Source: Novosphingobium aerophilum (GTDB taxonomy: Bacteria; Pseudomonadota; Alphaproteobacteria; Sphingomonadales; Sphingomonadaceae). Taken from it: a DNA stretch of 64,000 nucleotides. Below the pieces are notes generated by a model that worked only from the letters and a program-made list of their open reading frames with translations, was not told the DNA's origin and searched no databases. Positions 1 to 64,000 of this stretch are shown piece by piece. Where the stretch lies: positions 62,001-126,000 of the forward strand of contig NZ_JACLAU010000003.1 of NCBI RefSeq assembly GCF_014230305.1, given 5' to 3'. How positions within the stretch are numbered: the stretch's first letter is position 1; each line of letters opens with the position of its first letter. Both the position numbers and the translations under genes were made by a program.

Positions 1-364
1 CCAGGGTCAGGCCAATCCCGGCCAGTCCCAGCCGGCAAAAGGGATAGGCCATGGCCGGCCGCAAACCCACCAGGCCAAGCGTGGCCAGGCCCAGCCCTGC
101 GGCCATCAGCATGAGCCACTGCCCCGTGGTCGGCAGGACGAACCATGCCGCAATGCCACATCCGAAAGACACGGCCAGCCAGGGCGCCCGATCGAACGGG
201 GCGTCGCTCAGAAACCGTTCGATCGGCCCGCAAATCCGGCCAAGCCCGCTGGACAAGGCGCCCCACCTGCGCCAAGAGGCGCGCTGCGCTGCAGCGCCGC
301 CGGATGACGGAGTCTCGCCGGCGGGCGAGGAAGGTGCAAGCGCCGTGGCGGCAGGAACGGCCAT
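1..364 (-). CDS. comEC: ComEC/Rec2-type DNA uptake channel, N-terminal fragment
   Basis: This is the first 121 residues of a protein that runs off the left edge. After a low-complexity Ala/Pro/Ser stretch comes a segment resembling the N-terminus of sphingomonad ComEC proteins (around [17 protein letters not shown]), then hydrophobic helices typical of the first ComEC membrane block. ComEC forms the inner-membrane channel for transforming DNA. The competence and metallo-beta-lactamase domains are outside the window, so the call rests on the N-terminus and on the head-to-head position with gltX, a common arrangement in sphingomonads. The ATG at 364 lies only 26 bases from the gltX start, so the true start could be further in. 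Confidence 0.7.
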
Positions 365-390
365 GGCAGGATAAGGACAGGAAGGCGCGG

Positions 391-1848
391 ATGATGGCAA
401 GTGGCAGCGTGACCGGCGAAGCGGCTGCAGGCGGTCGCCGCGTCGTCACCCGCTTCGCGCCCTCGCCCACCGGCTACCTGCACATCGGCGGCGCCCGCAC
501 GGCCCTGTTCAACTGGCTGTTCGCCCGACACCATGGCGGCACCTACCTGCTGCGGATCGAGGACACCGACCGCGCCCGGTCGACCGAGCCGGCCATCGCC
601 GCGATCTTCGACGGGCTGGAATGGCTGGGGCTGGCCGGAGATGAACCCGCCGTGTTCCAGTTCGCCCGCTCGGACCGGCACGCCCAGGTCGCCCATGCCC
701 TGCTCGAAGCCGGGCATGCCTATCGCTGTTACCTGACCCAGGAAGAGCTGGCCGCCCGCCGCGAATGCGCCCAGGCCGAGCGCAAGCCATTCCGGATCGA
801 AAGCGAGTGGCGTGATGCCGGTCCGGACCGCTGGCCGGCCGACCAGCCTTACGTCGTGCGGATCAAGGCTCCGCGTGAAGGCGAGACCGTGATCGATGAC
901 CAGGTCCAGGGCACCGTCACTGTCCGCAACGAGGAAATCGACGATTTCGTCATCCTGCGCAGCGATGGCACGCCAACCTACATGCTGGCCGTGGTGGTCG
1001 ACGATCACGACATGGGTGTCACCCATGTGATCCGCGGTGACGATCACCTGAACAACGCCTTCCGCCAGTTGGTGATCATCCGCGCCATGCATGCCATCGA
1101 GGGCGGCTGGCCCGATCCGGTCTATGCCCACGTACCGCTGATCCATGGCTCCGACGGGGCCAAGCTGTCGAAGCGGCATGGCGCTTTGGGGGTCGATTCC
1201 TATCGCGACGAGATGGGCATCCTGCCCGAGGCCCTGTTCAACTACCTGTTGCGGCTCGGCTGGGGCCATGGCGATGACGAGATCATCAGCCGTGAGCAGG
1301 CCGTCGCCTGGTTCGACATCGCCCATGTCGGCAAGAGCCCGTCGCGCTTCGACCTCGCCAAGCTGCAGAACCTGAACGGCCATTACCTGCGCGAGGCGGA
1401 CGACACCGCGCTCGCCGGGCTGGTGGCGGCGCGCATGGCCGGCCCTGTCGACCATGGCCTCCTGACCCGGGCCATGCCGGTGCTGAAGGTGCGCGCCAAG
1501 GACCTGAACGAGCTGGCGGCCGGAGCCGCGTTCCTGTTCGCCCAGCGCCCCCTGGCGATGGACGACAAGGCCGCGGCCCTGCTGACCGACGATGCGCGCG
1601 ACCTGCTGGCCCGCATCGCCGCCATCCTCCGACCCCTGTCCGACTGGACAGCCGTCGAACTGGAGGCCAGTCTCAAGCAGGCCGCCGCGGACTGGGGTCT
1701 CGGCCTGGGCAAGCTGGCGCAACCGCTGCGCGCCGCCTTGACCGGGCAGACCACATCTCCCGGCATTTTCGATGTTCTGGATCTGCTCGGTCGCGACGAA
1801 AGCCTGGCGCGGATCTCCGCCCAGGCCGTGCCGGCCGAGCATGCATGA
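391..1848 (+). CDS. gltX: Glutamyl-tRNA synthetase
   Basis: Cytoplasmic class I aminoacyl-tRNA synthetase that charges tRNA-Glu (485 residues, usual length). The Rossmann half opens with [20 protein letters not shown], which carries the HIGH-type signature. The KMSKS-type loop appears as KLSKRHG, followed by the helical anticodon-binding half. The open frame extends upstream, but similarity begins only after the ATG pair at 391/394. Those codons follow a purine-rich AAGGACAGGAAG stretch, so I chose 391. It lies 18 bases ahead of gltA and is probably co-transcribed with it. Whether it charges only tRNA-Glu or also tRNA-Gln, as in many alphaproteobacteria, cannot be decided here. Confidence 0.96.
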
Positions 1849-1866
1849 CAACAAGGAGTTGAACAG

Positions 1867-3147
1867 GTGGGTAACGCAAAGCTGAATGCCGGCGGCACGG
1901 ATCACGATTTCCCCGTTCTGAGCGGCTCGGTCGGTCCGGACGTGATCGACATCCGCAAGCTCTATGCCCAGACCGGCATGTTCACGTACGATCCGGGCTT
2001 CACCTCGACCGCGAGCTGCGAAAGCGCGCTGACCTACATCGACGGTGACGAGGGTGTGCTGCTCCATCGCGGCTATCCGATCGGCCAGTTGGCCGAGCAG
2101 TCGTCGTTCATGGAGGTCTGCTACCTGCTGCTCAACGGCGAGCTGCCGAGCCAGGCCGAGCTGAGCGATTTCAGCCGCACGATCACCCGCCACACCATGG
2201 TTCACGAGCAGCTGTCGAGCTTCTTCAGTGGATTCCGTCGCGATGCTCACCCGATGGCGGTGATGTGCGGCGTGGTTGGCGCGCTCTCGGCGTTCTACCA
2301 CGATTCGACCGACATCTCCGACCCCGACCAGCGCCGGATCAGCGCCCACCGCCTGATCGCCAAGATGCCGACGATCGCGGCCATGGCCTACAAGTATTCG
2401 GTCGGTCAGCCCTTCGTCTATCCGCGCAACGACCTGTCCTACGCCGGCAACTTCCTGCGCATGACCTTCGGCGTTCCGGCCGAAGAATACGAAGTGATCC
2501 CGGCGGTCGAAAAGGCGATGGACCGGATCTTCATCCTCCACGCCGACCACGAGCAGAACGCCTCGACCTCGACCGTGCGGCTCGCCGGCTCGTCGGGCGC
2601 CAACCCGTTCGCCTGTATCGCGGCGGGCATCGCCTGCCTGTGGGGCCCGGCGCATGGCGGCGCGAACGAGGCCGCGCTCAACATGCTCAAGGAAATCGGC
2701 ACGCCCGACAAGATCCCGCACTACATCGAGCGCGCCAAGGACAAGAACGATCCGTTCCGCCTGATGGGCTTCGGCCACCGCGTCTACAAGAACTACGATC
2801 CGCGCGCGACCGTGATGCAGAAGACCGTGCGCGAGGTGTTCGATGCGCTGAAGGTCACCGACCCGCTGTTCGAAACCGCGCTGCGGCTGGAAGAGATCGC
2901 CCTCAACGATCCCTACTTCGTCGAGAAGAAGCTGTTCCCGAACGTGGACTTCTACTCGGGCATCATCCTGTCGGCGATCGGCTTCCCGACCACCATGTTC
3001 ACCGTGCTGTTCGCCCTGGCGCGCACCGTCGGCTGGGTGGCGCAGTGGAACGAGATGATCTCGGACCCCGGCCAGAAGATCGGCCGCCCGCGCCAGCTCT
3101 ACACCGGGCCGACGCAGCGCGATTACGTGCCGGTCGCCCAGCGCTGA
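1867..3147 (+). CDS. gltA: Citrate synthase
   Basis: Catalyses oxaloacetate plus acetyl-CoA to citrate, the entry step of the TCA cycle (426 residues, type II hexameric size). Catalytic motifs are visible: the HGGANEAAL histidine block, [14 protein letters not shown], and the aspartate in NVDFYSG near the C-terminus. The start is a GTG at 1867, preceded by AAGGAG at 1853-1858 at good spacing. It follows gltX closely. A strong hairpin with a short T run ends the unit just downstream. Confidence 0.97.
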
Positions 3148-3184
3148 GGCGCGTGACCCGCACCCAGGTTGTGATCAGACAGAG

Positions 3185-3213
3185 CGGCGCCGACCTTGGG
3201 GTTGGCGCCGTTT
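3185..3213 (+). terminator. Rho-independent terminator after gltA
   Basis: A 10-bp GC-rich stem (3185-3194 with 3201-3210, one G-T pair), a 6-base loop and a following TTT lie 38 bases after the gltA stop. It also separates gltA from the convergent sensor-kinase gene. Confidence 0.7.
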
Positions 3214-3252
3214 CTCGTCGGGATCCTCTGGATTACCGCCGCGTGGCAGGCG

Positions 3253-4632
3253 TCAGTGGCCGGCCGGATCGGCGGCGGGAACCGTCAGGATGAAGCGGGC
3301 CCCCTGCCCCGGCGCACTCTCCACGGTCAGGTTGCCGCCCATCGCCCGGGCCAGCCGGCGCGAGATATAGAGGCCCAGTCCGGATCCGCCGTCGCCGCTC
3401 CGGCCCAGGCGCTCGAACTTCTCGAACACCTTGTCGTGCTGCGCCGGATCGAGCCCGGGCCCCTGATCGGCCACGATCACCCGCGCCATGGGGCCATCCT
3501 GCTCCAGCCGAATCCAGATCTGCGACCCTTCCGGAGCATAGCCCAGGGCATTGCCGACCAGGTTGAGCAGGACCTGCAGCACCCGGCGGAACTCCGCCAC
3601 GGCCGGCAGGGCCTCACCCTCCTTGGGCGCATCGATGCGGATGCCGCGTTCGCGCGACTTGACCCCGAGGATGCCGGCCGCCTGCCGCGCCACTTCGGCC
3701 AGGTCGATCCGGTCGGGCGCCGTGGTGAAGTCATCGGCCTCCACCACCTCAAGGTCGGTCAGATCATCGATCAGGGCGAGCAGATGCTGCCCGGCCGTGG
3801 CAATATCGGCCGCATAGCCGCTGTATTCCTCGCTCAGCGGTCCGGCCAGGCGCGATCGGATCGTCTCGGCATTGGCGATGATCCGCGCGATCGGCTGGCG
3901 CAGCACGGGGGCCACCTCGCGCCCGATCATGCGGGCGCGGATCTGTTCGGCCACCGGGCTGGGCTCGGCCTGCTGCGGCGCGGGAAAGTCCGATCCGAGA
4001 TACAGCTCGAACCCGGCGGGTTCCGCGCCGGGCAGACCGACCGGGACCAGCGTCGCCCGCCAGGGGCGGTCCGATCCGGCAACGGCCACCGGCGCGCCGT
4101 CCAGCAACCGCCAGTGCAAGGGTTGCTGGTGCGCGCTGCCCGGAATGGTGACGAAATCGGTCCAAGGCCGTCCGCGCCCGGCATCCATGCGAGCGGCCAG
4201 CTCGGCCAGCTCGGCAGTCTCGGCGGCGGCGTAGAGCACGTTCTGGCGCGCATCGAGGCGCGCGTGGAGCTCGGCAATCTGGCGTTCGGCCGCCAGCTTG
4301 CGCCGTGCGACATGGCCTTCGTCCTCGGCCGGCAGGGGTTTGGCGCGCCAGTGGCGAAACTCGATCAGGCAGCCGTCGTCCCGCGGATCGATCTCGACCC
4401 AGGCGGTCACGCTGTCGCCCCCGTCCTGCGCAATAATCGGTCGGGCCAGCTTCAGTCCCAGCATGCGGGCCTTGCCCACCGCTTCGCGCAGGGCCGGAAT
4501 GGCGATCACGCCCGGCAGGTCCCCACCGCAGCGCAGTTGCAGCCCCAGCAACGGCTCATCGGCGGCGACCAGCCGGTCGGCGGCATCGGTGCGAGCGCGG
4601 GCGATGGAGGTGGACGCCGGCATATCGGTCAC
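3253..4632 (-). CDS. Sensor histidine kinase-like protein lacking the phospho-accepting histidine
   Basis: A 459-residue soluble protein with a PAS-like N-terminal half, then a dimerisation helix pair and a HATPase_c domain. The ATP-binding boxes look intact: N box (LLNLVGNAL, Asn near residue 361), G1 (DQGPG, about 389), F box and G2 (GSGLGL, about 416). The H box reads REVAPVLRQPIARI where active kinases have a His-Glu-Leu-Arg-x-Pro-Leu pattern, so the histidine position (about residue 242) is proline. There is no membrane segment. The GTG at 4632 overlaps the upstream stop as GTGA, which suggests translational coupling; an ATG at 4623 is an alternative. It is last in a four-gene unit. It may be an ATP-binding regulatory pseudokinase. 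Confidence 0.8.
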   Translation of the reverse strand: MTDMPASTSIARARTDAADRLVAADEPLLGLQLRCGGDLPGVIAIPALREAVGKARMLGLKLARPIIAQDGGDSVTAWVEIDPRDDGCLIEFRHWRAKPLPAEDEGHVARRKLAAERQIAELHARLDARQNVLYAAAETAELAELAARMDAGRGRPWTDFVTIPGSAHQQPLHWRLLDGAPVAVAGSDRPWRATLVPVGLPGAEPAGFELYLGSDFPAPQQAEPSPVAEQIRARMIGREVAPVLRQPIARIIANAETIRSRLAGPLSEEYSGYAADIATAGQHLLALIDDLTDLEVVEADDFTTAPDRIDLAEVARQAAGILGVKSRERGIRIDAPKEGEALPAVAEFRRVLQVLLNLVGNALGYAPEGSQIWIRLEQDGPMARVIVADQGPGLDPAQHDKVFEKFERLGRSGDGGSGLGLYISRRLARAMGGNLTVESAPGQGARFILTVPAADPAGH

Positions 4633-5540
4633 GCTGCCACGCCCTGCGCCAACAGCGCCGCGGCGCGGGCGGGATCGATCGTGAACCATTCCGCCGGAGG
4701 CAGTGCGTCCGGCTGGAGCAGCAGGACAGCAGCTTCGCGCCCGGCTGGCTCCACCCCGGCCGCCGCCAGCAGCAAGGCCAGGCGAAAGGGCCGGCCACTG
4801 GCCGAGGCCAGCACCACGTCGTCGCGCTCGTGCCCGGTGATCAGCGACAAGGCGCTGGCGAACAGCGAAAACCCGGCCTGCCGGGGATCGAGCGCCGCCG
4901 GAAAATCATCGCCCAGCCCCAGGCCAAGCTGGCCAAGAATACCGATCCGCCCGCGCCGCTCGTCATAGCCCGCCTTCAGGCCAGCCACCCCGGCGCCCTC
5001 TCCGCCGACGATGCGGGCGAGGGTCGACAGAGCGAGGTGGAGCAGATCGGCCGAGAGCTCGGCAGCTGTCAGCTCCATCCGCTGCTGGCGGCGCACGAAG
5101 CGGGTCTGCGCCGCCATCAGCGACATGGCCAGGGCCGCGATCTGCGGATCGGCCGCGCTGATCCGGTCCTGGATCAGGGGCGGCAGCAGCGGATCGACCC
5201 CCTGCAGGGCCATACGGCTGACGATCTGTCCTTCCAGCGCCAAGGCGTGAACGTGGCCGAGCAGCGGCGGGCTGTCGATCAGGGCGGCGATCAGCGCGTC
5301 GACCTGGCGAGCCCCCGGATTGTCGGATTCGAGCCGCGACAGTTCCAGCGCCAAGGACTCGAGCATCGCCCGCGTCCGCGCCACCGGCTCCTCGCCGAAC
5401 AGGTCGTTGCTTTCCCCGGCGACAAGGTGACGCAGCACCGGCCCCACGGCCGCACGGTCGCGCCGGTCGCACGCCCATTCGTCCCACAGGGGATCGACGC
5501 CGGGAGCGGCATCCTTGATGGACGAACCGTCGGAATTCAT
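4629..5540 (-). CDS. Conserved-looking protein of unknown function, mostly helical
   Basis: I do not recognise the family. The 303-residue product has no signal peptide or membrane helix. It is rich in Ala, Leu, Arg and Asp and reads as helical throughout (for example ALSLITGHERDDVVLASASG near the C-terminal third). It resembles the helical alphaproteobacterial DUF2336-type proteins in general character only, and I cannot confirm that. The start is the ATG at 5540, 23 bases after the preceding gene. Its stop overlaps the start of the sensor-kinase-like gene by four bases, so the two are probably made together and may act together. Confidence 0.7.
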   Translation of the reverse strand: MNSDGSSIKDAAPGVDPLWDEWACDRRDRAAVGPVLRHLVAGESNDLFGEEPVARTRAMLESLALELSRLESDNPGARQVDALIAALIDSPPLLGHVHALALEGQIVSRMALQGVDPLLPPLIQDRISAADPQIAALAMSLMAAQTRFVRRQQRMELTAAELSADLLHLALSTLARIVGGEGAGVAGLKAGYDERRGRIGILGQLGLGLGDDFPAALDPRQAGFSLFASALSLITGHERDDVVLASASGRPFRLALLLAAAGVEPAGREAAVLLLQPDALPPAEWFTIDPARAAALLAQGVAA

Positions 5541-5563
5541 GGCGGTGGAATAGAACAGTGTGG

Positions 5564-6868
5564 TTAAGCCCCGGTTATGATGCTGCGGTCGCCGCGGTCC
5601 TGACGACTGACCAAAAGGGCTGCCGTCGCCAGCAAGATGACACTGATCCCCAGGATCGCGGGAGCCACGACCCCGCCCGCCGCCAGCACGGCCAGAACCA
5701 CGCTCAACACCAGGCGATCCTCCAGCCACGGCATCGCCGCCCCGGGGAGCGCCCGCGGGATGACCCGCAGCAGGCCCAGCAGCACGATCGGCGGGAAGGC
5801 GCGTTCGGCCAGGGTCTGGCCCGGTAGCGCGGGCATGGCCAGGATCAGCAGCACCGCCAACAGGCCATCGAACACCAGGCTGGCCACTACGGGCGCCCAG
5901 TCCCGCCGCGGGCCCTGACTGAGGGCGCCATGGTGCAGGGCCAGCAGGACAAGGCTGGTTGACTGGAACACCTGCGCCACCGCCGTCAGGCCGAGCGCGA
6001 TGACAAGATGGCCGAACCATCCGGCCGCCAGCCCGAGCACGCCGAGCAGCAGCGCCAGGCCCATGCCGACCACGCGGCTGCTGCCCTCGTGGAGCATCGC
6101 CGCGCCGAACCGCCGGACGAGAAAGCGCGCGATCGCTGGCCCCGGGGTGCGGGGACCGGTTGCCGTGTGGCGCGCCATCCAGCGCTCTTCGGCCGCCTGG
6201 GCGTCGGCCTCGGTGCGGATCAGCAGCCAGTGGCCGCCACTGCGCACCGCTTCGGGCACGCCGCGCAGGGCAATCCCCGCCTGCAAGGCGATCCTCAGCA
6301 GCGCGGACACCGGATCGACATCGGCGGCCAGATCCATCAGCCGGTCCACCAGCCGTCCCGGGACCAGCATCATGCCGGCCCAGGCGTGAGTCAGGTCAAT
6401 CCGCTCGAATCCCGCAGCCGTCCCGACATCGGCGGGGAGCACCATGGCCCCCTGCCCGCCCACCAGCAGCGGCAGGGCATCGCCCGGTGTGGGCAACAGG
6501 CCCTCGGCCAGGACCAGCACCTCATCCGCGGCGGTCACCAGCCCGGACAGTCCCCGCGGCGCGGAGACGACATGGAAGGATGCTCCGGCGGTTTCCGCAT
6601 CGCGCTGCAGACTGGCGAATTCCGCGGTGAAGTCGCGCGAGACGATCACAATGCGGCGGCATCCCGCCGCCAGCGCCAGGGCCAACTGATGGCGGATGAC
6701 CAGAGCGCCGCCGACCAGGCGGAAGGCTGGCGATGCCACCTCCCCCGCCAGCGCCGGTTCGCTTGCGGTCAACAATCCGACGCGCAGATCCTGTCTCCTG
6801 CCTGGCCGCAGACCCAACGGGGCCGGCCACCGGGGCGAGGTTGTAGAACCGCCTCCGGCACGTGCCAA
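5564..6868 (-). CDS. Membrane protein with a nucleotidyltransferase-like N-terminal domain
   Basis: The first half of this 434-residue protein looks like a soluble Rossmann-type or nucleotidyltransferase-like domain (RLVGGALVIRHQLALALAAG, then RRIVIVSRD, as in sugar-nucleotide transferases). The second half, from about residue 265, carries roughly five hydrophobic helices (GMGLALLLGVLGLAAG, LVFDGLLAVLLILA, VLAVLAAGGVVAPAILG). This resembles proteins in which a nucleotidyltransferase is joined to a CDP-alcohol phosphotransferase-like membrane part, but the CDP-alcohol phosphotransferase signature is not visible, so no reaction can be assigned. Only TTG/CTG codons are available near the N-terminus. 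TTG at 6868 is used here and the start is uncertain. Confidence 0.6.
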   Translation of the reverse strand: MARAGGGSTTSPRWPAPLGLRPGRRQDLRVGLLTASEPALAGEVASPAFRLVGGALVIRHQLALALAAGCRRIVIVSRDFTAEFASLQRDAETAGASFHVVSAPRGLSGLVTAADEVLVLAEGLLPTPGDALPLLVGGQGAMVLPADVGTAAGFERIDLTHAWAGMMLVPGRLVDRLMDLAADVDPVSALLRIALQAGIALRGVPEAVRSGGHWLLIRTEADAQAAEERWMARHTATGPRTPGPAIARFLVRRFGAAMLHEGSSRVVGMGLALLLGVLGLAAGWFGHLVIALGLTAVAQVFQSTSLVLLALHHGALSQGPRRDWAPVVASLVFDGLLAVLLILAMPALPGQTLAERAFPPIVLLGLLRVIPRALPGAAMPWLEDRLVLSVVLAVLAAGGVVAPAILGISVILLATAALLVSRQDRGDRSIITGA

Positions 6869-6936
6869 GCCTAGCCCGGTTGACCGGAAATGTTAACGCT
6901 GAAGATGGGATGGGCCGGGCGGCCCCGGCAAGGCCG

Positions 6937-7248
6937 TCAGGACGTGCCTGCGCCCTTCAAGTCGGTCATGAAGCCACAGAGTGCCCGCACCACGGTGGGC
7001 TCGCCCGGTGCGGCCGACAGCGCCGCGTCAGCCAGTTCGATCAGCGGCTGGACCTGGAAGCTGGCGGCCAGGCCCCGGATGCGCAGTACCGCGGTCCGCC
7101 AGTTGGCGTCGCATCGGGCGCGTTGCAGCAGATCGAGATGATGGCCGAGGCTCTCGGCAAAGGCGCTGCGCAGCTCCAGAAACAGGGCCGGATCATTGCC
7201 CGCGGCTGCGGCCAGGGTTTCGTCGAGAGCGCCAGCGTGAAGAACCAT
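6937..7248 (-). CDS. Hpt-like helical protein without the conserved histidine
   Basis: A 103-residue all-helical protein with the length and pattern of a histidine phosphotransfer (Hpt) domain. Residues 53-65 (AVLRIRGLAASFQ) align with the usual Hpt motif His-x-Leu-Lys-Gly-Ser-Ala, but the histidine position is Leu55 and the lysine is Arg58. The fold call is therefore inference, and phosphotransfer looks impossible. ATG at 7248 is the first good start, though the frame continues upstream. It heads the minus-strand unit ending in the histidine-less kinase and is divergent from the coiled-coil gene at 7319. Confidence 0.65.
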   Translation of the reverse strand: MVLHAGALDETLAAAAGNDPALFLELRSAFAESLGHHLDLLQRARCDANWRTAVLRIRGLAASFQVQPLIELADAALSAAPGEPTVVRALCGFMTDLKGAGTS

Positions 7249-7318
7249 AGCCGGGGCATAGGGCAACAAGGTTAAACCAGGGTTTCTTGCGCGGGGGCAT
7301 CCGTGGTAGCGACGCACC

Positions 7319-9943
7319 ATGACCGGGGGAAAGCGCATCGTAGCCATCGGATCGGGGGGCGAAGCCTTGCCGACAGACGAAGACATGGGCCAGGCCGCCG
7401 CTTCGGCGGCCGACCAGGCCGACCAGGCGACGGCCGATTGGGACGAACCCGCCGCGGCCGCGCCGGGCGCCGGGCGCGGCCTGATCGCGCCCGTCCTGGC
7501 TTTGATCGCGGCCCTGGGCTGGACCGGGTTCTACCTGTGGGCCGAACAGGCCGCGCTCCGAACGGGCGTCACGCCGCATGACGCGATCCGTCTGGTGGTC
7601 GACTGGGCCGTGCCCCTGCTGCTGATCGGCGTCGGCTGGCTGCTCGTCCTGCGCACCAGTCGGCGCGAAGCCGCGCGGTTCGGCGATGCGGCGCGATTGC
7701 TCGCCGCCGAATCCAGCCAGCTCGAGGCCCGCCTGACGGTGGTCAATCGCGAGCTCAGCCTGGCCCGGGAATTCATCGCCGCCCAGGCCCGGGATCTCGA
7801 TTCGCTGGGCCGCATGGCTGCGGAACGGTTGTCGGAGCACGCCGGCCATCTGCAGGACCTGATCCGCGACAATGGCGCGCAGGTAGAAGCGATCGCCGGC
7901 GTTTCGACAACCGCGCTGGACAACATGGAGCGCCTGCGCGGCCAGCTTCCGGTCATCGCCAGTTCGACCAAGGATCTGGCCAACACGATCGGCCATGCCA
8001 GCAATGCGGCCCAGACCGCGCTGGATGACCTGATCGCCGGGTTCGATCGGCTGGGCGAGGCCAGCACCACCAACGCTTCGCGGGTCGACGGCCTGCATGA
8101 CCGGGTCGAGGCCTCGCTGGCGCTGTTCGATGCCCGGCTTGACCAGATCCAGACCTCGGTTTCGGCGCGGCTGGAAATGCTTGAGCATCGCGGCACCCAG
8201 CTCCGCGACCGCCTGAGTGCCGACGAAAGCGATGCGCTGGCCGCGCTCGAACGGCGCTCGACGCAGCTTGGCGACGAATTCACCCGCACCCGCACCCAGC
8301 TTGAGCAGCACGAGGCCGAGGCCCTGACCTCGCTGCGCGCCCGGCTCGCCGCGCTGCGCGATGAGGGCAATGCCCTGGCCCGGTCGCTGCGCGAAGGCGA
8401 AAGCAGCGCCCTCACCGCCCTGCTTGCCGCCAAGGACCGGGTCGAGCAGGAGATCGCCGGCGTGGTCGAACGGCTCGACCGGCTTGACCGCGAGGCGCTG
8501 GATGCTGCCACCCGGCGGATCCAGAAGCTGTCCGACGAAGCGCTGGAGTTCGACAAGCGGCTGGCCGAGCGCAACCGCTTGTTCGCCGACGAGATGGAAC
8601 AACGCCTCGCCCAGGCGCGCGAGCGGCATGATGCCGAAGCCGCCCGCCTGGCCGGGCTGTTCCGCCAGCTCGACGAGGACCTGGCCCAGCGCCTCGCCCG
8701 TCAGGGCACGGCCCAGCAGGAACTGGCCGACGCCGCCGCCGCGATCACCGCCCGGCTGGAAGCCCTGTCCGAACGAATCGCCGGCATCGCGGCCTATGGC
8801 AATCAGGCCGAGGAAACGCTGGGGACCAGCCTCGCCACACTCACCGAGCGCCTGGCCGGCAGCCGCGAGGCGCTGACCGGAACCGGGGGCACCATCGCCC
8901 AGCTCACCGACGGCGCCGTGCGCTTGCTGGAGCTGCTGCAGGCCAGCACCCGCCAGTCCGGACAAGACCTGCCCGCAGCCCTGGCCACCGGCGAGGCAGG
9001 CCTGCGCGAGTGGGAGGCGCGGGTCAGTGCCCTGCGCGAGGGCGTGGGCGCGGCGGAGGCCCAGGGCACAGCTCTCGCCCAGTCGGCCGAGAGCACCCGG
9101 CAAACGCTCAAGGCCACCATGACCGAGCTCGACAAGCTGCAGAAGTCATTGCTCACCAAGAGCCAGGACCATGGCGGCCGGATCGACCTGATCCGGGAAT
9201 CGCTGGCCGAGATCGGGGCGACCAGCGATGCCCTGGCCGAACGCGCCGCCGGCGAGCTGGCCGCCGCGATCGCCAGCCTGGAAACAGCCGCCCGGGCCGC
9301 AGTGGCGACGCTCTCCGACGAGACGTCCGGGGCTGTGACGGCCGTGGCGGAACGCCTGGGCGAGGAAAGCGCGGCAGCCATCGATCGGGCCATGCGACTG
9401 CGACTGGCCGAGGCGGTCGGCGTGCTGGAACAGGCGGCGAGCCATGCCGCCGGGGTCAGCCGCGAAGCCACGATCCAGTTGCGGGACCAGCTCGGCAAGG
9501 TCAACGAACTGACCGGCAACCTCGAACAGCGCATCGCCCGCGCCCGCGAACGCGCCGAGGAGCAGGTCGACAACGATTTCTCGCGCCGGGTCGCGCTGAT
9601 CACCGAATCGCTCAATTCCAACGCGATCGACGTGGCCAAGGCGCTGTCGACCGAGGTGACCGACACATCGTGGGCGGCCTATCTGAAGGGCGACCGCGGC
9701 GTCTTCACCCGTCGCGCCCTGCGCCTGCTCGACGCGACCGAGCAGCGCGAGATCGTCCGCCTCTATGAGGACGATCAGGAGTTCCGTGGCCACGTCAGCC
9801 GCTACATCCACGATTTCGAGGCGATGCTGCGCCAGTTGCTGTCGACCCGCGACGGGCATGCCCTGGGGGTGACGCTGCTGTCGTCCGACATGGGCAAGCT
9901 CTATGTCCTGCTGGCCCAGGCGATCGAGCGGCTGCGGACCTGA
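7319..9943 (+). CDS. Large membrane-anchored coiled-coil protein, TipN-like architecture
   Basis: An 874-residue protein. After an acidic cytoplasmic N-tail come two membrane helices (about residues 56-78 and 96-115), then roughly 600 residues of heptad-rich coiled coil full of Ala, Glu, Arg and Leu. It ends in a compact domain of about 110 residues (WAAYLKGDRGVFTRRALRLL, then YIHDFEAMLR and TLLSSDMGKLYVLLAQAIER). Size and layout match the Caulobacter birth-scar polarity factor TipN (888 aa, two N-terminal TM helices, long coiled coil). Sequence homology was not tested, and annotators often call such proteins ATPases although no Walker motif is visible. The ATG has no clear Shine-Dalgarno sequence. 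It lies 5 bases ahead of the lipoprotein gene and 70 bases from the divergent Hpt-like gene. Confidence 0.75.
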   Translation: MTGGKRIVAIGSGGEALPTDEDMGQAAASAADQADQATADWDEPAAAAPGAGRGLIAPVLALIAALGWTGFYLWAEQAALRTGVTPHDAIRLVVDWAVPLLLIGVGWLLVLRTSRREAARFGDAARLLAAESSQLEARLTVVNRELSLAREFIAAQARDLDSLGRMAAERLSEHAGHLQDLIRDNGAQVEAIAGVSTTALDNMERLRGQLPVIASSTKDLANTIGHASNAAQTALDDLIAGFDRLGEASTTNASRVDGLHDRVEASLALFDARLDQIQTSVSARLEMLEHRGTQLRDRLSADESDALAALERRSTQLGDEFTRTRTQLEQHEAEALTSLRARLAALRDEGNALARSLREGESSALTALLAAKDRVEQEIAGVVERLDRLDREALDAATRRIQKLSDEALEFDKRLAERNRLFADEMEQRLAQARERHDAEAARLAGLFRQLDEDLAQRLARQGTAQQELADAAAAITARLEALSERIAGIAAYGNQAEETLGTSLATLTERLAGSREALTGTGGTIAQLTDGAVRLLELLQASTRQSGQDLPAALATGEAGLREWEARVSALREGVGAAEAQGTALAQSAESTRQTLKATMTELDKLQKSLLTKSQDHGGRIDLIRESLAEIGATSDALAERAAGELAAAIASLETAARAAVATLSDETSGAVTAVAERLGEESAAAIDRAMRLRLAEAVGVLEQAASHAAGVSREATIQLRDQLGKVNELTGNLEQRIARARERAEEQVDNDFSRRVALITESLNSNAIDVAKALSTEVTDTSWAAYLKGDRGVFTRRALRLLDATEQREIVRLYEDDQEFRGHVSRYIHDFEAMLRQLLSTRDGHALGVTLLSSDMGKLYVLLAQAIERLRT

Positions 9944-9948
9944 AGGCC

Positions 9949-10875
9949 ATGGGTTGCGGATGGACAAGGCAAGCATCGTCGCCGGCTCTGGCCAGTCTCG
10001 CCTTGCTGATGTCGATGGTTCCGGCGGGATGCACCAAGGCTGATCAGACTCCAGCCCCTGAGCTGACTATCGTGCCATTTTCTGCAGTTCCGGCGGAAAG
10101 CCCGCTCACCTCGGGCTTCAGAATGGGCAAGCAACTCTTCCCCCAGCTCTCGAAGCGGTTGGGAGATCGTGAGCCGACGCTGTTCAGCATCCAGTTGCTG
10201 GAGAGCTACCAAGGATCCCGGATTCTGGTCGCAGCGGTCGATCCGACCGGCGGGGCATTCGCCCTGGTCCCGCTCGATCCCATCGCGCGAGGCAAAAGCC
10301 CCGTACCCGTGTGCTGGTTCAGCATCCGCTGGCCTGGTCCCGATGCCGCTCAATCGGTGGCGGGATTGAGCTGGACCGATCCTTGGTGGCCTGACCGCGA
10401 ATGCAAGGTTCGTCCCCAGTCCGAGAACACGTGGCAGAAGGACTCCGACGCGGCCGGGCACAAGGTCACGCGAAGGCTTGGAAAAGCCATCATTGTCACC
10501 ACCGGAAAGCACACCGATACCCGCTTCCCCCCCGACCTCAGGGCCGCTTTGCGCCTGGCGATGCAGCCGGGCGAACGACTGACCCGGATCGTTCCCCTCC
10601 CCGAAACCCGAGACGACAAGGCCATCGGCTGGACGTCCAGCGGTCGCACCCTGTTCGCTGTCGGTTTTGGCGGACAGCGGTCTTCTGCCCATATGTGCGT
10701 CATCTCAGCGCCAGCATGGTCCGACATTGTCAGGACCGATCAGGCTGTCCTGCAATCGCCCGAACAGGAATGCGATGCCGCACTCAAAGAGGCCGAAGCG
10801 GCGGACTTGAAGGCTCTGCTGGCTTCTCCTCCCCGGATCGAGGTTGTGCCTGTCCAGCCACAGCAGGGTTCTTAA
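9949..10875 (+). CDS. Predicted lipoprotein of unknown function
   Basis: A 308-residue protein with a lipoprotein signal: a hydrophobic stretch followed by VPAGC, Cys at about residue 28. The mature part is soluble, with several Trp and Cys residues (PVCWFSIRW, WTDPWWPDREC), and I recognise no domain. Its ATG is five bases after the stop of the coiled-coil gene, so it probably shares that transcript. This could mean an envelope protein acting with the coiled-coil protein, but only position suggests it. Codon use is somewhat less GC-biased than in its neighbours. Confidence 0.75.
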   Translation: MGCGWTRQASSPALASLALLMSMVPAGCTKADQTPAPELTIVPFSAVPAESPLTSGFRMGKQLFPQLSKRLGDREPTLFSIQLLESYQGSRILVAAVDPTGGAFALVPLDPIARGKSPVPVCWFSIRWPGPDAAQSVAGLSWTDPWWPDRECKVRPQSENTWQKDSDAAGHKVTRRLGKAIIVTTGKHTDTRFPPDLRAALRLAMQPGERLTRIVPLPETRDDKAIGWTSSGRTLFAVGFGGQRSSAHMCVISAPAWSDIVRTDQAVLQSPEQECDAALKEAEAADLKALLASPPRIEVVPVQPQQGS

Positions 10876-10893
10876 TTCAAGATCGCCAAAGCG

Positions 10894-10908
10894 CGGCAAG
10901 CCTTGCCG
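10894..10908. terminator. Weak hairpin between convergent genes
   Basis: A perfect 7-bp stem with a one-base loop lies between the stops at 10875 and 10920. No convincing T run follows on either strand, so termination is only suggested by position. Confidence 0.35.
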
Positions 10909-10919
10909 TGCCGCCTGGC

Positions 10920-11204
10920 TCAGGTCCGCGCCGGTCCGTGATAGAACCGGCTGACATCCAGATCCGCCGCCACGATCCAGCCGTTGACATAGTTCAGGTA
11001 GAACAGGGCGAACAGCACCAGCGAAACCACGGTGGCCCGCTTGGCCACGCGGGCGAAGGAGAAGTTGGCCGGGGCGCTCTCGGCCTGGCCGGCCACCTTG
11101 GCCTGCCCTTCCTCCTCGCCCGTCCTCACCCCGAAGGGCAGGACGAAGAAGGCGGACAGCACCCAGAACAGGCAATAGATCGCCAGGATCGACGTCCAGC
11201 GCAT
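10920..11204 (-). CDS. DUF1467 family small inner-membrane protein
   Basis: A 94-residue protein that begins MRWTSILAIYCLFWVLSAF, the typical opening of DUF1467 proteins of alphaproteobacteria. A second membrane helix follows near the C-terminus (VVSLVLFALFYLNYVNGWI), joined by a charged loop. The function is unknown. It is the last gene of the long nuo-birA-coaX-rnj operon, four bases after rnj, a position it also holds in related genomes to my knowledge. Confidence 0.88.
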   Translation of the reverse strand: MRWTSILAIYCLFWVLSAFFVLPFGVRTGEEEGQAKVAGQAESAPANFSFARVAKRATVVSLVLFALFYLNYVNGWIVAADLDVSRFYHGPART

Positions 11205-11208
11205 CGGC

Positions 11209-12843
11209 TCAGGCCTCCAGCAACATGACCTGAACCTGCGGCTTCTTGCCGCACCAGCGGGTTGCGGCGCGCCGGGCGGCAAGCCGGGCCGCCTCGATCC
11301 GCCCTTCGCGGTCCTTGCGGGCGCCACCCCTCAGCGCACCCAGCGCCTTCTTCACGTCCTCCGCCGCCTCGGCGCAGAAATCCGCGTAGTCCTCTTCCAG
11401 CGGCAGGCCAACGCCCGCCACCTCGACCTGGCCGCGCCCGTCGAGCGCCACCACCACCAGCCCGTTGAAGGCCAGACGGCGGCGCATGACGATGCCCGGC
11501 CCATCGGCCGGTGCGATGATATCGCCGTCCAGCACCAGCCGACCGGCCCGGACCTCGCCAAACTTGCCCGGCTTGCCCGGGGCCAGGCGGACGAGGTCGC
11601 CGTTCTTCTGCACCACCTGCCGGGGAATGCCCGCCTGCTTGCCGAGCCGGGCCTGCTCGCTCATGTGGCGCATCTCACCGTGGACGGGCACCAGGATCTG
11701 CGGGCGGATCCAGCCATAGAGCGCCAGCAGCTCGGGCCGCCCCGGATGGCCTGAGACGTGGATCGGGCTCTGCCGGTCGGTGATGATCGTCACCCCGTCG
11801 GCCGCGAGCCTGTTCTGGATGCGGCCGATGGCGATCTCGTTGCCCGGGATCTGCCGGCTGGAGAACAGGACCACGTCCCCCCGCTCCAGCGCGATATCGT
11901 GGTGCCCCTCGGCAATCCGCGCCAGAGCCGCGCGCGGTTCGCCCTGGCCGCCGGTGGCAACGATCAGCACGTCACCGCGAGGCAGGTTCATCGCGGTGTC
12001 GGCATCGACCAGATCGGGAAACCCCTTCAGGTAGCCGCTCGCCTGGGCCGCGCCGATGATCCGGTCCAGCGAGCGCCCGGCCACGCACAGCCGCCGCCCG
12101 GTCGCCTCGGCCACGTCGGCCAGGGTCTGCAGCCGCGCGACGTTGGACGCGAAAGTGGTGACCAGCACGCGCTTGCCGGCGTGCTTCTCCACCTCGGCCA
12201 GCAGCCCGCGACGAACCTCGCCTTCGGACCCGGAACCCTCGGGATTGAACACGTTGGTCGAATCGCAGACCAGTGCCAGCACGCCCTCGTCACCGATCGC
12301 GGTCAGTTCCGCGGTGGTGGCGGGCACGCCGATCTGGGGCTCATCATCCAGCTTCCAGTCGCCGGTGTGGAAGATCTTGCCGTAAGGCGTGTCGATCAGC
12401 AGCGCGTTGCCCTCGGCGATCGAGTGGGCCAGCGGAACATAGCGGATGCCGAACGGCCCCAGCTCGAACCGGTCAAGATGGTCGATCACGTTCAGCGTGA
12501 CCCGATTGGCGATGCCGGCCTCGTCCAGCTTGGCGCGGACCAGCCGGGCGGTGAACGGCGTGGCATACAGCGGAACGCCCAGATCCTCGGCGAAATAGGG
12601 CACGGCACCGATATGGTCCTCGTGCGCATGAGTCAGGACCACGCCGATCAGATTGTCGCGTTCCCGCTCGATGAAATCGAGATCGGCGAAGACCAGATCG
12701 ACGCCGGGATACTCGTTGCCGCTGAAGGTCATCCCCAGATCGACCATCAGCCACTTGCCGTCACACCCATAGAGGTTGACGTTCATGCCGATTTCGCCCG
12801 AGCCACCGAGCGCGCAGAACAGCAGTTCCTTGCCGGGGGTCAC
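11209..12843 (-). CDS. rnj: Ribonuclease J
   Basis: Metallo-beta-lactamase/beta-CASP nuclease (544 residues) with endo- and 5'-3' exoribonuclease activity in mRNA decay and rRNA processing. The zinc-binding signature is [10 protein letters not shown], after the N-terminal GGSGEIGMN block. The beta-CASP region includes [18 protein letters not shown] and PVHGEMRHM. The GTG at 12843 overlaps the coaX stop as GTGA, which fixes the start better than the longer open frame. It is present alongside RNase E in the same window, the usual alphaproteobacterial combination. Confidence 0.95.
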
Positions 12844-13619
12844 TGGGCGTTCGCCCTTTCGGCCAGGAGGGCCAGACCGTCGAGCGTCAGATCGGGATCG
12901 ACCGCGTCGAAGATCGTGGTGTGCTTGTCGAACAGGACGGCGAGCCCCCCCGTGGCGATGACCTTGGCCGGGCGGCCCACTTCCCGTTTCATCCGCTCGA
13001 TCAATCCTTCCATCATCGCGACATAGCCCCAGAAGACCCCGATCAACATCTGGTCTTCGGTGTTGGTGCCGATCACGCTGGTCGATCGCGGCGCCTCGAT
13101 CGCAATGCGCGGCAGCTTGGCGGTGTTCCCGACCAGCGCATCGAGCGACAGGTTGATCCCGGGGGCGATGATCCCGCCCTTGTAGGCCCCGTTGAAGTCC
13201 ACCACGTCGAAGGTGGTTGCCGTGCCGAAGTCCACGATCACCAGATCGCCGCTGTAACGCGCATGAGCAGCCACGGCATTGACCGCGCGATCGGCGCCAA
13301 GCGAGCGCGGCTGGTCGACGTCGATCGCCATGCCATAGTCCGCTGCGCCCTCGCCCGCCACCAGCGGGGTGACGCCGAAGTACTTGTCGGCCAGGACCTT
13401 GATGTTGTGCAGCGCCCGCGGAACCACCGTGGACACGATGATCTGATCGATCGCGCTGCGCTCGATCCCTTCCAGCACCAGCAGTTGCGAGAGCCACACC
13501 GCATATTCGTCACCGGTGCGCCGGGGATCGGTGGCGATGCGCCAGCGCGCGCGGATCTTGCGGCCTTCGAACAGCGCGAAGACCACGTTGGTGTTGCCGA
13601 GATCGATGGCGAGCAGCAT
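12840..13619 (-). CDS. coaX: Type III pantothenate kinase
   Basis: Phosphorylates pantothenate in the first step of coenzyme A synthesis (259 residues). It belongs to the ASKHA superfamily: the phosphate loop is [19 protein letters not shown] at the N-terminus, followed by the [11 protein letters not shown] block, the GGIIAPG motif, and ATGGLA near the end. The ATG is at 13619. It sits 12 bases after birA and overlaps rnj by four bases. Clustering with birA is common, as both enzymes serve acyl-carrier or cofactor metabolism. Confidence 0.96.
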
Positions 13620-13631
13620 CGTGGGGTCCTG

Positions 13632-14390
13632 TCAGTCTGAAGCGGCGAGCCGGACTTCGCCGGCGTGGATCGTGCGCGTCGTGCCGTCGCCAAGGCGCAA
13701 GCGCAAGGCCCCATCGCCATCCAGCCCGGCGAAGCTGCCCGCAAGGGCCGGCTCCCCCGGTTCACCGACCAGCAGCGGGGTCCCGACGGGATGGGCGGCG
13801 GCGAGCCAGCGGGCGATCACCGGATCCAGGCCATAATCCCGCCACCGGGCCAGATCGGTGGCGAAGGACCGTGCCAGATCGGCGGCGAAGGTGTCCCGGT
13901 CGGGCGCCGGGCCGAAGGCGGACAGGGCCACGGTCTCGCGGCCCTCCACCCCGGGCGCCACGGCGAGATTGACGCCGATGCCGATCACCACCGCGTCCCC
14001 GCTGCGCTCCAGCAGGATCCCGGCCAGCTTGGCCGGGCCGATCAGCAGATCGTTGGGCCATTTGAGCTGAGCCTGCACCGGCGCCGGCAGCCGCGGTGCG
14101 ACCACCTCCAGCAGGGCCAGACCGGCGACCAGCGCCAGGGTGTGCAGCGGCGGATCGGTCGGGCGGACACGGACCAGGGTCGAGCCCATGAAATTGCCGT
14201 AGCCATCGCTCCAGGCCCGGCCCTGCCGCCCGCGCCCGGCGGTCTGCCGGTCGGCCACCAGCCAGGCCCCCTCCGGTAGCACATCGCCCGCCGCCAGGCG
14301 GGCCAGCAGGTCGGCATTGGTGGAGCCGGTCTCGCCGACCGTCTCGACCCCGGCAGCCGCACGGCCGCTCGGGGCGAACGGATCAGGCAA
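13632..14390 (-). CDS. birA: Biotin--[acetyl-CoA-carboxylase] ligase
   Basis: Attaches biotin to the carboxyl carrier protein (252 residues). The biotin/ATP site GRGRQGRAW, the KWPNDLL motif and GIGVNLA are all present. There is no N-terminal winged helix, so it is the non-regulatory class of BirA. The start is a TTG at 14390 that overlaps the end of nuoN by eight bases. The downstream partner coaX follows after 12 bases. Confidence 0.94.
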   Translation of the reverse strand: MPDPFAPSGRAAAGVETVGETGSTNADLLARLAAGDVLPEGAWLVADRQTAGRGRQGRAWSDGYGNFMGSTLVRVRPTDPPLHTLALVAGLALLEVVAPRLPAPVQAQLKWPNDLLIGPAKLAGILLERSGDAVVIGIGVNLAVAPGVEGRETVALSAFGPAPDRDTFAADLARSFATDLARWRDYGLDPVIARWLAAAHPVGTPLLVGEPGEPALAGSFAGLDGDGALRLRLGDGTTRTIHAGEVRLAASD

Positions 14391-15846
14391 AGTGGTACAG
14401 CGCCGCGGCGGCGTGGCCGGTCAATCCGCCCAGCCACTTGGTCAGCAGGTAACCCAGGGGCGAAAGGAACAGGCTGGTGCCGATCAGCAGCGCACTGTGC
14501 ACCAGCTCGCTCTCGCGGCCCACCTTCCCGGCAGGCTCGTCGAAGAACATGACCTTGACGACCTTGAGGTAGTAGAACGCGCCGATCACCGAGGCGGCGA
14601 TACCAATCGTGGCCAGCGGCATGAAGCCAGCATCGACCGCAGCCTGGAACACGACGAACTTGCCCCAGAAGCCGAACATGGGGGGGACCCCGGCCAGGCT
14701 GAACATCAGGACCAGCATGACCCACGCGAGCAGGCGATTGGTGGTCGAAAGACCCGCCATGTCGGCAAGGTCCTCGACCGGTGCACCATTGTGGTCACGC
14801 AGCGCCAGCACCACGACGAAGCTGCCCACCGTCATCGCGACATAGATCGCCAGATAGGTCAGCATCGCCGCCGAGCCCTGCGGGGTGGCGATGGCCAGGC
14901 CGATCAGGATGAAGCCGACATTGTTGATCGACGAATAGGCGAGCAGGCGCTTGATATTGCGCTGCCCGATCGCGCCGAGGGCACCGATCACGATCGAGGC
15001 CACGGCCGCGAAGATCACGATCTGCTGCCAGGCTCCCGCTGCGCTGCCGAAGGCGACGATCGCCACCCGCATCAGCATGCCCATCGCGCCGACCTTGGGG
15101 GCCGTGGCGAAGAACAGGGTCACCGGGGTCGGTGCGCCCTCGTAAACGTCGGGCGTCCACATGTGGAAGGGCACCGCGGCGATCTTGAAGGCGATCCCGG
15201 CCAGGACGAAGACGATCCCGAACACCATGCCGGTGTTCAGCCCGCCACCCAGCGCAGCATGGACGCCGGCAAAGCTGGTCGTGCCGGTGAAGCCGTAGGT
15301 CAGGCTGATCCCGAACAGCAGGATGCCGCTGGCGAGCGCGCCCAGCACGAAGTACTTGAGCCCCGCCTCGGCCGAGCGGTCGTCGCTGCGCAGGAAGGCG
15401 GCGAGGACGTAGCTGGCCAGCGAGTTCATCTCGAGCCCGATGTACAGCGTCAGGAAGTCCCCGGCCGAGACCATCATCCCGGTGCCGACCGCGGCGAACA
15501 GCACCAGCACCGGATACTCGGCGCGCATGGCCCGGACCCGATCGAAGAAGCTGGGGGCGACCACCAGGGCGACAGCGGCGGAACCGTAGATCAGCAGCTT
15601 GGCAAAGCTGGCGAAGGCATCGGCGCGCATCTGCCCACCGAACGCCGCGGTCTCCGGGCCCATGGCGCCATTGCACAGCGCCGGGGCGACCAGCGCCATC
15701 GCGGCGACCAGTGCGGCGACCGCGGCGATCGAGATGGCCCGCGCGGCCTTGTCCCCCGCCCAGGCGGCGACGAGCAACAGGATCAGCCCGGCGACGGACA
15801 GAGTTTCTTCAGGCGCGATAAGGCGCAGCGACTGCGACCAGTCCAT
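14383..15846 (-). CDS. nuoN: NADH dehydrogenase I subunit N (antiporter-like)
   Basis: Proton-translocating membrane-arm subunit of complex I (487 residues, about 14 helices). The antiporter core is recognisable, including MWTPDVYEGAPTPVTLF and LAYSSINNVGFILIGLA. The ATG at 15846 and the nuoM stop share bases as TGATG, so translation is coupled. The open frame runs further upstream, but only because it overlaps nuoM in another frame. Confidence 0.97.
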   Translation of the reverse strand: MDWSQSLRLIAPEETLSVAGLILLLVAAWAGDKAARAISIAAVAALVAAMALVAPALCNGAMGPETAAFGGQMRADAFASFAKLLIYGSAAVALVVAPSFFDRVRAMRAEYPVLVLFAAVGTGMMVSAGDFLTLYIGLEMNSLASYVLAAFLRSDDRSAEAGLKYFVLGALASGILLFGISLTYGFTGTTSFAGVHAALGGGLNTGMVFGIVFVLAGIAFKIAAVPFHMWTPDVYEGAPTPVTLFFATAPKVGAMGMLMRVAIVAFGSAAGAWQQIVIFAAVASIVIGALGAIGQRNIKRLLAYSSINNVGFILIGLAIATPQGSAAMLTYLAIYVAMTVGSFVVVLALRDHNGAPVEDLADMAGLSTTNRLLAWVMLVLMFSLAGVPPMFGFWGKFVVFQAAVDAGFMPLATIGIAASVIGAFYYLKVVKVMFFDEPAGKVGRESELVHSALLIGTSLFLSPLGYLLTKWLGGLTGHAAAALYHFA

Positions 15847-17405
15847 CAGTGAGCCCCCTCGGGCGCGGCGCCATGCTCGGCATGGGCGGCCCCGTGTTCT
15901 TCGGCGTGTACAACGGGTTTGCCGGGCGTGACTTTCGCATCGCCAGCCGGCTTGGCCCGGGCGACGCGCGCGTCCAGCGCGGCGATGTCGGCGCGCATCG
16001 GCGCCAGGAAGCTTTCGGGATAGACCCCCATCCACAGCACCGCGAGAGCGAGCGGGACAACCATGGCCAGCTCACGCGGGGTCAGGTCGGTCATGGCGGC
16101 CGCATCGGCGTGCTTCTGGTCCCCGAAGGCCACGCGGCGATAGAGGTAAAGCATATAGGCCGCGCCCAGGATGATGCCCGTGGTGCAGACCAGCGCCACC
16201 CAGCTCGACACCTGGTAGATCCCGCCGAGCGAGAGGAACTCGCCCACGAAACCGCTGGTCCCGGGAAGGCCGATCGAGGCCATGGTGAACAGCAGGAAGA
16301 ACAGGGCATAGCGCGGCATGTTGATCGACAGGCCGCCATAGCGGTCGATCTCGCGGGTGTGCAGCCGGTCGTAGATGATACCCACGCAGAGGAATAGCGC
16401 GCCGGAGACCAGCCCGTGGCTGAGCATCACGATCATCGAGCCTTCCAGGCCCTGCACGTTGAAGGCAAACAGGCCGATGGTCACGATCGCCATGTGCGCG
16501 ACCGACGAATAGGCGATCAGCTTCTTCATGTCGTGCTGGACCAGCGCGATCAGCGAGGTGACCACCACCGCGATCATCGACAGCGCGAAGACCAGTCCCG
16601 AAAACTGCGCCGAGGCTTCGGGGAACATCGGCAGCGAGAAGCGGATGAAGCCGTAGCCGCCCATCTTCAGCAGCACGCCGGCCAGGATCACCGACCCGGC
16701 GGTCGGCGCCTGGACGTGCGCATCGGGCAGCCAGGTGTGGACCGGCCACATCGGCATCTTCACCGCGAAGCTGGCAAAGAACGCGAGGAACAGCCAGGTC
16801 TGCGCGGCGGGCGCGAAGTCATAGGCCATCAGCGTCGGGATGTCGGTCGTCCCGGCCTCATGCGCCATCCACAGCATCGCGATCAGCATCAGCACCGATC
16901 CGAGCAGGGTGTAGAGGAAGAACTTGTAGCTGGCGTAGATCCGGTCCTGCCCGCCCCAGATGCCGATGATCAGGTACATCGGGATCAGGCCGGCCTCGAA
17001 CATGATGTAGAACAGGTAGAGGTCCTGGGCCGCGAAGACGCCGATCATCAGCGTCTCCATCAGCAGGAAGGCGGCATAGTATTCGCCGACCCGCTTGGTC
17101 ACCGCTTCCCAACTGGCGCCGATGCAGATCGGCATCAGGAAGACCGAGAGCAGGATCAGCAGCAGGGCGATCCCGTCGATCCCGAGCGCCCAGGAGAACC
17201 CGGCGAACAGTGGCACATGCTCGACGAACTGCCACTGCGGCCCGCCGATCTGGAACTGCGCCCAGAGCACGGCACCCAGCGCCAGATCGATCAGCGTCGC
17301 AACCAGCGCGATCTGCCGCGCAGCCTTGTCGCCGGAGACGAGGCAGCCAACCGCACCGGCCAGCGGCACGAGCAGCATCAGCGTGAGGATGGGAAACCCG
17401 GACAT
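15846..17405 (-). CDS. nuoM: NADH dehydrogenase I subunit M (antiporter-like)
   Basis: Second antiporter-like proton channel of complex I (519 residues). Conserved features include [38 protein letters not shown] and [17 protein letters not shown], which carry the Lys/Glu residues of the proton path. It ends in a His/Ala-rich tail ([20 protein letters not shown]) not needed for the fold. The ATG at 17405 is 31 bases after nuoL. Confidence 0.97.
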
Positions 17406-17436
17406 TACTTTCTACCCCCGCTCATGGCCGCGCGCA

Positions 17437-19497
17437 TCACCGCGCCACCACGTAGCTGATCGCCGTCACCAGGCCGATGAGCATGACCAGCGCATAGCTG
17501 TACAGATATCCCGACTGGACCCGCTGCGCGACGCGCGAGCCCTGCGCCACGACCCAGGCCGCGCCGTTGGGACCGAACCGATCGATGATGCCAACGTCGC
17601 CCTGCTTCCAGAACACCTTGCCGAACCAGAAGGCCGGACGGACGAACAGGAAATCGTAGAGTTCGTCGAAGTACCACTTCTTGAACACGAACTGGTGCAG
17701 CACGCCGAACTGCTCGACGAAGGCGGCGGGCAGTCCGGGGTTCTTCAGGTAGGCATACCAGGCCGTGACAAAGCCCAGCGCCATCACCGAGAACGGCGCC
17801 CACTTCACCCAGGTCGGCACCGAATGCATGGCGTGCAGCGTGTGCTCGGCGAACACCAGACTGCCCTTCCAGAACTCGCCCGTGCCTTCGCTGATGAAGG
17901 CATGGTGGAAGACGTAGCCGGCGAGGACCGCCCCCAGGCTCAGCACGATCAGCGGCACCAGCATGACCAGCGGGCTTTCGTGCGGGTGATAGCCGCCTGT
18001 CCCGTCGTGCGCGGCATGATGGTCGTGGCCATGATCGTCGTGGCCGTGGGCGTGATCGTGGGCATGATCGTCGTGGCCATGGCCATGGCTGTCATGCACC
18101 GCGTGCTGGATATGCTCGGACGCGGCCCAGCGCGGCTTGCCATAGAAGGTCAGGAAGACCAGGCGCCACGAATAGAAGCTGGTCATCAGCGCGGCAGTGA
18201 TCCCGCACCAGAAGGCGAAGCTGCCCAGTTCGGTGCCGGCGCCATAGGCCGCCTCGAGGATCGAGTCCTTCGAATAGAACCCGGCAAAGCCGAACACGTC
18301 CACGATACCCACGCCGGTGATGGCCAGCGTGCCCATCATCATCGCCCAGAAGGTGACCGGGATCTCCTTCCGCAGCGCGCCGTAATACCGCATGTCCTGC
18401 TCGTGGTGCATCGCGTGGATCACCGAGCCGGCTCCCAGGAACAGCAGCGCCTTGAAGAAGGCGTGCGTGAACAGGTGGAACATGGCCGAGCCGAAGGCGC
18501 CCACGCCCGCGGCGAAGAACATGTAGCCCAGCTGCGAGCAGGTCGAATAGGCGATCACCCGCTTGATGTCCCACTGCGTAGTCCCCACCGTGGCGGCGAA
18601 GAAGCAGGTGGCGGCGCCGATGAAGGTGACGAAGCCCAGCGCGGTGGGGCTCACCTCGAACATCGGCGAAAGCCGGCAGACCATGAACACGCCGGCGGTG
18701 ACCATGGTCGCCGCGTGGATCAGGGCCGAGACCGGGGTCGGGCCCTCCATCGCGTCGGGCAGCCAGGTGTGCAGGCCCAACTGCGCCGACTTGCCCATCG
18801 CGCCGATGAACAGCAGCACGCAGAGCACGGTCATGGTGTCGAAGCGATAGCCCAGGAAGCCGATGGTCGATCCGGCCATTGACGGCGCGGCGGCCAGGAT
18901 CTCGGGGATCGAGACAGTGTTGAACACCAGATAGGTGCCGAAGATGCCCAGCATGAAGCCGAGGTCACCCACGCGGTTGACCACGAAGGCCTTGATCGCG
19001 GCGGCGCTGGCCGAGGGCTTGCGGAACCAGAAGCCGATCAGCAGGTATGAGGCGAGGCCCACCCCTTCCCAGCCGAAGAACATCTGCACCAGGTTGTCCG
19101 CCGTCACCAGCATCAGCATGGCGAAGGTGAAGAGCGACAGGTAAGCGAAGAAGCGCGGCTGATCGGGCTCCTCGCTCATGTAGCCCCACGAATAGAGGTG
19201 CACGAGCGCCGAGACACTGGTGATCACCACCAGCATCACCGCGGTCAGCGTATCGACCCGCAGCGCCCAGTCGAAGGTCATCGAGCCCGACTGCACCCAG
19301 TGCAGGACCGGAGTGACGCTGGCCTCGGCCGAACCGGCCAGGAACGACAGGAAAATCGGCCAGGACAGCGCGCAGGACACGAACAGCGCGCCGGTGGTCA
19401 CCACCTTGGCCGGAACATTGCCGAGTTGCTTGTTGCCCAACCCGGCGACGATCGCTGCCAGCAGCGGCAGGAAGACGATGAAGAGAATGGCGTTCAC
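17437..19497 (-). CDS. nuoL: NADH dehydrogenase I subunit L (antiporter-like)
   Basis: Distal antiporter-like subunit of complex I (686 residues) with the long lateral helix at the C-terminus. Typical blocks are [36 protein letters not shown] and [16 protein letters not shown] loop at about residues 464-499 is extremely rich in His and Asp and lies just after a conserved Trp/Pro-rich turn. The start is a GTG at 19497. It is six bases from nuoK. Confidence 0.97.
18000..18105 (-). repeat. His/Asp-rich low-complexity stretch inside nuoL
   Basis: About 35 codons alternate His with Asp, Gly and Ala (pattern HDxHxHGHDDHxH). The DNA shows short degenerate repeats of catgatcgtggcc type, which suggests slippage-driven expansion. 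It falls in a loop between membrane helices. Confidence 0.8.
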
Positions 19498-19503
19498 GAA
19501 ACC

Positions 19504-19809
19504 TTACCCCTTCATCCGGTTCACATCATCGACCGCGATGGTGCCGCGGCCACGGAAGTAGATGACCAGGATCGCCAGGCCGACCGCCGCCTCACCCGCC
19601 GCCACGGTCAGGACGAACATGGCGAAGATCTGGCCGGTCAGATCGCCCAGGAAGCTCGAGAAGGCGACCAGGTTGAGGTTCACCGCGAGCAGGATCAGCT
19701 CGATCGCCATCAGGATGATGATCACGTTCTTGCGGTTGAGGAAGATCCCCAGCACGCCCAGCACGAACAGGATCGAGCTCACCACGACATAGTGTTCGAC
19801 GCCGATCAT
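19504..19809 (-). CDS. nuoK: NADH dehydrogenase I subunit K
   Basis: Small complex I subunit (101 residues, three membrane helices), with the conserved glutamates in [13 protein letters not shown] and [12 protein letters not shown]. The standard length and start (MIGVEHY) make this certain. It is followed by nuoL after six bases and preceded by a repeat element that separates it from nuoJ. Confidence 0.97.
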
Positions 19810-19830
19810 GGCCGCACAGCTCCCCTGAAT

Positions 19831-19971
19831 TCGTCATGCTGAACTTGTTTCAGCATCCATGCCGCCCCACCGCGCCGGTTGTCGGGCAGGCACACTGCGG
19901 AGGCGCCGCTTACCCTTGCGGGGCACCGAGCCTGGCCGAACGATGGATCCTGAAACGAGTTCAGGATGACG
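19831..19971. repeat. Paired-hairpin intergenic repeat, family A (nuoJ/nuoK gap)
   Basis: Two short palindromes face each other: ATGCTGAACTTGTTTCAGCA(T) at 19836-19856 and a related hairpin at 19947-19966, both flanked by GTCAT/ATGAC and CCAT/ATGG ends. The same pair recurs at 24360 and, diverged, at 28402. Each arm would fold in the mRNA between the two cistrons. Confidence 0.9.
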
Positions 19972-19993
19972 GCGGGGTTTGGGGACCTCGGCC

Positions 19994-20611
19994 TCACAGC
20001 GAAACCCCCTTGCCCACTTCCGGCTTGACGTTGTGCGTCGCCTCGTCCGGACGCCGCGCGTTCTGCTTCGCGATGTTCTGGCCGCGCACGTCGCTGCGCT
20101 GGCGATGGGTCAGCACGATCGCGCCGATCATCGCGACCAGCAGGACCAGGCCGGCTGCCTCGAACAGGAACAGGTAGCGGCTGTAAAGCAGCGCGCCGAT
20201 CGCCTCGATGTTGTTGGCCCCGGCGAGCGGAGCGGCGGTGCCGTCGGGCGTCCCCAGCTTGAGCGCACCGGCCCGGTAAGCGCCGATGCCCAGCACCAGC
20301 TCCATCAGCAGGACCAGCGCCAGGGCGAAGCCCAGCGGGAAGTTGCGGATGAACCCGGCGCGCAGCTCGGCGAAATCGATGTCCAGCATCATGACCACGA
20401 ACAGGAACAGCACGGCGACGGCCCCGACGTAGACGATCACCAGCAGCATCGCGATGAATTCGGCCCCGACCAGCACCATCAGCCCGGCGGCGTTGAAGAA
20501 GGCGACGATCAGCCACAGCACCGAATGGACCGGGTTGCGGGCCAGGATCGTGAGGGCGCCGGCGGCGATGCACAGCGTGGCGAAGAGGTAAAAGGCGATG
20601 ACTTGGATCAT
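19994..20611 (-). CDS. nuoJ: NADH dehydrogenase I subunit J
   Basis: Membrane subunit of complex I (205 residues, five helices). The conserved region RNPVHSVLWLIVAFFNAAGL and the following GAEFIAMLLVIVYVGAVAVL, with the pi-bulge helix, are clear. The polar C-terminal tail (about 40 residues) is longer than in the E. coli protein. The ATG at 20611 is 12 bases after nuoI. Confidence 0.96.
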   Translation of the reverse strand: MIQVIAFYLFATLCIAAGALTILARNPVHSVLWLIVAFFNAAGLMVLVGAEFIAMLLVIVYVGAVAVLFLFVVMMLDIDFAELRAGFIRNFPLGFALALVLLMELVLGIGAYRAGALKLGTPDGTAAPLAGANNIEAIGALLYSRYLFLFEAAGLVLLVAMIGAIVLTHRQRSDVRGQNIAKQNARRPDEATHNVKPEVGKGVSL

Positions 20612-20623
20612 GTGCGGGCGCCC

Positions 20624-21109
20624 CTACCGGTACGGTGCATCGGCTTCAAGGTTCGCGGCCAGGGCGCGCTCCCACTTGTCCCCGTTGGCGAGCAGCTTGG
20701 CCTTGTCGTAGAGCAGCTCTTCGCGCGTTTCCGTCGCGAATTCGAAGTTCGGCCCCTCGACGATGGCGTCCACCGGGCAGGCTTCCTGGCAGAAGCCGCA
20801 GTAGATGCACTTGGTCATGTCGATGTCGTAGCGCGTGGTGCGGCGGCTGCCGTCCTCGCGCGGTTCGGCCTCGATCGTGATCGCCTGGGCCGGGCACACC
20901 GCCTCGCACAGCTTGCAGGCGATGCAGCGCTCCTCCCCGCTGGGATAGCGGCGCAGCGCGTGCTCGCCACGGAAACGGGGCGAAAGCGGGTTCTTCTCGA
21001 AGGGATAGTTGATGGTCGCCTTCACCTTGAAAAAGTACTTCAGGGTGAGGAGGTGAGCCTTCACGAATTCCCAGAGCGTGAAGCTCTTGATGAGCTGGGC
21101 AACGGTCAT
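20624..21109 (-). CDS. nuoI: NADH dehydrogenase I subunit I (two 4Fe-4S clusters)
   Basis: Peripheral-arm ferredoxin-like subunit of complex I (161 residues). It carries two classic clusters, [12 protein letters not shown] and [12 protein letters not shown], which pass electrons toward NuoB. I chose the ATG at 21109, which overlaps the nuoH stop as ATGA; the longer open frame adds unrelated residues. Confidence 0.97.
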
Positions 21110-22152
21110 GCGAAGTGTCCGGTGAACATGAGATAGCCGCTGACGATGACGACCCACGCCAGCGAGACGGGCAGGAACACCTTCCAGCCCAGCCGCATCA
21201 GCTGGTCATAGCGGTACCGCGGGACGGTCGCCTTCACCCAGCTGAAGATGAAGAAGAAGAACAGGATCTTGCCGAGCATCCACACGAGTCCGGGCACGGC
21301 ATAGAGCACCGGGATGTCGAGCGGCGGCAGGTAACCGCCCCAGAACAGCACGGCGTTGAGCGCGCACATCAGCAGCACGTTGGCGTACTCGCCCAGCCAG
21401 TAGAGCGCGAAGGCCATCGACGAATATTCGGTCTGGTACCCGGCGACGAGCTCGCTCTCGGCTTCGGTCAGGTCGAACGGCGCGCGCTGGGTCTCGGCCA
21501 TGCCCGAGATCAGGAACATCACCCACATCGGGAACAGCAGCGGGTTGGCGACGAAGCCGTTGATGATCCCGAAGACGTGGCCCTTCTGCGCTTCGACGAT
21601 GGTCTGGAGATTGAACGACCCGGCCCACAGCACCACGCAGATCAGGATGAAGCCGATCGAGACTTCATAGGAGATCATCTGCGCCGAAGCGCGCATCGCC
21701 GAGAAGAACGGGTACTTCGAGTTGGACGACCAGCCCGCGATCACCGTGCCGTAGACCCCCAGCGACGAGATCGCGAGGATGTAGAGCAGCCCGACGTTGA
21801 TGTTCGAGAGGATCGCGGTCGCGCTGAACGGGATCACCGCCCAGGCCAGCAGCGCCACGGTGAAGGTGATGATCGGCGCGATCAGGAACAGGCCCTTGTT
21901 CGCCGCCGAGGGGATGATCGTTTCCTGCAGGAACACCTTCAGCCCGTCGGCGAAGCTCTGCAGGATGCCGAAGGGGCCGACCACGTTGGGGCCCTTGCGC
22001 AGCGCCATGGCCGCCCAGATCTTGCGATCGAAATAGATCACGATGGCCACGGCCAGCATCACCGGGAAGGCGATCAGCAGGATGCCGGCGACGGTGGCAA
22101 TGGTCCAGGCCGCCTCGAACGAGAGGCCGAGCGATTGGAAGAATGCGGTCAT
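21106..22152 (-). CDS. nuoH: NADH dehydrogenase I subunit H
   Basis: Membrane subunit that forms part of the quinone chamber of complex I (348 residues, eight or nine helices). Signatures include [20 protein letters not shown] near the N-terminus and [20 protein letters not shown] in the middle. It overlaps nuoI by four bases. A large palindromic element lies before it. Confidence 0.97.
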
Positions 22153-22159
22153 CAGTCAA

Positions 22160-22302
22160 TTCCTCCCCGGCACGGGGAGGGGGACCACCGCAGGTGGTGG
22201 AGGGGCACAGGCCCCGTCACGCCAAGACTGCGGGAGGCGCCCACCGGCACCTGCCCCTCCACCATGCTGCGCATGGTCCCCCTCCCCGTTTCGGGGAGGA
22301 AC
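22160..22302. repeat. Composite palindromic intergenic repeat, family C (nuoG/nuoH gap)
   Basis: A nested palindrome: outer arms with CTCCCCGN(3)CGGGGAG hairpins, inner hairpins such as CCACCGCAGGTGG and CCATGCTGCGCATGG, and paired AGGGGCA/TGCCCCT segments. It fills nearly all of the 163-base gap. Similar GGGGAGGGGGACC modules are, to my knowledge, common between genes in sphingomonads and relatives. Confidence 0.9.
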
Positions 22303-22315
22303 TCCGGCAGCGTCA

Positions 22316-24337
22316 TCATTCCGCCGCCTCCGCGAAGTCTTCGCCGTGGATCAGCTCGGCCGAGCAGCGCTGCATCGTCGCCGAGGCGCGGGCGATCGGG
22401 TTGGTCAGGTAGAAGTCCTTGATCGGATAGGCGATCGTGCCTTCCGCGGTTGCCGTCTTGTCGGCCTTGGGCAGGGCGCCGTAATCCGCCAGCCCCTCCA
22501 CACCCAGCGCCGGGACCGCCGCGATCATCGCCGCGCGCAGATCCTCGAAGCTGTCGAAGCCGACCGAAACGCCGAAGGCATCGGCCAGCGCGCGCAGGAT
22601 CGTCCAGTCCTCACGGGCATCGCCTGGCGCGAAGACGGCCTTCTCGGCGAACTGCACCCGGCCCTCGGTGTTGACGTAGGTCCCGGCCTTCTCGGTATAG
22701 GCCGATCCGGGCAGGATGATGTCGGCGGCATGGGCGCCCTTGTCGCCGTGGTGGCCGATGTAGACCACCATCGACCCAGCGAAGCGGGTGTAGTCGACCT
22801 CGTCCGCGCCGAGCGACAGGACCAGCTTGGGCTTGGCCGCGACCAGATCGGCGATCCCGCCGGCCTGGGCATAACCCAGCATCAGCCCGCCCATCCGGCT
22901 GGCCGCCATGTGCAGCACGTTGAAGCCGTTCCAGGCGGTGCCATCCTCCAGCGTGCGCACCAGGTTCCACTGCTCGGCCAGGGCCAGCAGCGGACCGAGC
23001 GCGCCCTTGGCGAGGCCCGCCCCGCCCAGGATCACCGCCGGACGCTTGGCCGCCCCGAAGGCCTCGCCGACATGCTTGGGCAGCTTGCCGAGCAGCGCGG
23101 CATCGTCGCCCAGGAACTCGGCCTTGTAGGTCAGGTCATATTCGGGGCCGACCACGAAGACCTTAGCGCCGCGCTTCACCGCCTTGCGCAGGCGGGCATT
23201 GAGCAGCGGGGCTTCCCAGCGGACATGGCTGCCGACGATCAGCACCGCATCGGCCAGCTCGATCCCGGCCAGCGTGGTGTTGAAATTCACCGCAGCCAGG
23301 TTGTCCGCAGCGTAGCTCATCCCGGTCTGGCGGCCTTCGAGCAGGCTGGAACCCAGCGCGCCGAGCAGGGTCTTGGCCGCGAACATCGTCTCGCAATCGA
23401 CCAGGTCACCGGCCACGGCGGCAATGCTGCTGCCCGGCTTGATCGAGGCGACCGCGGCGAAGGCCTCGGCCCAGGTCGCGGGGGTCAGCTTGCCGTCGCG
23501 GCGGATCCACGGCCGGTCGAGCCGGCGCTTGGTCAGGCCATCGACCTGATAGCGGCCCTTGTCGCTGAGCCACTCCTCGTTGACGTCGTCGTTGACGCGC
23601 GGAAGGATGCGCAGCACCTCGCGCCCCCGGCTGTCGAGCCGGATGTTGGCACCGATCGCGTCGGACACGTCGATCGACAGCGTCTTTTTCAGCTCCCACG
23701 GCCGCGCCTCGAAGGCATAGGGCCGCGAGGTCAGCGCGCCGACCGGGCAGAGGTCGATCACGTTGGCGGACAGCTCATGCTTGGCGGCGTGCTCGAGATA
23801 GGTCGAGATCTGCATGTTCTCGCCGCGATAGAGCGCGCCGATCTCGTCGACCCCGGCCACCTCTTCCGAGAACCGCACGCAGCGGGTGCAGTGGATGCAC
23901 CGGGTCATCTGCGTCTTGATCAGCGGGCCCATGTACTTGTCGGTCACGGCGCGCTTGTTCTCGTGATAGCGCGAGGCGCCGCGGCCATAGGCCACCGACT
24001 GGTCCTGCAGGTCGCATTCGCCGCCCTGGTCACAGATCGGGCAGTCGAGCGGGTGGTTGATAAGGAGGAACTCCATCACCCCTTCCCGCGCCTTCTTCAC
24101 CATCTCGCTGTCGGTCTTGATGACCTGGCCCTCGGTGGCGGGCAGCGCGCACGACGCCTGCGGCTTCGGCGGCCCCGGGCTCACCTCGACCAGGCACATC
24201 CGGCAGTTGCCGGCGATGGAGAGGCGCTCATGATAGCAGAAGCGCGGGATTTCCTTGCCGGCCAGCTCGCAGGCCTGGAGCACGGTGGCGCCGGCCGGGA
24301 CCTCGAGTTCGGTGCCGTCTACGGTGACTTTAGGCAT
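22316..24337 (-). CDS. nuoG: NADH dehydrogenase I subunit G
   Basis: Largest peripheral-arm subunit (673 residues) with three iron-sulfur sites in the N-terminal third: the 2Fe-2S loop CYHERLSIAGNCRMC, the His/Cys cluster HPLDCPICDQGGECDL, and CIHCTRCVRF. The remainder is the molybdopterin-oxidoreductase-like fold without cofactor. The length is typical of the alphaproteobacterial form, shorter than in E. coli. The ATG is at 24337. Confidence 0.97.
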   Translation of the reverse strand: MPKVTVDGTELEVPAGATVLQACELAGKEIPRFCYHERLSIAGNCRMCLVEVSPGPPKPQASCALPATEGQVIKTDSEMVKKAREGVMEFLLINHPLDCPICDQGGECDLQDQSVAYGRGASRYHENKRAVTDKYMGPLIKTQMTRCIHCTRCVRFSEEVAGVDEIGALYRGENMQISTYLEHAAKHELSANVIDLCPVGALTSRPYAFEARPWELKKTLSIDVSDAIGANIRLDSRGREVLRILPRVNDDVNEEWLSDKGRYQVDGLTKRRLDRPWIRRDGKLTPATWAEAFAAVASIKPGSSIAAVAGDLVDCETMFAAKTLLGALGSSLLEGRQTGMSYAADNLAAVNFNTTLAGIELADAVLIVGSHVRWEAPLLNARLRKAVKRGAKVFVVGPEYDLTYKAEFLGDDAALLGKLPKHVGEAFGAAKRPAVILGGAGLAKGALGPLLALAEQWNLVRTLEDGTAWNGFNVLHMAASRMGGLMLGYAQAGGIADLVAAKPKLVLSLGADEVDYTRFAGSMVVYIGHHGDKGAHAADIILPGSAYTEKAGTYVNTEGRVQFAEKAVFAPGDAREDWTILRALADAFGVSVGFDSFEDLRAAMIAAVPALGVEGLADYGALPKADKTATAEGTIAYPIKDFYLTNPIARASATMQRCSAELIHGEDFAEAAE

Positions 24338-24359
24338 CAGCGGTTCCCCCGCACAGATT

Positions 24360-24501
24360 CGTCATGCTGAACTTGCTTCAGCATCCATCGCGCCCCGCGC
24401 GCCGAAGCGCGGTGCTGACGCGAAACCGCGCCCCCGTTCCCCACCGCTACACTCCGGCGCGAGTGGAGACATGGATCCTGAAACGAGTTCAGGATGACGG
24501 T
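24360..24501. repeat. Paired-hairpin intergenic repeat, family A (nuoF/nuoG gap)
   Basis: Second copy of the element at 19831: a hairpin at 24365-24385 and an opposed hairpin at 24475-24495, with the same flanks. The sequence between the hairpins differs, so the paired ends are what is conserved. Confidence 0.9.
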
Positions 24502-24521
24502 ATGAGTGGTCGACGTGTCGG

Positions 24522-25808
24522 TCACTCCGCCGCCTCCCGCGTATTCTCCGCAATCCGCCGCTCGATCTCCGGACGGAAATGGCGGATCAGGCCCTGGATC
24601 GGCCAGGCGGCCGCGTCGCCCAGGGCGCAGATGGTGTGGCCTTCGACCTGCTTGGTGACCTGCTGCAGCATGTCGATCTCCTCGACCGCGGCGTCGCCGG
24701 TGCGCAGGCGTTCCATCACGCGCCACATCCAGCCGGTGCCTTCGCGGCACGGGGTGCACTGGCCGCAGGACTCGTGCTTGTAGAAGTAGGACAGGCGGCT
24801 GATGGCGCGAACGATGTCGGTGGACTTGTCCATCACGATCACCGCCGCCGTGCCCAGGCCCGAGCCGAGCGCGCGCAGGCCGTCGAAGTCCATCGGCGCG
24901 TCCCAGATCTGCTCGGCCGGGACCAGCGGGACCGACGAGCCGCCCGGGATCACCGCCAGCAGGTTGTCGCGCCCGCCGCGGATGCCGCCGCAGTGCTTCT
25001 CGATCAGCTCGTGGAAGGGGATGCTCATCTCCTCCTCGACCACGCAGGGCTTGTTCACGTGCCCGCTGATCTGGAAGAGCTTGGTGCCCTTGTTGTTGTC
25101 CCGCCCGAAGCTGGAGAACCAGCCGGCGCCGCGGCGCAGGATGGTCGGCGCGACGGCGATCGATTCCACGTTGTTGACCGTGGTCGGGCAGCCATAGAGC
25201 CCCGCCCCGGCCGGGAACGGCGGCTTCAGGCGCGGCTGGCCCTTCTTGCCCTCGAGGCTTTCGATCATCGCGGTCTCTTCGCCGCAGATGTAGGCGCCCG
25301 CGCCGCGGTGGACGAAGACGTCGAAGTCATAGCCCGAACCGCAGGCGTTCTTGCCCAGCAGCCCGGCGTCATAGGCCTCGGCCACGGCGGCGAACAGCGT
25401 CTCGGCCTCGCGGATGTATTCGCCGCGGATGTAGATATAGGCCGCCCGCGCGCGCATCGCGAAGCCCGCAACCAGCGCGCCCTCGATCAGCTTGTGCGGA
25501 TCGTGGCGGATGATCTCGCGGTCCTTGCACGAACCGGGCTCAGACTCGTCGGCGTTGATCACCAGGAAGCTCGGCCGACCGTCGCGGCTTTCCTTGGGCA
25601 TGAAGGACCACTTCATGCCCGTCGGGAAGCCGGCGCCGCCACGGCCGCGCAGGCCGGAATCCTTGATTTCCTGAATGATCGCATCCTGCCCGCGGGCGAG
25701 CAGGGCCTTGGTGTTATCCCAATCGCCCCGCGCCATCGCGGCCTTCAGGCTCCACGGCTGATAGCCGTAGAGATTGGTGAAGATGCGGTCCTTGTCCTGC
25801 AAGCTCAC
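24522..25808 (-). CDS. nuoF: NADH dehydrogenase I subunit F (NADH/FMN site)
   Basis: Electron-entry subunit of complex I (428 residues): NADH reduces FMN here. The FMN loop [15 protein letters not shown], the NADH-binding region [19 protein letters not shown], and the N3 4Fe-4S cluster [12 protein letters not shown] are all present. The start is a GTG at 25808. It lies between two repeat elements. Confidence 0.97.
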
Positions 25809-25830
25809 AGGCCTACCTCGTTCGCAAAGA

Positions 25831-25925
25831 CCCGCTCAGCCTGAGCCTGTCGAAGGCCACACGCTGCGGGTTGCCCCTGGGTCCACTGCCGCGCGTGCGC
25901 TTCGACAAGCTCAGCGTGAGCGGGC
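25831..25925. repeat. Inverted intergenic repeat, family B (nuoE/nuoF gap)
   Basis: Arms CCCGCTCAGCCTGAGCCTGT (25831-25850, continuing CGAAG) and the near-complement at 25900-25924 flank a 45-base centre. A second copy lies at 45748-45882. TCGAAG/CTTCGA-ended repeats of this kind are widespread in sphingomonads as far as I know. Confidence 0.9.
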
Positions 25926-25963
25926 GTGGGGATTTGGTTCAGGAAACAGATGGCAGCCATGGC

Positions 25964-26632
25964 TTACCACTCCCCCCGGTAGTCGTGATTGGCGTCGACC
26001 ATCGCGGTCAGCGTGGTCGGCCCGCCGACCGGCTCGACCGTATGACGACCCGGCTCCTGCGTGCCGGTCTTGGGCTGCTCGCCCCGGGCTAGCGCGTCGA
26101 GCACGGCATCGAGCCGCTCGGCGGTCAGGTCCTCGTAATTGTCGTCATTGATCTGGACCATCGGCGCCGAGGCGCAGTTGCCCATGCATTCGACCTCGGT
26201 AAAGGTCCAGAGACCGTCCGCGGTGGTGTGCCCGGGCTTCATCCCGCGCTGCTGGCAGGCCTTGATGATGTCGTCCGAGCCACGCAGCATGCACGGCGTG
26301 GTCCCGCAGACCTGCACGTGAAAGCGGCCCACCGGGACCAGGTTGTACATGGTGTAGAAGGTCGCGACCTCAACCACGCGGATGATCGGCATGTCGAGCT
26401 GCGCCGCGATCACCTCCATCACCGGAATCGGCAACCAGCCCTGGGTCTGGGTCTCGGCACCGACCTGGCGCTGGGCCAGATCGAGCAGCGGCATCACCGC
26501 CGAGCGCTGGCGCCCTTCGGGATAGCGCGCGATGATTTCCTGCGCCTTGGCCGCGTTCTCGGGCGTCCAGGCCCAGTTGCCCCAACGCGCGCGCAGCTCG
26601 GGGCTATCGGGTTCGATGTAACGGTCAGCCAT
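25964..26632 (-). CDS. nuoE: NADH dehydrogenase I subunit E (2Fe-2S)
   Basis: Thioredoxin-fold 2Fe-2S subunit (222 residues) that pairs with NuoF. The four cysteine ligands are in VCGTTPCMLRG and ECMGNCASAP. The C-terminal tail after about residue 185 (EQPKTGTQEPGRHTVEPVGG) is longer than in E. coli, as is usual in this order. The ATG at 26632 lies within the end of the upstream small gene (8-base overlap). Confidence 0.96.
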   Translation of the reverse strand: MADRYIEPDSPELRARWGNWAWTPENAAKAQEIIARYPEGRQRSAVMPLLDLAQRQVGAETQTQGWLPIPVMEVIAAQLDMPIIRVVEVATFYTMYNLVPVGRFHVQVCGTTPCMLRGSDDIIKACQQRGMKPGHTTADGLWTFTEVECMGNCASAPMVQINDDNYEDLTAERLDAVLDALARGEQPKTGTQEPGRHTVEPVGGPTTLTAMVDANHDYRGEW

Positions 26633-26822
26633 GCTGGCGGCTCCGCTTCAGCCAGAGGTCCTGGGCATAAAGCGCCAGTTCGAACCCGCCGATCGCGCCA
26701 ATCAGCATGGGCAGGGTCTCGCTCATCGCGACGCCGAAGGCCAGCGCGCCGAAGTAGCAGGCGGTCAGGACCAGCCCGGTCAGCGCCGCCCAGACGCGCA
26801 TCAGATCGAATGTGGACTTCAC
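26625..26822 (-). CDS. Small two-helix membrane protein inside the nuo operon
   Basis: A 65-residue protein with two predicted membrane helices (WAALTGLVLTACYFGALAF and LPMLIGAIGGFELALYA) and a basic C-terminus. I recognise no family. The GTG at 26822 overlaps the preceding stop as GTGA, and the stop overlaps nuoE by eight bases, so it is translated as part of the operon. A role in complex I assembly or in the membrane arm is possible but is inferred from position only. Confidence 0.72.
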   Translation of the reverse strand: MKSTFDLMRVWAALTGLVLTACYFGALAFGVAMSETLPMLIGAIGGFELALYAQDLWLKRSRQHG

Positions 26823-27169
26823 CGGATAAACTCCACGCGAGAGCACTTGTCGCCCTCAAAAGAATAGACTGCCACCACGTCGAACGGCTCGACCAGCGGA
26901 GAGCCGTCGGTGGCGGGGCCGCGCGTGACATGCTCGCGCATCAGGACGTAGCTGCCGATGGCCTGGGCCTCGACGATCTCGGCATGGTTCTGCGGCCAGC
27001 GGGCGAAAGCGGCGGCAAGGCCCGAACGGGTGCCTTCCTTGCCTTCGCGCACCACATCACCGCGGTAGTTCGCCTCGCAGGCGTCCTCGGTCATGTACGA
27101 GACGTAGGTGTCCACGTCCTGCGCGTTATAGGCGGCGATCATCGCCTTGGCGGTGGCGAGGTTGCTCAC
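26819..27169 (-). CDS. SnoaL-like / NTF2-fold protein inside the nuo operon
   Basis: A 116-residue cone-fold protein of the nuclear transport factor 2 type. The N-terminal helix [20 protein letters not shown] and the later [19 protein letters not shown] are typical of SnoaL-like/DUF4440 proteins. Members bind small ligands or act as isomerases, and no substrate can be inferred. The start is a GTG at 27169 overlapping the nuoD stop as GTGA. Its placement between nuoD and nuoE is unusual. Confidence 0.85.
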
Positions 27170-28377
27170 CGGTCACACTCCCCGAATACCACGTCGATCG
27201 CGCCGAGGATGGCGGTCGCGTCGGGGAGCATGTGACCCTTGGACATGAAGTCCATCGCCTGGAGGTGGCTGAAGGCGGTCGGGCGGATCTTGCAGCGGTA
27301 CGGCTTGTTGCTACCGTCGCTGACCAGATAGACGCCGAATTCGCCCTTGGGGCTCTCGGTGGCGACATAAACCTCGCCGGCGGGCACGTGGAAGCCTTCG
27401 GTGTAGAGCTTGAAGTGATGGATCAGCGCTTCCATCGAACTCTTCATCTCGCCGCGCTTGGGCGGGACCACCTTGCGGTCGGTGCTGGCGACCGGACCTG
27501 ACGGCATCTCGGCCAGGCACTGGCGCATGATCCGGGCCGACTGGCGGACCTCCTCGACGCGCACCATCATCCGGTCATAGCAATCCGAATTGGTGCCCAC
27601 CGGAATCTCGAAGTCCATCCGGTCGTACACATCGTAGGGCTGGCTCTTGCGCAGGTCCCACGGAATGCCCGCGGCACGGATCATCGGGCCCGAAAAGCCC
27701 CAGGCCAGCGCATCCTCGCGGCTGACCAGAGCGATGTCGACGTTCCGCTGCTTGAAGATGCGGTTGTCGACCACCAGGCTCATTGCGTCCTCGAACAGCG
27801 GGAACAGCCGCTCGTCGATCCAGTTGCCCAGATCGACCAGCAGCTTTTCCGGCACGTCGCGGGCGACGCCGCCCGGGCGGTACCAGGCCGAATGCATCCG
27901 CGCGCCGCTGGCCCGCTCGAAGAAGTTCAGGCAGTCCTCGCGGATCTCGAACAGCAGCAGGTTCGGCGTCATCGCGCCGACGTCCATGACGTGCGAGCCG
28001 ATGTTGAGCATGTGGTTGCAGATGCGGGTCAGCTCGGCGAACAGCACGCGCAGGTACTGCCCGCGCAGCGGCACCTCGAGGTTGAGCAGCTTCTCCACCG
28101 CCAGGACGTAGCTGTACTCCATCGCCAGCGGCGAGCAGTAGTCGAGCCGGTCGAAGTACGGCAGCGCCTGCAGGTAGGTCTTGTGCTCGATCAGCTTTTC
28201 GGTGCCGCGGTGAAGCAGGCCGACGTGGGGATCGATCCGCTCGATGATCTCGCCGTCCAGCTCCATCACCATGCGCAGCACGCCGTGCGCCGCCGGGTGC
28301 TGGGGCCCGAAGTTGATCGTGTAGTTGGTGATGACCTCGTCGCCGGTGGTGGGCGACTGCTCGAGTTGCATGCTCAT
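27166..28377 (-). CDS. nuoD: NADH dehydrogenase I subunit D
   Basis: 49-kDa-type quinone-site subunit of complex I (403 residues). It carries [13 protein letters not shown] near the N-terminus, [12 protein letters not shown], and the C-terminal DVVFGECDR. It is separate from NuoC, unlike the fused E. coli protein. I chose the ATG at 28377 because the longer frame runs into a repeat element. Confidence 0.97.
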
Positions 28378-28401
28378 CGGGACACACCCCGCATAACACA
28401 C

Positions 28402-28494
28402 CCGTCATCCCGGACTTGATCCGGGATCCATCGCGCCGAACGCGATGCTGGTGCCAGGGGAGAGATGGACCCTGAAACAAGTTCAGGGTGACGA
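28402..28494. repeat. Paired-hairpin intergenic repeat, family A variant (nuoC/nuoD gap)
   Basis: A perfect hairpin with stem ATCCCGGA (28407-28427) and an opposed hairpin at 28469-28489 with stem ACCCTGAA. The outer GTCAT and GTGAC ends match the family A copies, but the stems have changed on both sides, preserving pairing. Confidence 0.88.
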
Positions 28495-28517
28495 GGAAGG
28501 ATCAGGCTGGTCATGGG

Positions 28518-29402
28518 TCAGCTACCCTCCGGCGCGGGGCCAGCCCCGCCCTCATCGCCAGCCTTCCTGGCGCGCGGCTTGCGCGCGGGCCGGGCTTCGG
28601 TGGCATCGGGCGCCGCTGCGGCCGCGGCCTTGGTCGTCCGCGCGCGCTTGGGCTTGGCCGCCTCGGCATCGGCCTTTTCGCCGGCACCGGTGGCGGCGGG
28701 CGTATCGGTGGTCTTGGGCGTGTCCACCTTGGGCGCGCCGCCGGTGACCGGGGCGGTCGCGACAGGCGCGGGAGCCGGCGGCGGGGGTGCCGCCTTCTCG
28801 TCGCCCGGCAGCACGTAGTCGGCGCCTTCCCAAGGGCTCATGAAATCGAAGGTGCGCAGGTCCTGGGCCAGCTTGACCGGCTCATAGACGACGCGCTTGT
28901 CCTCTTCGGAATAGCGCAGTTCGACATAGCCGGTCAGCGGGAAGTCCTTGCGGAAGGGATGCCCCTCGAAGCCGTAGTCAGTGAGGATGCGGCGCAGGTC
29001 GGTGTTGCCCGAGAAGAGCACGCCGTACATGTCGAACACCTCGCGCTCGAGCCAGCCGGCATTCGGCCAGATCGTCGTCACGGTGGGCACCGGAGTGTTC
29101 TCGGCGGCGCGGACCTTCACGATCACCCGGTGATTCCGTGTGACCGACAACAGCATGTAGACCACTTCGAACCGCTCGGCGCGGGCGGGGTAATCGGCCC
29201 CGGCGATCTCCATCAGCTGCTGGTATTCGAACCGGTCGCGCAGCGTGGTCAGCACGGACACGATCGCCTCGCGCTGCACGTCGAGCACGGTCTCGCCGTA
29301 TTCCTCGCGCGCGGCGACAAGCTGGTCGCCGAGGGCGGCGGCCAGACGATCCAGCAGGCCGTCCTCGGCCGCGAACCGGGGGGCGGAATGAAGCACGGTC
29401 AT
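28518..29402 (-). CDS. nuoC: NADH dehydrogenase I subunit C with a long low-complexity tail
   Basis: 30-kDa subunit of complex I (294 residues). The conserved domain spans about residues 1-205 and includes [20 protein letters not shown] and [18 protein letters not shown]. The last 90 residues are an Ala/Pro/Lys/Arg-rich tail (for example [20 protein letters not shown]) that resembles histone-H1-like or linker sequence and has no counterpart in typical NuoC of about 200 residues. The ATG is at 29402. Confidence 0.95.
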
Positions 29403-29415
29403 CAGGACAAAACCC

Positions 29416-29482
29416 CCGTTCGTGTCGAGCGAAGTCGAGACACGTCAGCGCGGCGTGTCTCGACTTCGCTCGACACGAACGG
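29416..29482. repeat. Perfect 29-bp inverted repeat, family D (nuoB/nuoC gap)
   Basis: The arm at 29416-29444 and its exact reverse complement at 29454-29482 flank a 9-base loop. The arm is itself built of TCGA-rich submotifs (GTGTCGAGCGAAGTCGAGAC). It would form a very stable RNA hairpin between nuoB and nuoC. Confidence 0.95.
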
Positions 29483-29508
29483 CTGTGGGAAACTGGAAAA
29501 CAGGGAGA

Positions 29509-30066
29509 TCACCGCTCGATCGTCCCCACGCGGCGAATCTTCCGCTGCAACTGCATCACGCCATAGAGCAGCGCCTCGGCGGTCGGCGGGCAACCCGGGA
29601 CATAGATGTCCACCGGCACGATCCGGTCGCAGCCGCGCACGACGCTGTAGCTGTAGTGATAGTACCCACCGCCGTTGGCGCAGGACCCCATCGAGATGAC
29701 GTACTTCGGGTCCGACATCTGGTCATAGACCTTGCGCAGCGCCGGAGCCATCTTGTTGCACAGCGTGCCCGCGACGATCATCACGTCCGACTGGCGCGGC
29801 GAGGCGCGCGGGGCGACACCGAAGCGCTCCATGTCATAGCGCGGCATGTTGACGTGGATCATCTCCACGGCGCAGCAGGCCAGGCCGAAGGTCATCCACC
29901 ACAGCGAGCCGGTGCGGGCCCACTGGAACAGCTCCTCAGTGCTGGTGACAAGAAAGCCCTTGTCCGAGACCTCGCTGTTGAGGCCGTCGAAGAACGACTG
30001 GTCGGGTGGAACGATGGCCCCGGTGGAACCCGGGAAGGTGGCGGGAGCGGCAGTCATGTCGGTCAT
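29509..30066 (-). CDS. nuoB: NADH dehydrogenase I subunit B (cluster N2)
   Basis: Holds the last 4Fe-4S cluster N2 before quinone (185 residues). The ligands are the tandem cysteines in GLACCAVEM, then [10 protein letters not shown] and [14 protein letters not shown]. The ATG at 30066 overlaps the nuoA stop as ATGA; a TTG at 30072 gives the longer frame and is less likely. Confidence 0.97.
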
Positions 30067-30437
30067 TCCCAATCCAGAGCGCCCTTCTTCCAGGCGTAGA
30101 TGAACCCGATCACGAGCTCGAACAGGAACAGCATCATGGTCAGCCAGCCGGCCAGGCCCGTCTCCTTCAGGCTCACGGCCCAGGGGAACAGGAAGGCGGC
30201 TTCCAGGTCAAAGATGATGAACAGGATCGCGACCAGATAGAACCGCACGTCGAACTGGCTGCGCGGGTCCTCGAAGGCCGGGAAACCGCATTCGTACTCC
30301 GAGTTTTTCTCGGTGTTCGGGTTATGCGTCCCGGTGAGTCGCGACACCCCCATGGGGAGGAAAACGAAGGCTGCCGAGAGCGCGAGGGCGATGACCAGGA
30401 AGATCAGGATCGGCAGGTATTGGATCAGGTCGACCAA
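30063..30437 (-). CDS. nuoA: NADH dehydrogenase I subunit A
   Basis: First gene of the complex I operon (124 residues, three membrane helices). The loop [20 protein letters not shown] is the hallmark of the family. The start is a TTG at 30437 (product beginning with [12 protein letters not shown] after Met). The longer frame adds residues from the promoter region. It overlaps nuoB by four bases. Confidence 0.95.
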
Positions 30438-30470
30438 GGGGCTGACTCGTCTTGCTGAGCTATGGGGGCG

Positions 30471-30498
30471 CCCTAGTCCGCTGCCGCGTCCGGCGCAA
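30471..30498 (-). promoter_or_regulatory. Predicted nuo operon promoter
   Basis: On the minus strand, TTGCGC (30498-30493), a 16-base spacer and CTAGGG (30476-30471) lie about 35 bases before the nuoA start, which predicts a short leader. The same TTGCGC-N16-CTA layout precedes amtB. It is a plausible housekeeping-sigma promoter of sphingomonad type. Confidence 0.5.
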
Positions 30499-30666
30499 GT
30501 GCTGTGCGGCGCAATATGCACCCCTCATGCTGCAAACGTTGTGAGCCAGCAGGGGAGACCGGCCGAATCGTCGCACCGATCGCGCAATGTCGAACGATTC
30601 AAATACGTTCTTGTACGCAGGAGGCCCGGCCCTTGACCGGGCTGGCGCGACCTATGGGCCTGACGA

Positions 30667-31179
30667 TCAGGGCTGCCCGGCCCCCCACACGGCATCGGCG
30701 CGCACGAAACCCTGGTGCCCCGCGGCATCGAACTCGCACCACCCGTCGACACAGTCGCCGAGCCGGCCGGTCACGCCGGGCTGAAGCCGCCAGAGCAGCT
30801 TGGCTCCGGGCTCGCTGCCCGCGCGCATCTCGGCCAGCCAACCGGCCGGGGCCCCGTCCGGGGCGCGCACGATCGCGCCGCGTTCGCGCTTGAGGAAGCG
30901 GGCCAGCATCCACCCCCGCACCCCGTCGGGATCCTGGACCAGGCGCCAGCCCTCCATGACCCGCAGGACCTTCATCGGCAGGTGCTCACGGTGGTAACGC
31001 CAGGCGATGCGGTAATCCTCGCCCGGTCCGACCCGCAGGTTGGCTTCCCGGCCCCGCAGCGAGGCCCAGTAAGGCACCCCGGTGTCCTGGGCCCGCACCG
31101 GGGCACCGGTGAGCATTCCGGCCAGGCTGAGGGCAAGGGCAAGGACTATCAGCAAGTTGCGCGAGGGGGAGACGACCAT
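30667..31179 (-). CDS. Exported SH3-domain protein
   Basis: A 170-residue protein with a cleavable signal peptide (LLIVLALALSLAGMLTGAPVRAQ). Two bacterial SH3-like repeats follow: one at about residues 40-97 (REANLRVGPGEDYRIAWRYH, GWMLARFLKR) and a second at about 100-165 (WRLQPGVTGRLGDCVDGWCE). Such domains often bind peptidoglycan or act as periplasmic scaffolds. It is upstream of nuoA on the same strand but has 229 bases between, so it is probably a separate unit. Confidence 0.85.
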   Translation of the reverse strand: MVVSPSRNLLIVLALALSLAGMLTGAPVRAQDTGVPYWASLRGREANLRVGPGEDYRIAWRYHREHLPMKVLRVMEGWRLVQDPDGVRGWMLARFLKRERGAIVRAPDGAPAGWLAEMRAGSEPGAKLLWRLQPGVTGRLGDCVDGWCEFDAAGHQGFVRADAVWGAGQP

Positions 31180-31315
31180 TCGCGATCCCTTAGCCTGTCC
31201 CTTGCGCCACCTTCAAGGCGCCTGTGGCCCTTCGTCCTTCTCACGCCTCCTCCTCCGTCCCCGCTTGGCCAGGGGCCCCGCGCGGGCGATCATGGCGAGC
31301 GGTTGCGCCGGTCGC

Positions 31316-31343
31316 TTGCGCGACCCGGGGCTTGTGCCTAATC
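31316..31343 (+). promoter_or_regulatory. Predicted amtB promoter
   Basis: TTGCGC (31316-31321), a 16-base spacer and CTAATC (31338-31343) lie 50 bases before the amtB ATG. It mirrors the arrangement in front of nuoA. No sigma-54 or NtrC site was obvious. Confidence 0.45.
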
Positions 31344-31392
31344 CCCCGCGCGGAGGGTCGACCGGGAAACCCGGGACCTGGAGGGACAATCG

Positions 31393-32712
31393 ATGATCAC
31401 ACGGACCGCGCGGACCACCGCGGCCTCGCTCCTGCTGGCCGCAACCCTGGCGCCAAATGCCGCCCATGCGCAGGAAGGCGCGCTGGACATGGCCAATTCG
31501 GGAGATACGGCCTGGCTGCTGGTATCGGCCGCCTTCGTACTGCTGATGGCGGCGCCGGGGCTCACCCTGTTCTACGGCGGTCTGGTCCGGGCCAAGAACT
31601 TCCTGTCGGTCATGGTCCAGTGCGGAGCGATCGTGGCGATTGCCTCGATGCTGTGGATCATGGTCGGCTACACGCTCGCCTTCGGCCCGGTCACCAACGG
31701 CTGGCTCGGCGCCGGGACTGCCACGATGCTCAACAACCTTGGCAATGTTCGCGCCGGAACGCAGGTGCCGGAAAGCGCCTTTGCCCTGTTCCAGATGACC
31801 TTTGCGGCGATCACCCCGGCGCTGATGGTCGGAGCCTGGGTCGACCGCGCCCGGTTCGGCTGGGTCGTGGCCTTCGGCGCGCTCTGGGGGCTGGTGGTCT
31901 ATGCCCCGGTGGCGCACTGGATCTGGGGCGGCGGCTGGCTCGCCACCAAGCTGGGCGTGCTCGACTATGCCGGGGGCATCGTCGTCCACACCACGGCCGG
32001 CGTCTCGGCGCTGGTGGTCGCGGCGCTGATGGGACGCCGCACCGGCTTCCCCAAGACGCTGATGCTGCCGCACAGCCCTGCCCTGACCATGGCCGGCGCG
32101 GCCCTGCTGTGGATGGGCTGGTTCGGCTTCAACGGCGGTTCGGCGCTCGCGGCCAATGACGATGCCGCCGCAGCGATCATCAACACCCATGCCGGCGCCT
32201 GCGTCGCGGCTCTGGCGTGGATCCTGATCGAACGCTTCCACGTCGGCAAATCGACCTCGATCGGTTTCGCCACCGGGGCGATTGCCGGGCTGGCGACCGT
32301 CACGCCCGCGGCCGGGCTGATCTCGCCCGGCGCGGCCTTCGTGTTCGGAGCCGTTGCCGCCGTGGTCTGTTACCCGATGATCCATCTCATCAAGTTCCGC
32401 CTGCAGATCGACGATTCGCTGGACGTCTTCGCGGTCCACGGGGTGGGCGGGATGACCGGATCGCTGCTGCTTGCCCCCTTCCTGGCCCCCGCCCTGGGCG
32501 GAACCGGCTATGCCGGCCAGATGGGCATGGTCAGCCAGGGCGTGGCCCAGGCGGTCGGGGTCGGACTGGTCGCGGCCTTCTCAGCCGTGGCCACGGCGAT
32601 CCTCGCGCTGGGGCTCAACCTGTTCCTGCCGATGCGCGTCTCGGAAGACGCCGAGCGCGAGGGGCTCGACCTGTCGAGCCATGGCGAGCGCGCCTGGGAA
32701 ATGGTCGACTGA
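31393..32712 (+). CDS. amtB: Ammonium transporter
   Basis: Inner-membrane ammonium channel (439 residues) with a cleavable signal peptide (ending NAAHAQ) and 11 predicted helices. The twin pore histidines are in GGIVVHTTAGVSALVV and FAVHGVGGMTGSLL, and GLTLFYGGLVRAKN is the N-terminal family signature. The ATG follows a GAGGGAC ribosome site. No PII gene (glnK/glnB) is next to it, although amtB is usually paired with one. Confidence 0.96.
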   Translation: MITRTARTTAASLLLAATLAPNAAHAQEGALDMANSGDTAWLLVSAAFVLLMAAPGLTLFYGGLVRAKNFLSVMVQCGAIVAIASMLWIMVGYTLAFGPVTNGWLGAGTATMLNNLGNVRAGTQVPESAFALFQMTFAAITPALMVGAWVDRARFGWVVAFGALWGLVVYAPVAHWIWGGGWLATKLGVLDYAGGIVVHTTAGVSALVVAALMGRRTGFPKTLMLPHSPALTMAGAALLWMGWFGFNGGSALAANDDAAAAIINTHAGACVAALAWILIERFHVGKSTSIGFATGAIAGLATVTPAAGLISPGAAFVFGAVAAVVCYPMIHLIKFRLQIDDSLDVFAVHGVGGMTGSLLLAPFLAPALGGTGYAGQMGMVSQGVAQAVGVGLVAAFSAVATAILALGLNLFLPMRVSEDAEREGLDLSSHGERAWEMVD

Positions 32713-32735
32713 CCGGCGCACCGCGTCACGCACCG

Positions 32736-32775
32736 AAAAGGGGCGGGAGATACCAGGTCTCCCGCCCCTTTTTGC
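32736..32775. terminator. Bidirectional terminator between amtB and the winged-helix gene
   Basis: A perfect 15-bp stem (32736-32750 with 32758-32772) starts with AAAA and ends with a T run, with a 7-base loop. It serves amtB and, in the other direction, the convergent regulator gene. Confidence 0.9.
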
Positions 32776-32800
32776 GTCTCCGGCCTATTGCCGCGCGGGA

Positions 32801-33247
32801 TCAGGGTTCGAACCGGCCGTCCCTGGCCAGCATGCCGAAGAACTCGTGCATCTTGGCATAGCCGCTCTCGCTGATGCGGACGACCACGCGGCGCAGGTCC
32901 TTGCTGTCACTGGCGAGGCGAACCAGCCCTTCCCGCTCGAGCACACGCAACCAGCGCCAGGCGGTGGTATAGGGCACGCCCGAGGCGAGGCACACCGACT
33001 TGACCAGACTGACCCGGCCCTGACGCTCGGCGATGAACAGGTCGATCAGCATGTCCCAGCCGGGTTCGCCCAGCAGATGCGACGCCAGCACCTGGTTGCG
33101 GGCGCGGCGGGCCTCCCACACGCGGAGAGCGGCAAGGTCGATCGCCTGCTCCTGTTCGACCTCGGTCAACGGCCGGCGCGTCGAATAGCGTTCGATCACG
33201 CCGCAAAGGTCTTTGATCAGACTGGCGTCATGTTCCACATGCAGCAT
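32801..33247 (-). CDS. Winged-helix transcriptional regulator (MarR-like)
   Basis: A 148-residue DNA-binding protein. Helices at about residues 10-65 (TEVEQEQAIDLAALRVWEARR) look like a dimerisation part. A winged helix-turn-helix follows at about 75-140 (LVKSVCLASGVPYTTAWRWL, LEREGLVRLASDSKDLRRVV). No ligand site is recognisable. I chose the ATG at 33247, which has GGGGG five bases upstream; an in-frame ATG at 33259 is possible. It converges on amtB. An imperfect dyad in its own promoter region suggests autoregulation. Confidence 0.82.
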   Translation of the reverse strand: MLHVEHDASLIKDLCGVIERYSTRRPLTEVEQEQAIDLAALRVWEARRARNQVLASHLLGEPGWDMLIDLFIAERQGRVSLVKSVCLASGVPYTTAWRWLRVLEREGLVRLASDSKDLRRVVVRISESGYAKMHEFFGMLARDGRFEP

Positions 33248-33316
33248 TGCAACCCCCATAGGTCAAACAAGACCACGCGGTTTCCCGGCCGCGACGAGAC
33301 AGTTGTTAACCATCCC

Positions 33317-33355
33317 GTGAACAAGGTTTACCATTGTCCACGGGGTCTTTGTCAA
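33317..33355 (-). promoter_or_regulatory. Candidate promoter and operator of the winged-helix gene
   Basis: On the minus strand a perfect TTGACA (33355-33350) is followed, 8 bases on, by an imperfect 12-bp-arm dyad at 33341-33317 (GTGGACAATGGT facing GTGAACAAGGTT, 9 of 12 matching), which covers the -10 region. A dyad in this position would suit repression by a dimeric regulator. Confidence 0.4.
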
Positions 33356-33668
33356 TCGATCAGAATGACCGTATCCAATTTATTTTATTCGGATTTTTGG
33401 CGTAAATAACACCAGACGGGCGCCTCGTCCGGACCATGCCCGGGGCGCCTCGATCGCTGGATGGTCGCACCATCCCTCGCAGCGGCTGACCACCAGACAT
33501 GGCTGGGCCAACAGCGCTCGGGACGTTCGGAACCGTCACTTATAGCCCAATTGGGGCGCGACCTTCGCTTTTGTGATAAATCAGCTTTTACCTGCCGACA
33601 ACGATCAATCCCACCCGTCTCTGCGGGCAGGTCGTCGCAATTACGCGTATTGTTCCGCAACCGGCCAC

Positions 33669-33699
33669 GCCGGGGGCGCTCCGGGCCGGCGCCCCCGGC
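33669..33699 (-). terminator. GC-only hairpin after the nitronate-monooxygenase-like gene
   Basis: An 11-bp perfect stem (GCCGGGGGCGC and complement) begins five bases after the stop at 33704. No T run follows on the minus strand, so it may act as an mRNA 3' stabiliser or a Rho-assisted end. Confidence 0.5.
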
Positions 33700-33703
33700 C
33701 GGC

Positions 33704-35110
33704 TCAGTCGCCGGTCAGGATCCGATCGACCAGTTGCTTCACCGTGGGCGTGAAGTTGTTCGAATAGAACGGATCCTGCTTGAACCGATAAGCGGCATGG
33801 CCGGCAAACATCAGATTCTGGTCGATCTCACCGCCATGGGCGATGTCCTGCAGGGTCTTCTGGATACAAAAACTCCGCGGATCGGCGAGGCGGCCGGTGG
33901 TGTAGTCGTCGTGATCCTTCCACGACGAGAAGCCGCAGTGTGACAGGCAGCCCATGCAGTCCGACTGATCCTTGCGGATCTCCTCGCGCTCGGCCGGGGT
34001 GACGAAGACCAGCGTGTCGTCGGGGGTGCGCAACCCTTCGGTGAAGCCGGCGCCGAACCAGGCCCGCGCCCGATCCCGATCGGCGGGGGTAACCCAGAAG
34101 TTCTTGCCCTTCACCGCCACGTCGAGCTGCACGGTGTGCTCACCCGCGCTGACCTTGGAATAGGGAATCTGGCGCTCGGACCGCGCTTCCAGGTTGCGCA
34201 GGAACGGATTGCGCACGGCCGAGCTGTAGAACCCGGTGGGCGAGAAGCGGTGGAGCAGGACATCGCCCGGCTCCAGCGTGCGCAGGTGGTCCTTCCAGGC
34301 CTGCGGGATCGGGCTTTCCTCGGTCAGCAGCGGACGGGTGCCGAACTGGAAGGCGATCTGCCCCAGCTCGGGATTGTCGATCCAGTTGTCCCACTCGCGC
34401 AGGAACCAGACCCCGCCGGCCATGACGATCGGCACGCTGTCGGGCACGCCTTCGGCCCGCATCGTCTCGCGCAGGGCCTTGACCCGGGGATAGGGATCCT
34501 CGGGCTTGCGCGGGTCCTCGGCGTTGGACAGGCCGTTGTGCCCGCCCGCCAGCCACGGATCCTCGTAAACCACCGCGGCCATCAGGTCGGCCACCTTGTG
34601 GTAGGCCCGCTTCCACAACGCGCGGAAGGCCCGGCCCGAACTGACGATCGGCAGGTAGTTGACGTTGAACCGCGCCGCGATCTCGCTCAGCTTGTAGGGC
34701 ATCCCGGCGCCGCAGGTCACCCCTGTGACCAGGCCGCGGGTCTTTTCGAGCACGCCTTCCAGCACCTGCTGGGCACCGCCCATTTCCCACAGCACGTTGA
34801 TGTTGATCGCGCCTTTGCCGCTGGCGATGTCATAGGCCCGGCGGACCTGCTCGACCGCGCCGTCGATGGCATAGCGGATCAGCTCCTCGTGGCGTTCGCG
34901 GCGGGTCAGCGCATTGTAGACCTGCGGCACGATCTTGCCTTCGGCGTCGTAGCTGTCGGCATTGACCGCGCTGACCGTGCCGATGCCGCCGGCCGCCGCC
35001 CAGGCGCCCGAACTGGTGTGATTGGTCGCGGCCACGCCCTTGCCGCCCTCGACCAGCGGCCAGACTTCACGTCCGCCATAGAGAATCGGCTGTAGTCCCT
35101 TGAATGCCAT
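33704..35110 (-). CDS. Nitronate monooxygenase / 2-nitropropane dioxygenase family flavoprotein
   Basis: A 468-residue FMN-dependent TIM-barrel protein of the NMO/YrpB group. Recognisable parts are an N-terminal glycine-rich ATNHTSSGAWAAAGGIGTVS, VTCGAGMPYKLSEIA, and the phosphate-binding VMAGGVWFL region. A C-terminal extension beyond the barrel holds CMGCLSHCGF, three cysteines that might bind metal, which is not part of classical NMO. The ATG at 35110 begins MAFKGLQPILYGGREVWP; the longer frame is not convincing. Substrate unknown: many members are simply NAD(P)H-flavin oxidoreductases. Confidence 0.85.
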   Translation of the reverse strand: MAFKGLQPILYGGREVWPLVEGGKGVAATNHTSSGAWAAAGGIGTVSAVNADSYDAEGKIVPQVYNALTRRERHEELIRYAIDGAVEQVRRAYDIASGKGAININVLWEMGGAQQVLEGVLEKTRGLVTGVTCGAGMPYKLSEIAARFNVNYLPIVSSGRAFRALWKRAYHKVADLMAAVVYEDPWLAGGHNGLSNAEDPRKPEDPYPRVKALRETMRAEGVPDSVPIVMAGGVWFLREWDNWIDNPELGQIAFQFGTRPLLTEESPIPQAWKDHLRTLEPGDVLLHRFSPTGFYSSAVRNPFLRNLEARSERQIPYSKVSAGEHTVQLDVAVKGKNFWVTPADRDRARAWFGAGFTEGLRTPDDTLVFVTPAEREEIRKDQSDCMGCLSHCGFSSWKDHDDYTTGRLADPRSFCIQKTLQDIAHGGEIDQNLMFAGHAAYRFKQDPFYSNNFTPTVKQLVDRILTGD

Positions 35111-35145
35111 TGTGCCTTGTACTTCCCCGTCACCCACAAAAATCA

Positions 35146-35898
35146 TCAATGCCCGATTGTGGTTCCATCTGCCGCGAGCCGGCAGGGCTTGATCGCCTTG
35201 GGCGCCGGACGCGGTCCGGAAGCCTCGAATTTCGCATAGTACCCCGCCATGGTCGGTTTACGGACAAATTCGACCAAGCGGAAGCCCACCGCCCCAAATT
35301 CGCAGAGCAGCAAGGCCGGCGGTGTGCCATGCCGCCCGGTCGGGCGATCGGTGTCGACCACGATCACTGCACCGCCCGGCCGCAGCGACGGCCGCAGGTT
35401 CCACAGGAAGGCGTAAGGCTCCGCCACTTCGTGATACATGTGCACCATGAACACCCGGTCGAACGAATTGGCCGGCAGGCGCGGATCTTCGGGCGTGCCG
35501 AGCCGGATCGAGACATTGTCGAGCCGCTGCTTCTCGACGCGCATGCCCAGCCGTTCGATCGCGCCCTTGTCGATGTCCTCGGCCAGCACCCGGCCCTTGG
35601 CGCCGACCCGTTCCGCCAGGCGGACCGTGTAGTAACCCTCGCCCGCACCCAGATCGGCCACGGTCATGCCCGGCGCGATCCGCGCCAGGTCCATCACGGT
35701 GCGCGCCTCGCCCATGCTGTCGCGCAGGTCTTCGGTGGAAAACTGGGTGACCCCGATGTTCGAGACCGGCCGATCCGCACGCGGGAAGCCGCGCGCCGCC
35801 TCAGGCCGGTCGGCATCGGCGGTACGCCACTGGCAAGCGCCCAGCGGCACCAGGACCGGCAGCAGCAGCAAGACTGCGCGGCCGCGCCACCTGGTCAA
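35146..35898 (-). CDS. SAM-dependent methyltransferase with a lipoprotein signal
   Basis: A 250-residue protein. It starts with a short basic N-tail, a hydrophobic helix and a lipobox (PLGAC, Cys at about residue 22), so it appears to be exported and lipidated. The rest is a class I methyltransferase: motif I VADLGAGEGYYTVRLAERVG, then an acidic residue after LAEDIDKG, and RPGGAVIVVDTDRP. The TTG at 35898 overlaps the prfB stop as TTGA. A SAM-binding domain outside the cytoplasm is odd, since SAM is cytoplasmic. The signal may be a plain anchor, or the start may lie further downstream. Confidence 0.78.
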   Translation of the reverse strand: MTRWRGRAVLLLLPVLVPLGACQWRTADADRPEAARGFPRADRPVSNIGVTQFSTEDLRDSMGEARTVMDLARIAPGMTVADLGAGEGYYTVRLAERVGAKGRVLAEDIDKGAIERLGMRVEKQRLDNVSIRLGTPEDPRLPANSFDRVFMVHMYHEVAEPYAFLWNLRPSLRPGGAVIVVDTDRPTGRHGTPPALLLCEFGAVGFRLVEFVRKPTMAGYYAKFEASGPRPAPKAIKPCRLAADGTTIGH

Positions 35899-37022
35899 TC
35901 GACATCCTCCACCGCGACCTTGTCGCCGGTCACCCGCTGGGCCAGCGCGGCCGCCATGAACGGGTCGAGCGCGCCGTCCAGCACGTCGTCGGGCGAGGTC
36001 GAGGTCTGGCCGGTGCGCAGATCCTTCACCAATTGGTACGGCTGCAGCACGTAGGAACGGATCTGGTGGCCCCAGCCGATCTCGGTCTTGGCCTGGTACT
36101 CGCCCGAAGCCGCGGCCTCGCGCCGGGCCAGCTCGGCCTCGTAGAGCCGCGCCTTCAGCATGTTCATCGCGATTTCGCGGTTCTTGTGCTGGCTGCGGTC
36201 CTGCTGGCTGGCGACGATGATCCCGCTGGGGACGTGAGTGATGCGCACCGCCGAATCGGTGGTGTTGACGTGCTGCCCACCGGCGCCCGAGGCGCGATAC
36301 GTATCGATCTTCAAGTCGGCCGGATTGATCTCGATCGCGATGTTGTCGTCGATCACCGGATAGACCCACACCGAGCTGAACGAGGTGTGGCGCCGCGCCG
36401 AGCTGTCATAGGGACTGATCCGCACCAGCCGGTGGACGCCGCTTTCGGTCTTGGCATAGCCATAGGCGTTCTCGCCCTTGATCAGCAGCGTGGCGCTCTT
36501 GATCCCGGCGGCCTCGCCCGCGTGATAGTCGACCAGTTCCACCTTGTAGCCGTGCCGGTCGGCCCAGCGGGTGTACATCCGCTGCAGCATCTCGGCCCAG
36601 TCCTGGCTTTCGGTCCCGCCGGCCCCGGCGTGGACTTCCAGATAGGCATCGTTGGCGTCGGCCTCGCCCGACAGCAGCGCCTGGACCTTGTCCGAATCCG
36701 CCCGCTCGGCCAGGGCCGCCAGACTGGCGAGCCCTTCGGCGATCGTGTCCTCGTCGTTTTCCGCCTCGCCCAGTTCGACGAACTCGACGGCATCGGCCAT
36801 CTCGGCCGAGATCTGGTTGACCGCACTGACCGAGGCATCGAGCCGGCGCCGCTCGCGCATCACCGCCTCGGCATCCTTGGGATTGTCCCAGAGCTTGGGA
36901 TCCTCCACCCGGGCGTTGAGTTCATCGAGCCGGCGCAGCGCGCGGTCCCAGTCGAGCGAACGACGGACCAGCGCCAGCGCGGCATTGATCCGGTCGATAT
37001 GAGCCTGCCCTTCGGCACGCAT
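35895..37022 (-). CDS. prfB: Peptide chain release factor 2
   Basis: Recognises UGA and UAA stop codons and triggers release (375 residues). The catalytic GGQ is in RASGAGGQHVNTTDSAVR, and the stop-codon-reading tripeptide is SPY in HRLVRISPYDSSARRHTSF, where E. coli has SPF. The frame is continuous from the ATG at 37022, with no programmed frameshift like that in E. coli. It is four bases overlapped with the downstream methyltransferase gene. Confidence 0.97.
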   Translation of the reverse strand: MRAEGQAHIDRINAALALVRRSLDWDRALRRLDELNARVEDPKLWDNPKDAEAVMRERRRLDASVSAVNQISAEMADAVEFVELGEAENDEDTIAEGLASLAALAERADSDKVQALLSGEADANDAYLEVHAGAGGTESQDWAEMLQRMYTRWADRHGYKVELVDYHAGEAAGIKSATLLIKGENAYGYAKTESGVHRLVRISPYDSSARRHTSFSSVWVYPVIDDNIAIEINPADLKIDTYRASGAGGQHVNTTDSAVRITHVPSGIIVASQQDRSQHKNREIAMNMLKARLYEAELARREAAASGEYQAKTEIGWGHQIRSYVLQPYQLVKDLRTGQTSTSPDDVLDGALDPFMAAALAQRVTGDKVAVEDVD

Positions 37023-37038
37023 GACACAAGCACTCCAG

Positions 37039-37066
37039 AAAAACGAACGGCCCGCTTAGCGGGCCG
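37039..37066 (-). terminator. Rho-independent terminator after the peroxiredoxin gene
   Basis: A 9-bp perfect stem (37048-37056 with 37058-37066) is followed on the minus strand by TTCGTTTTT. It ends the unit starting at 37633 and sits just ahead of prfB. Confidence 0.85.
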
Positions 37067-37090
37067 CGCGTGTTTGTAAAGCGGGTGCGC

Positions 37091-37633
37091 TTACTTGCCC
37101 TTGAGCGCCTCGACCGCGGCCAGCGTCCTGGCGACGTGCTCTCGCCAGTCCATCTCCGAATGGACCATCACGATCTTGCCGTCGCGCGCGATGACGTAGG
37201 AGGTGCGGTTGGTCATGCCACCGATCCCGGCGGGCAGCAGCGAAACCTTGTAGGCCGAAACCACCGCCGATCCTGCGGTCGCCACGCCGAACTTGCTGCG
37301 GCAGGCCTCGGTCGAGAACTTCTGCAGGGTCGGCAGGTCATCGGCCGACATGCCGACGATGGTCGCCTTGGCCGCGGCGAACTTGTCGCTGGCGTCAGCA
37401 AAGGCCTTGGTCTCCAGGGTGCATCCCTGGGTGAAGGCCTTGGGGAAGAAGTAGAGCACGACCGGCCCCTTCTTCAGCGCCTTCTGCAGATCAAAGGTGA
37501 AGGTCTTCCCGGCGATCGCCCCCTGCGTGACGATCTGCGGCGCCGGAGCGCCGACAGGCAGCGCGGCCATGGCCGGGGCGGTGGCGACAAGCGCGGAGAG
37601 CGCGGCGACGGGGGCGATGAGGGTGCGGTTCAT
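37091..37633 (-). CDS. Exported peroxiredoxin (AhpC/TSA, BCP-like)
   Basis: A thioredoxin-fold peroxidase of 180 residues with a signal peptide (ending APAMAA), so it is probably periplasmic. The peroxidatic cysteine is in FFPKAFTQGCTLET, where the usual Pro-Gly-Cys is Gln-Gly-Cys. A second cysteine (EACRSKFGV) lies about 45 residues on and could be the resolving one. ATG at 37633 chosen because it begins the signal peptide. Confidence 0.88.
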   Translation of the reverse strand: MNRTLIAPVAALSALVATAPAMAALPVGAPAPQIVTQGAIAGKTFTFDLQKALKKGPVVLYFFPKAFTQGCTLETKAFADASDKFAAAKATIVGMSADDLPTLQKFSTEACRSKFGVATAGSAVVSAYKVSLLPAGIGGMTNRTSYVIARDGKIVMVHSEMDWREHVARTLAAVEALKGK

Positions 37634-38004
37634 GGGGGGAGAATGACTCGGATGGCGGTCGAGGTAAAGCGGCACCTAGGGGAGAGCCCAACCACACGAA
37701 CGCTTAAGCCCCCCGCAAGTATCCGGACCGCGCAGCGCCCAGCCCAGACCTTCCGTTCAGGCCCCTCCCCAGCCATCCATCAAGGCAGCTTTGCAGTCCG
37801 GAACAAGCACATGCGGCTAAATGCATGCCAGGAACCGCGACGGCGACAGACAAGCCGGCTGTGCCAAACCGACACGCTCACGTTTCAAGATAGTCGTTCA
37901 ACCAACCTCTAAATGCGTTATCATGCCGTTTACCAAGTTATATCGAGACCTCGCTGCAAGAAACCGGCGATGGGTTTGCGATCAACTTGGTGGAAGGGGG
38001 CCAA
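37634..38004. other. Gene-free stretch before the PEP-CTERM gene
   Basis: No credible coding region. It contains the upstream DNA of both the peroxiredoxin gene (minus) and the PEP-CTERM gene (plus), with an AT-richer segment at about 37890-37960 and a possible sigma-54 element at 37966-37979. Confidence 0.5.
37966..37979 (+). promoter_or_regulatory. Possible sigma-54 element ahead of the PEP-CTERM gene
   Basis: A GG-N10-GC spacing with a TTTGC downstream half fits a -24/-12 promoter. The upstream half is CCGGC, a weak match to TGGC, and such spacings occur by chance in GC-rich DNA. It would start transcription about 14 bases before the ATG. PEP-CTERM genes in some bacteria are RpoN-controlled, which is the only reason to note it. 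Confidence 0.2.
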
Positions 38005-38604
38005 ATGCGCAAGAAAATCATCGGGTTAACTACAGCAACCCTGGCCACGCTGATGGCACCGATGGCAGAGGCTGCCACCCTGGTCGATACGGGCACACCA
38101 ACGACGCTGGGCTCCGCCCTTGCGCCCGGAGGCACCCTGGCCGGCAAGTTCACGCTTGGCTCGGCCAGCACCATCACCGGCGTTCAAGGTTACATCGGCG
38201 GGGCTGGCGGGCACACCATCACCGTCTCGCTGTTCGGCCCCGGCACGCTGCCCAGCTACGCCAACACCCTGCAGACCACATCGTTCACCTCAACCGGCAG
38301 CACGGGCTCGTGGCAGGGTGTCTCCGGCCTGAACTGGTCCCTTGCGGCGGGCGATTACTGGATCGGCTTCGACAGCAACGGCAACGACGCCATGGGTGGC
38401 GGGTCGCCCAACCCTCTGAGCAGCTATGCCTACGGGGTCGGCGGTACGTTCTACCCCTACAACGTTCTGGGCTTCGGCGTGCAGATCACGGGCGTGACTG
38501 CGGCGGTGCCGGAACCCTCCACCTGGCTGTTGATGATCTGCGGGATCGGTCTGGTCGCCGCGGCGCAGCGCCGCCGCCCCAGGGCAAGGCTCGGCTTGAC
38601 CTGA
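38005..38604 (+). CDS. PEP-CTERM sorting-domain protein
   Basis: A 199-residue exported protein with an N-terminal signal peptide (to about MAEA). Its body is Gly/Ser/Thr-rich beta-type sequence, and it ends in a PEP-CTERM signal: VPEPS at residues 168-172, a hydrophobic helix (WLLMICGIGLVAAA) and an Arg cluster. It is therefore a predicted substrate of the exosortase encoded at 56426-57973, which cuts next to Pro-Glu-Pro. ATG at 38005 has GGAAGGGGG close upstream. The role of the mature protein is unknown, likely surface or biofilm associated. Confidence 0.92.
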   Translation: MRKKIIGLTTATLATLMAPMAEAATLVDTGTPTTLGSALAPGGTLAGKFTLGSASTITGVQGYIGGAGGHTITVSLFGPGTLPSYANTLQTTSFTSTGSTGSWQGVSGLNWSLAAGDYWIGFDSNGNDAMGGGSPNPLSSYAYGVGGTFYPYNVLGFGVQITGVTAAVPEPSTWLLMICGIGLVAAAQRRRPRARLGLT

Positions 38605-38728
38605 AACTGGGCACCCGCTCGGCAATGCGAACCGCGGCTAGGACGAATGGCGCGCCGGCCCCGGTTCGTTTGGGGTTCCGTCGAGCGGTTCGTCGCCCAC
38701 CTCTGCGCAAATCCGTTGGCGCCCAGCC

Positions 38729-41329
38729 TCAATAGACCCCGCCCTGCTGCTCGACGAAGTCCGCCCCTTCCTCTTCCCCGGGCATGGCCTCGTCGCTCTG
38801 CACTTCGCGCAGCTTGCGGATCGCGGCGATGATCGCCTCGCGCTCGGCGGCGAGCTGGTCCTGGCGGGTCGCCCGTGGCGGTTCGGTGTCGGCCTTGAAG
38901 GCCTCCCAGATGATCGACGACTTGGGATCCTCGGTCGGCTCGCCGCCGAACACCCGCTTGCCGGTGACGCGGTCAATCTTGACCATGCGCACATCGGCGG
39001 GAGCGGCAAAGGGCGTATGGCTCCAGCGCGCCTTGGTCTGGCTGACGAACTGGCGGAAGATCGGCGCCGCGAACGTGCCGCCCTGGGCATAGCCGCCTAG
39101 CGAGCGCGGCTGGTCGAAGCCCAGGTAGACCCCACCGACAATGTCCTGCGATCCGCCGACGAACCAGACGTTGGTCGGACCCGAGGTGGTCCCGGTCTTG
39201 CCGAACAGCGGCAGACCCAGGTCGCGCAGCACGGTGGCCGTGCCGCGCTGGACCACGCCTTCCAGCATGTGGACCACCTGGTAGGCGGTGCGCGGATCGA
39301 GCACCTGCTTGCCGCGCGGGGTCAGGCGGGGCATCGGCTTGCCATCCCACTCGGCCATCGAGCAGCCGGTGCACGGGCGGGTGTCGGCCCGCCAGATCAC
39401 CTTGCCGGTGCGGTCCTGGACATAGTCGATCATCGACTGGGCATACTGCACGCCGTTGTTGGCCAGCGCGGCATAGGCGTTGACCATCTGTGCCACGGTG
39501 GTCTCCCCCGCCCCCAGCGCGAAGCTGAGATAGGGATCGTACTTGCCGATGCCGACGCGCTGGATCGTGTTGACCACGCGCGGCATGCCCGTGTCGTTGG
39601 CGATATGCACGGTCATCAGGTTGCGCGACTGTTCCAGCCCCCACCGCATCGTGTGGACACCGCCGGCGCCGCGCATGTCGAAATTGCGGAAGCACTTCTG
39701 GCCCAGCCCGGCGCCCTGGTAGACGCAGAACGACTGGTCGGGGACCATTGTCGCCGGAGTCATCCCGTAATCCAGCGCGGTGGCATAGACGAAGGGCTTG
39801 ATGGTCGAGCCGGGTTGACGCAACGCCTGGGTGGCCCGGTTGAACGATCCCAGCCCGGCATCGAAACCGCCGGCCATGGCCAGGACCCGGCCCGAGCGCG
39901 GGCTTTCCACCACCATGCCGCCCGACACTTCCGGAACGATCCGCAGGCCCCAGGTGCCGCCGCCAAGCGGCGCCGCCGCGACCACGTCGCCGCGCTGGAG
40001 CTGGTCGGGAATCCCGGTCAGCGGACCGCTGGTGCCATCGCTGAAGCCGATCGTGGCGCTCGGCCCGCGCCGCTGGACAATCACCCCGACACGCCAGTTC
40101 TGGTAGCGCAGCGAGAAGTTGTTGCCGATCAGCTGGGCCTGCCAGTCATCCTCGCCCAGCTTCAGATGGGCGATCGGACCGCGCCAGCCCTTGCCCGCGT
40201 GATAGCGCAGCATGCCGGCGCGCAGGGCGTCCTGCGCGGCATGCTGCAGCTCGGGATCGAGCGAGGTGCGCACCCACAGGCCGCCGGCATAGATGCTGTT
40301 CGGGCCGTCATCGGCGTTCTCGCCATAGCGGTCGATCAAGCGGCGGCGCACCTCCTCGACGAAGTAGCCGACATTCGGGTCCCAGCTTTCCACCCGGCGC
40401 GGGATCAGTCCCAGCGGCTGAGCCTTGGCAAAGGCGGCCTGGGCGGGTGTGGCCAGCCCGTTCTTCACCATCTGGTCGAGCACCCAGTTGCGCCGCTCGA
40501 GCGCGCGACCAGCGTGGCGGGCGCGGCTGTACGTCTCGGGTGCCTTGGGCAGGATCGCCAGGAACGCCGCCTCGTGCAGTTGCAACTGATCGACGTCCTT
40601 GCCGAAATAGGCCTGGGCCGCCGCCTGCACCCCGAAGCTCTGCCGGCCGAGCGGGATCTCGTTGAGGTACAGCTCGAGGATCTGCTGCTTGCTCAGCACG
40701 GATTCGATTCGCCGCGCCAGGATCATCTCCTTGAGCTTGCGCGTGATCGAATACTCGTTGCTGAGCAGGATGTTCTTGGCCACCTGCTGGGTGATGGTCG
40801 ATCCGCCGCGGGCGCGTTCGCCCGAGCCGACCTTGGTGGCGAAATCCACCACCGCCCCGGCCAGGCCGGTCAGGTCCACCCCGCCGTGGGTCCAGAAGGT
40901 CTTGTCCTCGGCCGACAGGAAGGCGTTGATCACCGGCTTGGGAAAGTCGACGAAACGCAACTGCACCCGCCGTTCGCGGGCGTAGGAATAGACGATCTCG
41001 CCGTTCACGCCGCGCACCATGGTCGGCAGCGGCGGCTGGTAGGTCAGCAGGCCATCGGCCGAAGGCAGGTTGCGCGCCACGGTGACCCAGACCAGCAGGT
41101 AGCCGGCGAGCACCACGCCCAGCGCCAAGCCGACAAAACGCACCAGCGCATAACCGCGCCACAGCTCCGTGACGCGGGTCGCCAAAGGAGCGAACCGGTC
41201 GCCCAGGCGGGTGCGCAGCGCGCTGAGCGGGCGATCGAAGATGCGGGCGAAGATGCGGGCGAACAGGCCCAGGGCCTCGCGGCGGATGCGGACCCGCTGG
41301 GTCTGGTCGGGTACGGGATCGTCGGCCAT
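38729..41329 (-). CDS. mrcA: Penicillin-binding protein 1A (bifunctional)
   Basis: Peptidoglycan glycosyltransferase-transpeptidase of 866 residues, anchored by one helix at about residues 65-85. The transglycosylase domain has AEDKTFWTHGGVD, RGGSTITQQVAKN and the NEIPLG block. The transpeptidase has the active-site Ser508 in PGSTIKP, the second SRN motif, and Lys711 in FGKTGTTSG. A C-terminal acidic tail follows. The ATG is at 41329, 48 bases after the amidase gene, with which it likely forms a cell-wall operon. Confidence 0.96.
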   Translation of the reverse strand: MADDPVPDQTQRVRIRREALGLFARIFARIFDRPLSALRTRLGDRFAPLATRVTELWRGYALVRFVGLALGVVLAGYLLVWVTVARNLPSADGLLTYQPPLPTMVRGVNGEIVYSYARERRVQLRFVDFPKPVINAFLSAEDKTFWTHGGVDLTGLAGAVVDFATKVGSGERARGGSTITQQVAKNILLSNEYSITRKLKEMILARRIESVLSKQQILELYLNEIPLGRQSFGVQAAAQAYFGKDVDQLQLHEAAFLAILPKAPETYSRARHAGRALERRNWVLDQMVKNGLATPAQAAFAKAQPLGLIPRRVESWDPNVGYFVEEVRRRLIDRYGENADDGPNSIYAGGLWVRTSLDPELQHAAQDALRAGMLRYHAGKGWRGPIAHLKLGEDDWQAQLIGNNFSLRYQNWRVGVIVQRRGPSATIGFSDGTSGPLTGIPDQLQRGDVVAAAPLGGGTWGLRIVPEVSGGMVVESPRSGRVLAMAGGFDAGLGSFNRATQALRQPGSTIKPFVYATALDYGMTPATMVPDQSFCVYQGAGLGQKCFRNFDMRGAGGVHTMRWGLEQSRNLMTVHIANDTGMPRVVNTIQRVGIGKYDPYLSFALGAGETTVAQMVNAYAALANNGVQYAQSMIDYVQDRTGKVIWRADTRPCTGCSMAEWDGKPMPRLTPRGKQVLDPRTAYQVVHMLEGVVQRGTATVLRDLGLPLFGKTGTTSGPTNVWFVGGSQDIVGGVYLGFDQPRSLGGYAQGGTFAAPIFRQFVSQTKARWSHTPFAAPADVRMVKIDRVTGKRVFGGEPTEDPKSSIIWEAFKADTEPPRATRQDQLAAEREAIIAAIRKLREVQSDEAMPGEEEGADFVEQQGGVY

Positions 41330-41377
41330 CGCCGGGCCTCTAGCACGCGCCGCGCGGTCGAAGCCAGACGGTTTGGC

Positions 41378-42316
41378 TCACGGCGCACCGGTCGCCGCGG
41401 CGCCACCGCCGGTTGCCTCTGCCCCAGCCCCCGCCCCGGGCTCGGACTGGCGCGCGAAATAGACCCGCACGGCCCGCGCCAGGGTGGTGGCGATGGCCTT
41501 GCGCCCCTGGCTCGAGGTCAGCCGCGCCGCGTCCACGGGGTTGCTGATATAGCCGGATTCGACCAGGACCGAGGGCAGGTCGGCCGACTTGAGCACGACG
41601 AAGGCGGCCGACTGCATCGACCGTTCGCGGAACGGCACGAGGCCCTGGCCCTCGCGCAGCACCAGTTCGGCGAAGCTGGCGGACCGGGCCCGGCTGTCGC
41701 GCTGCGACAAGTCGACGAGGATCGCGTTGACATCGCCGCTCTGCCCGCCGAGTTCGACCCCGTTGACCGTGTCGGCCCGGTTCTCGAACTCGGCCAGGCG
41801 CGCGGCGTTCTCGTTCGAGCCGCGGTCGGACAGGGTGTAGATCGTCGCTCCGCTGGCGCCCTCGGCGGTCGCGCTGTCGGCATGGATCGAGATGAACAGA
41901 TCGGCCTTCAGACGACGGGCAATGCCGGCGCGTTCCTCGAGCACCAGGAAGCTGTCATCCTCGCGGGTCAGCGCGACGCGGATTCCGCCGTGGGCGAGCA
42001 GTTCGTCGCGCAGCGCCTTGGCCAGCGCCAGGGTCAGGGTCTTTTCGCGGACCGCTCCGGCCCCGGCGCCGGGATCGTGCCCGCCATGGCCGGCATCGAT
42101 CACCACCAGCGGGCGGCTGGCGTCGAGCGGGCCGCGGACCTGCGGCAGGCCGATCTCGCCCGCGACCGGCGGCAGCTTGATCCGCACCACGTAGCCCAAC
42201 CCGCGCCCCGGTGCACCGAACCTGCGGTCAGCCGCGACCATCGCCGCGAAGACCGCGATCGGTGCAAGCACAAGAAGTGCGATGGCCAGCAGGCGAGACC
42301 CGTCGGGGCGGTGCAT
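41378..42316 (-). CDS. N-acetylmuramoyl-L-alanine amidase
   Basis: Zinc amidase (Amidase_3, AmiA/B/C type) that splits septal peptidoglycan (312 residues). A signal-anchor helix (LLAIALLVLAPIAVFAAMVA) is followed by DAGHGGHDPGA (first His ligand), VREKTLTLALAKAL (Glu) and LFISIHADS (second His). The ATG at 42316 begins MHRPDGSRLL. The C-terminal tail is Gly/Ala-rich. Transcribed with mrcA and divergent from rne. Confidence 0.94.
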   Translation of the reverse strand: MHRPDGSRLLAIALLVLAPIAVFAAMVAADRRFGAPGRGLGYVVRIKLPPVAGEIGLPQVRGPLDASRPLVVIDAGHGGHDPGAGAGAVREKTLTLALAKALRDELLAHGGIRVALTREDDSFLVLEERAGIARRLKADLFISIHADSATAEGASGATIYTLSDRGSNENAARLAEFENRADTVNGVELGGQSGDVNAILVDLSQRDSRARSASFAELVLREGQGLVPFRERSMQSAAFVVLKSADLPSVLVESGYISNPVDAARLTSSQGRKAIATTLARAVRVYFARQSEPGAGAGAEATGGGAAATGAP

Positions 42317-42819
42317 GCATGCTTCGTTAAGACTTTGGCAGGTATGTCGCAATCGTCTCGCAAGGGCATTGTTCTGTCAGATGTGCAACAACTTGCCGTC
42401 CGGTTGGAGCGATGCTACGCAGCGGGGCAGGGGCAGTTCTGCCACCGCCAACCCTCCATGCTTCGGCCTGCCTCCGCGCGGCCAAAGCCGCTTCCGGAAA
42501 CGGTCGCACAAGGGTTTGGGCAGGCCGCACCCACCGCCGGACACCTTGTCCGGCGTCCTGAACCGAGTTGATGCTGGTATGAGAAGTCGTTCGCTGTCCT
42601 GCCGTCCCTTGCCCTTCGGGGCGACGGCGCTGGTGGCGACGGGTCTTCCCACGATCGCGCGTTCGATTTCGCCGCGCCTTCCCCTGCCCGCAGACACGCA
42701 ACCCCACCATCGCAGTTCCGCCGCAGCAACCCACCGTTGCCGCGGCGTTTTCGCACAGGAACGCGCCCGCCCGGCCTCCGTCAGGAGGAACGGGCCGCGG
42801 CGCGCACGGAGATACGTTG
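42317..42819. other. 503-base divergent region upstream of rne
   Basis: No convincing gene. It must hold the promoters of the amidase-mrcA unit and of rne. If the rne promoter is far upstream, the rne mRNA has a long GC-rich leader with several potential stems. RNase E autoregulates through its leader in E. coli, so the length is suggestive only. Confidence 0.5.
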
Positions 42820-45612
42820 ATGACCACGCGCATGCTGATCGATGCGCGCCACCAGGAAGAAACCCGGGTGGCGGTGCTGAAGGGCAACCGGATTGAAGAG
42901 TTCGACTTCGAGTCGGCCGAACACAAGCAGATCAAGGGCAATATCTACCTTGCCAAGGTAACCCGGGTCGAACCGTCGCTGCAGGCGGCCTTCGTCGACT
43001 TCGGCGGCAACCGGCACGGGTTCCTCGCGTTCAGCGAAATCCATCCGGACTACTACCAGATCCCCAAGGAGGATCGTGAGCGCCTCCTGGCCGAAGAGGC
43101 CGCCCACGCCGAGGAGGAGGCCGCCCTGCGCGCCGTCGCCGAGGGCGAGGAAGATTTCGTCGGTGACGACGAGCTGGGCGAGAGCCTGGCCGACGACATG
43201 GCCGGAACCGACCACGATCATCACGACGACGATTACGGCGGCGTGACAGAGATCGACACGTCCGAGAAGGACGAGGTCGCCACGATCGAGGACGGCCACG
43301 TCGAAGGCGCCTTCGACCATGACGGCGAGGAAGCCGCCGAGGCCAAGGAACAGCCACGCCGCCGCGGCCGCCGTCGCCAGGGTGGCGATAAGGGCCGGGC
43401 CCACGCCAAGCAGGCCGACGAACTGCGCGACAAGCGCATGGCCCTGCGTCGCCGCTACAAGATCCAGGACGTGATCCACCGGCGCCAGGTGCTGCTGGTC
43501 CAGGTCGTCAAGGAGGAACGCGGCAACAAGGGCGCTGCCCTCACCACCTATCTCTCGCTGGCCGGCCGCTATTGCGTGCTGATGCCCAACTCGAGCCACG
43601 GCGGCGGGATCAGCCGCAAGATCAGCTCGGCCGCCGACCGCAAGCGCCTGAAGTCGATCATCGCCGAGATGGACCTGCCCAAGTCGATGGGCTGCATCGT
43701 CCGCACCGCCGGCCTCCAGCGCACCAAGACCGAGATCAAGCGCGATTTCGACTATCTGGCCCGGCTGTGGGACGGGATCCGCGAAACCACGCTGAAGTCC
43801 AGCGCCCCGGCGATCATCCATTCGGACAGCGACCTGATCAAGCGCGCCATCCGGGACATCTACAACCGCGACATCGAAGAGGTCGTGGTGGAAGGAGAAG
43901 CCGGCTACCGCGCCGCGCGCGATTTCATGAAGCTGCTGATGCCCAGCCACGTGCGCCGGGTGAAGGCCTATGCCGATCCGGTGCCGCTGTTCCAACGCTA
44001 TGGCGCCGAGGACCAGCTCACCGCGATGTACGATCCGGTGGTCCAGCTCAAGAGCGGCGGCTACCTGGTGATCAACCCGACCGAGGCGCTGGTCTCGATC
44101 GACATCAACTCGGGCCGCTCCACCAAGGAGCACGGGATCGAGGCGACCGCGCTCAGCACCAATCTTGAGGCCGCGCGCGAGATTGCCCGCCAGTTGCGCC
44201 TGCGCGACATGGCCGGGCTGGTCGTGATCGACTTCATCGACATGGAATACGGCTCGAACGTCCGCAAGGTCGAGAAGGCCATGAAGGACGCGCTCAAGGA
44301 CGATCGCGCCCGCATCCAGGTCGGTCGCATCTCGGGCTTCGGGCTGATGGAGATGAGCCGCCAGCGCCTGCGCACCGGCGTGCTCGAGGCCACCACCCGC
44401 GCCTGCCCGCACTGCGACGGTTCGGGCCTGGTCCGCACCGCCTCGAGCGCGGGGCTGTCCGCCCTGCGTCTGATCGAGGACGAGGCGGCCAAGGGCAAGG
44501 GTACCGTGATCTCGCTCTATGCCTCGCAGGAAGCGGCGGTCTACGTGCTCAACGCCAAGCGTGCCGACCTGCAGGAGATCGAGCACCGCTATGGCGTGCG
44601 CGTCGAGGTGATCCCCGAGGGCGAGAACGAGGGCGCCAAGATGCGCGTCGCCTCATCCGGCCCGCGCCCGACCGTGCTGCCGCGGTTCGAGCCGATCGTC
44701 GAGCCCGAGGACGACTTCATCGAGGACGAGGATTTCGCCGAGGACGAGGCCGAGGAGGAAGCCCGCGACGAGGGTCGTCGTGGTGATCGCGGCGAGCGTC
44801 GTCCGCGGGACGAAGCCGACGAGGACGGCGAAGGCGGCGGTCGCCGCAAGCGCCGCAAGCGCCGCCGTGGCGGACGCAACCGCAACCGGGGTGAAGGCGA
44901 AGGCGAAGGCACCGAAGGTCGCGAGACCGATGGTGACGAGGATGGCAGCGACGCCGAAGAGACCGAGGGCGGCGCCGAGGCCGGCGAGACCCTGGGCGAG
45001 AACGGCTCCGACAGCGGCGAGGAAGGCCCGCGCAAGCGTCGCCGTCGCGGTCGTCGTCGGCGCGGTGGCCGCAACCGCGAGGGCGGTGAGCAGGCCGAGG
45101 GAGCCGAGGGCGGCGAGGATGAGGGCGATGCGCCCGAGGCCGTGACCGAAGAGGCCCCCGTGGCCGCCGAACCGGTCGAGGCCGAGCCCGCTCCCAAGAA
45201 GCGCGCCAGCCGCAGCCGCAAGAAGGCTGACGCCGAGGCTCCGGCCGAAACGCCGGCCGAGGTGACCGCCGAGGTGGCCGCACCGGCTGCCGAGGACGCC
45301 CCGGCCCAGGAACCCGCGCCGAAGAAGCGCGCGAGCCGCAGCCGCAAGAAGGCCGACGTCGAGGCTCCGGCCGAAACGCCGGCCGAGGCTGCCGAGGCGG
45401 CAGCGCCTGTGGTCGAAGATGCCCCGGCCGAGGAAGCCCCGAAGAAGCGCGCCAGCCGCAGCCGCAAGAAGGCCGACACGGTCGCCGCCGAGTCCCCGGC
45501 CGAGGTGGTGAGCGAAGCCGCCGCACCCGAGACCGAGGCCGCACCGGCCGAGGAGGACAAGCCCGCCGAGCCCCCGCGCCGCGGCTGGTGGCAGCGGACC
45601 TTCGGCGAGTAA
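42820..45612 (+). CDS. rne: Ribonuclease E
   Basis: Degradosome endonuclease of 930 residues that also matures rRNA and tRNA. The S1 RNA-binding domain (AAFVDFGGNRHGFLAFSEIH) is interrupted by an acidic and then basic insert at about residues 85-205, typical of alphaproteobacteria. The catalytic part has GGGISRKI and VSIDINSGRSTKE (metal-binding aspartates), followed by the zinc-link CPHCDGSG. From about residue 620 the protein is a disordered scaffold of alternating acidic and Arg-rich blocks, with three copies of a KKRASRSRKKAD repeat and a terminal RRGWWQRTFGE. ATG at 42820 follows GGAG; a TTG just before is also possible. Confidence 0.96.
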   Translation: MTTRMLIDARHQEETRVAVLKGNRIEEFDFESAEHKQIKGNIYLAKVTRVEPSLQAAFVDFGGNRHGFLAFSEIHPDYYQIPKEDRERLLAEEAAHAEEEAALRAVAEGEEDFVGDDELGESLADDMAGTDHDHHDDDYGGVTEIDTSEKDEVATIEDGHVEGAFDHDGEEAAEAKEQPRRRGRRRQGGDKGRAHAKQADELRDKRMALRRRYKIQDVIHRRQVLLVQVVKEERGNKGAALTTYLSLAGRYCVLMPNSSHGGGISRKISSAADRKRLKSIIAEMDLPKSMGCIVRTAGLQRTKTEIKRDFDYLARLWDGIRETTLKSSAPAIIHSDSDLIKRAIRDIYNRDIEEVVVEGEAGYRAARDFMKLLMPSHVRRVKAYADPVPLFQRYGAEDQLTAMYDPVVQLKSGGYLVINPTEALVSIDINSGRSTKEHGIEATALSTNLEAAREIARQLRLRDMAGLVVIDFIDMEYGSNVRKVEKAMKDALKDDRARIQVGRISGFGLMEMSRQRLRTGVLEATTRACPHCDGSGLVRTASSAGLSALRLIEDEAAKGKGTVISLYASQEAAVYVLNAKRADLQEIEHRYGVRVEVIPEGENEGAKMRVASSGPRPTVLPRFEPIVEPEDDFIEDEDFAEDEAEEEARDEGRRGDRGERRPRDEADEDGEGGGRRKRRKRRRGGRNRNRGEGEGEGTEGRETDGDEDGSDAEETEGGAEAGETLGENGSDSGEEGPRKRRRRGRRRRGGRNREGGEQAEGAEGGEDEGDAPEAVTEEAPVAAEPVEAEPAPKKRASRSRKKADAEAPAETPAEVTAEVAAPAAEDAPAQEPAPKKRASRSRKKADVEAPAETPAEAAEAAAPVVEDAPAEEAPKKRASRSRKKADTVAAESPAEVVSEAAAPETEAAPAEEDKPAEPPRRGWWQRTFGE
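45180..45480 (+). repeat. Three tandem Lys/Arg-rich repeats in the rne C-terminus
   Basis: A PKKRASRSRKKAD core recurs three times at about 120-base spacing, each followed by an Ala/Glu/Pro spacer (EAPAETPAE). This is coding repeat within the RNase E scaffold and may bind RNA. Confidence 0.85.
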
Positions 45613-45636
45613 ACCGCAAGCTCAGCAACGCACAAG

Positions 45637-45667
45637 GCGGCGCGGAACCCCGGTTCCGCGCCGCTTT
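45637..45667 (+). terminator. Rho-independent terminator after rne
   Basis: A 13-bp perfect stem (45637-45649 with 45652-45664) with a tight loop and TTT starts 24 bases after the rne stop. Confidence 0.85.
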
Positions 45668-45747
45668 GTCATTCCGGGTCAGCCGCGCCACCGCCTGCTC
45701 CCACAATCGTCCGGGATCGCGGGTCCGGCTGGGCTTCATTCCCCGCG

Positions 45748-45882
45748 CCCGCTCAGCCTGAGCTTGTCGAAGGCCACGCGCCGACATCACCCCACACTCG
45801 GGCGCAGCAATCGCTGAGCGCTGCACTCGGGAACCAAGCCCGTCGTCCTGCGTGGGCTTCGACAAGCACAGCCTGAGCGGGT
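45748..45882. repeat. Inverted intergenic repeat, family B (second copy)
   Basis: CCCGCTCAGCCTGAGCTTGT (45748-45767, then CGAAGGC) faces a near-complement at 45855-45881 across an unrelated 79-base centre. The arms match those at 25831-25925. Confidence 0.9.
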
Positions 45883-46005
45883 CCGGAGTGCAAGGTGGCT
45901 CACCAGAACCGCCCTCCGCCCCCCTATGCGCAGTCCAACGTATATCCCCGGCCCGCCGCTCCATGCTCTCTCTGCTGGTCTTTACCCGACTCCCGCGGAG
46001 TGCCC

Positions 46006-46641
46006 ATGGATCAGCACGTACCCTCCCGCCGCCAGTTCCTGACCGCCGTCGGCAACCTGGCCAGTGCCAGTTGGGTCGCGCTCAATTGGCCGTCGATCGC
46101 GGCGGCGGCCGAGCCGATGCAGCATGGCCACCATGCCATGGCAATGGGCGATGAGGCTCCGCCGACGGCGATCACCACGCTGGCTCCGTCCGAGGCCGCC
46201 GATGTGGAGGCCATCGCCGGGCTGATCGTGCCCAGTGGCAAGACCCCGGGCGCGCGGGAAGTCGGGGCCCTGCTGTTCATCGACAATGCCCTGGGCAGCT
46301 TCTTCAAGGACCAGTTGGCCTCCTTCCGCAAGGGCCTGGGCGAATTCCAGGCCGGTTTTGCCCAGCAGCCCGGCGTCACCACGCCCTTCGCCAGGGCCCC
46401 CGAAGCCCAACAGACCGCCTGGCTGGCCCAGGTGGATAAGACCCCGTTCTTCCTTGCCGTGCGCCGCCTCACCGTGCTCGGCCTGCTCGCCTTGCCCAAG
46501 TACGGCGGCAACAAGAACAACATGGGCTGGACCCTGATCGGGGTGGAGGACAACCACTACTGGGAACCGCCGTTTGGCTACTACGACCGCGATTATCCCG
46601 GTTTCCAGCCCTATCCCGGCACCAAGCCCTACACCGCCTGA
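46006..46641 (+). CDS. Gluconate 2-dehydrogenase subunit 3 family protein
   Basis: Small subunit (211 residues) of a membrane-bound GMC-type dehydrogenase. It has a twin-arginine signal (SRRQFLTAVGNLASASWVAL), so it is exported folded, probably carrying the large subunit along. The body matches the gluconate dehydrogenase gamma-like family (DVEAIAGLIVPSGKTPGARE, then NNMGWTLIGVEDNHYWEPPF). ATG at 46006 has GGAG upstream and opens the Tat signal. The large subunit gene follows after 11 bases. Confidence 0.92.
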   Translation: MDQHVPSRRQFLTAVGNLASASWVALNWPSIAAAAEPMQHGHHAMAMGDEAPPTAITTLAPSEAADVEAIAGLIVPSGKTPGAREVGALLFIDNALGSFFKDQLASFRKGLGEFQAGFAQQPGVTTPFARAPEAQQTAWLAQVDKTPFFLAVRRLTVLGLLALPKYGGNKNNMGWTLIGVEDNHYWEPPFGYYDRDYPGFQPYPGTKPYTA

Positions 46642-46652
46642 CGGAGCCGATC

Positions 46653-48299
46653 ATGCCCAAGACATTCAAGACCAGCGAGATCGTCGACTTCGTGGTGGTC
46701 GGCTCCGGCGCCTCGGGCGGGATCATGGCGCGCGAACTGGCGCTGGCCGGCCATTCCGTGGTGGTGATGGAACAGGGCCCGCGCATGGCGGCCTACGAGT
46801 TCGAGCACGACGAGCTCAAGTACCGCAACCTGTCGGGCATCACCAACAATCCGGCGACCAACCCGCAAACCTTCCGCAGCGATGCCACGCAGACCGCCAA
46901 GCAGATGAACGGGCGCAACCCGCTGACCTATGCCCGGGTGGTCGGCGGCAGCAGCGCGCACTTCAACGCCAATTTCTGGCGCCTGCACGAGATCGACTTC
47001 ATCGAGGGCAGCAAGTGGGGCCCGATCGAGGGTGCCAGCCTGGTCGACTGGCCGATTACCTATGCCGAACTGGAACCCTATTACACCAAGGTGGAATGGG
47101 AGGTCGGCGTGTCGGGCCTGGCCGGGGCCAGCCCGTTCGATCCGTGGCGGTCGAAGCCCTACCCGATGCCGCCGCTGCCGGTGAAAAGCTCGGGCGTGCT
47201 GTTCGAACGCGGCGCGCGCAAGCTGGGGCTGCACCCCTTCCCCTCGCCGATGGCGATCAACTCGATCGACTACAAGGGCCGCCCGCCCTGCGCCCAGTGC
47301 GGCCTGTGCGGCGGCTTCGCCTGCGAGGTCATGGCCAAGTCGTCCTCGGTCTGGACGATGATCCCCGAGGCCGAGGCCACCGGCAACTGCGAAGTCCGCT
47401 CCGAAAGCTATGTCTTCCGCATCGGCATGAGCGCCGCCGGGCGCGCGACTGGGGTGCACTATTTCGACAAGAACAAGGTCGAACAGTTCCAGAAGGCCAA
47501 GGCCGTGGTGGTCTGTGCCAATGGCGCCGAGACGCCCAAGCTGCTGCTCAATTCGGCCACCAACAGCCAGCCGGAAGGGCTGGCCAACTCCAGCGGCAAG
47601 GTCGGTCGCTATCTGATGTTCAACAAGGGCGGCGGGGCCATGGCCCGGTTCGAGCACCCGCTGAACGAGTACAAGGGCGCCAACGTCACCCGCATCCTCC
47701 ACGATTTCTATGACAGCGATCCCAAGCGCGGATTCTATGGCGGCGGCGGGTTCGACGCGCGCTCGGGCGGGCCGCTGACCTGGGGCCAATCGGTCCCGCC
47801 CGGCACGCCCTCATGGGGCCAGGGGTTCAAGGACTATCTCGAATCCTACACCTACTGGATGAACTGCTCCGGCCACGGCACCTCGCTGGCGCAGGAGACC
47901 AACCGGGTCGACATCGATCCCGAGCTCAAGGACGCCTGGGGCGTGCCCGCCATCCGCGTGACCTACAAGGACCATCCGGACGACATCAAGCACGCCAAGT
48001 GGCAGGTCGAGCGCGCCGTGGAAATCATGGATGCGGCGGGAGCCAGCCAGATCGTGCCGGGCGAGGTCGGCGCGGCCAGCGGTGGTGTCCACCTGCTCGG
48101 CACCTGCCGGATGGGCAACGATCCCGCCACCTCGGTGATCGACAAGTACCATCGCACCCACGATGTGAAGAACCTGTTCCTGTGCGACGGATCAAGCATG
48201 GTCACGTCGGGGCGTGGCCAGCCGACCCTGACGATCGAGGCCCTGGCCTTCCGTGCGGCAGATCACATCAACCGCTTCGCCAAGGCGAACGCGATCTGA
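46653..48299 (+). CDS. GMC-family oxidoreductase (gluconate 2-dehydrogenase-like large subunit)
   Basis: FAD-dependent dehydrogenase of 548 residues. The dinucleotide site VVVGSGASGGIMARELALAG is near the N-terminus and a second GMC signature, ANGAETPKLLLNSAT, lies in the middle. The catalytic region has NCSGHGTS and a C-terminal GRGQPTLTIEALAFRAADHI. It has no signal of its own and probably leaves the cell with the Tat-carrying small subunit. The sugar or polyol substrate is not evident. The cytochrome c subunit normally found next to such pairs is absent here. Confidence 0.9.
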   Translation: MPKTFKTSEIVDFVVVGSGASGGIMARELALAGHSVVVMEQGPRMAAYEFEHDELKYRNLSGITNNPATNPQTFRSDATQTAKQMNGRNPLTYARVVGGSSAHFNANFWRLHEIDFIEGSKWGPIEGASLVDWPITYAELEPYYTKVEWEVGVSGLAGASPFDPWRSKPYPMPPLPVKSSGVLFERGARKLGLHPFPSPMAINSIDYKGRPPCAQCGLCGGFACEVMAKSSSVWTMIPEAEATGNCEVRSESYVFRIGMSAAGRATGVHYFDKNKVEQFQKAKAVVVCANGAETPKLLLNSATNSQPEGLANSSGKVGRYLMFNKGGGAMARFEHPLNEYKGANVTRILHDFYDSDPKRGFYGGGGFDARSGGPLTWGQSVPPGTPSWGQGFKDYLESYTYWMNCSGHGTSLAQETNRVDIDPELKDAWGVPAIRVTYKDHPDDIKHAKWQVERAVEIMDAAGASQIVPGEVGAASGGVHLLGTCRMGNDPATSVIDKYHRTHDVKNLFLCDGSSMVTSGRGQPTLTIEALAFRAADHINRFAKANAI

Positions 48300-48308
48300 C
48301 GGGGCACC

Positions 48309-48326
48309 GGCCGGAAGGGTCCGGCC
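48309..48326. terminator. Short hairpin between convergent genes
   Basis: A 7-bp GGCCGGA/TCCGGCC stem with a 4-base loop sits between the GMC stop (48299) and the SDR stop (48331). No T run. Confidence 0.4.
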
Positions 48327-48330
48327 TGGC

Positions 48331-49086
48331 CTAAGGTTCGATCCTCGCCCCGTCCCAGGCGAAGCAGCCGCCGCTGTCTGCCGGGGCGAGGCCATCGATG
48401 ACCCGCAACAGGTGGGCCGCCGACACCGCGGGGGTGAACAACCGGTCCTGCGGCACGCCTTTCTGGAACGGCTCGGACAAGCCCGTGTCGACCGTGCCCG
48501 GATGCAGGCCCACGCAGATCGCCTGGCGATGGGTGCGCGACAGCTCGATGGCGAAATTGCGGATCAGCATGTTGAGCGCGGCCTTGCTGGCGCGATAGGC
48601 GTGCCATCCACCCAGGCGATTGTCGCCGATCGAACCCACCCGCGCGGACAGGGCCGCGAACACCGCCCGGCGATCACGCGGGAACAGCGGCAGCACGTGC
48701 TTGGCGATCAGGGCCGGACCGATCGTGTTGAGCGCGAAGGCCTGGGCCATGGCCGCGGGATCGATCTGCCGCAGGCTCTTTTCCGGGCCCGTTCCGTCCG
48801 GCAGGGTGAGCACGCCGGTGGCGACCACGCACAGGTCGATCGGCGACCCGATCCTTGCCACAGCCGCGGCAATCGACGCCTCGTCGGTCAGGTCGAACGC
48901 GATGGGCTCGACCGTGGGGTGATCGATCGCGGGATGATCGATCGAGGGGGAGGCCGCCGGGCTCCGGCTCAGGGCGTAGACCTTGTCGATATCATTGCTT
49001 GATATCAGAGCCTGGACCAGAGCCGCGCCGATGCCACCACTCGCCCCGAACACGGCAGCCCGGCGGAGGCTCGTCGAGGTGGTCAT
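48331..49086 (-). CDS. Short-chain dehydrogenase/reductase
   Basis: Rossmann-fold oxidoreductase of 251 residues. The cofactor loop is GASGGIGAALVQAL, the Asn region is LNTIGP, and the active-site pair is Tyr-x3-Lys in WHAYRASKAALNML, with a Ser in LSARVG. C-factor-like SDRs have this layout. A segment with IDHPAIDHPTV shows a small tandem duplication. I chose the ATG at 49086, which has AAGGAG at proper spacing; the upstream GTG overlaps that ribosome site. Confidence 0.92.
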   Translation of the reverse strand: MTTSTSLRRAAVFGASGGIGAALVQALISSNDIDKVYALSRSPAASPSIDHPAIDHPTVEPIAFDLTDEASIAAAVARIGSPIDLCVVATGVLTLPDGTGPEKSLRQIDPAAMAQAFALNTIGPALIAKHVLPLFPRDRRAVFAALSARVGSIGDNRLGGWHAYRASKAALNMLIRNFAIELSRTHRQAICVGLHPGTVDTGLSEPFQKGVPQDRLFTPAVSAAHLLRVIDGLAPADSGGCFAWDGARIEP

Positions 49087-49419
49087 CCTTGTCACTCCTT
49101 CGCTGTCCTACCCTGGCGGGTTGCGTCACAATAGGCGGATGGATGACCGCCCCCCCCCGCCTTATTCGCCGCCCTCTTCGCCGCCATTCCTCACGTCCGG
49201 ATTGGGCTGCTAATATCCTGCGATCTCATCGGCCTGACCCGTTCGCGCGGTGATTGCCCTGGACCGTGTCAACCGTGTCAACCGGATGCCCCCGGGACAA
49301 CCCCGCCTAAGGGGCGAGAGGGATCACCTCGACGATCGGACAGGCTTGCCCTCGCGGCTCGAATCGCTAGAGAGACCTCCACCAGCGGTGTTGCGCCGCA
49401 GCAGTGACGGACTTGGCAG
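49087..49419. other. Divergent gene-free stretch between the SDR gene and sdhB
   Basis: No gene seen. It holds a run of nine C (49150-49158), a direct repeat GTGTCAACC at about 49265-49285, and a -10-like CTAAGG at about 49308. Both flanking promoters must lie here. sdhC, sdhD and sdhA are not in it or next to it. Confidence 0.5.
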
Positions 49420-50202
49420 ATGGCAACTTTCACCCTTCCCAAGAACAGCAAGATCACCGGCAAGGGCCGGGTTCACAAGGCCGAAGGGGCCACCCGGATC
49501 AAGACCTTCACCGTCTATCGCTACGATCCCGACACGGGCGAGAATCCGCGCTACGACAAGTTCGAGATCGATCTCGACAACTGCGGGCCGATGGTTCTCG
49601 ACGCGATCATCAAGATCAAGAACGAGATTGACCCCACGCTGACCTTCCGCCGCTCGTGCCGCGAGGGGATCTGCGGGTCCTGCGCGATGAACATGAACGG
49701 GCGCAATGGCCTGGCCTGCACCACCGCGATCGAGGACCTCAAGGGCGATATCCGCATCACCCCGCTGCCGCACATGGAAGTGATCAAGGACCTGGTTCCC
49801 GATTTCACCCACTTCTACGCGCAGTACGCCTCGATCCGTCCCTGGCTGCAGACGGTCAGCACCACGCCCTCGGGCAAGGAGCGGCTGCAGTCGCCCGAAC
49901 AGCGCGAGAAGCTGGACGGTCTCTACGAGTGCATCCTCTGCGCCTGCTGCTCCACCTCGTGCCCCAGCTACTGGTGGAATTCGGACAAGTTCCTGGGTCC
50001 GGCGATCCTGCTCCAGGCCTATCGCTGGCTGGCCGACAGCCGCGACGAGATGACCGGCGAGCGGCTCGACGAGCTGGAAGACCCCTTCCGGCTCTATCGC
50101 TGCCACACGATCATGAACTGCGCCAACGTCTGCCCCAAGGGTCTGTCGCCGGCGCGGGCGATTGCCGAAATCAAGAAGATGCAGGCCGAACGTCACATCT
50201 GA
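49420..50202 (+). CDS. sdhB: Succinate dehydrogenase iron-sulfur subunit
   Basis: Electron-transfer subunit of complex II (260 residues). It carries the 2Fe-2S ligands [21 protein letters not shown] (slightly split in the text to show its Cys pattern), the 4Fe-4S motif [12 protein letters not shown] and the 3Fe-4S motif [17 protein letters not shown]. Length and content are normal. The other three subunits are not adjacent: an unrelated SDR gene lies upstream on the other strand. It is followed after one base by a thioesterase gene. Confidence 0.97.
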
Positions 50203-50203
50203 C

Positions 50204-50668
50204 GTGACGGGGTCCAGTACCGGCCGGTTCACGCTTGCCCCCAGCCCCGTCCACAAGGGCTGGCACGATTTCCATGCGCCGGGCGAAGCGGCCTACAACC
50301 GCGCCGTGCTGGGACCCACGCGGCTGCGCGGTGAAGGCCCTGCCACCGTGCGGGTGCGGATCGAGCCCGGACCCCAGCTCGCCAATTCGAGCGGGGTGGT
50401 CCACGGCGGGGCGCTGCTCGGCCTGATCGATCTAAGCCTGTTCGGCGCGCTGATGCTGTTGACCGGTCGCGATCCGACCGACGCGATCACGCTGGACCTG
50501 ACCAACCAGTTCATCGCGCCGGGCGCCATGGACCGCCCGATCGACGCCGTGGTCGAACGGCTGCGCGAAACCGGACGGCTGGTCTTCCTGCGCGGCGTGG
50601 TCGAGCAGGAGGACACGCTGGTCTGCGCGTTCCAGGCGACGGTGCGCAAGCTGGGCCCCTCGGCATGA
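50204..50668 (+). CDS. PaaI-family thioesterase (hotdog fold)
   Basis: Acyl-CoA thioesterase-like protein of 154 residues. The hotdog helix is in NSSGVVHGGALLGLIDLSLFGAL, with the HGG and Asp that mark PaaI-type enzymes, and TLDLTNQFIAPGA follows. The GTG at 50204 starts one base after the sdhB stop, while the longer frame reads back into sdhB. The stop overlaps zapE as ATGA. Substrate unknown. Confidence 0.88.
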   Translation: MTGSSTGRFTLAPSPVHKGWHDFHAPGEAAYNRAVLGPTRLRGEGPATVRVRIEPGPQLANSSGVVHGGALLGLIDLSLFGALMLLTGRDPTDAITLDLTNQFIAPGAMDRPIDAVVERLRETGRLVFLRGVVEQEDTLVCAFQATVRKLGPSA

Positions 50669-51807
50669 GCGGTCTGCTCGACCGCTATCACGCGCTCGTC
50701 GCCGCGGGCGAACTTCGCCCCGATGCCGAGCAGGCTGCAGCCGCAGCGCGCCTGGCCGTGTTGCAGGACGAGTTCGAAAGCAGCAGCGCCCAGCCGCAGA
50801 CGGTCGGACTGCTCGGCCGCTTGCTCGGGCGCAAGCCCTCGCCTCCGCCGCGCGGGATCTACCTGTGGGGCGGGGTGGGCCGCGGCAAGTCGATGCTGAT
50901 GGACCTGTTCCACGCCACCCTGGACATTCCCGAAAAGCGCCGCGTCCACTTCCACGCCTTCATGCTCGAGGTGCACGCGCTGCTCCGCGAGGAGCGCAAG
51001 AAGGAAAGTGGCGATCCGATCCCGCCCGTCGCCGCCGCCCTCGCCCGCGACCTCAAGGTCCTGGCCTTCGACGAGATGGTGGTGAACAACAGTGCCGACG
51101 CGATGATCATGAGCCGCCTGTTCACCGCGTTGATCCAGACCGAGGGGGTCACGATCGTGACGACCTCCAACCGGCGGCCGGGCGAGCTTTACAAGGATGG
51201 GCTCAACCGCGAGCACTTCCTGCCGTTTATCGACCTGATCGAGCGCGAGCTGGACGTGCTGCCGCTCAACGGCCCCACCGACTATCGGCTGGACCGGCTC
51301 GGCGGGATCGAGACCTGGCACGCACCGGTCGGCCCCGAGGCAACCGCCCAGGCCCGCGAGGCCTTCTTCCGCCTGACCGACTACCCGCCCGAGGACAGCG
51401 CCAACGTCCCCTCGGCGGAGCTCGACGTGGGCGGCGGACGCAGCCTGTTCGTGCCCAAGAGCCTGAAGGGCGTGGCGGTCTTCAGTTTCAAGCGGCTCTG
51501 CGGGGAAGCCCGGGGCGCGAGCGACTATCTGACGGTCGCGCGGACCTATCACACGGTGATCGTGGTCGGCATTCCGCAGCTCGGTGCCGAGCTGCGCAAC
51601 GAAACCGCCCGGTTCGTTACCCTGATCGATGCGCTGTACGAGAACCGGGTCAAGCTGATCGCCACCGCCGCGACCCGACCCGAGCAACTCTACGCCTCGG
51701 CAGGCGGAGGGGACGACAACGGCCGGTTCGAATTCGACCGCACGGTCAGCCGCCTGATGGAAATGCAGAGCGAAGCCTACATGGCGCTCGGCCATGGCGA
51801 GGACTGA
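50665..51807 (+). CDS. zapE: Cell division protein ZapE (AFG1-like ATPase)
   Basis: AAA+ ATPase of 380 residues related to mitochondrial AFG1/LACE1. It has Walker A in YLWGGVGRGKSMLMDLF, Walker B in VLAFDEMVV, and sensor elements at VTTSNRRPGELYKDGLNREH. ZapE destabilises or remodels the Z ring in E. coli. The ATG overlaps the thioesterase stop, forming a three-gene unit with sdhB, which ends at the terminator near 51900. Confidence 0.94.
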   Translation: MSGLLDRYHALVAAGELRPDAEQAAAAARLAVLQDEFESSSAQPQTVGLLGRLLGRKPSPPPRGIYLWGGVGRGKSMLMDLFHATLDIPEKRRVHFHAFMLEVHALLREERKKESGDPIPPVAAALARDLKVLAFDEMVVNNSADAMIMSRLFTALIQTEGVTIVTTSNRRPGELYKDGLNREHFLPFIDLIERELDVLPLNGPTDYRLDRLGGIETWHAPVGPEATAQAREAFFRLTDYPPEDSANVPSAELDVGGGRSLFVPKSLKGVAVFSFKRLCGEARGASDYLTVARTYHTVIVVGIPQLGAELRNETARFVTLIDALYENRVKLIATAATRPEQLYASAGGGDDNGRFEFDRTVSRLMEMQSEAYMALGHGED

Positions 51808-51895
51808 GGCGAGGACTGATTCGCGCAGCGCGGGCTAAAGGCAGACGCTGTTGCCAGCCAACTGGCCTTCCGCCCCGCGCCATTCCCGAAGCCCA

Positions 51896-51926
51896 GAAAA
51901 AATCACCCCGTACTAGCCGGGGTGAT
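51896..51926. terminator. Bidirectional terminator between zapE and the EAL transcript
   Basis: A perfect 9-bp stem (ATCACCCCG and complement, 51902-51910 with 51918-51926) and a 7-base loop. On the minus strand it is followed by a run of six T, a canonical end for a transcript arriving from the EAL gene. On the plus strand the T run is weaker. Confidence 0.88.
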
Positions 51927-52038
51927 CTTGTTTGCAAGCCATCGAGCGTGCCTGGTTAGGCTGCCTTCCGGCGAATCGCCGGTTTTCGGTGCCCGTGATT
52001 TCCGATTGCCGTTTGAGAGACTCTCTAAACAGCGGAAA

Positions 52039-52080
52039 TCATGCAGGGTCGCCGAGAAACCACTTCCAGAAGTTCCACAT
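52039..52080 (-). CDS. Possible Trp-rich 13-residue peptide
   Basis: Starting at the ATG at 52080 this reads MWNFWKWFLGDPA, then stop: three Trp and two Phe in 13 residues, amphipathic. A perfect GGAGG ends eight bases before the ATG (52093-52089). An in-frame ATG at 52095 would give 18 residues (adding MEARD) without a clear ribosome site. It lies 63 bases after the EAL gene stop and about 110 bases before a minus-strand terminator, so it could be the last cistron of that mRNA. I know no family. It may be chance, although the ribosome site and its position are striking. Confidence 0.4.
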   Translation of the reverse strand: MWNFWKWFLGDPA

Positions 52081-52143
52081 GTCACGAGCCTCCATTGGTA
52101 TGGACGACTCGTCGTTAACACTAACGGCTGTGGTTAACAAGAT

Positions 52144-54396
52144 TTAACGCTTTTGCGCTCTCGCGGTGCCCGGCTCGGCCATGGTCGCATAGCGCGACAA
52201 CAGCAGTTCCAGCGGTTCGGGCTTGGCGATGTGGTACCCTTGCCCAACATCACAGCCGAGTTGCCGGAGCAGTTCGAAGGTGGAGAGGTCCTCCACCCCT
52301 TCGGCCACGACGATCTGGCGCAGGGCATGGGCCAGATTGATCGTGCTGGCGACAATATGGCGTTCGCGCTCGTGGTGGACGATCTTGGACACGAAGCGCC
52401 GGTCCAGCTTGAGTTCGTCGCTCGGCAGTTCGGCGAGATAGGACAGCGAAGCCTCGCCCGTGCCGAAATCGTCGATCGACAGGCGGAAGCCCATCGAGCG
52501 CAGCGCCTGAAGGTTGCGAATAGCCGCAGGGCGATTGCACATGCCGGCCGTCTCGGTGACTTCCACCGTGAGCAAACGGCAGTCGATCCCACGGCGCCGG
52601 ACGATCTCGGCAACCGAACTGATCAGGGACGGCTTGTCCACCAGTTGCGCCGAGAGGTTGATGCTCACCTGGAATGTCGGCCCCAGGGCATTGAAGCGCT
52701 CAGTCGCCGTGATCGCCTGGTCGAGCACCCAGTAGGTCAGGGCATCGATGCGGCCAGCCTGTTCGGCCTGGAGGATGAATTCATCCGGCCGGATCGGGCC
52801 GCGCACCGGATCGTTCCAGCGGATCAGGGCCTCGGCCCCGCTGATCCGCCCTTCCCGATAGTCCCACTGCGGCTGGTAGGCGAGCCAGATGTCGCCGTTG
52901 CGCATGCCCTCGTCGATCCGGGTCAGCAGCGAAAGCTCCCAGGCGGCGTTGGCCAGGCGCTGCGCCTCGAACAGTTCCACGGTCCGGCCGCGCTTGAGCG
53001 CTTCGGTCGCGCTGGCCACGGCCGTGTTGACGCGGGTCAGGCCATCGAACTCGTGATTGCGTTCGAGCCCGAAGTGAACATTGGTGTCAAACACGTGCTG
53101 GCCGACCAGCAAGGGTGCCGCGAACAGGGCGCGGAGACCCTCCAGGTTCTCGATCTGCTGATCGAGCGGCCGGGTCGGCTCGATCCAGGCGAACAGCCCG
53201 CCTTCGCCATGGCAGATGTCCCGAGCGCCGCAACCGACCGCGAAGCGGCGGGCGATCTGGCGGGCGCATTCCCCATGCAGGTCGGCGGGAAGGGTCGCCA
53301 GGAACTCCTCGTAGCGACCAATCACCGCCACGATAACATCGTGCTGAGGCGGAAGAGGCGTTTGGGTGAGAGTCAGAAAGTTTGGCAGACCCGAACGGCT
53401 GGTCTGCAGCACAGCTTGGCGCCACTTGGTCCAGACGCGGATCCCGGCAAAGCTTGCGAGTTCGACTATGGCAGCCGCCGGATTGCTGACCACCCCAACC
53501 TGATCGAGCAGGGCGGGACCGATCAGAATGTTGAAGGCGATTACCGCATAGGCCATGCGCCGCAACCGCCGGCTGCGGACCTGCTGCGTCATGAAGATCA
53601 TGACGGTGCAAAGCACGATGGGCACAAACCAATCGATATCGATCGGCGGCCCTTCGCGGAGCGCCTCGATCAAGGCGATATCGAGAAAAACGGGGTCGAC
53701 ACGACGATGCGCAAAATAACCCACCAAGTCCGAGAACCCGGACCGCGGCTCTTTGACGATAACGGTCCGTCCCGTTAAAGCGCCCTGTGATCCAGCACCA
53801 GACAGCAAAACGTCGGAAGAAACCATTCGAACGGTCTGGGGATCGACCGTGAAGTCGGGACGAACCGTATCACCAGGACCGCCCGACCGATTGGCAATAG
53901 CCGCGGCCAAACTTGGGTAGGTTTTACCGCCCAACTGAGCCTCGACTACTGAAGAGACCCCATATCCTAGGAAATTGGAGACGAACCCAGATACCACCAA
54001 GCGAGATTGTGGAACCACGCGCTCTGGCGGCAAAGCGATGCTGCCTTCATCGAACCGGTCGAGCTTGGCAAAGCGGGCCACGAGTGAGAGCTTCGGACCA
54101 AGCCGGTCAATCGTACCCTGCAATTCGGGGGACGCCGTGTAGGTCTTCCGGTCCAGATAGATGTGCTGCGGATGCTGCGCGGCGACGGCATTCAGAACGC
54201 GCGCCACTTCACGATCGGAGGCGTTGACCCCGGCGTCCATCGTCACCAGCACCACCGACTGGGGTGCGGGCTTCTGGCCAAAGCGATAGCGGGTGTTCCA
54301 GTACCCCTGGTCCAGCGGCTGGGCGAGCGTGATCAGGCCGCAGAACATCGCGACCAGCGTGGAGATCACCAGAGGTTGTTTCAGGTACGCCCGCAT
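52144..54396 (-). CDS. CHASE2-like sensor with EAL c-di-GMP phosphodiesterase domain
   Basis: A 750-residue membrane signalling protein. An N-terminal helix is followed by a periplasmic CHASE2-like region (about residues 30-245, opening FGQKPAPQSVVLVTMDAG) and two or three helices (WFVPIVLCTVMIFMT, YAVIAFNILIGPALL). A degenerate GGDEF follows (GEGGLFAW in place of the active motif), then an EAL domain from about residue 500. Phosphodiesterase residues look complete: Glu522 in EALIRW, Asn in INLSAQ, Glu in VEVTET, Asp642-Asp643 in DDFGTG, and AEGVED. It should degrade c-di-GMP. It lies 124 bases after the XrtA-cluster amidotransferase on the same strand. Confidence 0.9.
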   Translation of the reverse strand: MRAYLKQPLVISTLVAMFCGLITLAQPLDQGYWNTRYRFGQKPAPQSVVLVTMDAGVNASDREVARVLNAVAAQHPQHIYLDRKTYTASPELQGTIDRLGPKLSLVARFAKLDRFDEGSIALPPERVVPQSRLVVSGFVSNFLGYGVSSVVEAQLGGKTYPSLAAAIANRSGGPGDTVRPDFTVDPQTVRMVSSDVLLSGAGSQGALTGRTVIVKEPRSGFSDLVGYFAHRRVDPVFLDIALIEALREGPPIDIDWFVPIVLCTVMIFMTQQVRSRRLRRMAYAVIAFNILIGPALLDQVGVVSNPAAAIVELASFAGIRVWTKWRQAVLQTSRSGLPNFLTLTQTPLPPQHDVIVAVIGRYEEFLATLPADLHGECARQIARRFAVGCGARDICHGEGGLFAWIEPTRPLDQQIENLEGLRALFAAPLLVGQHVFDTNVHFGLERNHEFDGLTRVNTAVASATEALKRGRTVELFEAQRLANAAWELSLLTRIDEGMRNGDIWLAYQPQWDYREGRISGAEALIRWNDPVRGPIRPDEFILQAEQAGRIDALTYWVLDQAITATERFNALGPTFQVSINLSAQLVDKPSLISSVAEIVRRRGIDCRLLTVEVTETAGMCNRPAAIRNLQALRSMGFRLSIDDFGTGEASLSYLAELPSDELKLDRRFVSKIVHHERERHIVASTINLAHALRQIVVAEGVEDLSTFELLRQLGCDVGQGYHIAKPEPLELLLSRYATMAEPGTARAQKR

Positions 54397-54520
54397 TATC
54401 TCGCCCAGTGAGGACAGTGCGATCCCTGATAGGCTGAATGGTTTAAAAAGGACTTACCATTGGGCCCGTGGCTTAGCCTAGGCGGTGATTGCCGGCATAA
54501 ACCAACTAAGTATCTGAATT

Positions 54521-56416
54521 TCAGGTGATACCAAGCCGATCGAGCGAACGATCCAGCATCATCAGTTGCCACAGCAGCCGACCATGATCGCGCTGCCCGG
54601 CAATGTGGGCCTCCGCGATTATCCCTAGTCGAGCGGTATCGAACCAGCCCGTGCGGGCCAGCGGGGCGCTTCCCGCGATGGCTCGCGCGGCGCCGGCAAG
54701 GGGGCCGCGAAACCACGCGCTGATCGGGGTGACGAAGCCCTGCTTGGGGCGGAACAGGATGTCATCCGGCAGGTAGCGGCGCATTGCCGCCTTCATCAAC
54801 CATTTGCCCTGTCCCCCGCGCACGCGCAGCGCCTCGGGGAGGCCCGCCGCGAACTCGACCAGGCGATGATCGAGCAGCGGCTCGCGCGCTTCGAGACTGA
54901 CCGCCATGCTGGTCCGGTCGACCTTGGTGAGGATATCGCCCGGCAGCCAGAAACGCAGATCGGCATAATGTGCGCGGTCCAGCCCCGAACGGGCTGAGGC
55001 GCCCTGCATCATGGCGATGAGCGGTTGTTCGGCGCGGTAGTCGCCCCGCAGGCGGAGGAAGCCCTCGCTGAACAGACGGTCGCGCGCCGCCGGATCGTTG
55101 ATCGCCAGGGCGCGCGCATAGGCCGCCTCCCCCGGTTCGGCGAGCGCCAGCAGGGTGGTCTTGGCCCGCAGCGGCCGGGGAGCCCAATCGGCCTTGGGGT
55201 AAAGCGCGCCCAGCGTGCCGAACAGCCCGGTCCGCACCCCGGCCGGAAGGAGCCCGCGCAGCCGTTCCTCGTGATGGTGGAAGCGCTGTCGGCGATACCC
55301 GCCGAAGGCCTCGTCCGCCCCGTCGCCGGACAGCGCCACCGTCACGGTCTCGCGGGCGAGCTGGCAGACCCGCCAGGTCGGCAGGGCAGAGGCATCGGCA
55401 AAGGGCTCGTCGAACATGCCGACCAAATCGTCGGCATGTTCGAAATCGTCGGGCGAAACGGTCCTGGCCTGGTGATGGGTGCCGAACTGGCGCGCCACGC
55501 GATCGGCATAGCCCGTCTCGTCCAGTGCACCGACATCGAAGCCGATCGAGCAGGTGCGAACCGGCGTGGCACTCGCCTCGGCCATCAGGGCCACCACGCT
55601 CGAGCTGTCGACCCCGCCCGAAAGGAACGCGCCCAGCGGCACGTCGGCGACCATGCGCGAGGATACGGCCTGGCGCAGGAGATGAAGCAGTTCGGCCTCG
55701 AGATCGGCCGGCTTGCCGCGCAGGCGCTCGGCAAAAGACAGGTCCCACCATTGCACGGGCCCCGGCAGAGGCGCTCCGGCCCGCAGCAGCAGCGAATGCC
55801 CGGCGGGCAGCTTGTGGACCCCGGCCAGGATCGAGCGGTGATCGGGAACATAGCCCCAGGCCAGGTAATCCTCCACCGCCAGCGGATCGATCTCGCGGCG
55901 CAGCAGGGGGTGGGCCAGCAAGCCCTTCAGCTCGCTGGCGAAGGCCAGGCTGCCATCGCTGAGTGGGACATAGAACAGGGGCTTCACGCCGAACCTGTCG
56001 CGCGCCAGCAGCAGGGTCCGTTCGGTCAGGTCATAAAGCGCGAAGGCGAACATGCCGTGCAGGCGGGACAAGCAATCGCGGCCCCACTGCTGCCAGGCGG
56101 CCAGGATGACCTCGCTGTCCCCGTCGGTGCGAAACGTGGCCCCCAGCGCCCGCAGCTCGGCCCGCAGCTCGCGGTAGTTGTAGATCTCACCGTTGAACAC
56201 CAGCATGGCCCGGCCATCGACGGAGGCCATCGGCTGCGGCGATCCCGCCACGTCGATGATCGACAGGCGGCGGTGACCAAGCCCGACCCCAGGGGCGATC
56301 CAGACACCGCCTCCGTCGGGCCCGCGGTGCACCAGGGCATCGCACATCCGCTCGATCCGGAGCGGATCGACAGGCTTGGGCGTGTCCAGGTGGAAAAGGC
56401 CGGCGATGCCGCACAT
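54521..56416 (-). CDS. Asparagine-synthase-like amidotransferase of the XrtA cluster
   Basis: A 631-residue protein that begins MCGIAGLF, with the N-terminal nucleophile Cys2 of a class II glutamine amidotransferase (ALVHRGPDGGGVW, then FNGEIYNYREL). An asparagine-synthase ATP-binding domain follows with FLSGGVDSSSVVALM and LSGDGADEAFGGY. It matches the exosortase A system-associated amidotransferase type, thought to modify the exopolysaccharide (an amide on a sugar acid is possible) rather than make free asparagine. ATG at 56416 is 9 bases after xrtA. Confidence 0.92.
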   Translation of the reverse strand: MCGIAGLFHLDTPKPVDPLRIERMCDALVHRGPDGGGVWIAPGVGLGHRRLSIIDVAGSPQPMASVDGRAMLVFNGEIYNYRELRAELRALGATFRTDGDSEVILAAWQQWGRDCLSRLHGMFAFALYDLTERTLLLARDRFGVKPLFYVPLSDGSLAFASELKGLLAHPLLRREIDPLAVEDYLAWGYVPDHRSILAGVHKLPAGHSLLLRAGAPLPGPVQWWDLSFAERLRGKPADLEAELLHLLRQAVSSRMVADVPLGAFLSGGVDSSSVVALMAEASATPVRTCSIGFDVGALDETGYADRVARQFGTHHQARTVSPDDFEHADDLVGMFDEPFADASALPTWRVCQLARETVTVALSGDGADEAFGGYRRQRFHHHEERLRGLLPAGVRTGLFGTLGALYPKADWAPRPLRAKTTLLALAEPGEAAYARALAINDPAARDRLFSEGFLRLRGDYRAEQPLIAMMQGASARSGLDRAHYADLRFWLPGDILTKVDRTSMAVSLEAREPLLDHRLVEFAAGLPEALRVRGGQGKWLMKAAMRRYLPDDILFRPKQGFVTPISAWFRGPLAGAARAIAGSAPLARTGWFDTARLGIIAEAHIAGQRDHGRLLWQLMMLDRSLDRLGIT

Positions 56417-56425
56417 GAGGCCGTC

Positions 56426-57973
56426 CTAGCGCCCGCCCGCGATGCGGTCCATCCACGGCGCCACCGGACCGGCAGCCTGCCGGAAGGCGGCGACCTGGCC
56501 CTCTGCCGAGGCGTCGGGGCGACCTTCGGCGGACAGGATCAGCATCATCGTCGGGCGTTCGCGCAACAGCAGACGGTCGGCGATGTTGGCCAGTTTGAGC
56601 TGCATGTTGCTGCCGGTCAGCAGGTCACCGGTGCGGTAGTAGGTCACCGCCAGCCGCTCGACCTTGCCACGGCCCAGCAGGCGCTCGCTCTTCGCATCGA
56701 CTTCGGCCGGGCCCTCGCCCTGCCAGGCCCAGCCGCTGTCGGGCACCAGGGCCCCCTGGCCGAAGCCGCCCGCCTCGCGGCCCTCGGCCTGCCCGCTGTA
56801 CAGCGCCACGAACACGTCCACCGTGCGGCCCTGCCCGTCCTCATAGCGGCCAAGCAGACGATGATCGGCACCCGTAGCGCGCGGCTCCCACCACAGCAGC
56901 GGACGATAGTCGGTGCGATGCCAGCCGGGCACCGTCGGCAGATCGATCCGGCCGGGCAGACTGGCCTCCAGGCGGTCGGCCGCCAGCGCCCAGCCCTGGC
57001 CCGCCAGCACCAGCGCGGCGGCGATCGCCAGGAGAGGCCCTGCCCCGATCCGTTGCCCGGCAAGCCGATCGAGCAGCGCCGAGGCCTGCAGCGCCGACAC
57101 ATCGACCAGCGGGTCCGTCGGGGCGCGATCGAAGAAGCGCCAGCCCAGTCCCATCACCAGCACGATTACGAAGCCGAAGAAGAACCAGCCGTAGATCAGG
57201 TGATCGATCCCGCCGGCCCGCTCGGCCCCGACATACTGCGCGGCGAAGACCGTGCCCCAGGCGCGCACGCCGTTGGCCAGGACCGGCACCACGATGCAGA
57301 CGATCATGAAGGCGATCCGCCGCGACCAGCGCCGGAAGCAGACGTTGCCGACCAGCGCCCCCAGCGCGATCATGGCCACCAGGAACTTGATCCCCGAACA
57401 GGCCTCGGCGACCTCGAACAGACCGGCCGGGGTATCGATGAACACGCCATCGATTGCCGCCGGGATGCCGGACAGGTGGACCAGGCCGATCGTCAGCGCC
57501 GCCGTGACCATCTGCAGGGCCGGAACCAACTCGTCGCCGAACGGCACGAGGAAGGCCATGTAGGCCAGCGGGAAAGCCAGCCCGGCCGACACTCGCGGCC
57601 CCAGTACCGAGACAACCAGCGCGGCGGGCATCGCCACCGCGCCCGCCTGGCGCAGCAACGAGAATCCGGCGAAGGCACCGAGCACCCAGAGCAGTTGCGC
57701 CGCCGCGAACAGGATCAGACCGGGCCACCAGCCGGACGGGGTCAACCGGTGCAATTCCGGCCAGCGCTGAGCGACCAGCCAGGCCAGGATCGGCGGCACC
57801 AGCAGAATGTGGTTGTAAGTCGAGGAATCCCACCACTGCCCGGCCATGGCCGCCCAGTCCGAGCGATAGATCAGGATCAGCGCGGCGATCCCCGCCGCCA
57901 GCCAGATCAGCGGGCGACGCCAGGCGATCGGAATCTCCACCCGCGAAGACGCGGCCGTCAGGTCAAGCGGCAT
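56426..57973 (-). CDS. xrtA: Exosortase A with C-terminal EpsI domain
   Basis: A membrane transpeptidase-like enzyme (515 residues) that cuts and sorts PEP-CTERM proteins. About eight helices fill residues 20-300. The catalytic triad is clear: Cys192 in EACSGIKF, Arg237 in LANGVRAWG and His258 in GGIDHLIYGWFFF. From about residue 330 a soluble EpsI-like (DUF3485-type) domain is fused on (LPTVPGWHRTDY, VDVFVALYSGQ), involved in exopolysaccharide handling. ATG at 57973 chosen; it overlaps the glycosyltransferase stop by 11 bases. A predicted substrate is encoded at 38005. Confidence 0.96.
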   Translation of the reverse strand: MPLDLTAASSRVEIPIAWRRPLIWLAAGIAALILIYRSDWAAMAGQWWDSSTYNHILLVPPILAWLVAQRWPELHRLTPSGWWPGLILFAAAQLLWVLGAFAGFSLLRQAGAVAMPAALVVSVLGPRVSAGLAFPLAYMAFLVPFGDELVPALQMVTAALTIGLVHLSGIPAAIDGVFIDTPAGLFEVAEACSGIKFLVAMIALGALVGNVCFRRWSRRIAFMIVCIVVPVLANGVRAWGTVFAAQYVGAERAGGIDHLIYGWFFFGFVIVLVMGLGWRFFDRAPTDPLVDVSALQASALLDRLAGQRIGAGPLLAIAAALVLAGQGWALAADRLEASLPGRIDLPTVPGWHRTDYRPLLWWEPRATGADHRLLGRYEDGQGRTVDVFVALYSGQAEGREAGGFGQGALVPDSGWAWQGEGPAEVDAKSERLLGRGKVERLAVTYYRTGDLLTGSNMQLKLANIADRLLLRERPTMMLILSAEGRPDASAEGQVAAFRQAAGPVAPWMDRIAGGR

Positions 57974-59195
57974 CGCACAGCGCTCCGGATGAGGGGAATC
58001 CCAGCGCGGCGGCCAGCGGCGCCAGCACGGCCGGCCAGGCATGGTGCTGCTCCACGAACCGCCGGGCGGCGGCGCCCATGGCCTGGGCCGCGGGCCGGTT
58101 GGCGATCAGGGCCATGGCCGCGCGGGCCATGGCCGCATCGTCGTCGGCCACGGCCAGTTCCACGCCGGCGCGCGCCGCTATGCCGGTGGCGGCGCCGGGA
58201 CTGGCGACGACCGGCAGCGACATCGCCATGGCTTCGAGCACCTTGTTCTGGATCCCACGGGCGATATCCAGCGGGGTCAAGGCCATGTCCGCCCCGCGCA
58301 GCCATGGCCGGACATCGGCGACGGCTCCGCGAACGCGGCAACCGTTGAGCCCGTCCAGCGCCAGGACCGCGCCCGTCGGTCGCCGGCCCACGATCTCCAG
58401 GCTCGCCGCCGGGAAGACCTGGCGGATGACCGGCATGATGCGGGTCGCGGCGCGCACGGCTGCGGCGACATTGGGGGGATAGTCCATCTGCCCGGTGAAG
58501 ATCAGCCGCGGGCCCTCGGTCCCGGACAAGGCGGGCTCCGGCGGGACCTGCTCGGGATCGTACCAGGCGGTATCAACCCCGTTGCCCATCGCCGTCACCG
58601 CACCGTCAACCCCGTGAGGCAGTCGTCGGCGGAGCAGGTCCGCCTCTTCCGCGCTGACCAGCACGATCAGCCCCGCGCGCCCGACGAGCCGGGCTTCCTC
58701 GGCGCGCAGCAGGCGATCCTCGCGGGCATAGAGCCAGTGCCGCACTCCCCCTACGCCGGCGGCATAGGCCTCGAACTTGGCGGAATCGACGTCGACCAGA
58801 TCGATCACCACGCGCCCGCCGAACCCCTCGGGCACATACTGGCCCATCTGGCCGGAGAACACGTAGATCGCCGAGACCGGGCGCGTGGCGAGGACCCTGG
58901 CCACATAGCTCTGCAACCGCGCATCGGCGAAAGCGGTCAGGCTGACGGGCAGGCCCTGGGCCAGCGCGGCGAGGCCCGCGACCGGCAGAGGCCGGTTGCG
59001 CCGCACCAGGCTATGGCTCGCCGCCAGCTCGGCCAGGGCCGGTTCGTGTCGCAGGTCGTCCGGGTCATCCGCAAAGCAGGCCACATGCACCGGCCCCAGC
59101 TCGGCCAGGCGACGCAGCACGTGGTGCGAACGGATCTTGTCGCCGCGATCGGGCGGAAACGGGATCCGATGGGCAATGAACAGGATCTCGCTCAT
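57963..59195 (-). CDS. XrtA-associated glycosyltransferase (GT-B, GT4-like)
   Basis: A GT-B glycosyltransferase of 410 residues. It begins with FIAHRIPFPPDRGDKIRSHH, the opening of the TIGR03087-type exosortase-associated transferase. The donor-binding half has LIFTGQMDYPPNVAA, then ASLEIVGRRP and the acidic EX7E-like region around GIQNKVLEAMAMSLPVVAS. Predicted to add a sugar to the lipid-linked exopolysaccharide. The start is an ATG at 59195, four bases after the FemAB gene. Confidence 0.92.
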   Translation of the reverse strand: MSEILFIAHRIPFPPDRGDKIRSHHVLRRLAELGPVHVACFADDPDDLRHEPALAELAASHSLVRRNRPLPVAGLAALAQGLPVSLTAFADARLQSYVARVLATRPVSAIYVFSGQMGQYVPEGFGGRVVIDLVDVDSAKFEAYAAGVGGVRHWLYAREDRLLRAEEARLVGRAGLIVLVSAEEADLLRRRLPHGVDGAVTAMGNGVDTAWYDPEQVPPEPALSGTEGPRLIFTGQMDYPPNVAAAVRAATRIMPVIRQVFPAASLEIVGRRPTGAVLALDGLNGCRVRGAVADVRPWLRGADMALTPLDIARGIQNKVLEAMAMSLPVVASPGAATGIAARAGVELAVADDDAAMARAAMALIANRPAAQAMGAAARRFVEQHHAWPAVLAPLAAALGFPSSGALCDAA

Positions 59196-59199
59196 CGGC

Positions 59200-60267
59200 T
59201 TAGCCCAGGCCCCGCGCGATCCAGGGGCCGATCCGGTTGGCCAGGCCCAGCGGGAGACGTTTCCAGGCCGCGATCAGGGCCTGGTGGCGGGCGCTGGTCG
59301 GGTCGGCATCGCGCGCCGGCTGGCCGCTGGCGGTCCAGCCCGCATAGGTCAGCGGTTCGGGCGTGAAGCCCCAGTTGCGCTTGAAGTGGTAGGCGCCGCT
59401 GCCGGTCTTCGACCGACCGAAATCGAACCGCTCACAGCCCCGTTCGCGTGCATGGCGCATCAGCGCGAAGTACATCCGGTCGTTGGCGCGGAGCTGGCGG
59501 GCCGCGAGCGTCCCGCCGCCCCAATAGGGCATGACCGCGCCGCGGTGGTACAACGACAGCACGCTGGCCACCGGCTGATCCCCGGACCACACGGTGAGGA
59601 TATCGGCATCGTCCCCAAACCGGTCGAGCACGGCCGCGAACAGGCTGCGCGGGAACACGGGGGTCCCGAGATTGCGCACGCTTTCGGCATAGACCGCATA
59701 ATGCGCGGCCCGATCGCGCGCGGTGCTGCCGGTGGTGACGGTCAGGTCGCGGTCGAGCCCCTTGCGCACTTCTGCGCGCTGCTTGCGCGGGATGGCGAGC
59801 AATTGCGCCTCTTCGCCGTCGGCCAGGGGCGTAACGAAGCCGCAGTGGGCGTCGCGCTTCAGGCTCCAGCCTGCGCCCTCTTCCGCCGGCATTGCGCCGC
59901 CCCGCAGTTCGATGCTGGGGCAGCTCAGCCGCGTGGCCAGCTCGGTGGCGGCCTGGCGCAGCGGTTCGGCTTGCTCGGGACCCTCGACAAGGATCCCGCC
60001 ATCCACCGCAAAGCCGGTCGAGGCCAGGACCCGCCCGAAGATCGGCGAGTGCACCAGGTGGAGCGGCAGGAGGCCGACCAGCCGCGCCCCGCAGGTGGCG
60101 GCCAGGATCAGGGCGCGGTGTCCCGTGCCCGTTTCGACCGCCGCCAGCCAGCGGGGATCATGAAAGGCGGTCGCCTGCGGGTGATCGTGCAGGAACGGGC
60201 CGATCCGCGGATCGGCCTGATCGATCAGGCCCACGGTCGGAGTGGACGGGAAGAACGGCGCGTTCAT
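59200..60267 (-). CDS. XrtA-associated FemAB/GNAT-fold protein
   Basis: A 355-residue protein of the acetyltransferase-like FemAB type found in exosortase A clusters. It has conserved LVGLLPLHLVHSPIFGRVLA, LRQAATELATRLSC, and the C-terminal DFGRSKTGSGAYHFKRNWGF. FemAB proteins add amino acids from tRNA to cell-wall peptides, and in this setting modification of the polysaccharide is suspected but not known. The ATG at 60267 overlaps the deacetylase stop as ATGA. Confidence 0.92.
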   Translation of the reverse strand: MNAPFFPSTPTVGLIDQADPRIGPFLHDHPQATAFHDPRWLAAVETGTGHRALILAATCGARLVGLLPLHLVHSPIFGRVLASTGFAVDGGILVEGPEQAEPLRQAATELATRLSCPSIELRGGAMPAEEGAGWSLKRDAHCGFVTPLADGEEAQLLAIPRKQRAEVRKGLDRDLTVTTGSTARDRAAHYAVYAESVRNLGTPVFPRSLFAAVLDRFGDDADILTVWSGDQPVASVLSLYHRGAVMPYWGGGTLAARQLRANDRMYFALMRHARERGCERFDFGRSKTGSGAYHFKRNWGFTPEPLTYAGWTASGQPARDADPTSARHQALIAAWKRLPLGLANRIGPWIARGLG

Positions 60268-61139
60268 GCCGCCCTGGCCAACTCGGGCAAGGGCATCCGT
60301 CGCAGTTCCTCGGCGACCACCCGGTCCATCCGGTCCCAGGCGAAATCACGCGTCAGCCGGCCGAGCTTGCCGGCCATGGCGCCCAGCCCGGTGTAATGCC
60401 GCAGACGTGAGCGCAGCGGCGCTCCGGCGACGCGGGGCTGGTCGGGATCGATTTCCCAGGGGTGGAAGTAGAAGATCGCCGGACGCTCGTCGATCGCGTT
60501 GACCTGGCGGATCGCCCAGCGCGAAAAGTCATAGGGCAGGACCCGAAAGAACCCCCCTCCGCCGGCCGCCATGCGCCGTCCGAAGGCCTCCACCGTGGTA
60601 ACGGGAACCTCGATCAGCCCATGATCGCCGAGCGGCCGGAACGCGAAGCGCGGAGCATCGCGCCAGCCATAGTGATCGTGCACGATCGGGGCCACGCTGG
60701 ACGAATAGAGGAAGCCCTGCTCGGCCAGGACCGGGTAGGCCCAGGGGGTGCGCTGATCGATCGAGAAGCTGGGCGCGCGATAGCCGCTGATCGCACAGCC
60801 AGCGGCATCCTCCAGCGCCCGGCGGCTATCGGCCAGGTCACGGGCGAAGGTCGCCGGGTCCAGCGTGAACACCCGGGCGTGATCCCAGCCATGGCTGGCC
60901 ACCTCATGCCCCGCTTCGTGAATCCGCCGGATCAACGCGGGCTCGCGCGCGGCGACCCAGCCCAGCGTGAAGAAGGTGGCCTTGACCCCGGCTGCCGCGA
61001 ACAGGTCCAGCACGACGGCGCAGTTGTCGACCACGCGCGAGGCCAGGCTGTCCCAGTCGGCCCGGTCGATGGTGCGTTCGAAGGCGCCGACCTGGAACCA
61101 TTCCTCCACGTCCACCGACAGGGCATTGACGATCGTCAC
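60264..61139 (-). CDS. XrtA-associated polysaccharide deacetylase
   Basis: A NodB-fold deacetylase of 291 residues. The metal site begins SVDVEEWFQVGAFERT, followed by SHGWDHARVF (His ligands), GYRAPSFSI, and a C-terminal IFYFHPWEIDPDQPR (catalytic His). This is the form specific to exosortase A clusters (TIGR03006-like), probably acting on the nascent exopolysaccharide. GTG at 61139 starts right at VTIVNALSVDVEEW and has GGAG upstream; the longer frame adds unrelated sequence. Confidence 0.93.
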   Translation of the reverse strand: MTIVNALSVDVEEWFQVGAFERTIDRADWDSLASRVVDNCAVVLDLFAAAGVKATFFTLGWVAAREPALIRRIHEAGHEVASHGWDHARVFTLDPATFARDLADSRRALEDAAGCAISGYRAPSFSIDQRTPWAYPVLAEQGFLYSSSVAPIVHDHYGWRDAPRFAFRPLGDHGLIEVPVTTVEAFGRRMAAGGGGFFRVLPYDFSRWAIRQVNAIDERPAIFYFHPWEIDPDQPRVAGAPLRSRLRHYTGLGAMAGKLGRLTRDFAWDRMDRVVAEELRRMPLPELARAA

Positions 61140-61165
61140 CGGGGAATCTCCTGGCCGTGACGCGA

Positions 61166-62389
61166 TCAGGCCACGGCCTTCTGGTCGGTCTCGAGCCACT
61201 CGATCAGCATCGCCAGGGTGTGCTTGACCGTGGCCTCCTGCTCGACCAGCCGTTGCTCCATCCGCTCCAGCCGCTGGGTCAGCGCGGCAAGATCGGCCTG
61301 CACCGCGGGATCTCCGCCCGCGGCCGGAGCCGGCTGATGTTCGACCTGGTTGGCGATCTCGATCACGGCCTGCTGCAATTCGGCAATCAGGGTGTCACGC
61401 TCGGCCAGGGCAGCCTGGAGTTCGGCCACGGACACGCCGCCCGGCCCGGACGCCACCGTGGCATCATAGCCGCCAAGCTCCAGCGGCTCGGCGTCCAGCC
61501 CCGCCGCCAGCGCCGGGTCGATCGTCGGTTCGACCAACGGTGGCTTGGGCTTGGGCGGGCGGTTGAGCGGCAGTGCCGTATCGCTCGCGATTTCGGTCAG
61601 GACACGCTCGAGCATGGCCCCGTCGAACTGCTCGAGCTGCTCGACCGCACCCATCAGGAACAGCCGGTTGGCGATCTGGTTGACCCGCCGCGGCACGCCA
61701 CCGCTGGCCTGGTGCAGCTTCGGATAGATGTCGGCGGCCAGGGCCGGGCGGCCGTTCCAGCCGACCAGCCGCAGCCGGTGTTCGACATAGGGGCGCAGTT
61801 CGTCGGCCTCCATCGCATCGAGATGGTGCGCGGCGATCACGCGCTGGCGCAATTGCTCCAGCTCCGGGCTGGTCTGCAGCAGTTCGCGGAATTCGGGCTG
61901 GCCCAGCAGCAGCGTCTGCAGCAGCGGCTGCGCGCCGAGCTGGAAGTTGGAGAGCATGCGCAGCTCTTCCAGCGCATCGATCGACAGGTTCTGGGCCTCG
62001 TCCACGACCAGCAGGCAGCGTCGGCCGTTGCGAGCCTCGGCATGGAGCAGCCCTTCGATCGCCGCGAGCGCGGAGGCCTTGTCATGCCCGCCGATGACCA
62101 GCCCGAAGGCTTGTGCCACGACATGGATGATCTCTTCCCCGCTGAGCGCGCTGGTGACGACCTGGGCCGCGGTGAGCCGGGCCGGATCGATCGTCGCCAT
62201 CAGGTGCGCCACCAGGGTCGACTTACCCGCCCCGACCTCGCCGGTGATGACGATGAAGCCCTCACCCTGGTTCAGGCCATAGCCGAGATAGGACAGCGCC
62301 TTGCGGTGCGTCAGGCTCTCGAAATAGAACGCGGGATCCGGCGTCAGTTGGAACGGACGCGCGGTAAACCCGTAAAATGCTTCGTACAT
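61166..62389 (-). CDS. XrtA-associated AAA ATPase (ExeA/GspA-like)
   Basis: A P-loop ATPase of 407 residues. It begins with MYEAFYGFTARPFQLTPDP, the ExeA-type opening. Walker A is GEVGAGKST (residues 50-58) and Walker B is CLLVVDEAQN (Asp130-Glu131). A winged region near 220-280 includes ASGGVPRRVNQIANRLF. The last 90 residues are Ala/Pro-rich, then a coiled coil (DLAALTQRLERMEQRLVEQE). It is the TIGR03015 type, probably energising export or assembly. The ATG at 62389 is clear, since the longer frame is an overlap artefact. Confidence 0.93.
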   Translation of the reverse strand: MYEAFYGFTARPFQLTPDPAFYFESLTHRKALSYLGYGLNQGEGFIVITGEVGAGKSTLVAHLMATIDPARLTAAQVVTSALSGEEIIHVVAQAFGLVIGGHDKASALAAIEGLLHAEARNGRRCLLVVDEAQNLSIDALEELRMLSNFQLGAQPLLQTLLLGQPEFRELLQTSPELEQLRQRVIAAHHLDAMEADELRPYVEHRLRLVGWNGRPALAADIYPKLHQASGGVPRRVNQIANRLFLMGAVEQLEQFDGAMLERVLTEIASDTALPLNRPPKPKPPLVEPTIDPALAAGLDAEPLELGGYDATVASGPGGVSVAELQAALAERDTLIAELQQAVIEIANQVEHQPAPAAGGDPAVQADLAALTQRLERMEQRLVEQEATVKHTLAMLIEWLETDQKAVA

Positions 62390-62417
62390 GGCCTTGTCCC
62401 TCGGCTGGTCGCCGTCG

Positions 62418-64000
62418 TCAGAAGAATGAATAGCGCAGGCCGAGCAGCGCGTTGGCCTGGACCTGGTCCTCAAGCGCATCGCGCTGGAGATCCTGGATAC
62501 CGACCGAGGCATTGCCCGAGAAGCCGTAGCCGAAATCGTGGCTGAGAATGGCGTTGGCGCCGATCGCGGTGCCCTTGCCCCCGGCCACGCCACCGTTGCG
62601 GAACCGGTTGCCATAGACGAAGGTGGAGAAGCTCGACCGCTGGTCCAGCCGTCCGGTCAGCCAGGCACTGAGCCAGGCGTTCTCGTCCACCACGCCGTTG
62701 ACGCTCGACAGGATCGTGCCCACTCCCGCTATGTAGCGACGGCGTTCATAGCCGCCCGACAGTCCGGCTCCAAGCCGCCCGATCTGGGTGGCGTAGTTGC
62801 CCTGGACCCCGCGTGAGCGGAACACGGCGGAACGCAGGCTGCCGAAGTTGCCCACCAGGCAGTTCGAGCCGGTCGGAACCGTGCCGGCATTGCCGGTCGG
62901 GTTGACGCAGCCGTTGAGATCGCCGGTGGTCGGATTGCGCAGCGCCTCGAACTCGGTCGGCAGGTCGACCAGGCTGGCGGTGGCCCGGCCACCGAGGCCG
63001 GACAGGCTGTCGAACACCGCCAGGCTGAAGCTGCTGCGCGACGAGATGCGCCAGCCGAACGAGCCATAGTAAGTGGTTGAGCCATAGCGGCGCCCGACAT
63101 GCGCCTCGAGCGCCGTGCGCGGGCTGGGACGCCAGGTGATCCCCGCATCCCAGATCAGCCCGCTGGTCTGGTAGGCGATCTGGCGCGGCGCGGCCGTGTT
63201 GGTCACCAGGCGACCGTCGGCGCCGCGGACCGGTTGCCCGCCCGCATCGCGCAGCACGTCGCGGCTGGAAATCTTCACGTCCTCATATCCGACCCCGCCG
63301 ACCAGCGCGACCGAGCTCGACACCGGCACGGTCACATCGCCCCGGGCGTGGAAATCGCTGACCTGCTGATCGAGGTTCGAAACGTCCTCGCGCAGGAATC
63401 CGGCGCCGGCCGCGAGGCCGACCGGCAGGACATCGCCCGGCCGCACTGCCGCGCGGACATTGGCGACATGGCTGACGCTATGCCCGAAGGTATCGAGATT
63501 GGCCGGGGCTGCGGTGCTGCGCAGCGTGTCGCTGGTGCCGACCTCGGTGTAGCCGATGCGGTAGTTGCCGGTCAGGGCCACGTCCCCGGCCATGGTCTGG
63601 ACGCTGGGACCGATGTAGGCCGAATAGAGATTGGTCGTGTCCTTGCGGCCGAATTCCCCGGGCACGCCGGCACTGCGGCCATCCACCGTGGTCCGCGTCG
63701 CCAGGGCGCCGCCCTCGATCGCCACGGCTTGCGGCACAATGGCCACCGAGGCGCGGGCAAGACCGCTGATCGCATCGCCGCTGGCCGCCTTGCCCCAGCC
63801 GAACCGGCGCTCATAGCGGGCAGACAGCGATCCCTGGGTGTTACGTCCGTTGAGGCCGACATCGACCCCCGCCGCGATCGAGCTCCAGCTGATCACGTCG
63901 TTCCCGGGTGCCAGCTCTGCGGTGACGATCTGGGCGGCCTCGATATAGGGCTGAATCGAAACGCCACGACGCGCCGCTACCGGACGGGCACCAAGGCTGT
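62418..64000 (-). CDS. XrtA-associated outer-membrane beta-barrel protein, partial
   Basis: At least 527 residues of a protein that enters from the right edge, so its start and signal peptide are missing. The sequence is full of alternating polar and aromatic beta strands (TALEAHVGRRYGSTTYYGSF, SSFSTFVYGNRFRNGG) and ends in GLRYSFF, with the terminal Phe expected of an outer-membrane barrel. It matches the TIGR03016-type exosortase-system outer-membrane protein, likely part of polysaccharide export. It is the first gene of the cluster in the window and lies 28 bases ahead of the ATPase. Confidence 0.88.
   Translation of the reverse strand, partial: SLGARPVAARRGVSIQPYIEAAQIVTAELAPGNDVISWSSIAAGVDVGLNGRNTQGSLSARYERRFGWGKAASGDAISGLARASVAIVPQAVAIEGGALATRTTVDGRSAGVPGEFGRKDTTNLYSAYIGPSVQTMAGDVALTGNYRIGYTEVGTSDTLRSTAAPANLDTFGHSVSHVANVRAAVRPGDVLPVGLAAGAGFLREDVSNLDQQVSDFHARGDVTVPVSSSVALVGGVGYEDVKISSRDVLRDAGGQPVRGADGRLVTNTAAPRQIAYQTSGLIWDAGITWRPSPRTALEAHVGRRYGSTTYYGSFGWRISSRSSFSLAVFDSLSGLGGRATASLVDLPTEFEALRNPTTGDLNGCVNPTGNAGTVPTGSNCLVGNFGSLRSAVFRSRGVQGNYATQIGRLGAGLSGGYERRRYIAGVGTILSSVNGVVDENAWLSAWLTGRLDQRSSFSTFVYGNRFRNGGVAGGKGTAIGANAILSHDFGYGFSGNASVGIQDLQRDALEDQVQANALLGLRYSFF

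Follow-up and report, generated by a model that had tools for sequence, protein, structure and literature searches.

The window, by which we mean the whole 64,000-nucleotide stretch of Novosphingobium aerophilum DNA that was analysed, carries on its minus strand a gene for an EAL-domain c-di-GMP phosphodiesterase, followed by a micro-ORF with a Shine-Dalgarno (SD) site, a promoter-like box, a predicted hairpin and a terminator of its own (Table 1). Direct reading of the minus strand from 52080 to 52039 gives ATGTGGAACTTCTGGAAGTGGTTTCTCGGCGACCCTGCATGA, which encodes MWNFWKWFLGDPA and a stop codon; the ATG lies 63 bases past the EAL stop codon (52146..52144). A sequence-only reading of this DNA had delimited the micro-ORF together with its SD site as 52039-52095, and its description (13 codons, a GGAGG at eight bases, 63 bases from the EAL gene) is exact to the base; the T6 terminator that it placed 110 bases on is present as a hairpin and T6 beginning about 112 bases past the stop codon. 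The same reading held that three Trp in 13 residues are unlikely by chance. The three Trp residues are there, but the argument from chance is weaker than it was put: among the 19 ATG ORFs of 7-20 aa in the 64-kb window that are preceded by an SD-like site, two have at least three Trp. Composition alone is a weak guide; the case for the micro-ORF rests on conservation.

Table 1. Features of the micro-ORF locus, numbered by position in the window
Feature	Position	Strand	Basis or remark
Intrinsic terminator, ATCACCCCGGCTAGTACGGGGTGAT + T6	51897..51926	minus	Sequence
Micro-ORF, MWNFWKWFLGDPA	52039..52080	minus	13 codons; counterparts in relatives
Predicted 5' hairpin, SD in 3' arm	52084..52112	minus	Fold -15.9 kcal/mol over 41 nt
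Shine-Dalgarno GGAGG	52089..52093	minus	8 nt ahead of ATG; sequence
Promoter-like TTGTTA - 17 nt - TAACGA	52112..52140	minus	Alignment of 64 loci
TTAA-N6-TTAA pair	52134..52147	minus	Overlaps EAL stop codon and -35-like box; CtrA-like
EAL-domain c-di-GMP phosphodiesterase gene, 750 aa	52144..54396	minus	Pfam EAL E=1.3e-65

The EAL protein is laid out as a CHASE2-like N-terminal region, hydrophobic helices, a GGDEF-like region and the EAL domain. The Pfam CHASE2 match of the window protein is weak (E=0.12, below the cut-off), and two homologues match at E=3.8e-25 and 1.2e-26. The residues that we take to be the EAL signature are present in the window protein and do not vary across an alignment of 11 proteins of which it is one. 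An AlphaFold model of the protein (pLDDT 81, pTM 0.49) matches GGDEF-EAL structures such as 5m3c. Full-length matches in a class-wide EAL search are seen only in the family of Novosphingobium; outside it, the matches begin only at about residue 290.

Just upstream of the EAL gene, also on the minus strand (54521-59195), are genes for an asparagine-synthase-like amidotransferase, an exosortase (EpsH type, DUF3485) and a glycosyltransferase, which likely constitute an exopolysaccharide/exosortase cluster; the arrangement suggests that exopolysaccharide genes are under c-di-GMP control in the window. On the other side, the next gene beyond the terminator is zapE, in convergent orientation. As zapE lies in the examined stretch at 57 of 70 Novosphingobium loci versus none of 82 others, it is placed outside the conserved unit; the micro-gene remains with the EAL gene while the next gene changes.

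Conservation and selection of the micro-ORF

A DNA-similarity search across the micro-ORF gives no match there in 60 relatives or in plasmids. Since the micro-ORF is too short and too diverged for DNA similarity, the EAL gene was used as anchor. Of 195 congeneric genomes searched for the EAL protein, 80 have it at E up to 1e-100; the gene is missing at that threshold from the other 115, and the pair of EAL gene and micro-gene is therefore not essential to the genus. The DNA 3' of the EAL gene was read at 70 Novosphingobium loci, the window included, in a main series that omits five of the 80 genomes (G137, G152, G169, G181 and G207); contig ends make two of the loci (L019 and L028) unjudgeable. 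Every one of the 68 readable loci, again counting the window, has a TTGTTAA box and an SD-like site ahead of a micro-ORF 7-20 codons long. A strict pattern that ignores the peptide sequence (a TTGTTAA-like box, GGAG(G/C), ATG and a short ORF) found 56 of the 68, and the remaining 12 were accepted by eye. In the ORF and the 200 nt flanking it on each side, this peptide-blind pattern has those 56 hits on the proper strand, compared with none on the other strand; dinucleotide shuffles give 0.0. The check proposed in the sequence-only reading, a search of related genomes 3' of the EAL gene for a Trp peptide with a ribosome site, has been carried out and finds a micro-ORF with an SD-like site, though not always with Trp, at every readable congeneric locus.

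The peptides themselves vary, as in MWDFWKWFLGE, MDFGWSIWKWLFN, MIWHYLFR, MSAVNAVIEILRWLFQ and MFSIVWDYLFR. Their length is 7-13 residues in 47 of the 68 forms; W-x-(W/F/Y) is missing in 17, and eight have no Trp, for example MLLRLLFG and MNLLKIMFR. Five more distant Novosphingobium EAL homologues (L264-L268) also have a micro-ORF beside them, three of these (L264, L266 and L267) having been accepted by eye. Contig pieces of two genomes outside the main series, G169 and G207, contain MDLLKILFRK and MLWYIFRGRRA, and in G133, the genome of L028, another contig piece shows the EAL end and then MIGSWSNWLWSMLLG. At some loci about 150-420 nt of extra DNA separate the EAL gene from the micro-gene module, which is nevertheless intact and is on that account regarded as an independent unit. 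One genome (G194; L304, C27) has a second micro-gene, MFKIIWHYLMN, with its ATG near 1294, about 830 bases past the first copy; this second copy has its own promoter box and adjoins a fragment of zapE. The duplication is tandem and partial, and both peptide reading frames have stayed open.

Conservation extends beyond the genus. Searching 249 genomes of the family for the EAL protein yielded 84 places, 81 of them outside Novosphingobium and all 81 read; a Trp-containing micro-ORF lies just 3' of the EAL homologue at 70 of these 81 loci of other genera. The peptide itself belonged to the acceptance criterion here, and one locus (L221) was accepted by eye; the Trp criterion finds 70 of 71 on the correct strand, none on the opposite strand and 2.2 in shuffles. 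The common core in the other genera is (F/I)WDWL(F/L)G, as in MAKRTKQPARGFWDWLMGGGWN and MWDFWNWLFPGKSG, and FWKWFLG of the window agrees with it. By a manual count that includes Novosphingobium, 39 genera have an EAL homologue in the family search, and the micro-gene accompanies it in 36. Across the family the ORFs have 7-42 codons and the core (F/I)-W-(D/E/K/S)-W-(L/F)-(F/L)-(G), preceded in many of the longer forms by a basic N-terminal arm.

The loci of other genera in which the micro-ORF is lacking mostly group together in the phylogeny of the EAL protein: eight of the 11, together with two further EAL genes, form one clade (support 100/99.8). None of the 46 EAL proteins in the tree that have a micro-ORF (13 from Novosphingobium and 33 others) falls within this ten-member negative clade. 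A motif filter dropped three proteins from the tree, two with the micro-ORF (L365 and L366) and one without (L321). After removal of the eight paralogues the micro-gene is present at 70 of 73 loci, with 37 of those 70 absent from the tree. At the three loci of other genera outside the negative clade where a recognisable W-peptide was not found, an IS4/5-type transposase gene comes next (L186), no micro-ORF is seen (L192) or the only ORF is Trp-less and begins with GTG (L217). The micro-ORF-less clade includes a gene from the window's own genome, L319, the second EAL gene there. It lies outside the window (C53:38528-40738) and encodes a full-length CHASE2-EAL paralogue without a micro-gene, followed by an ORF with a sub-threshold amidohydrolase match.

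Searches that do not start from the EAL gene return to it. A profile of the peptide (A3), run over 246 genomes of the order, matches at 46 places; 41 of these lie directly 3' of an EAL homologue (30/30 and 11/16 in two checks); when the genomes that supplied rows to the profile (12 of the 43 matched genomes) are left out, 29 of 33 matches adjoin an EAL gene. Of the five matches away from EAL genes, four are weak, with E of 6e-4 or more, and the fifth lies 15 bases from the end of its contig. The sole match outside the family (G626, E 0.002) does not adjoin an EAL gene, and the profile is insensitive, missing the window's own peptide at E 0.01, so that its silence outside the family is no proof of absence. 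A covariance model that spans promoter to ATG, with the ORF excluded, matched eight of 397 family genomes; six are Novosphingobium genomes in the model or nearly identical to one of its rows, and the two informative matches, G411 and G510, both adjoin an EAL homologue, the peptide of G510 being MWDWLFGGGYWA. The simpler pattern TTGTTAACN{28,52}TGGAGG occurs at 61 places in 59 of the 195 congeneric genomes, several of them chance occurrences to judge by their sequence, and the reversed control occurs in 21 genomes by a manual count.

Codon-level comparison points to selection on the peptide. In 13 hand-chosen close Novosphingobium pairs there are 29 non-synonymous and 39 synonymous changes against 51.7 non-synonymous changes expected if there were no selection (omega about 0.23), and none of 100,000 simulations gave a number as low as 29. 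Eight pairs of other genera, from 12 chosen of which four were dropped for unequal length, have 26 non-synonymous and 25 synonymous changes versus 38.9 non-synonymous expected (omega 0.32, P 4e-5), some of the pairs sharing a member. On this comparison, the amino-acid sequence of the micro-ORF is under purifying selection. Neither an absence of conservation nor equal rates of synonymous and non-synonymous change, either of which would have counted against a coding micro-ORF, was what we found; with its start, SD site and core conserved and with purifying selection in congeners and other genera alike, the micro-ORF is almost certainly translated and functional. The link to the EAL gene, which the sequence-only reading took from position alone, extends well beyond one genome in cross-genus synteny, in the profile search and in the EAL clade. 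Comparison of sequences shows a separate, selected micro-gene that is co-inherited with one orthologous group of membrane-bound CHASE2-EAL phosphodiesterases in the GTDB family of Novosphingobium.

Control elements around the micro-ORF

The promoter-like box between the EAL gene and the micro-ORF is invariant in Novosphingobium, where TTGTTAA and the TA of the second hexamer, 17 bases on, are the same in all 64 aligned loci, and is looser in other genera; a sigma-70 scan of the window does not list it. Its -35-like part overlaps a pair of TTAA motifs. In the account given by PMC6180460, CtrA sites are TTAA-N7-TTAA or TTAACCAT and lie near -35 when activating. The micro-gene loci resemble the CtrA-controlled alphaproteobacterial promoters of that account in that many of them have TTAA pairs spaced by 7 nt near the -35-like box; the pair in the window differs in having a spacing of 6, the consensus being N7. 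Near-matches to TTAA-N7-TTAA (at least seven of the eight letters) are found at 60 of 68 Novosphingobium loci and 42 of 71 other loci versus 3.9 and 6.9 in shuffles, and other spacings are enriched too in Novosphingobium (N6 at 62 of 68 loci, N15 at 55 of 68). The left TTAA in the window (52144-52147) shares bases with the EAL stop codon (the corresponding half is GTTTAG in most loci of the genus); the overlap locks together the end of one gene and a possible control site of the next. The sequence TTGTTAACCAT occurs twice in the window's own genome, neither copy being at the micro-gene, and among the ORFs around both copies, read by eye, none is recognisable as a cell-cycle gene. The motif provides a lead: the micro-gene is possibly under CtrA control.

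Downstream of the box, the SD site is predicted to be sequestered in a hairpin. At least four of the five SD bases are paired with upstream sequence at 62 of 68 Novosphingobium loci and 56 of 71 other loci, compared with 51-52% in shuffles, and the mean fold energy of the 5' region is -13.6 versus -7.8 kcal/mol in shuffles for Novosphingobium and -19.2 versus -12.9 kcal/mol for the others. Covariation of the hairpin gives a mixed picture: it is better than in all 500 shuffles by four of five measures, but the number of pairs changed on both sides is 7 versus 5.3 in shuffles and is matched by 58 of the 500. Sliding the partner by +2 columns gives values that beat the real structure (59 versus 52 both-side changes and 27 versus 25 pair types). 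The MAFFT alignment used (A2) misaligns the 5' hairpin arm in some rows, which is why pairing was also tested sequence by sequence against shuffles. The RNA may start inside the outer stem and so lack part of it; the hairpin over the SD site perhaps limits translation of the micro-ORF.

A terminator-like site is found within 200 nt past the micro-ORF at 45 of 67 Novosphingobium loci and 65 of 71 loci of other genera, the expectations from mononucleotide shuffles being 14.0 and 12.8. In the window, a separate scan lists the inverted repeat on the plus strand only, facing zapE; the hairpin at 51902-51926 is nearly symmetrical and may also serve this convergent gene.

Function of the peptide

The micro-gene looks like an unrecognised partner of the phosphodiesterase. 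That it is a stand-alone gene, and its peptide a partner dedicated to the CHASE2-EAL phosphodiesterase, is a reading to which, judging from comparative sequence evidence, we give an even chance. A promoter of its own, possibly with a CtrA-type site, would set the amount of peptide apart from that of the enzyme, and the SD hairpin would be a brake or switch on translation. The peptide would then act as a small partner of the neighbouring phosphodiesterase, its aromatic core docking at the membrane interface or on the enzyme, and the docking could tune the activity, stability or localisation of the phosphodiesterase and through it local c-di-GMP. A broader proposition, that in one alphaproteobacterial family very small proteins (down to 7 residues) serve a membrane c-di-GMP phosphodiesterase as a dedicated regulatory subunit under separate control, wired to the cell cycle by CtrA and gated in translation by a 5' hairpin, is doubtful but deserves some credence.

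Unlikely is a peptide that belongs to the phosphodiesterase pathway and has another target, such as exopolysaccharide machinery or a polar or cell-cycle system, with co-inheritance for the sake of regulation. The exosortase, amidotransferase and glycosyltransferase genes just upstream of the EAL gene in the window speak for such a target, as does the possible CtrA box, which would couple the micro-gene to cell-cycle or motility control, but the exosortase cluster is known from the window only and the linkage across genera is to the EAL gene only.

It is unlikely that the locus is a dual-function or RNA-level element, that is, a 3'-located small RNA in which translation of the ORF serves chiefly to regulate the RNA itself or the end of the EAL mRNA. 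Such an element could account for the promoter-like box and terminator of its own, for the 5' hairpin over the SD site and for the median of 77 nt from stop codon to terminator stem in Novosphingobium; in the other genera, however, the median distance to the terminator is 22 nt, which leaves little RNA besides the ORF. Selection on amino acids in both sets of pairs and the retention of the FWDWL core across genera despite differing flanking DNA also argue against an RNA-level role, as does the lack of any Rfam covariance match at E up to 1 between positions 51500 and 52500.

A membrane-active peptide (type I toxin-like, lytic or antimicrobial) that has no connection with the enzyme and stands beside the EAL gene by history is quite improbable. 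The peptides are aromatic and often cationic, with a mean net charge of +0.76 in Novosphingobium and +1.77 in the other genera, as would suit this role; yet 40 of the 43 matched genomes have a single A3 match, the peptide accompanies one EAL group and not its paralogues, and on the opposite (plus) strand, where an antisense RNA antitoxin would be encoded, the promoter scan gives only one weak match, at 52013-52042. Type I toxins have a hydrophobic segment that crosses the membrane and takes about 18 residues or more; a type I toxin is disfavoured because the window peptide, at 13 aa, and most Novosphingobium forms (the 47 of 7-13 aa) are too short to span a membrane.

Least likely, and indeed very improbable, is the leader-type peptide that the sequence-only reading had suggested, a trpL-like attenuator in which the progress of the ribosome over Trp codons controls a downstream gene: shortness, Trp content, an SD site and a terminator close by fit it, but a terminator-like site then usually follows (110 of 138 loci) and zapE, the next window gene beyond it, is convergent, the number of Trp varies down to none in the eight congeneric copies noted above, and tails of variable length past the core in many other genera leave no fixed distance to the stop codon.

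Relation to known systems

The sequence-only reading could name no known family for the peptide, and database searches agree with it: neither Pfam nor NCBIfam profiles match any of five longer peptide forms at E up to 1, the window peptide of 13 aa being too small for such a scan, and the Rfam search of positions 51500-52500 gave none. FWDWL and longer core strings were not found in the open-licence literature searched, and a report elsewhere is possible. A survey of c-di-GMP genes covers five alphaproteobacterial orders (PMC9756655); a word search of its main text finds no mention of peptide, small protein, sRNA or CHASE2. Genes of 7-13 codons lie below the reach of ordinary annotation. Few conserved genes of that size are, to our knowledge, known. 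As the same second-messenger enzyme stands beside the micro-gene in 36 of 39 genera, the purpose of so short a peptide becomes directly testable, and if the peptide modulates the phosphodiesterase, it would represent an unfamiliar way of controlling c-di-GMP.

TrpL and peTrpL are leader peptides, which the micro-ORF resembles in size, Trp content, SD site and nearby terminator, and from which it differs in that no gene on the same strand lies just downstream in the window and the number of Trp is not conserved. The neighbouring gene is itself of a known kind, a CHASE2-GGDEF-EAL phosphodiesterase, as indicated by the EAL match in Pfam, by CHASE2 in the homologues and by the predicted fold; the paired micro-gene is the difference. 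Small proteins such as MgrB, which acts on PhoQ, modulate membrane signalling enzymes and are about 30-50 aa long with a membrane-spanning segment. The micro-gene shares with these modulators the tie of a very short product to a single signalling protein of the membrane, whereas its product, at 7-42 aa, is mostly too short to span the membrane in Novosphingobium and has no Pfam or NCBIfam match, and the gene that it adjoins encodes a c-di-GMP phosphodiesterase.
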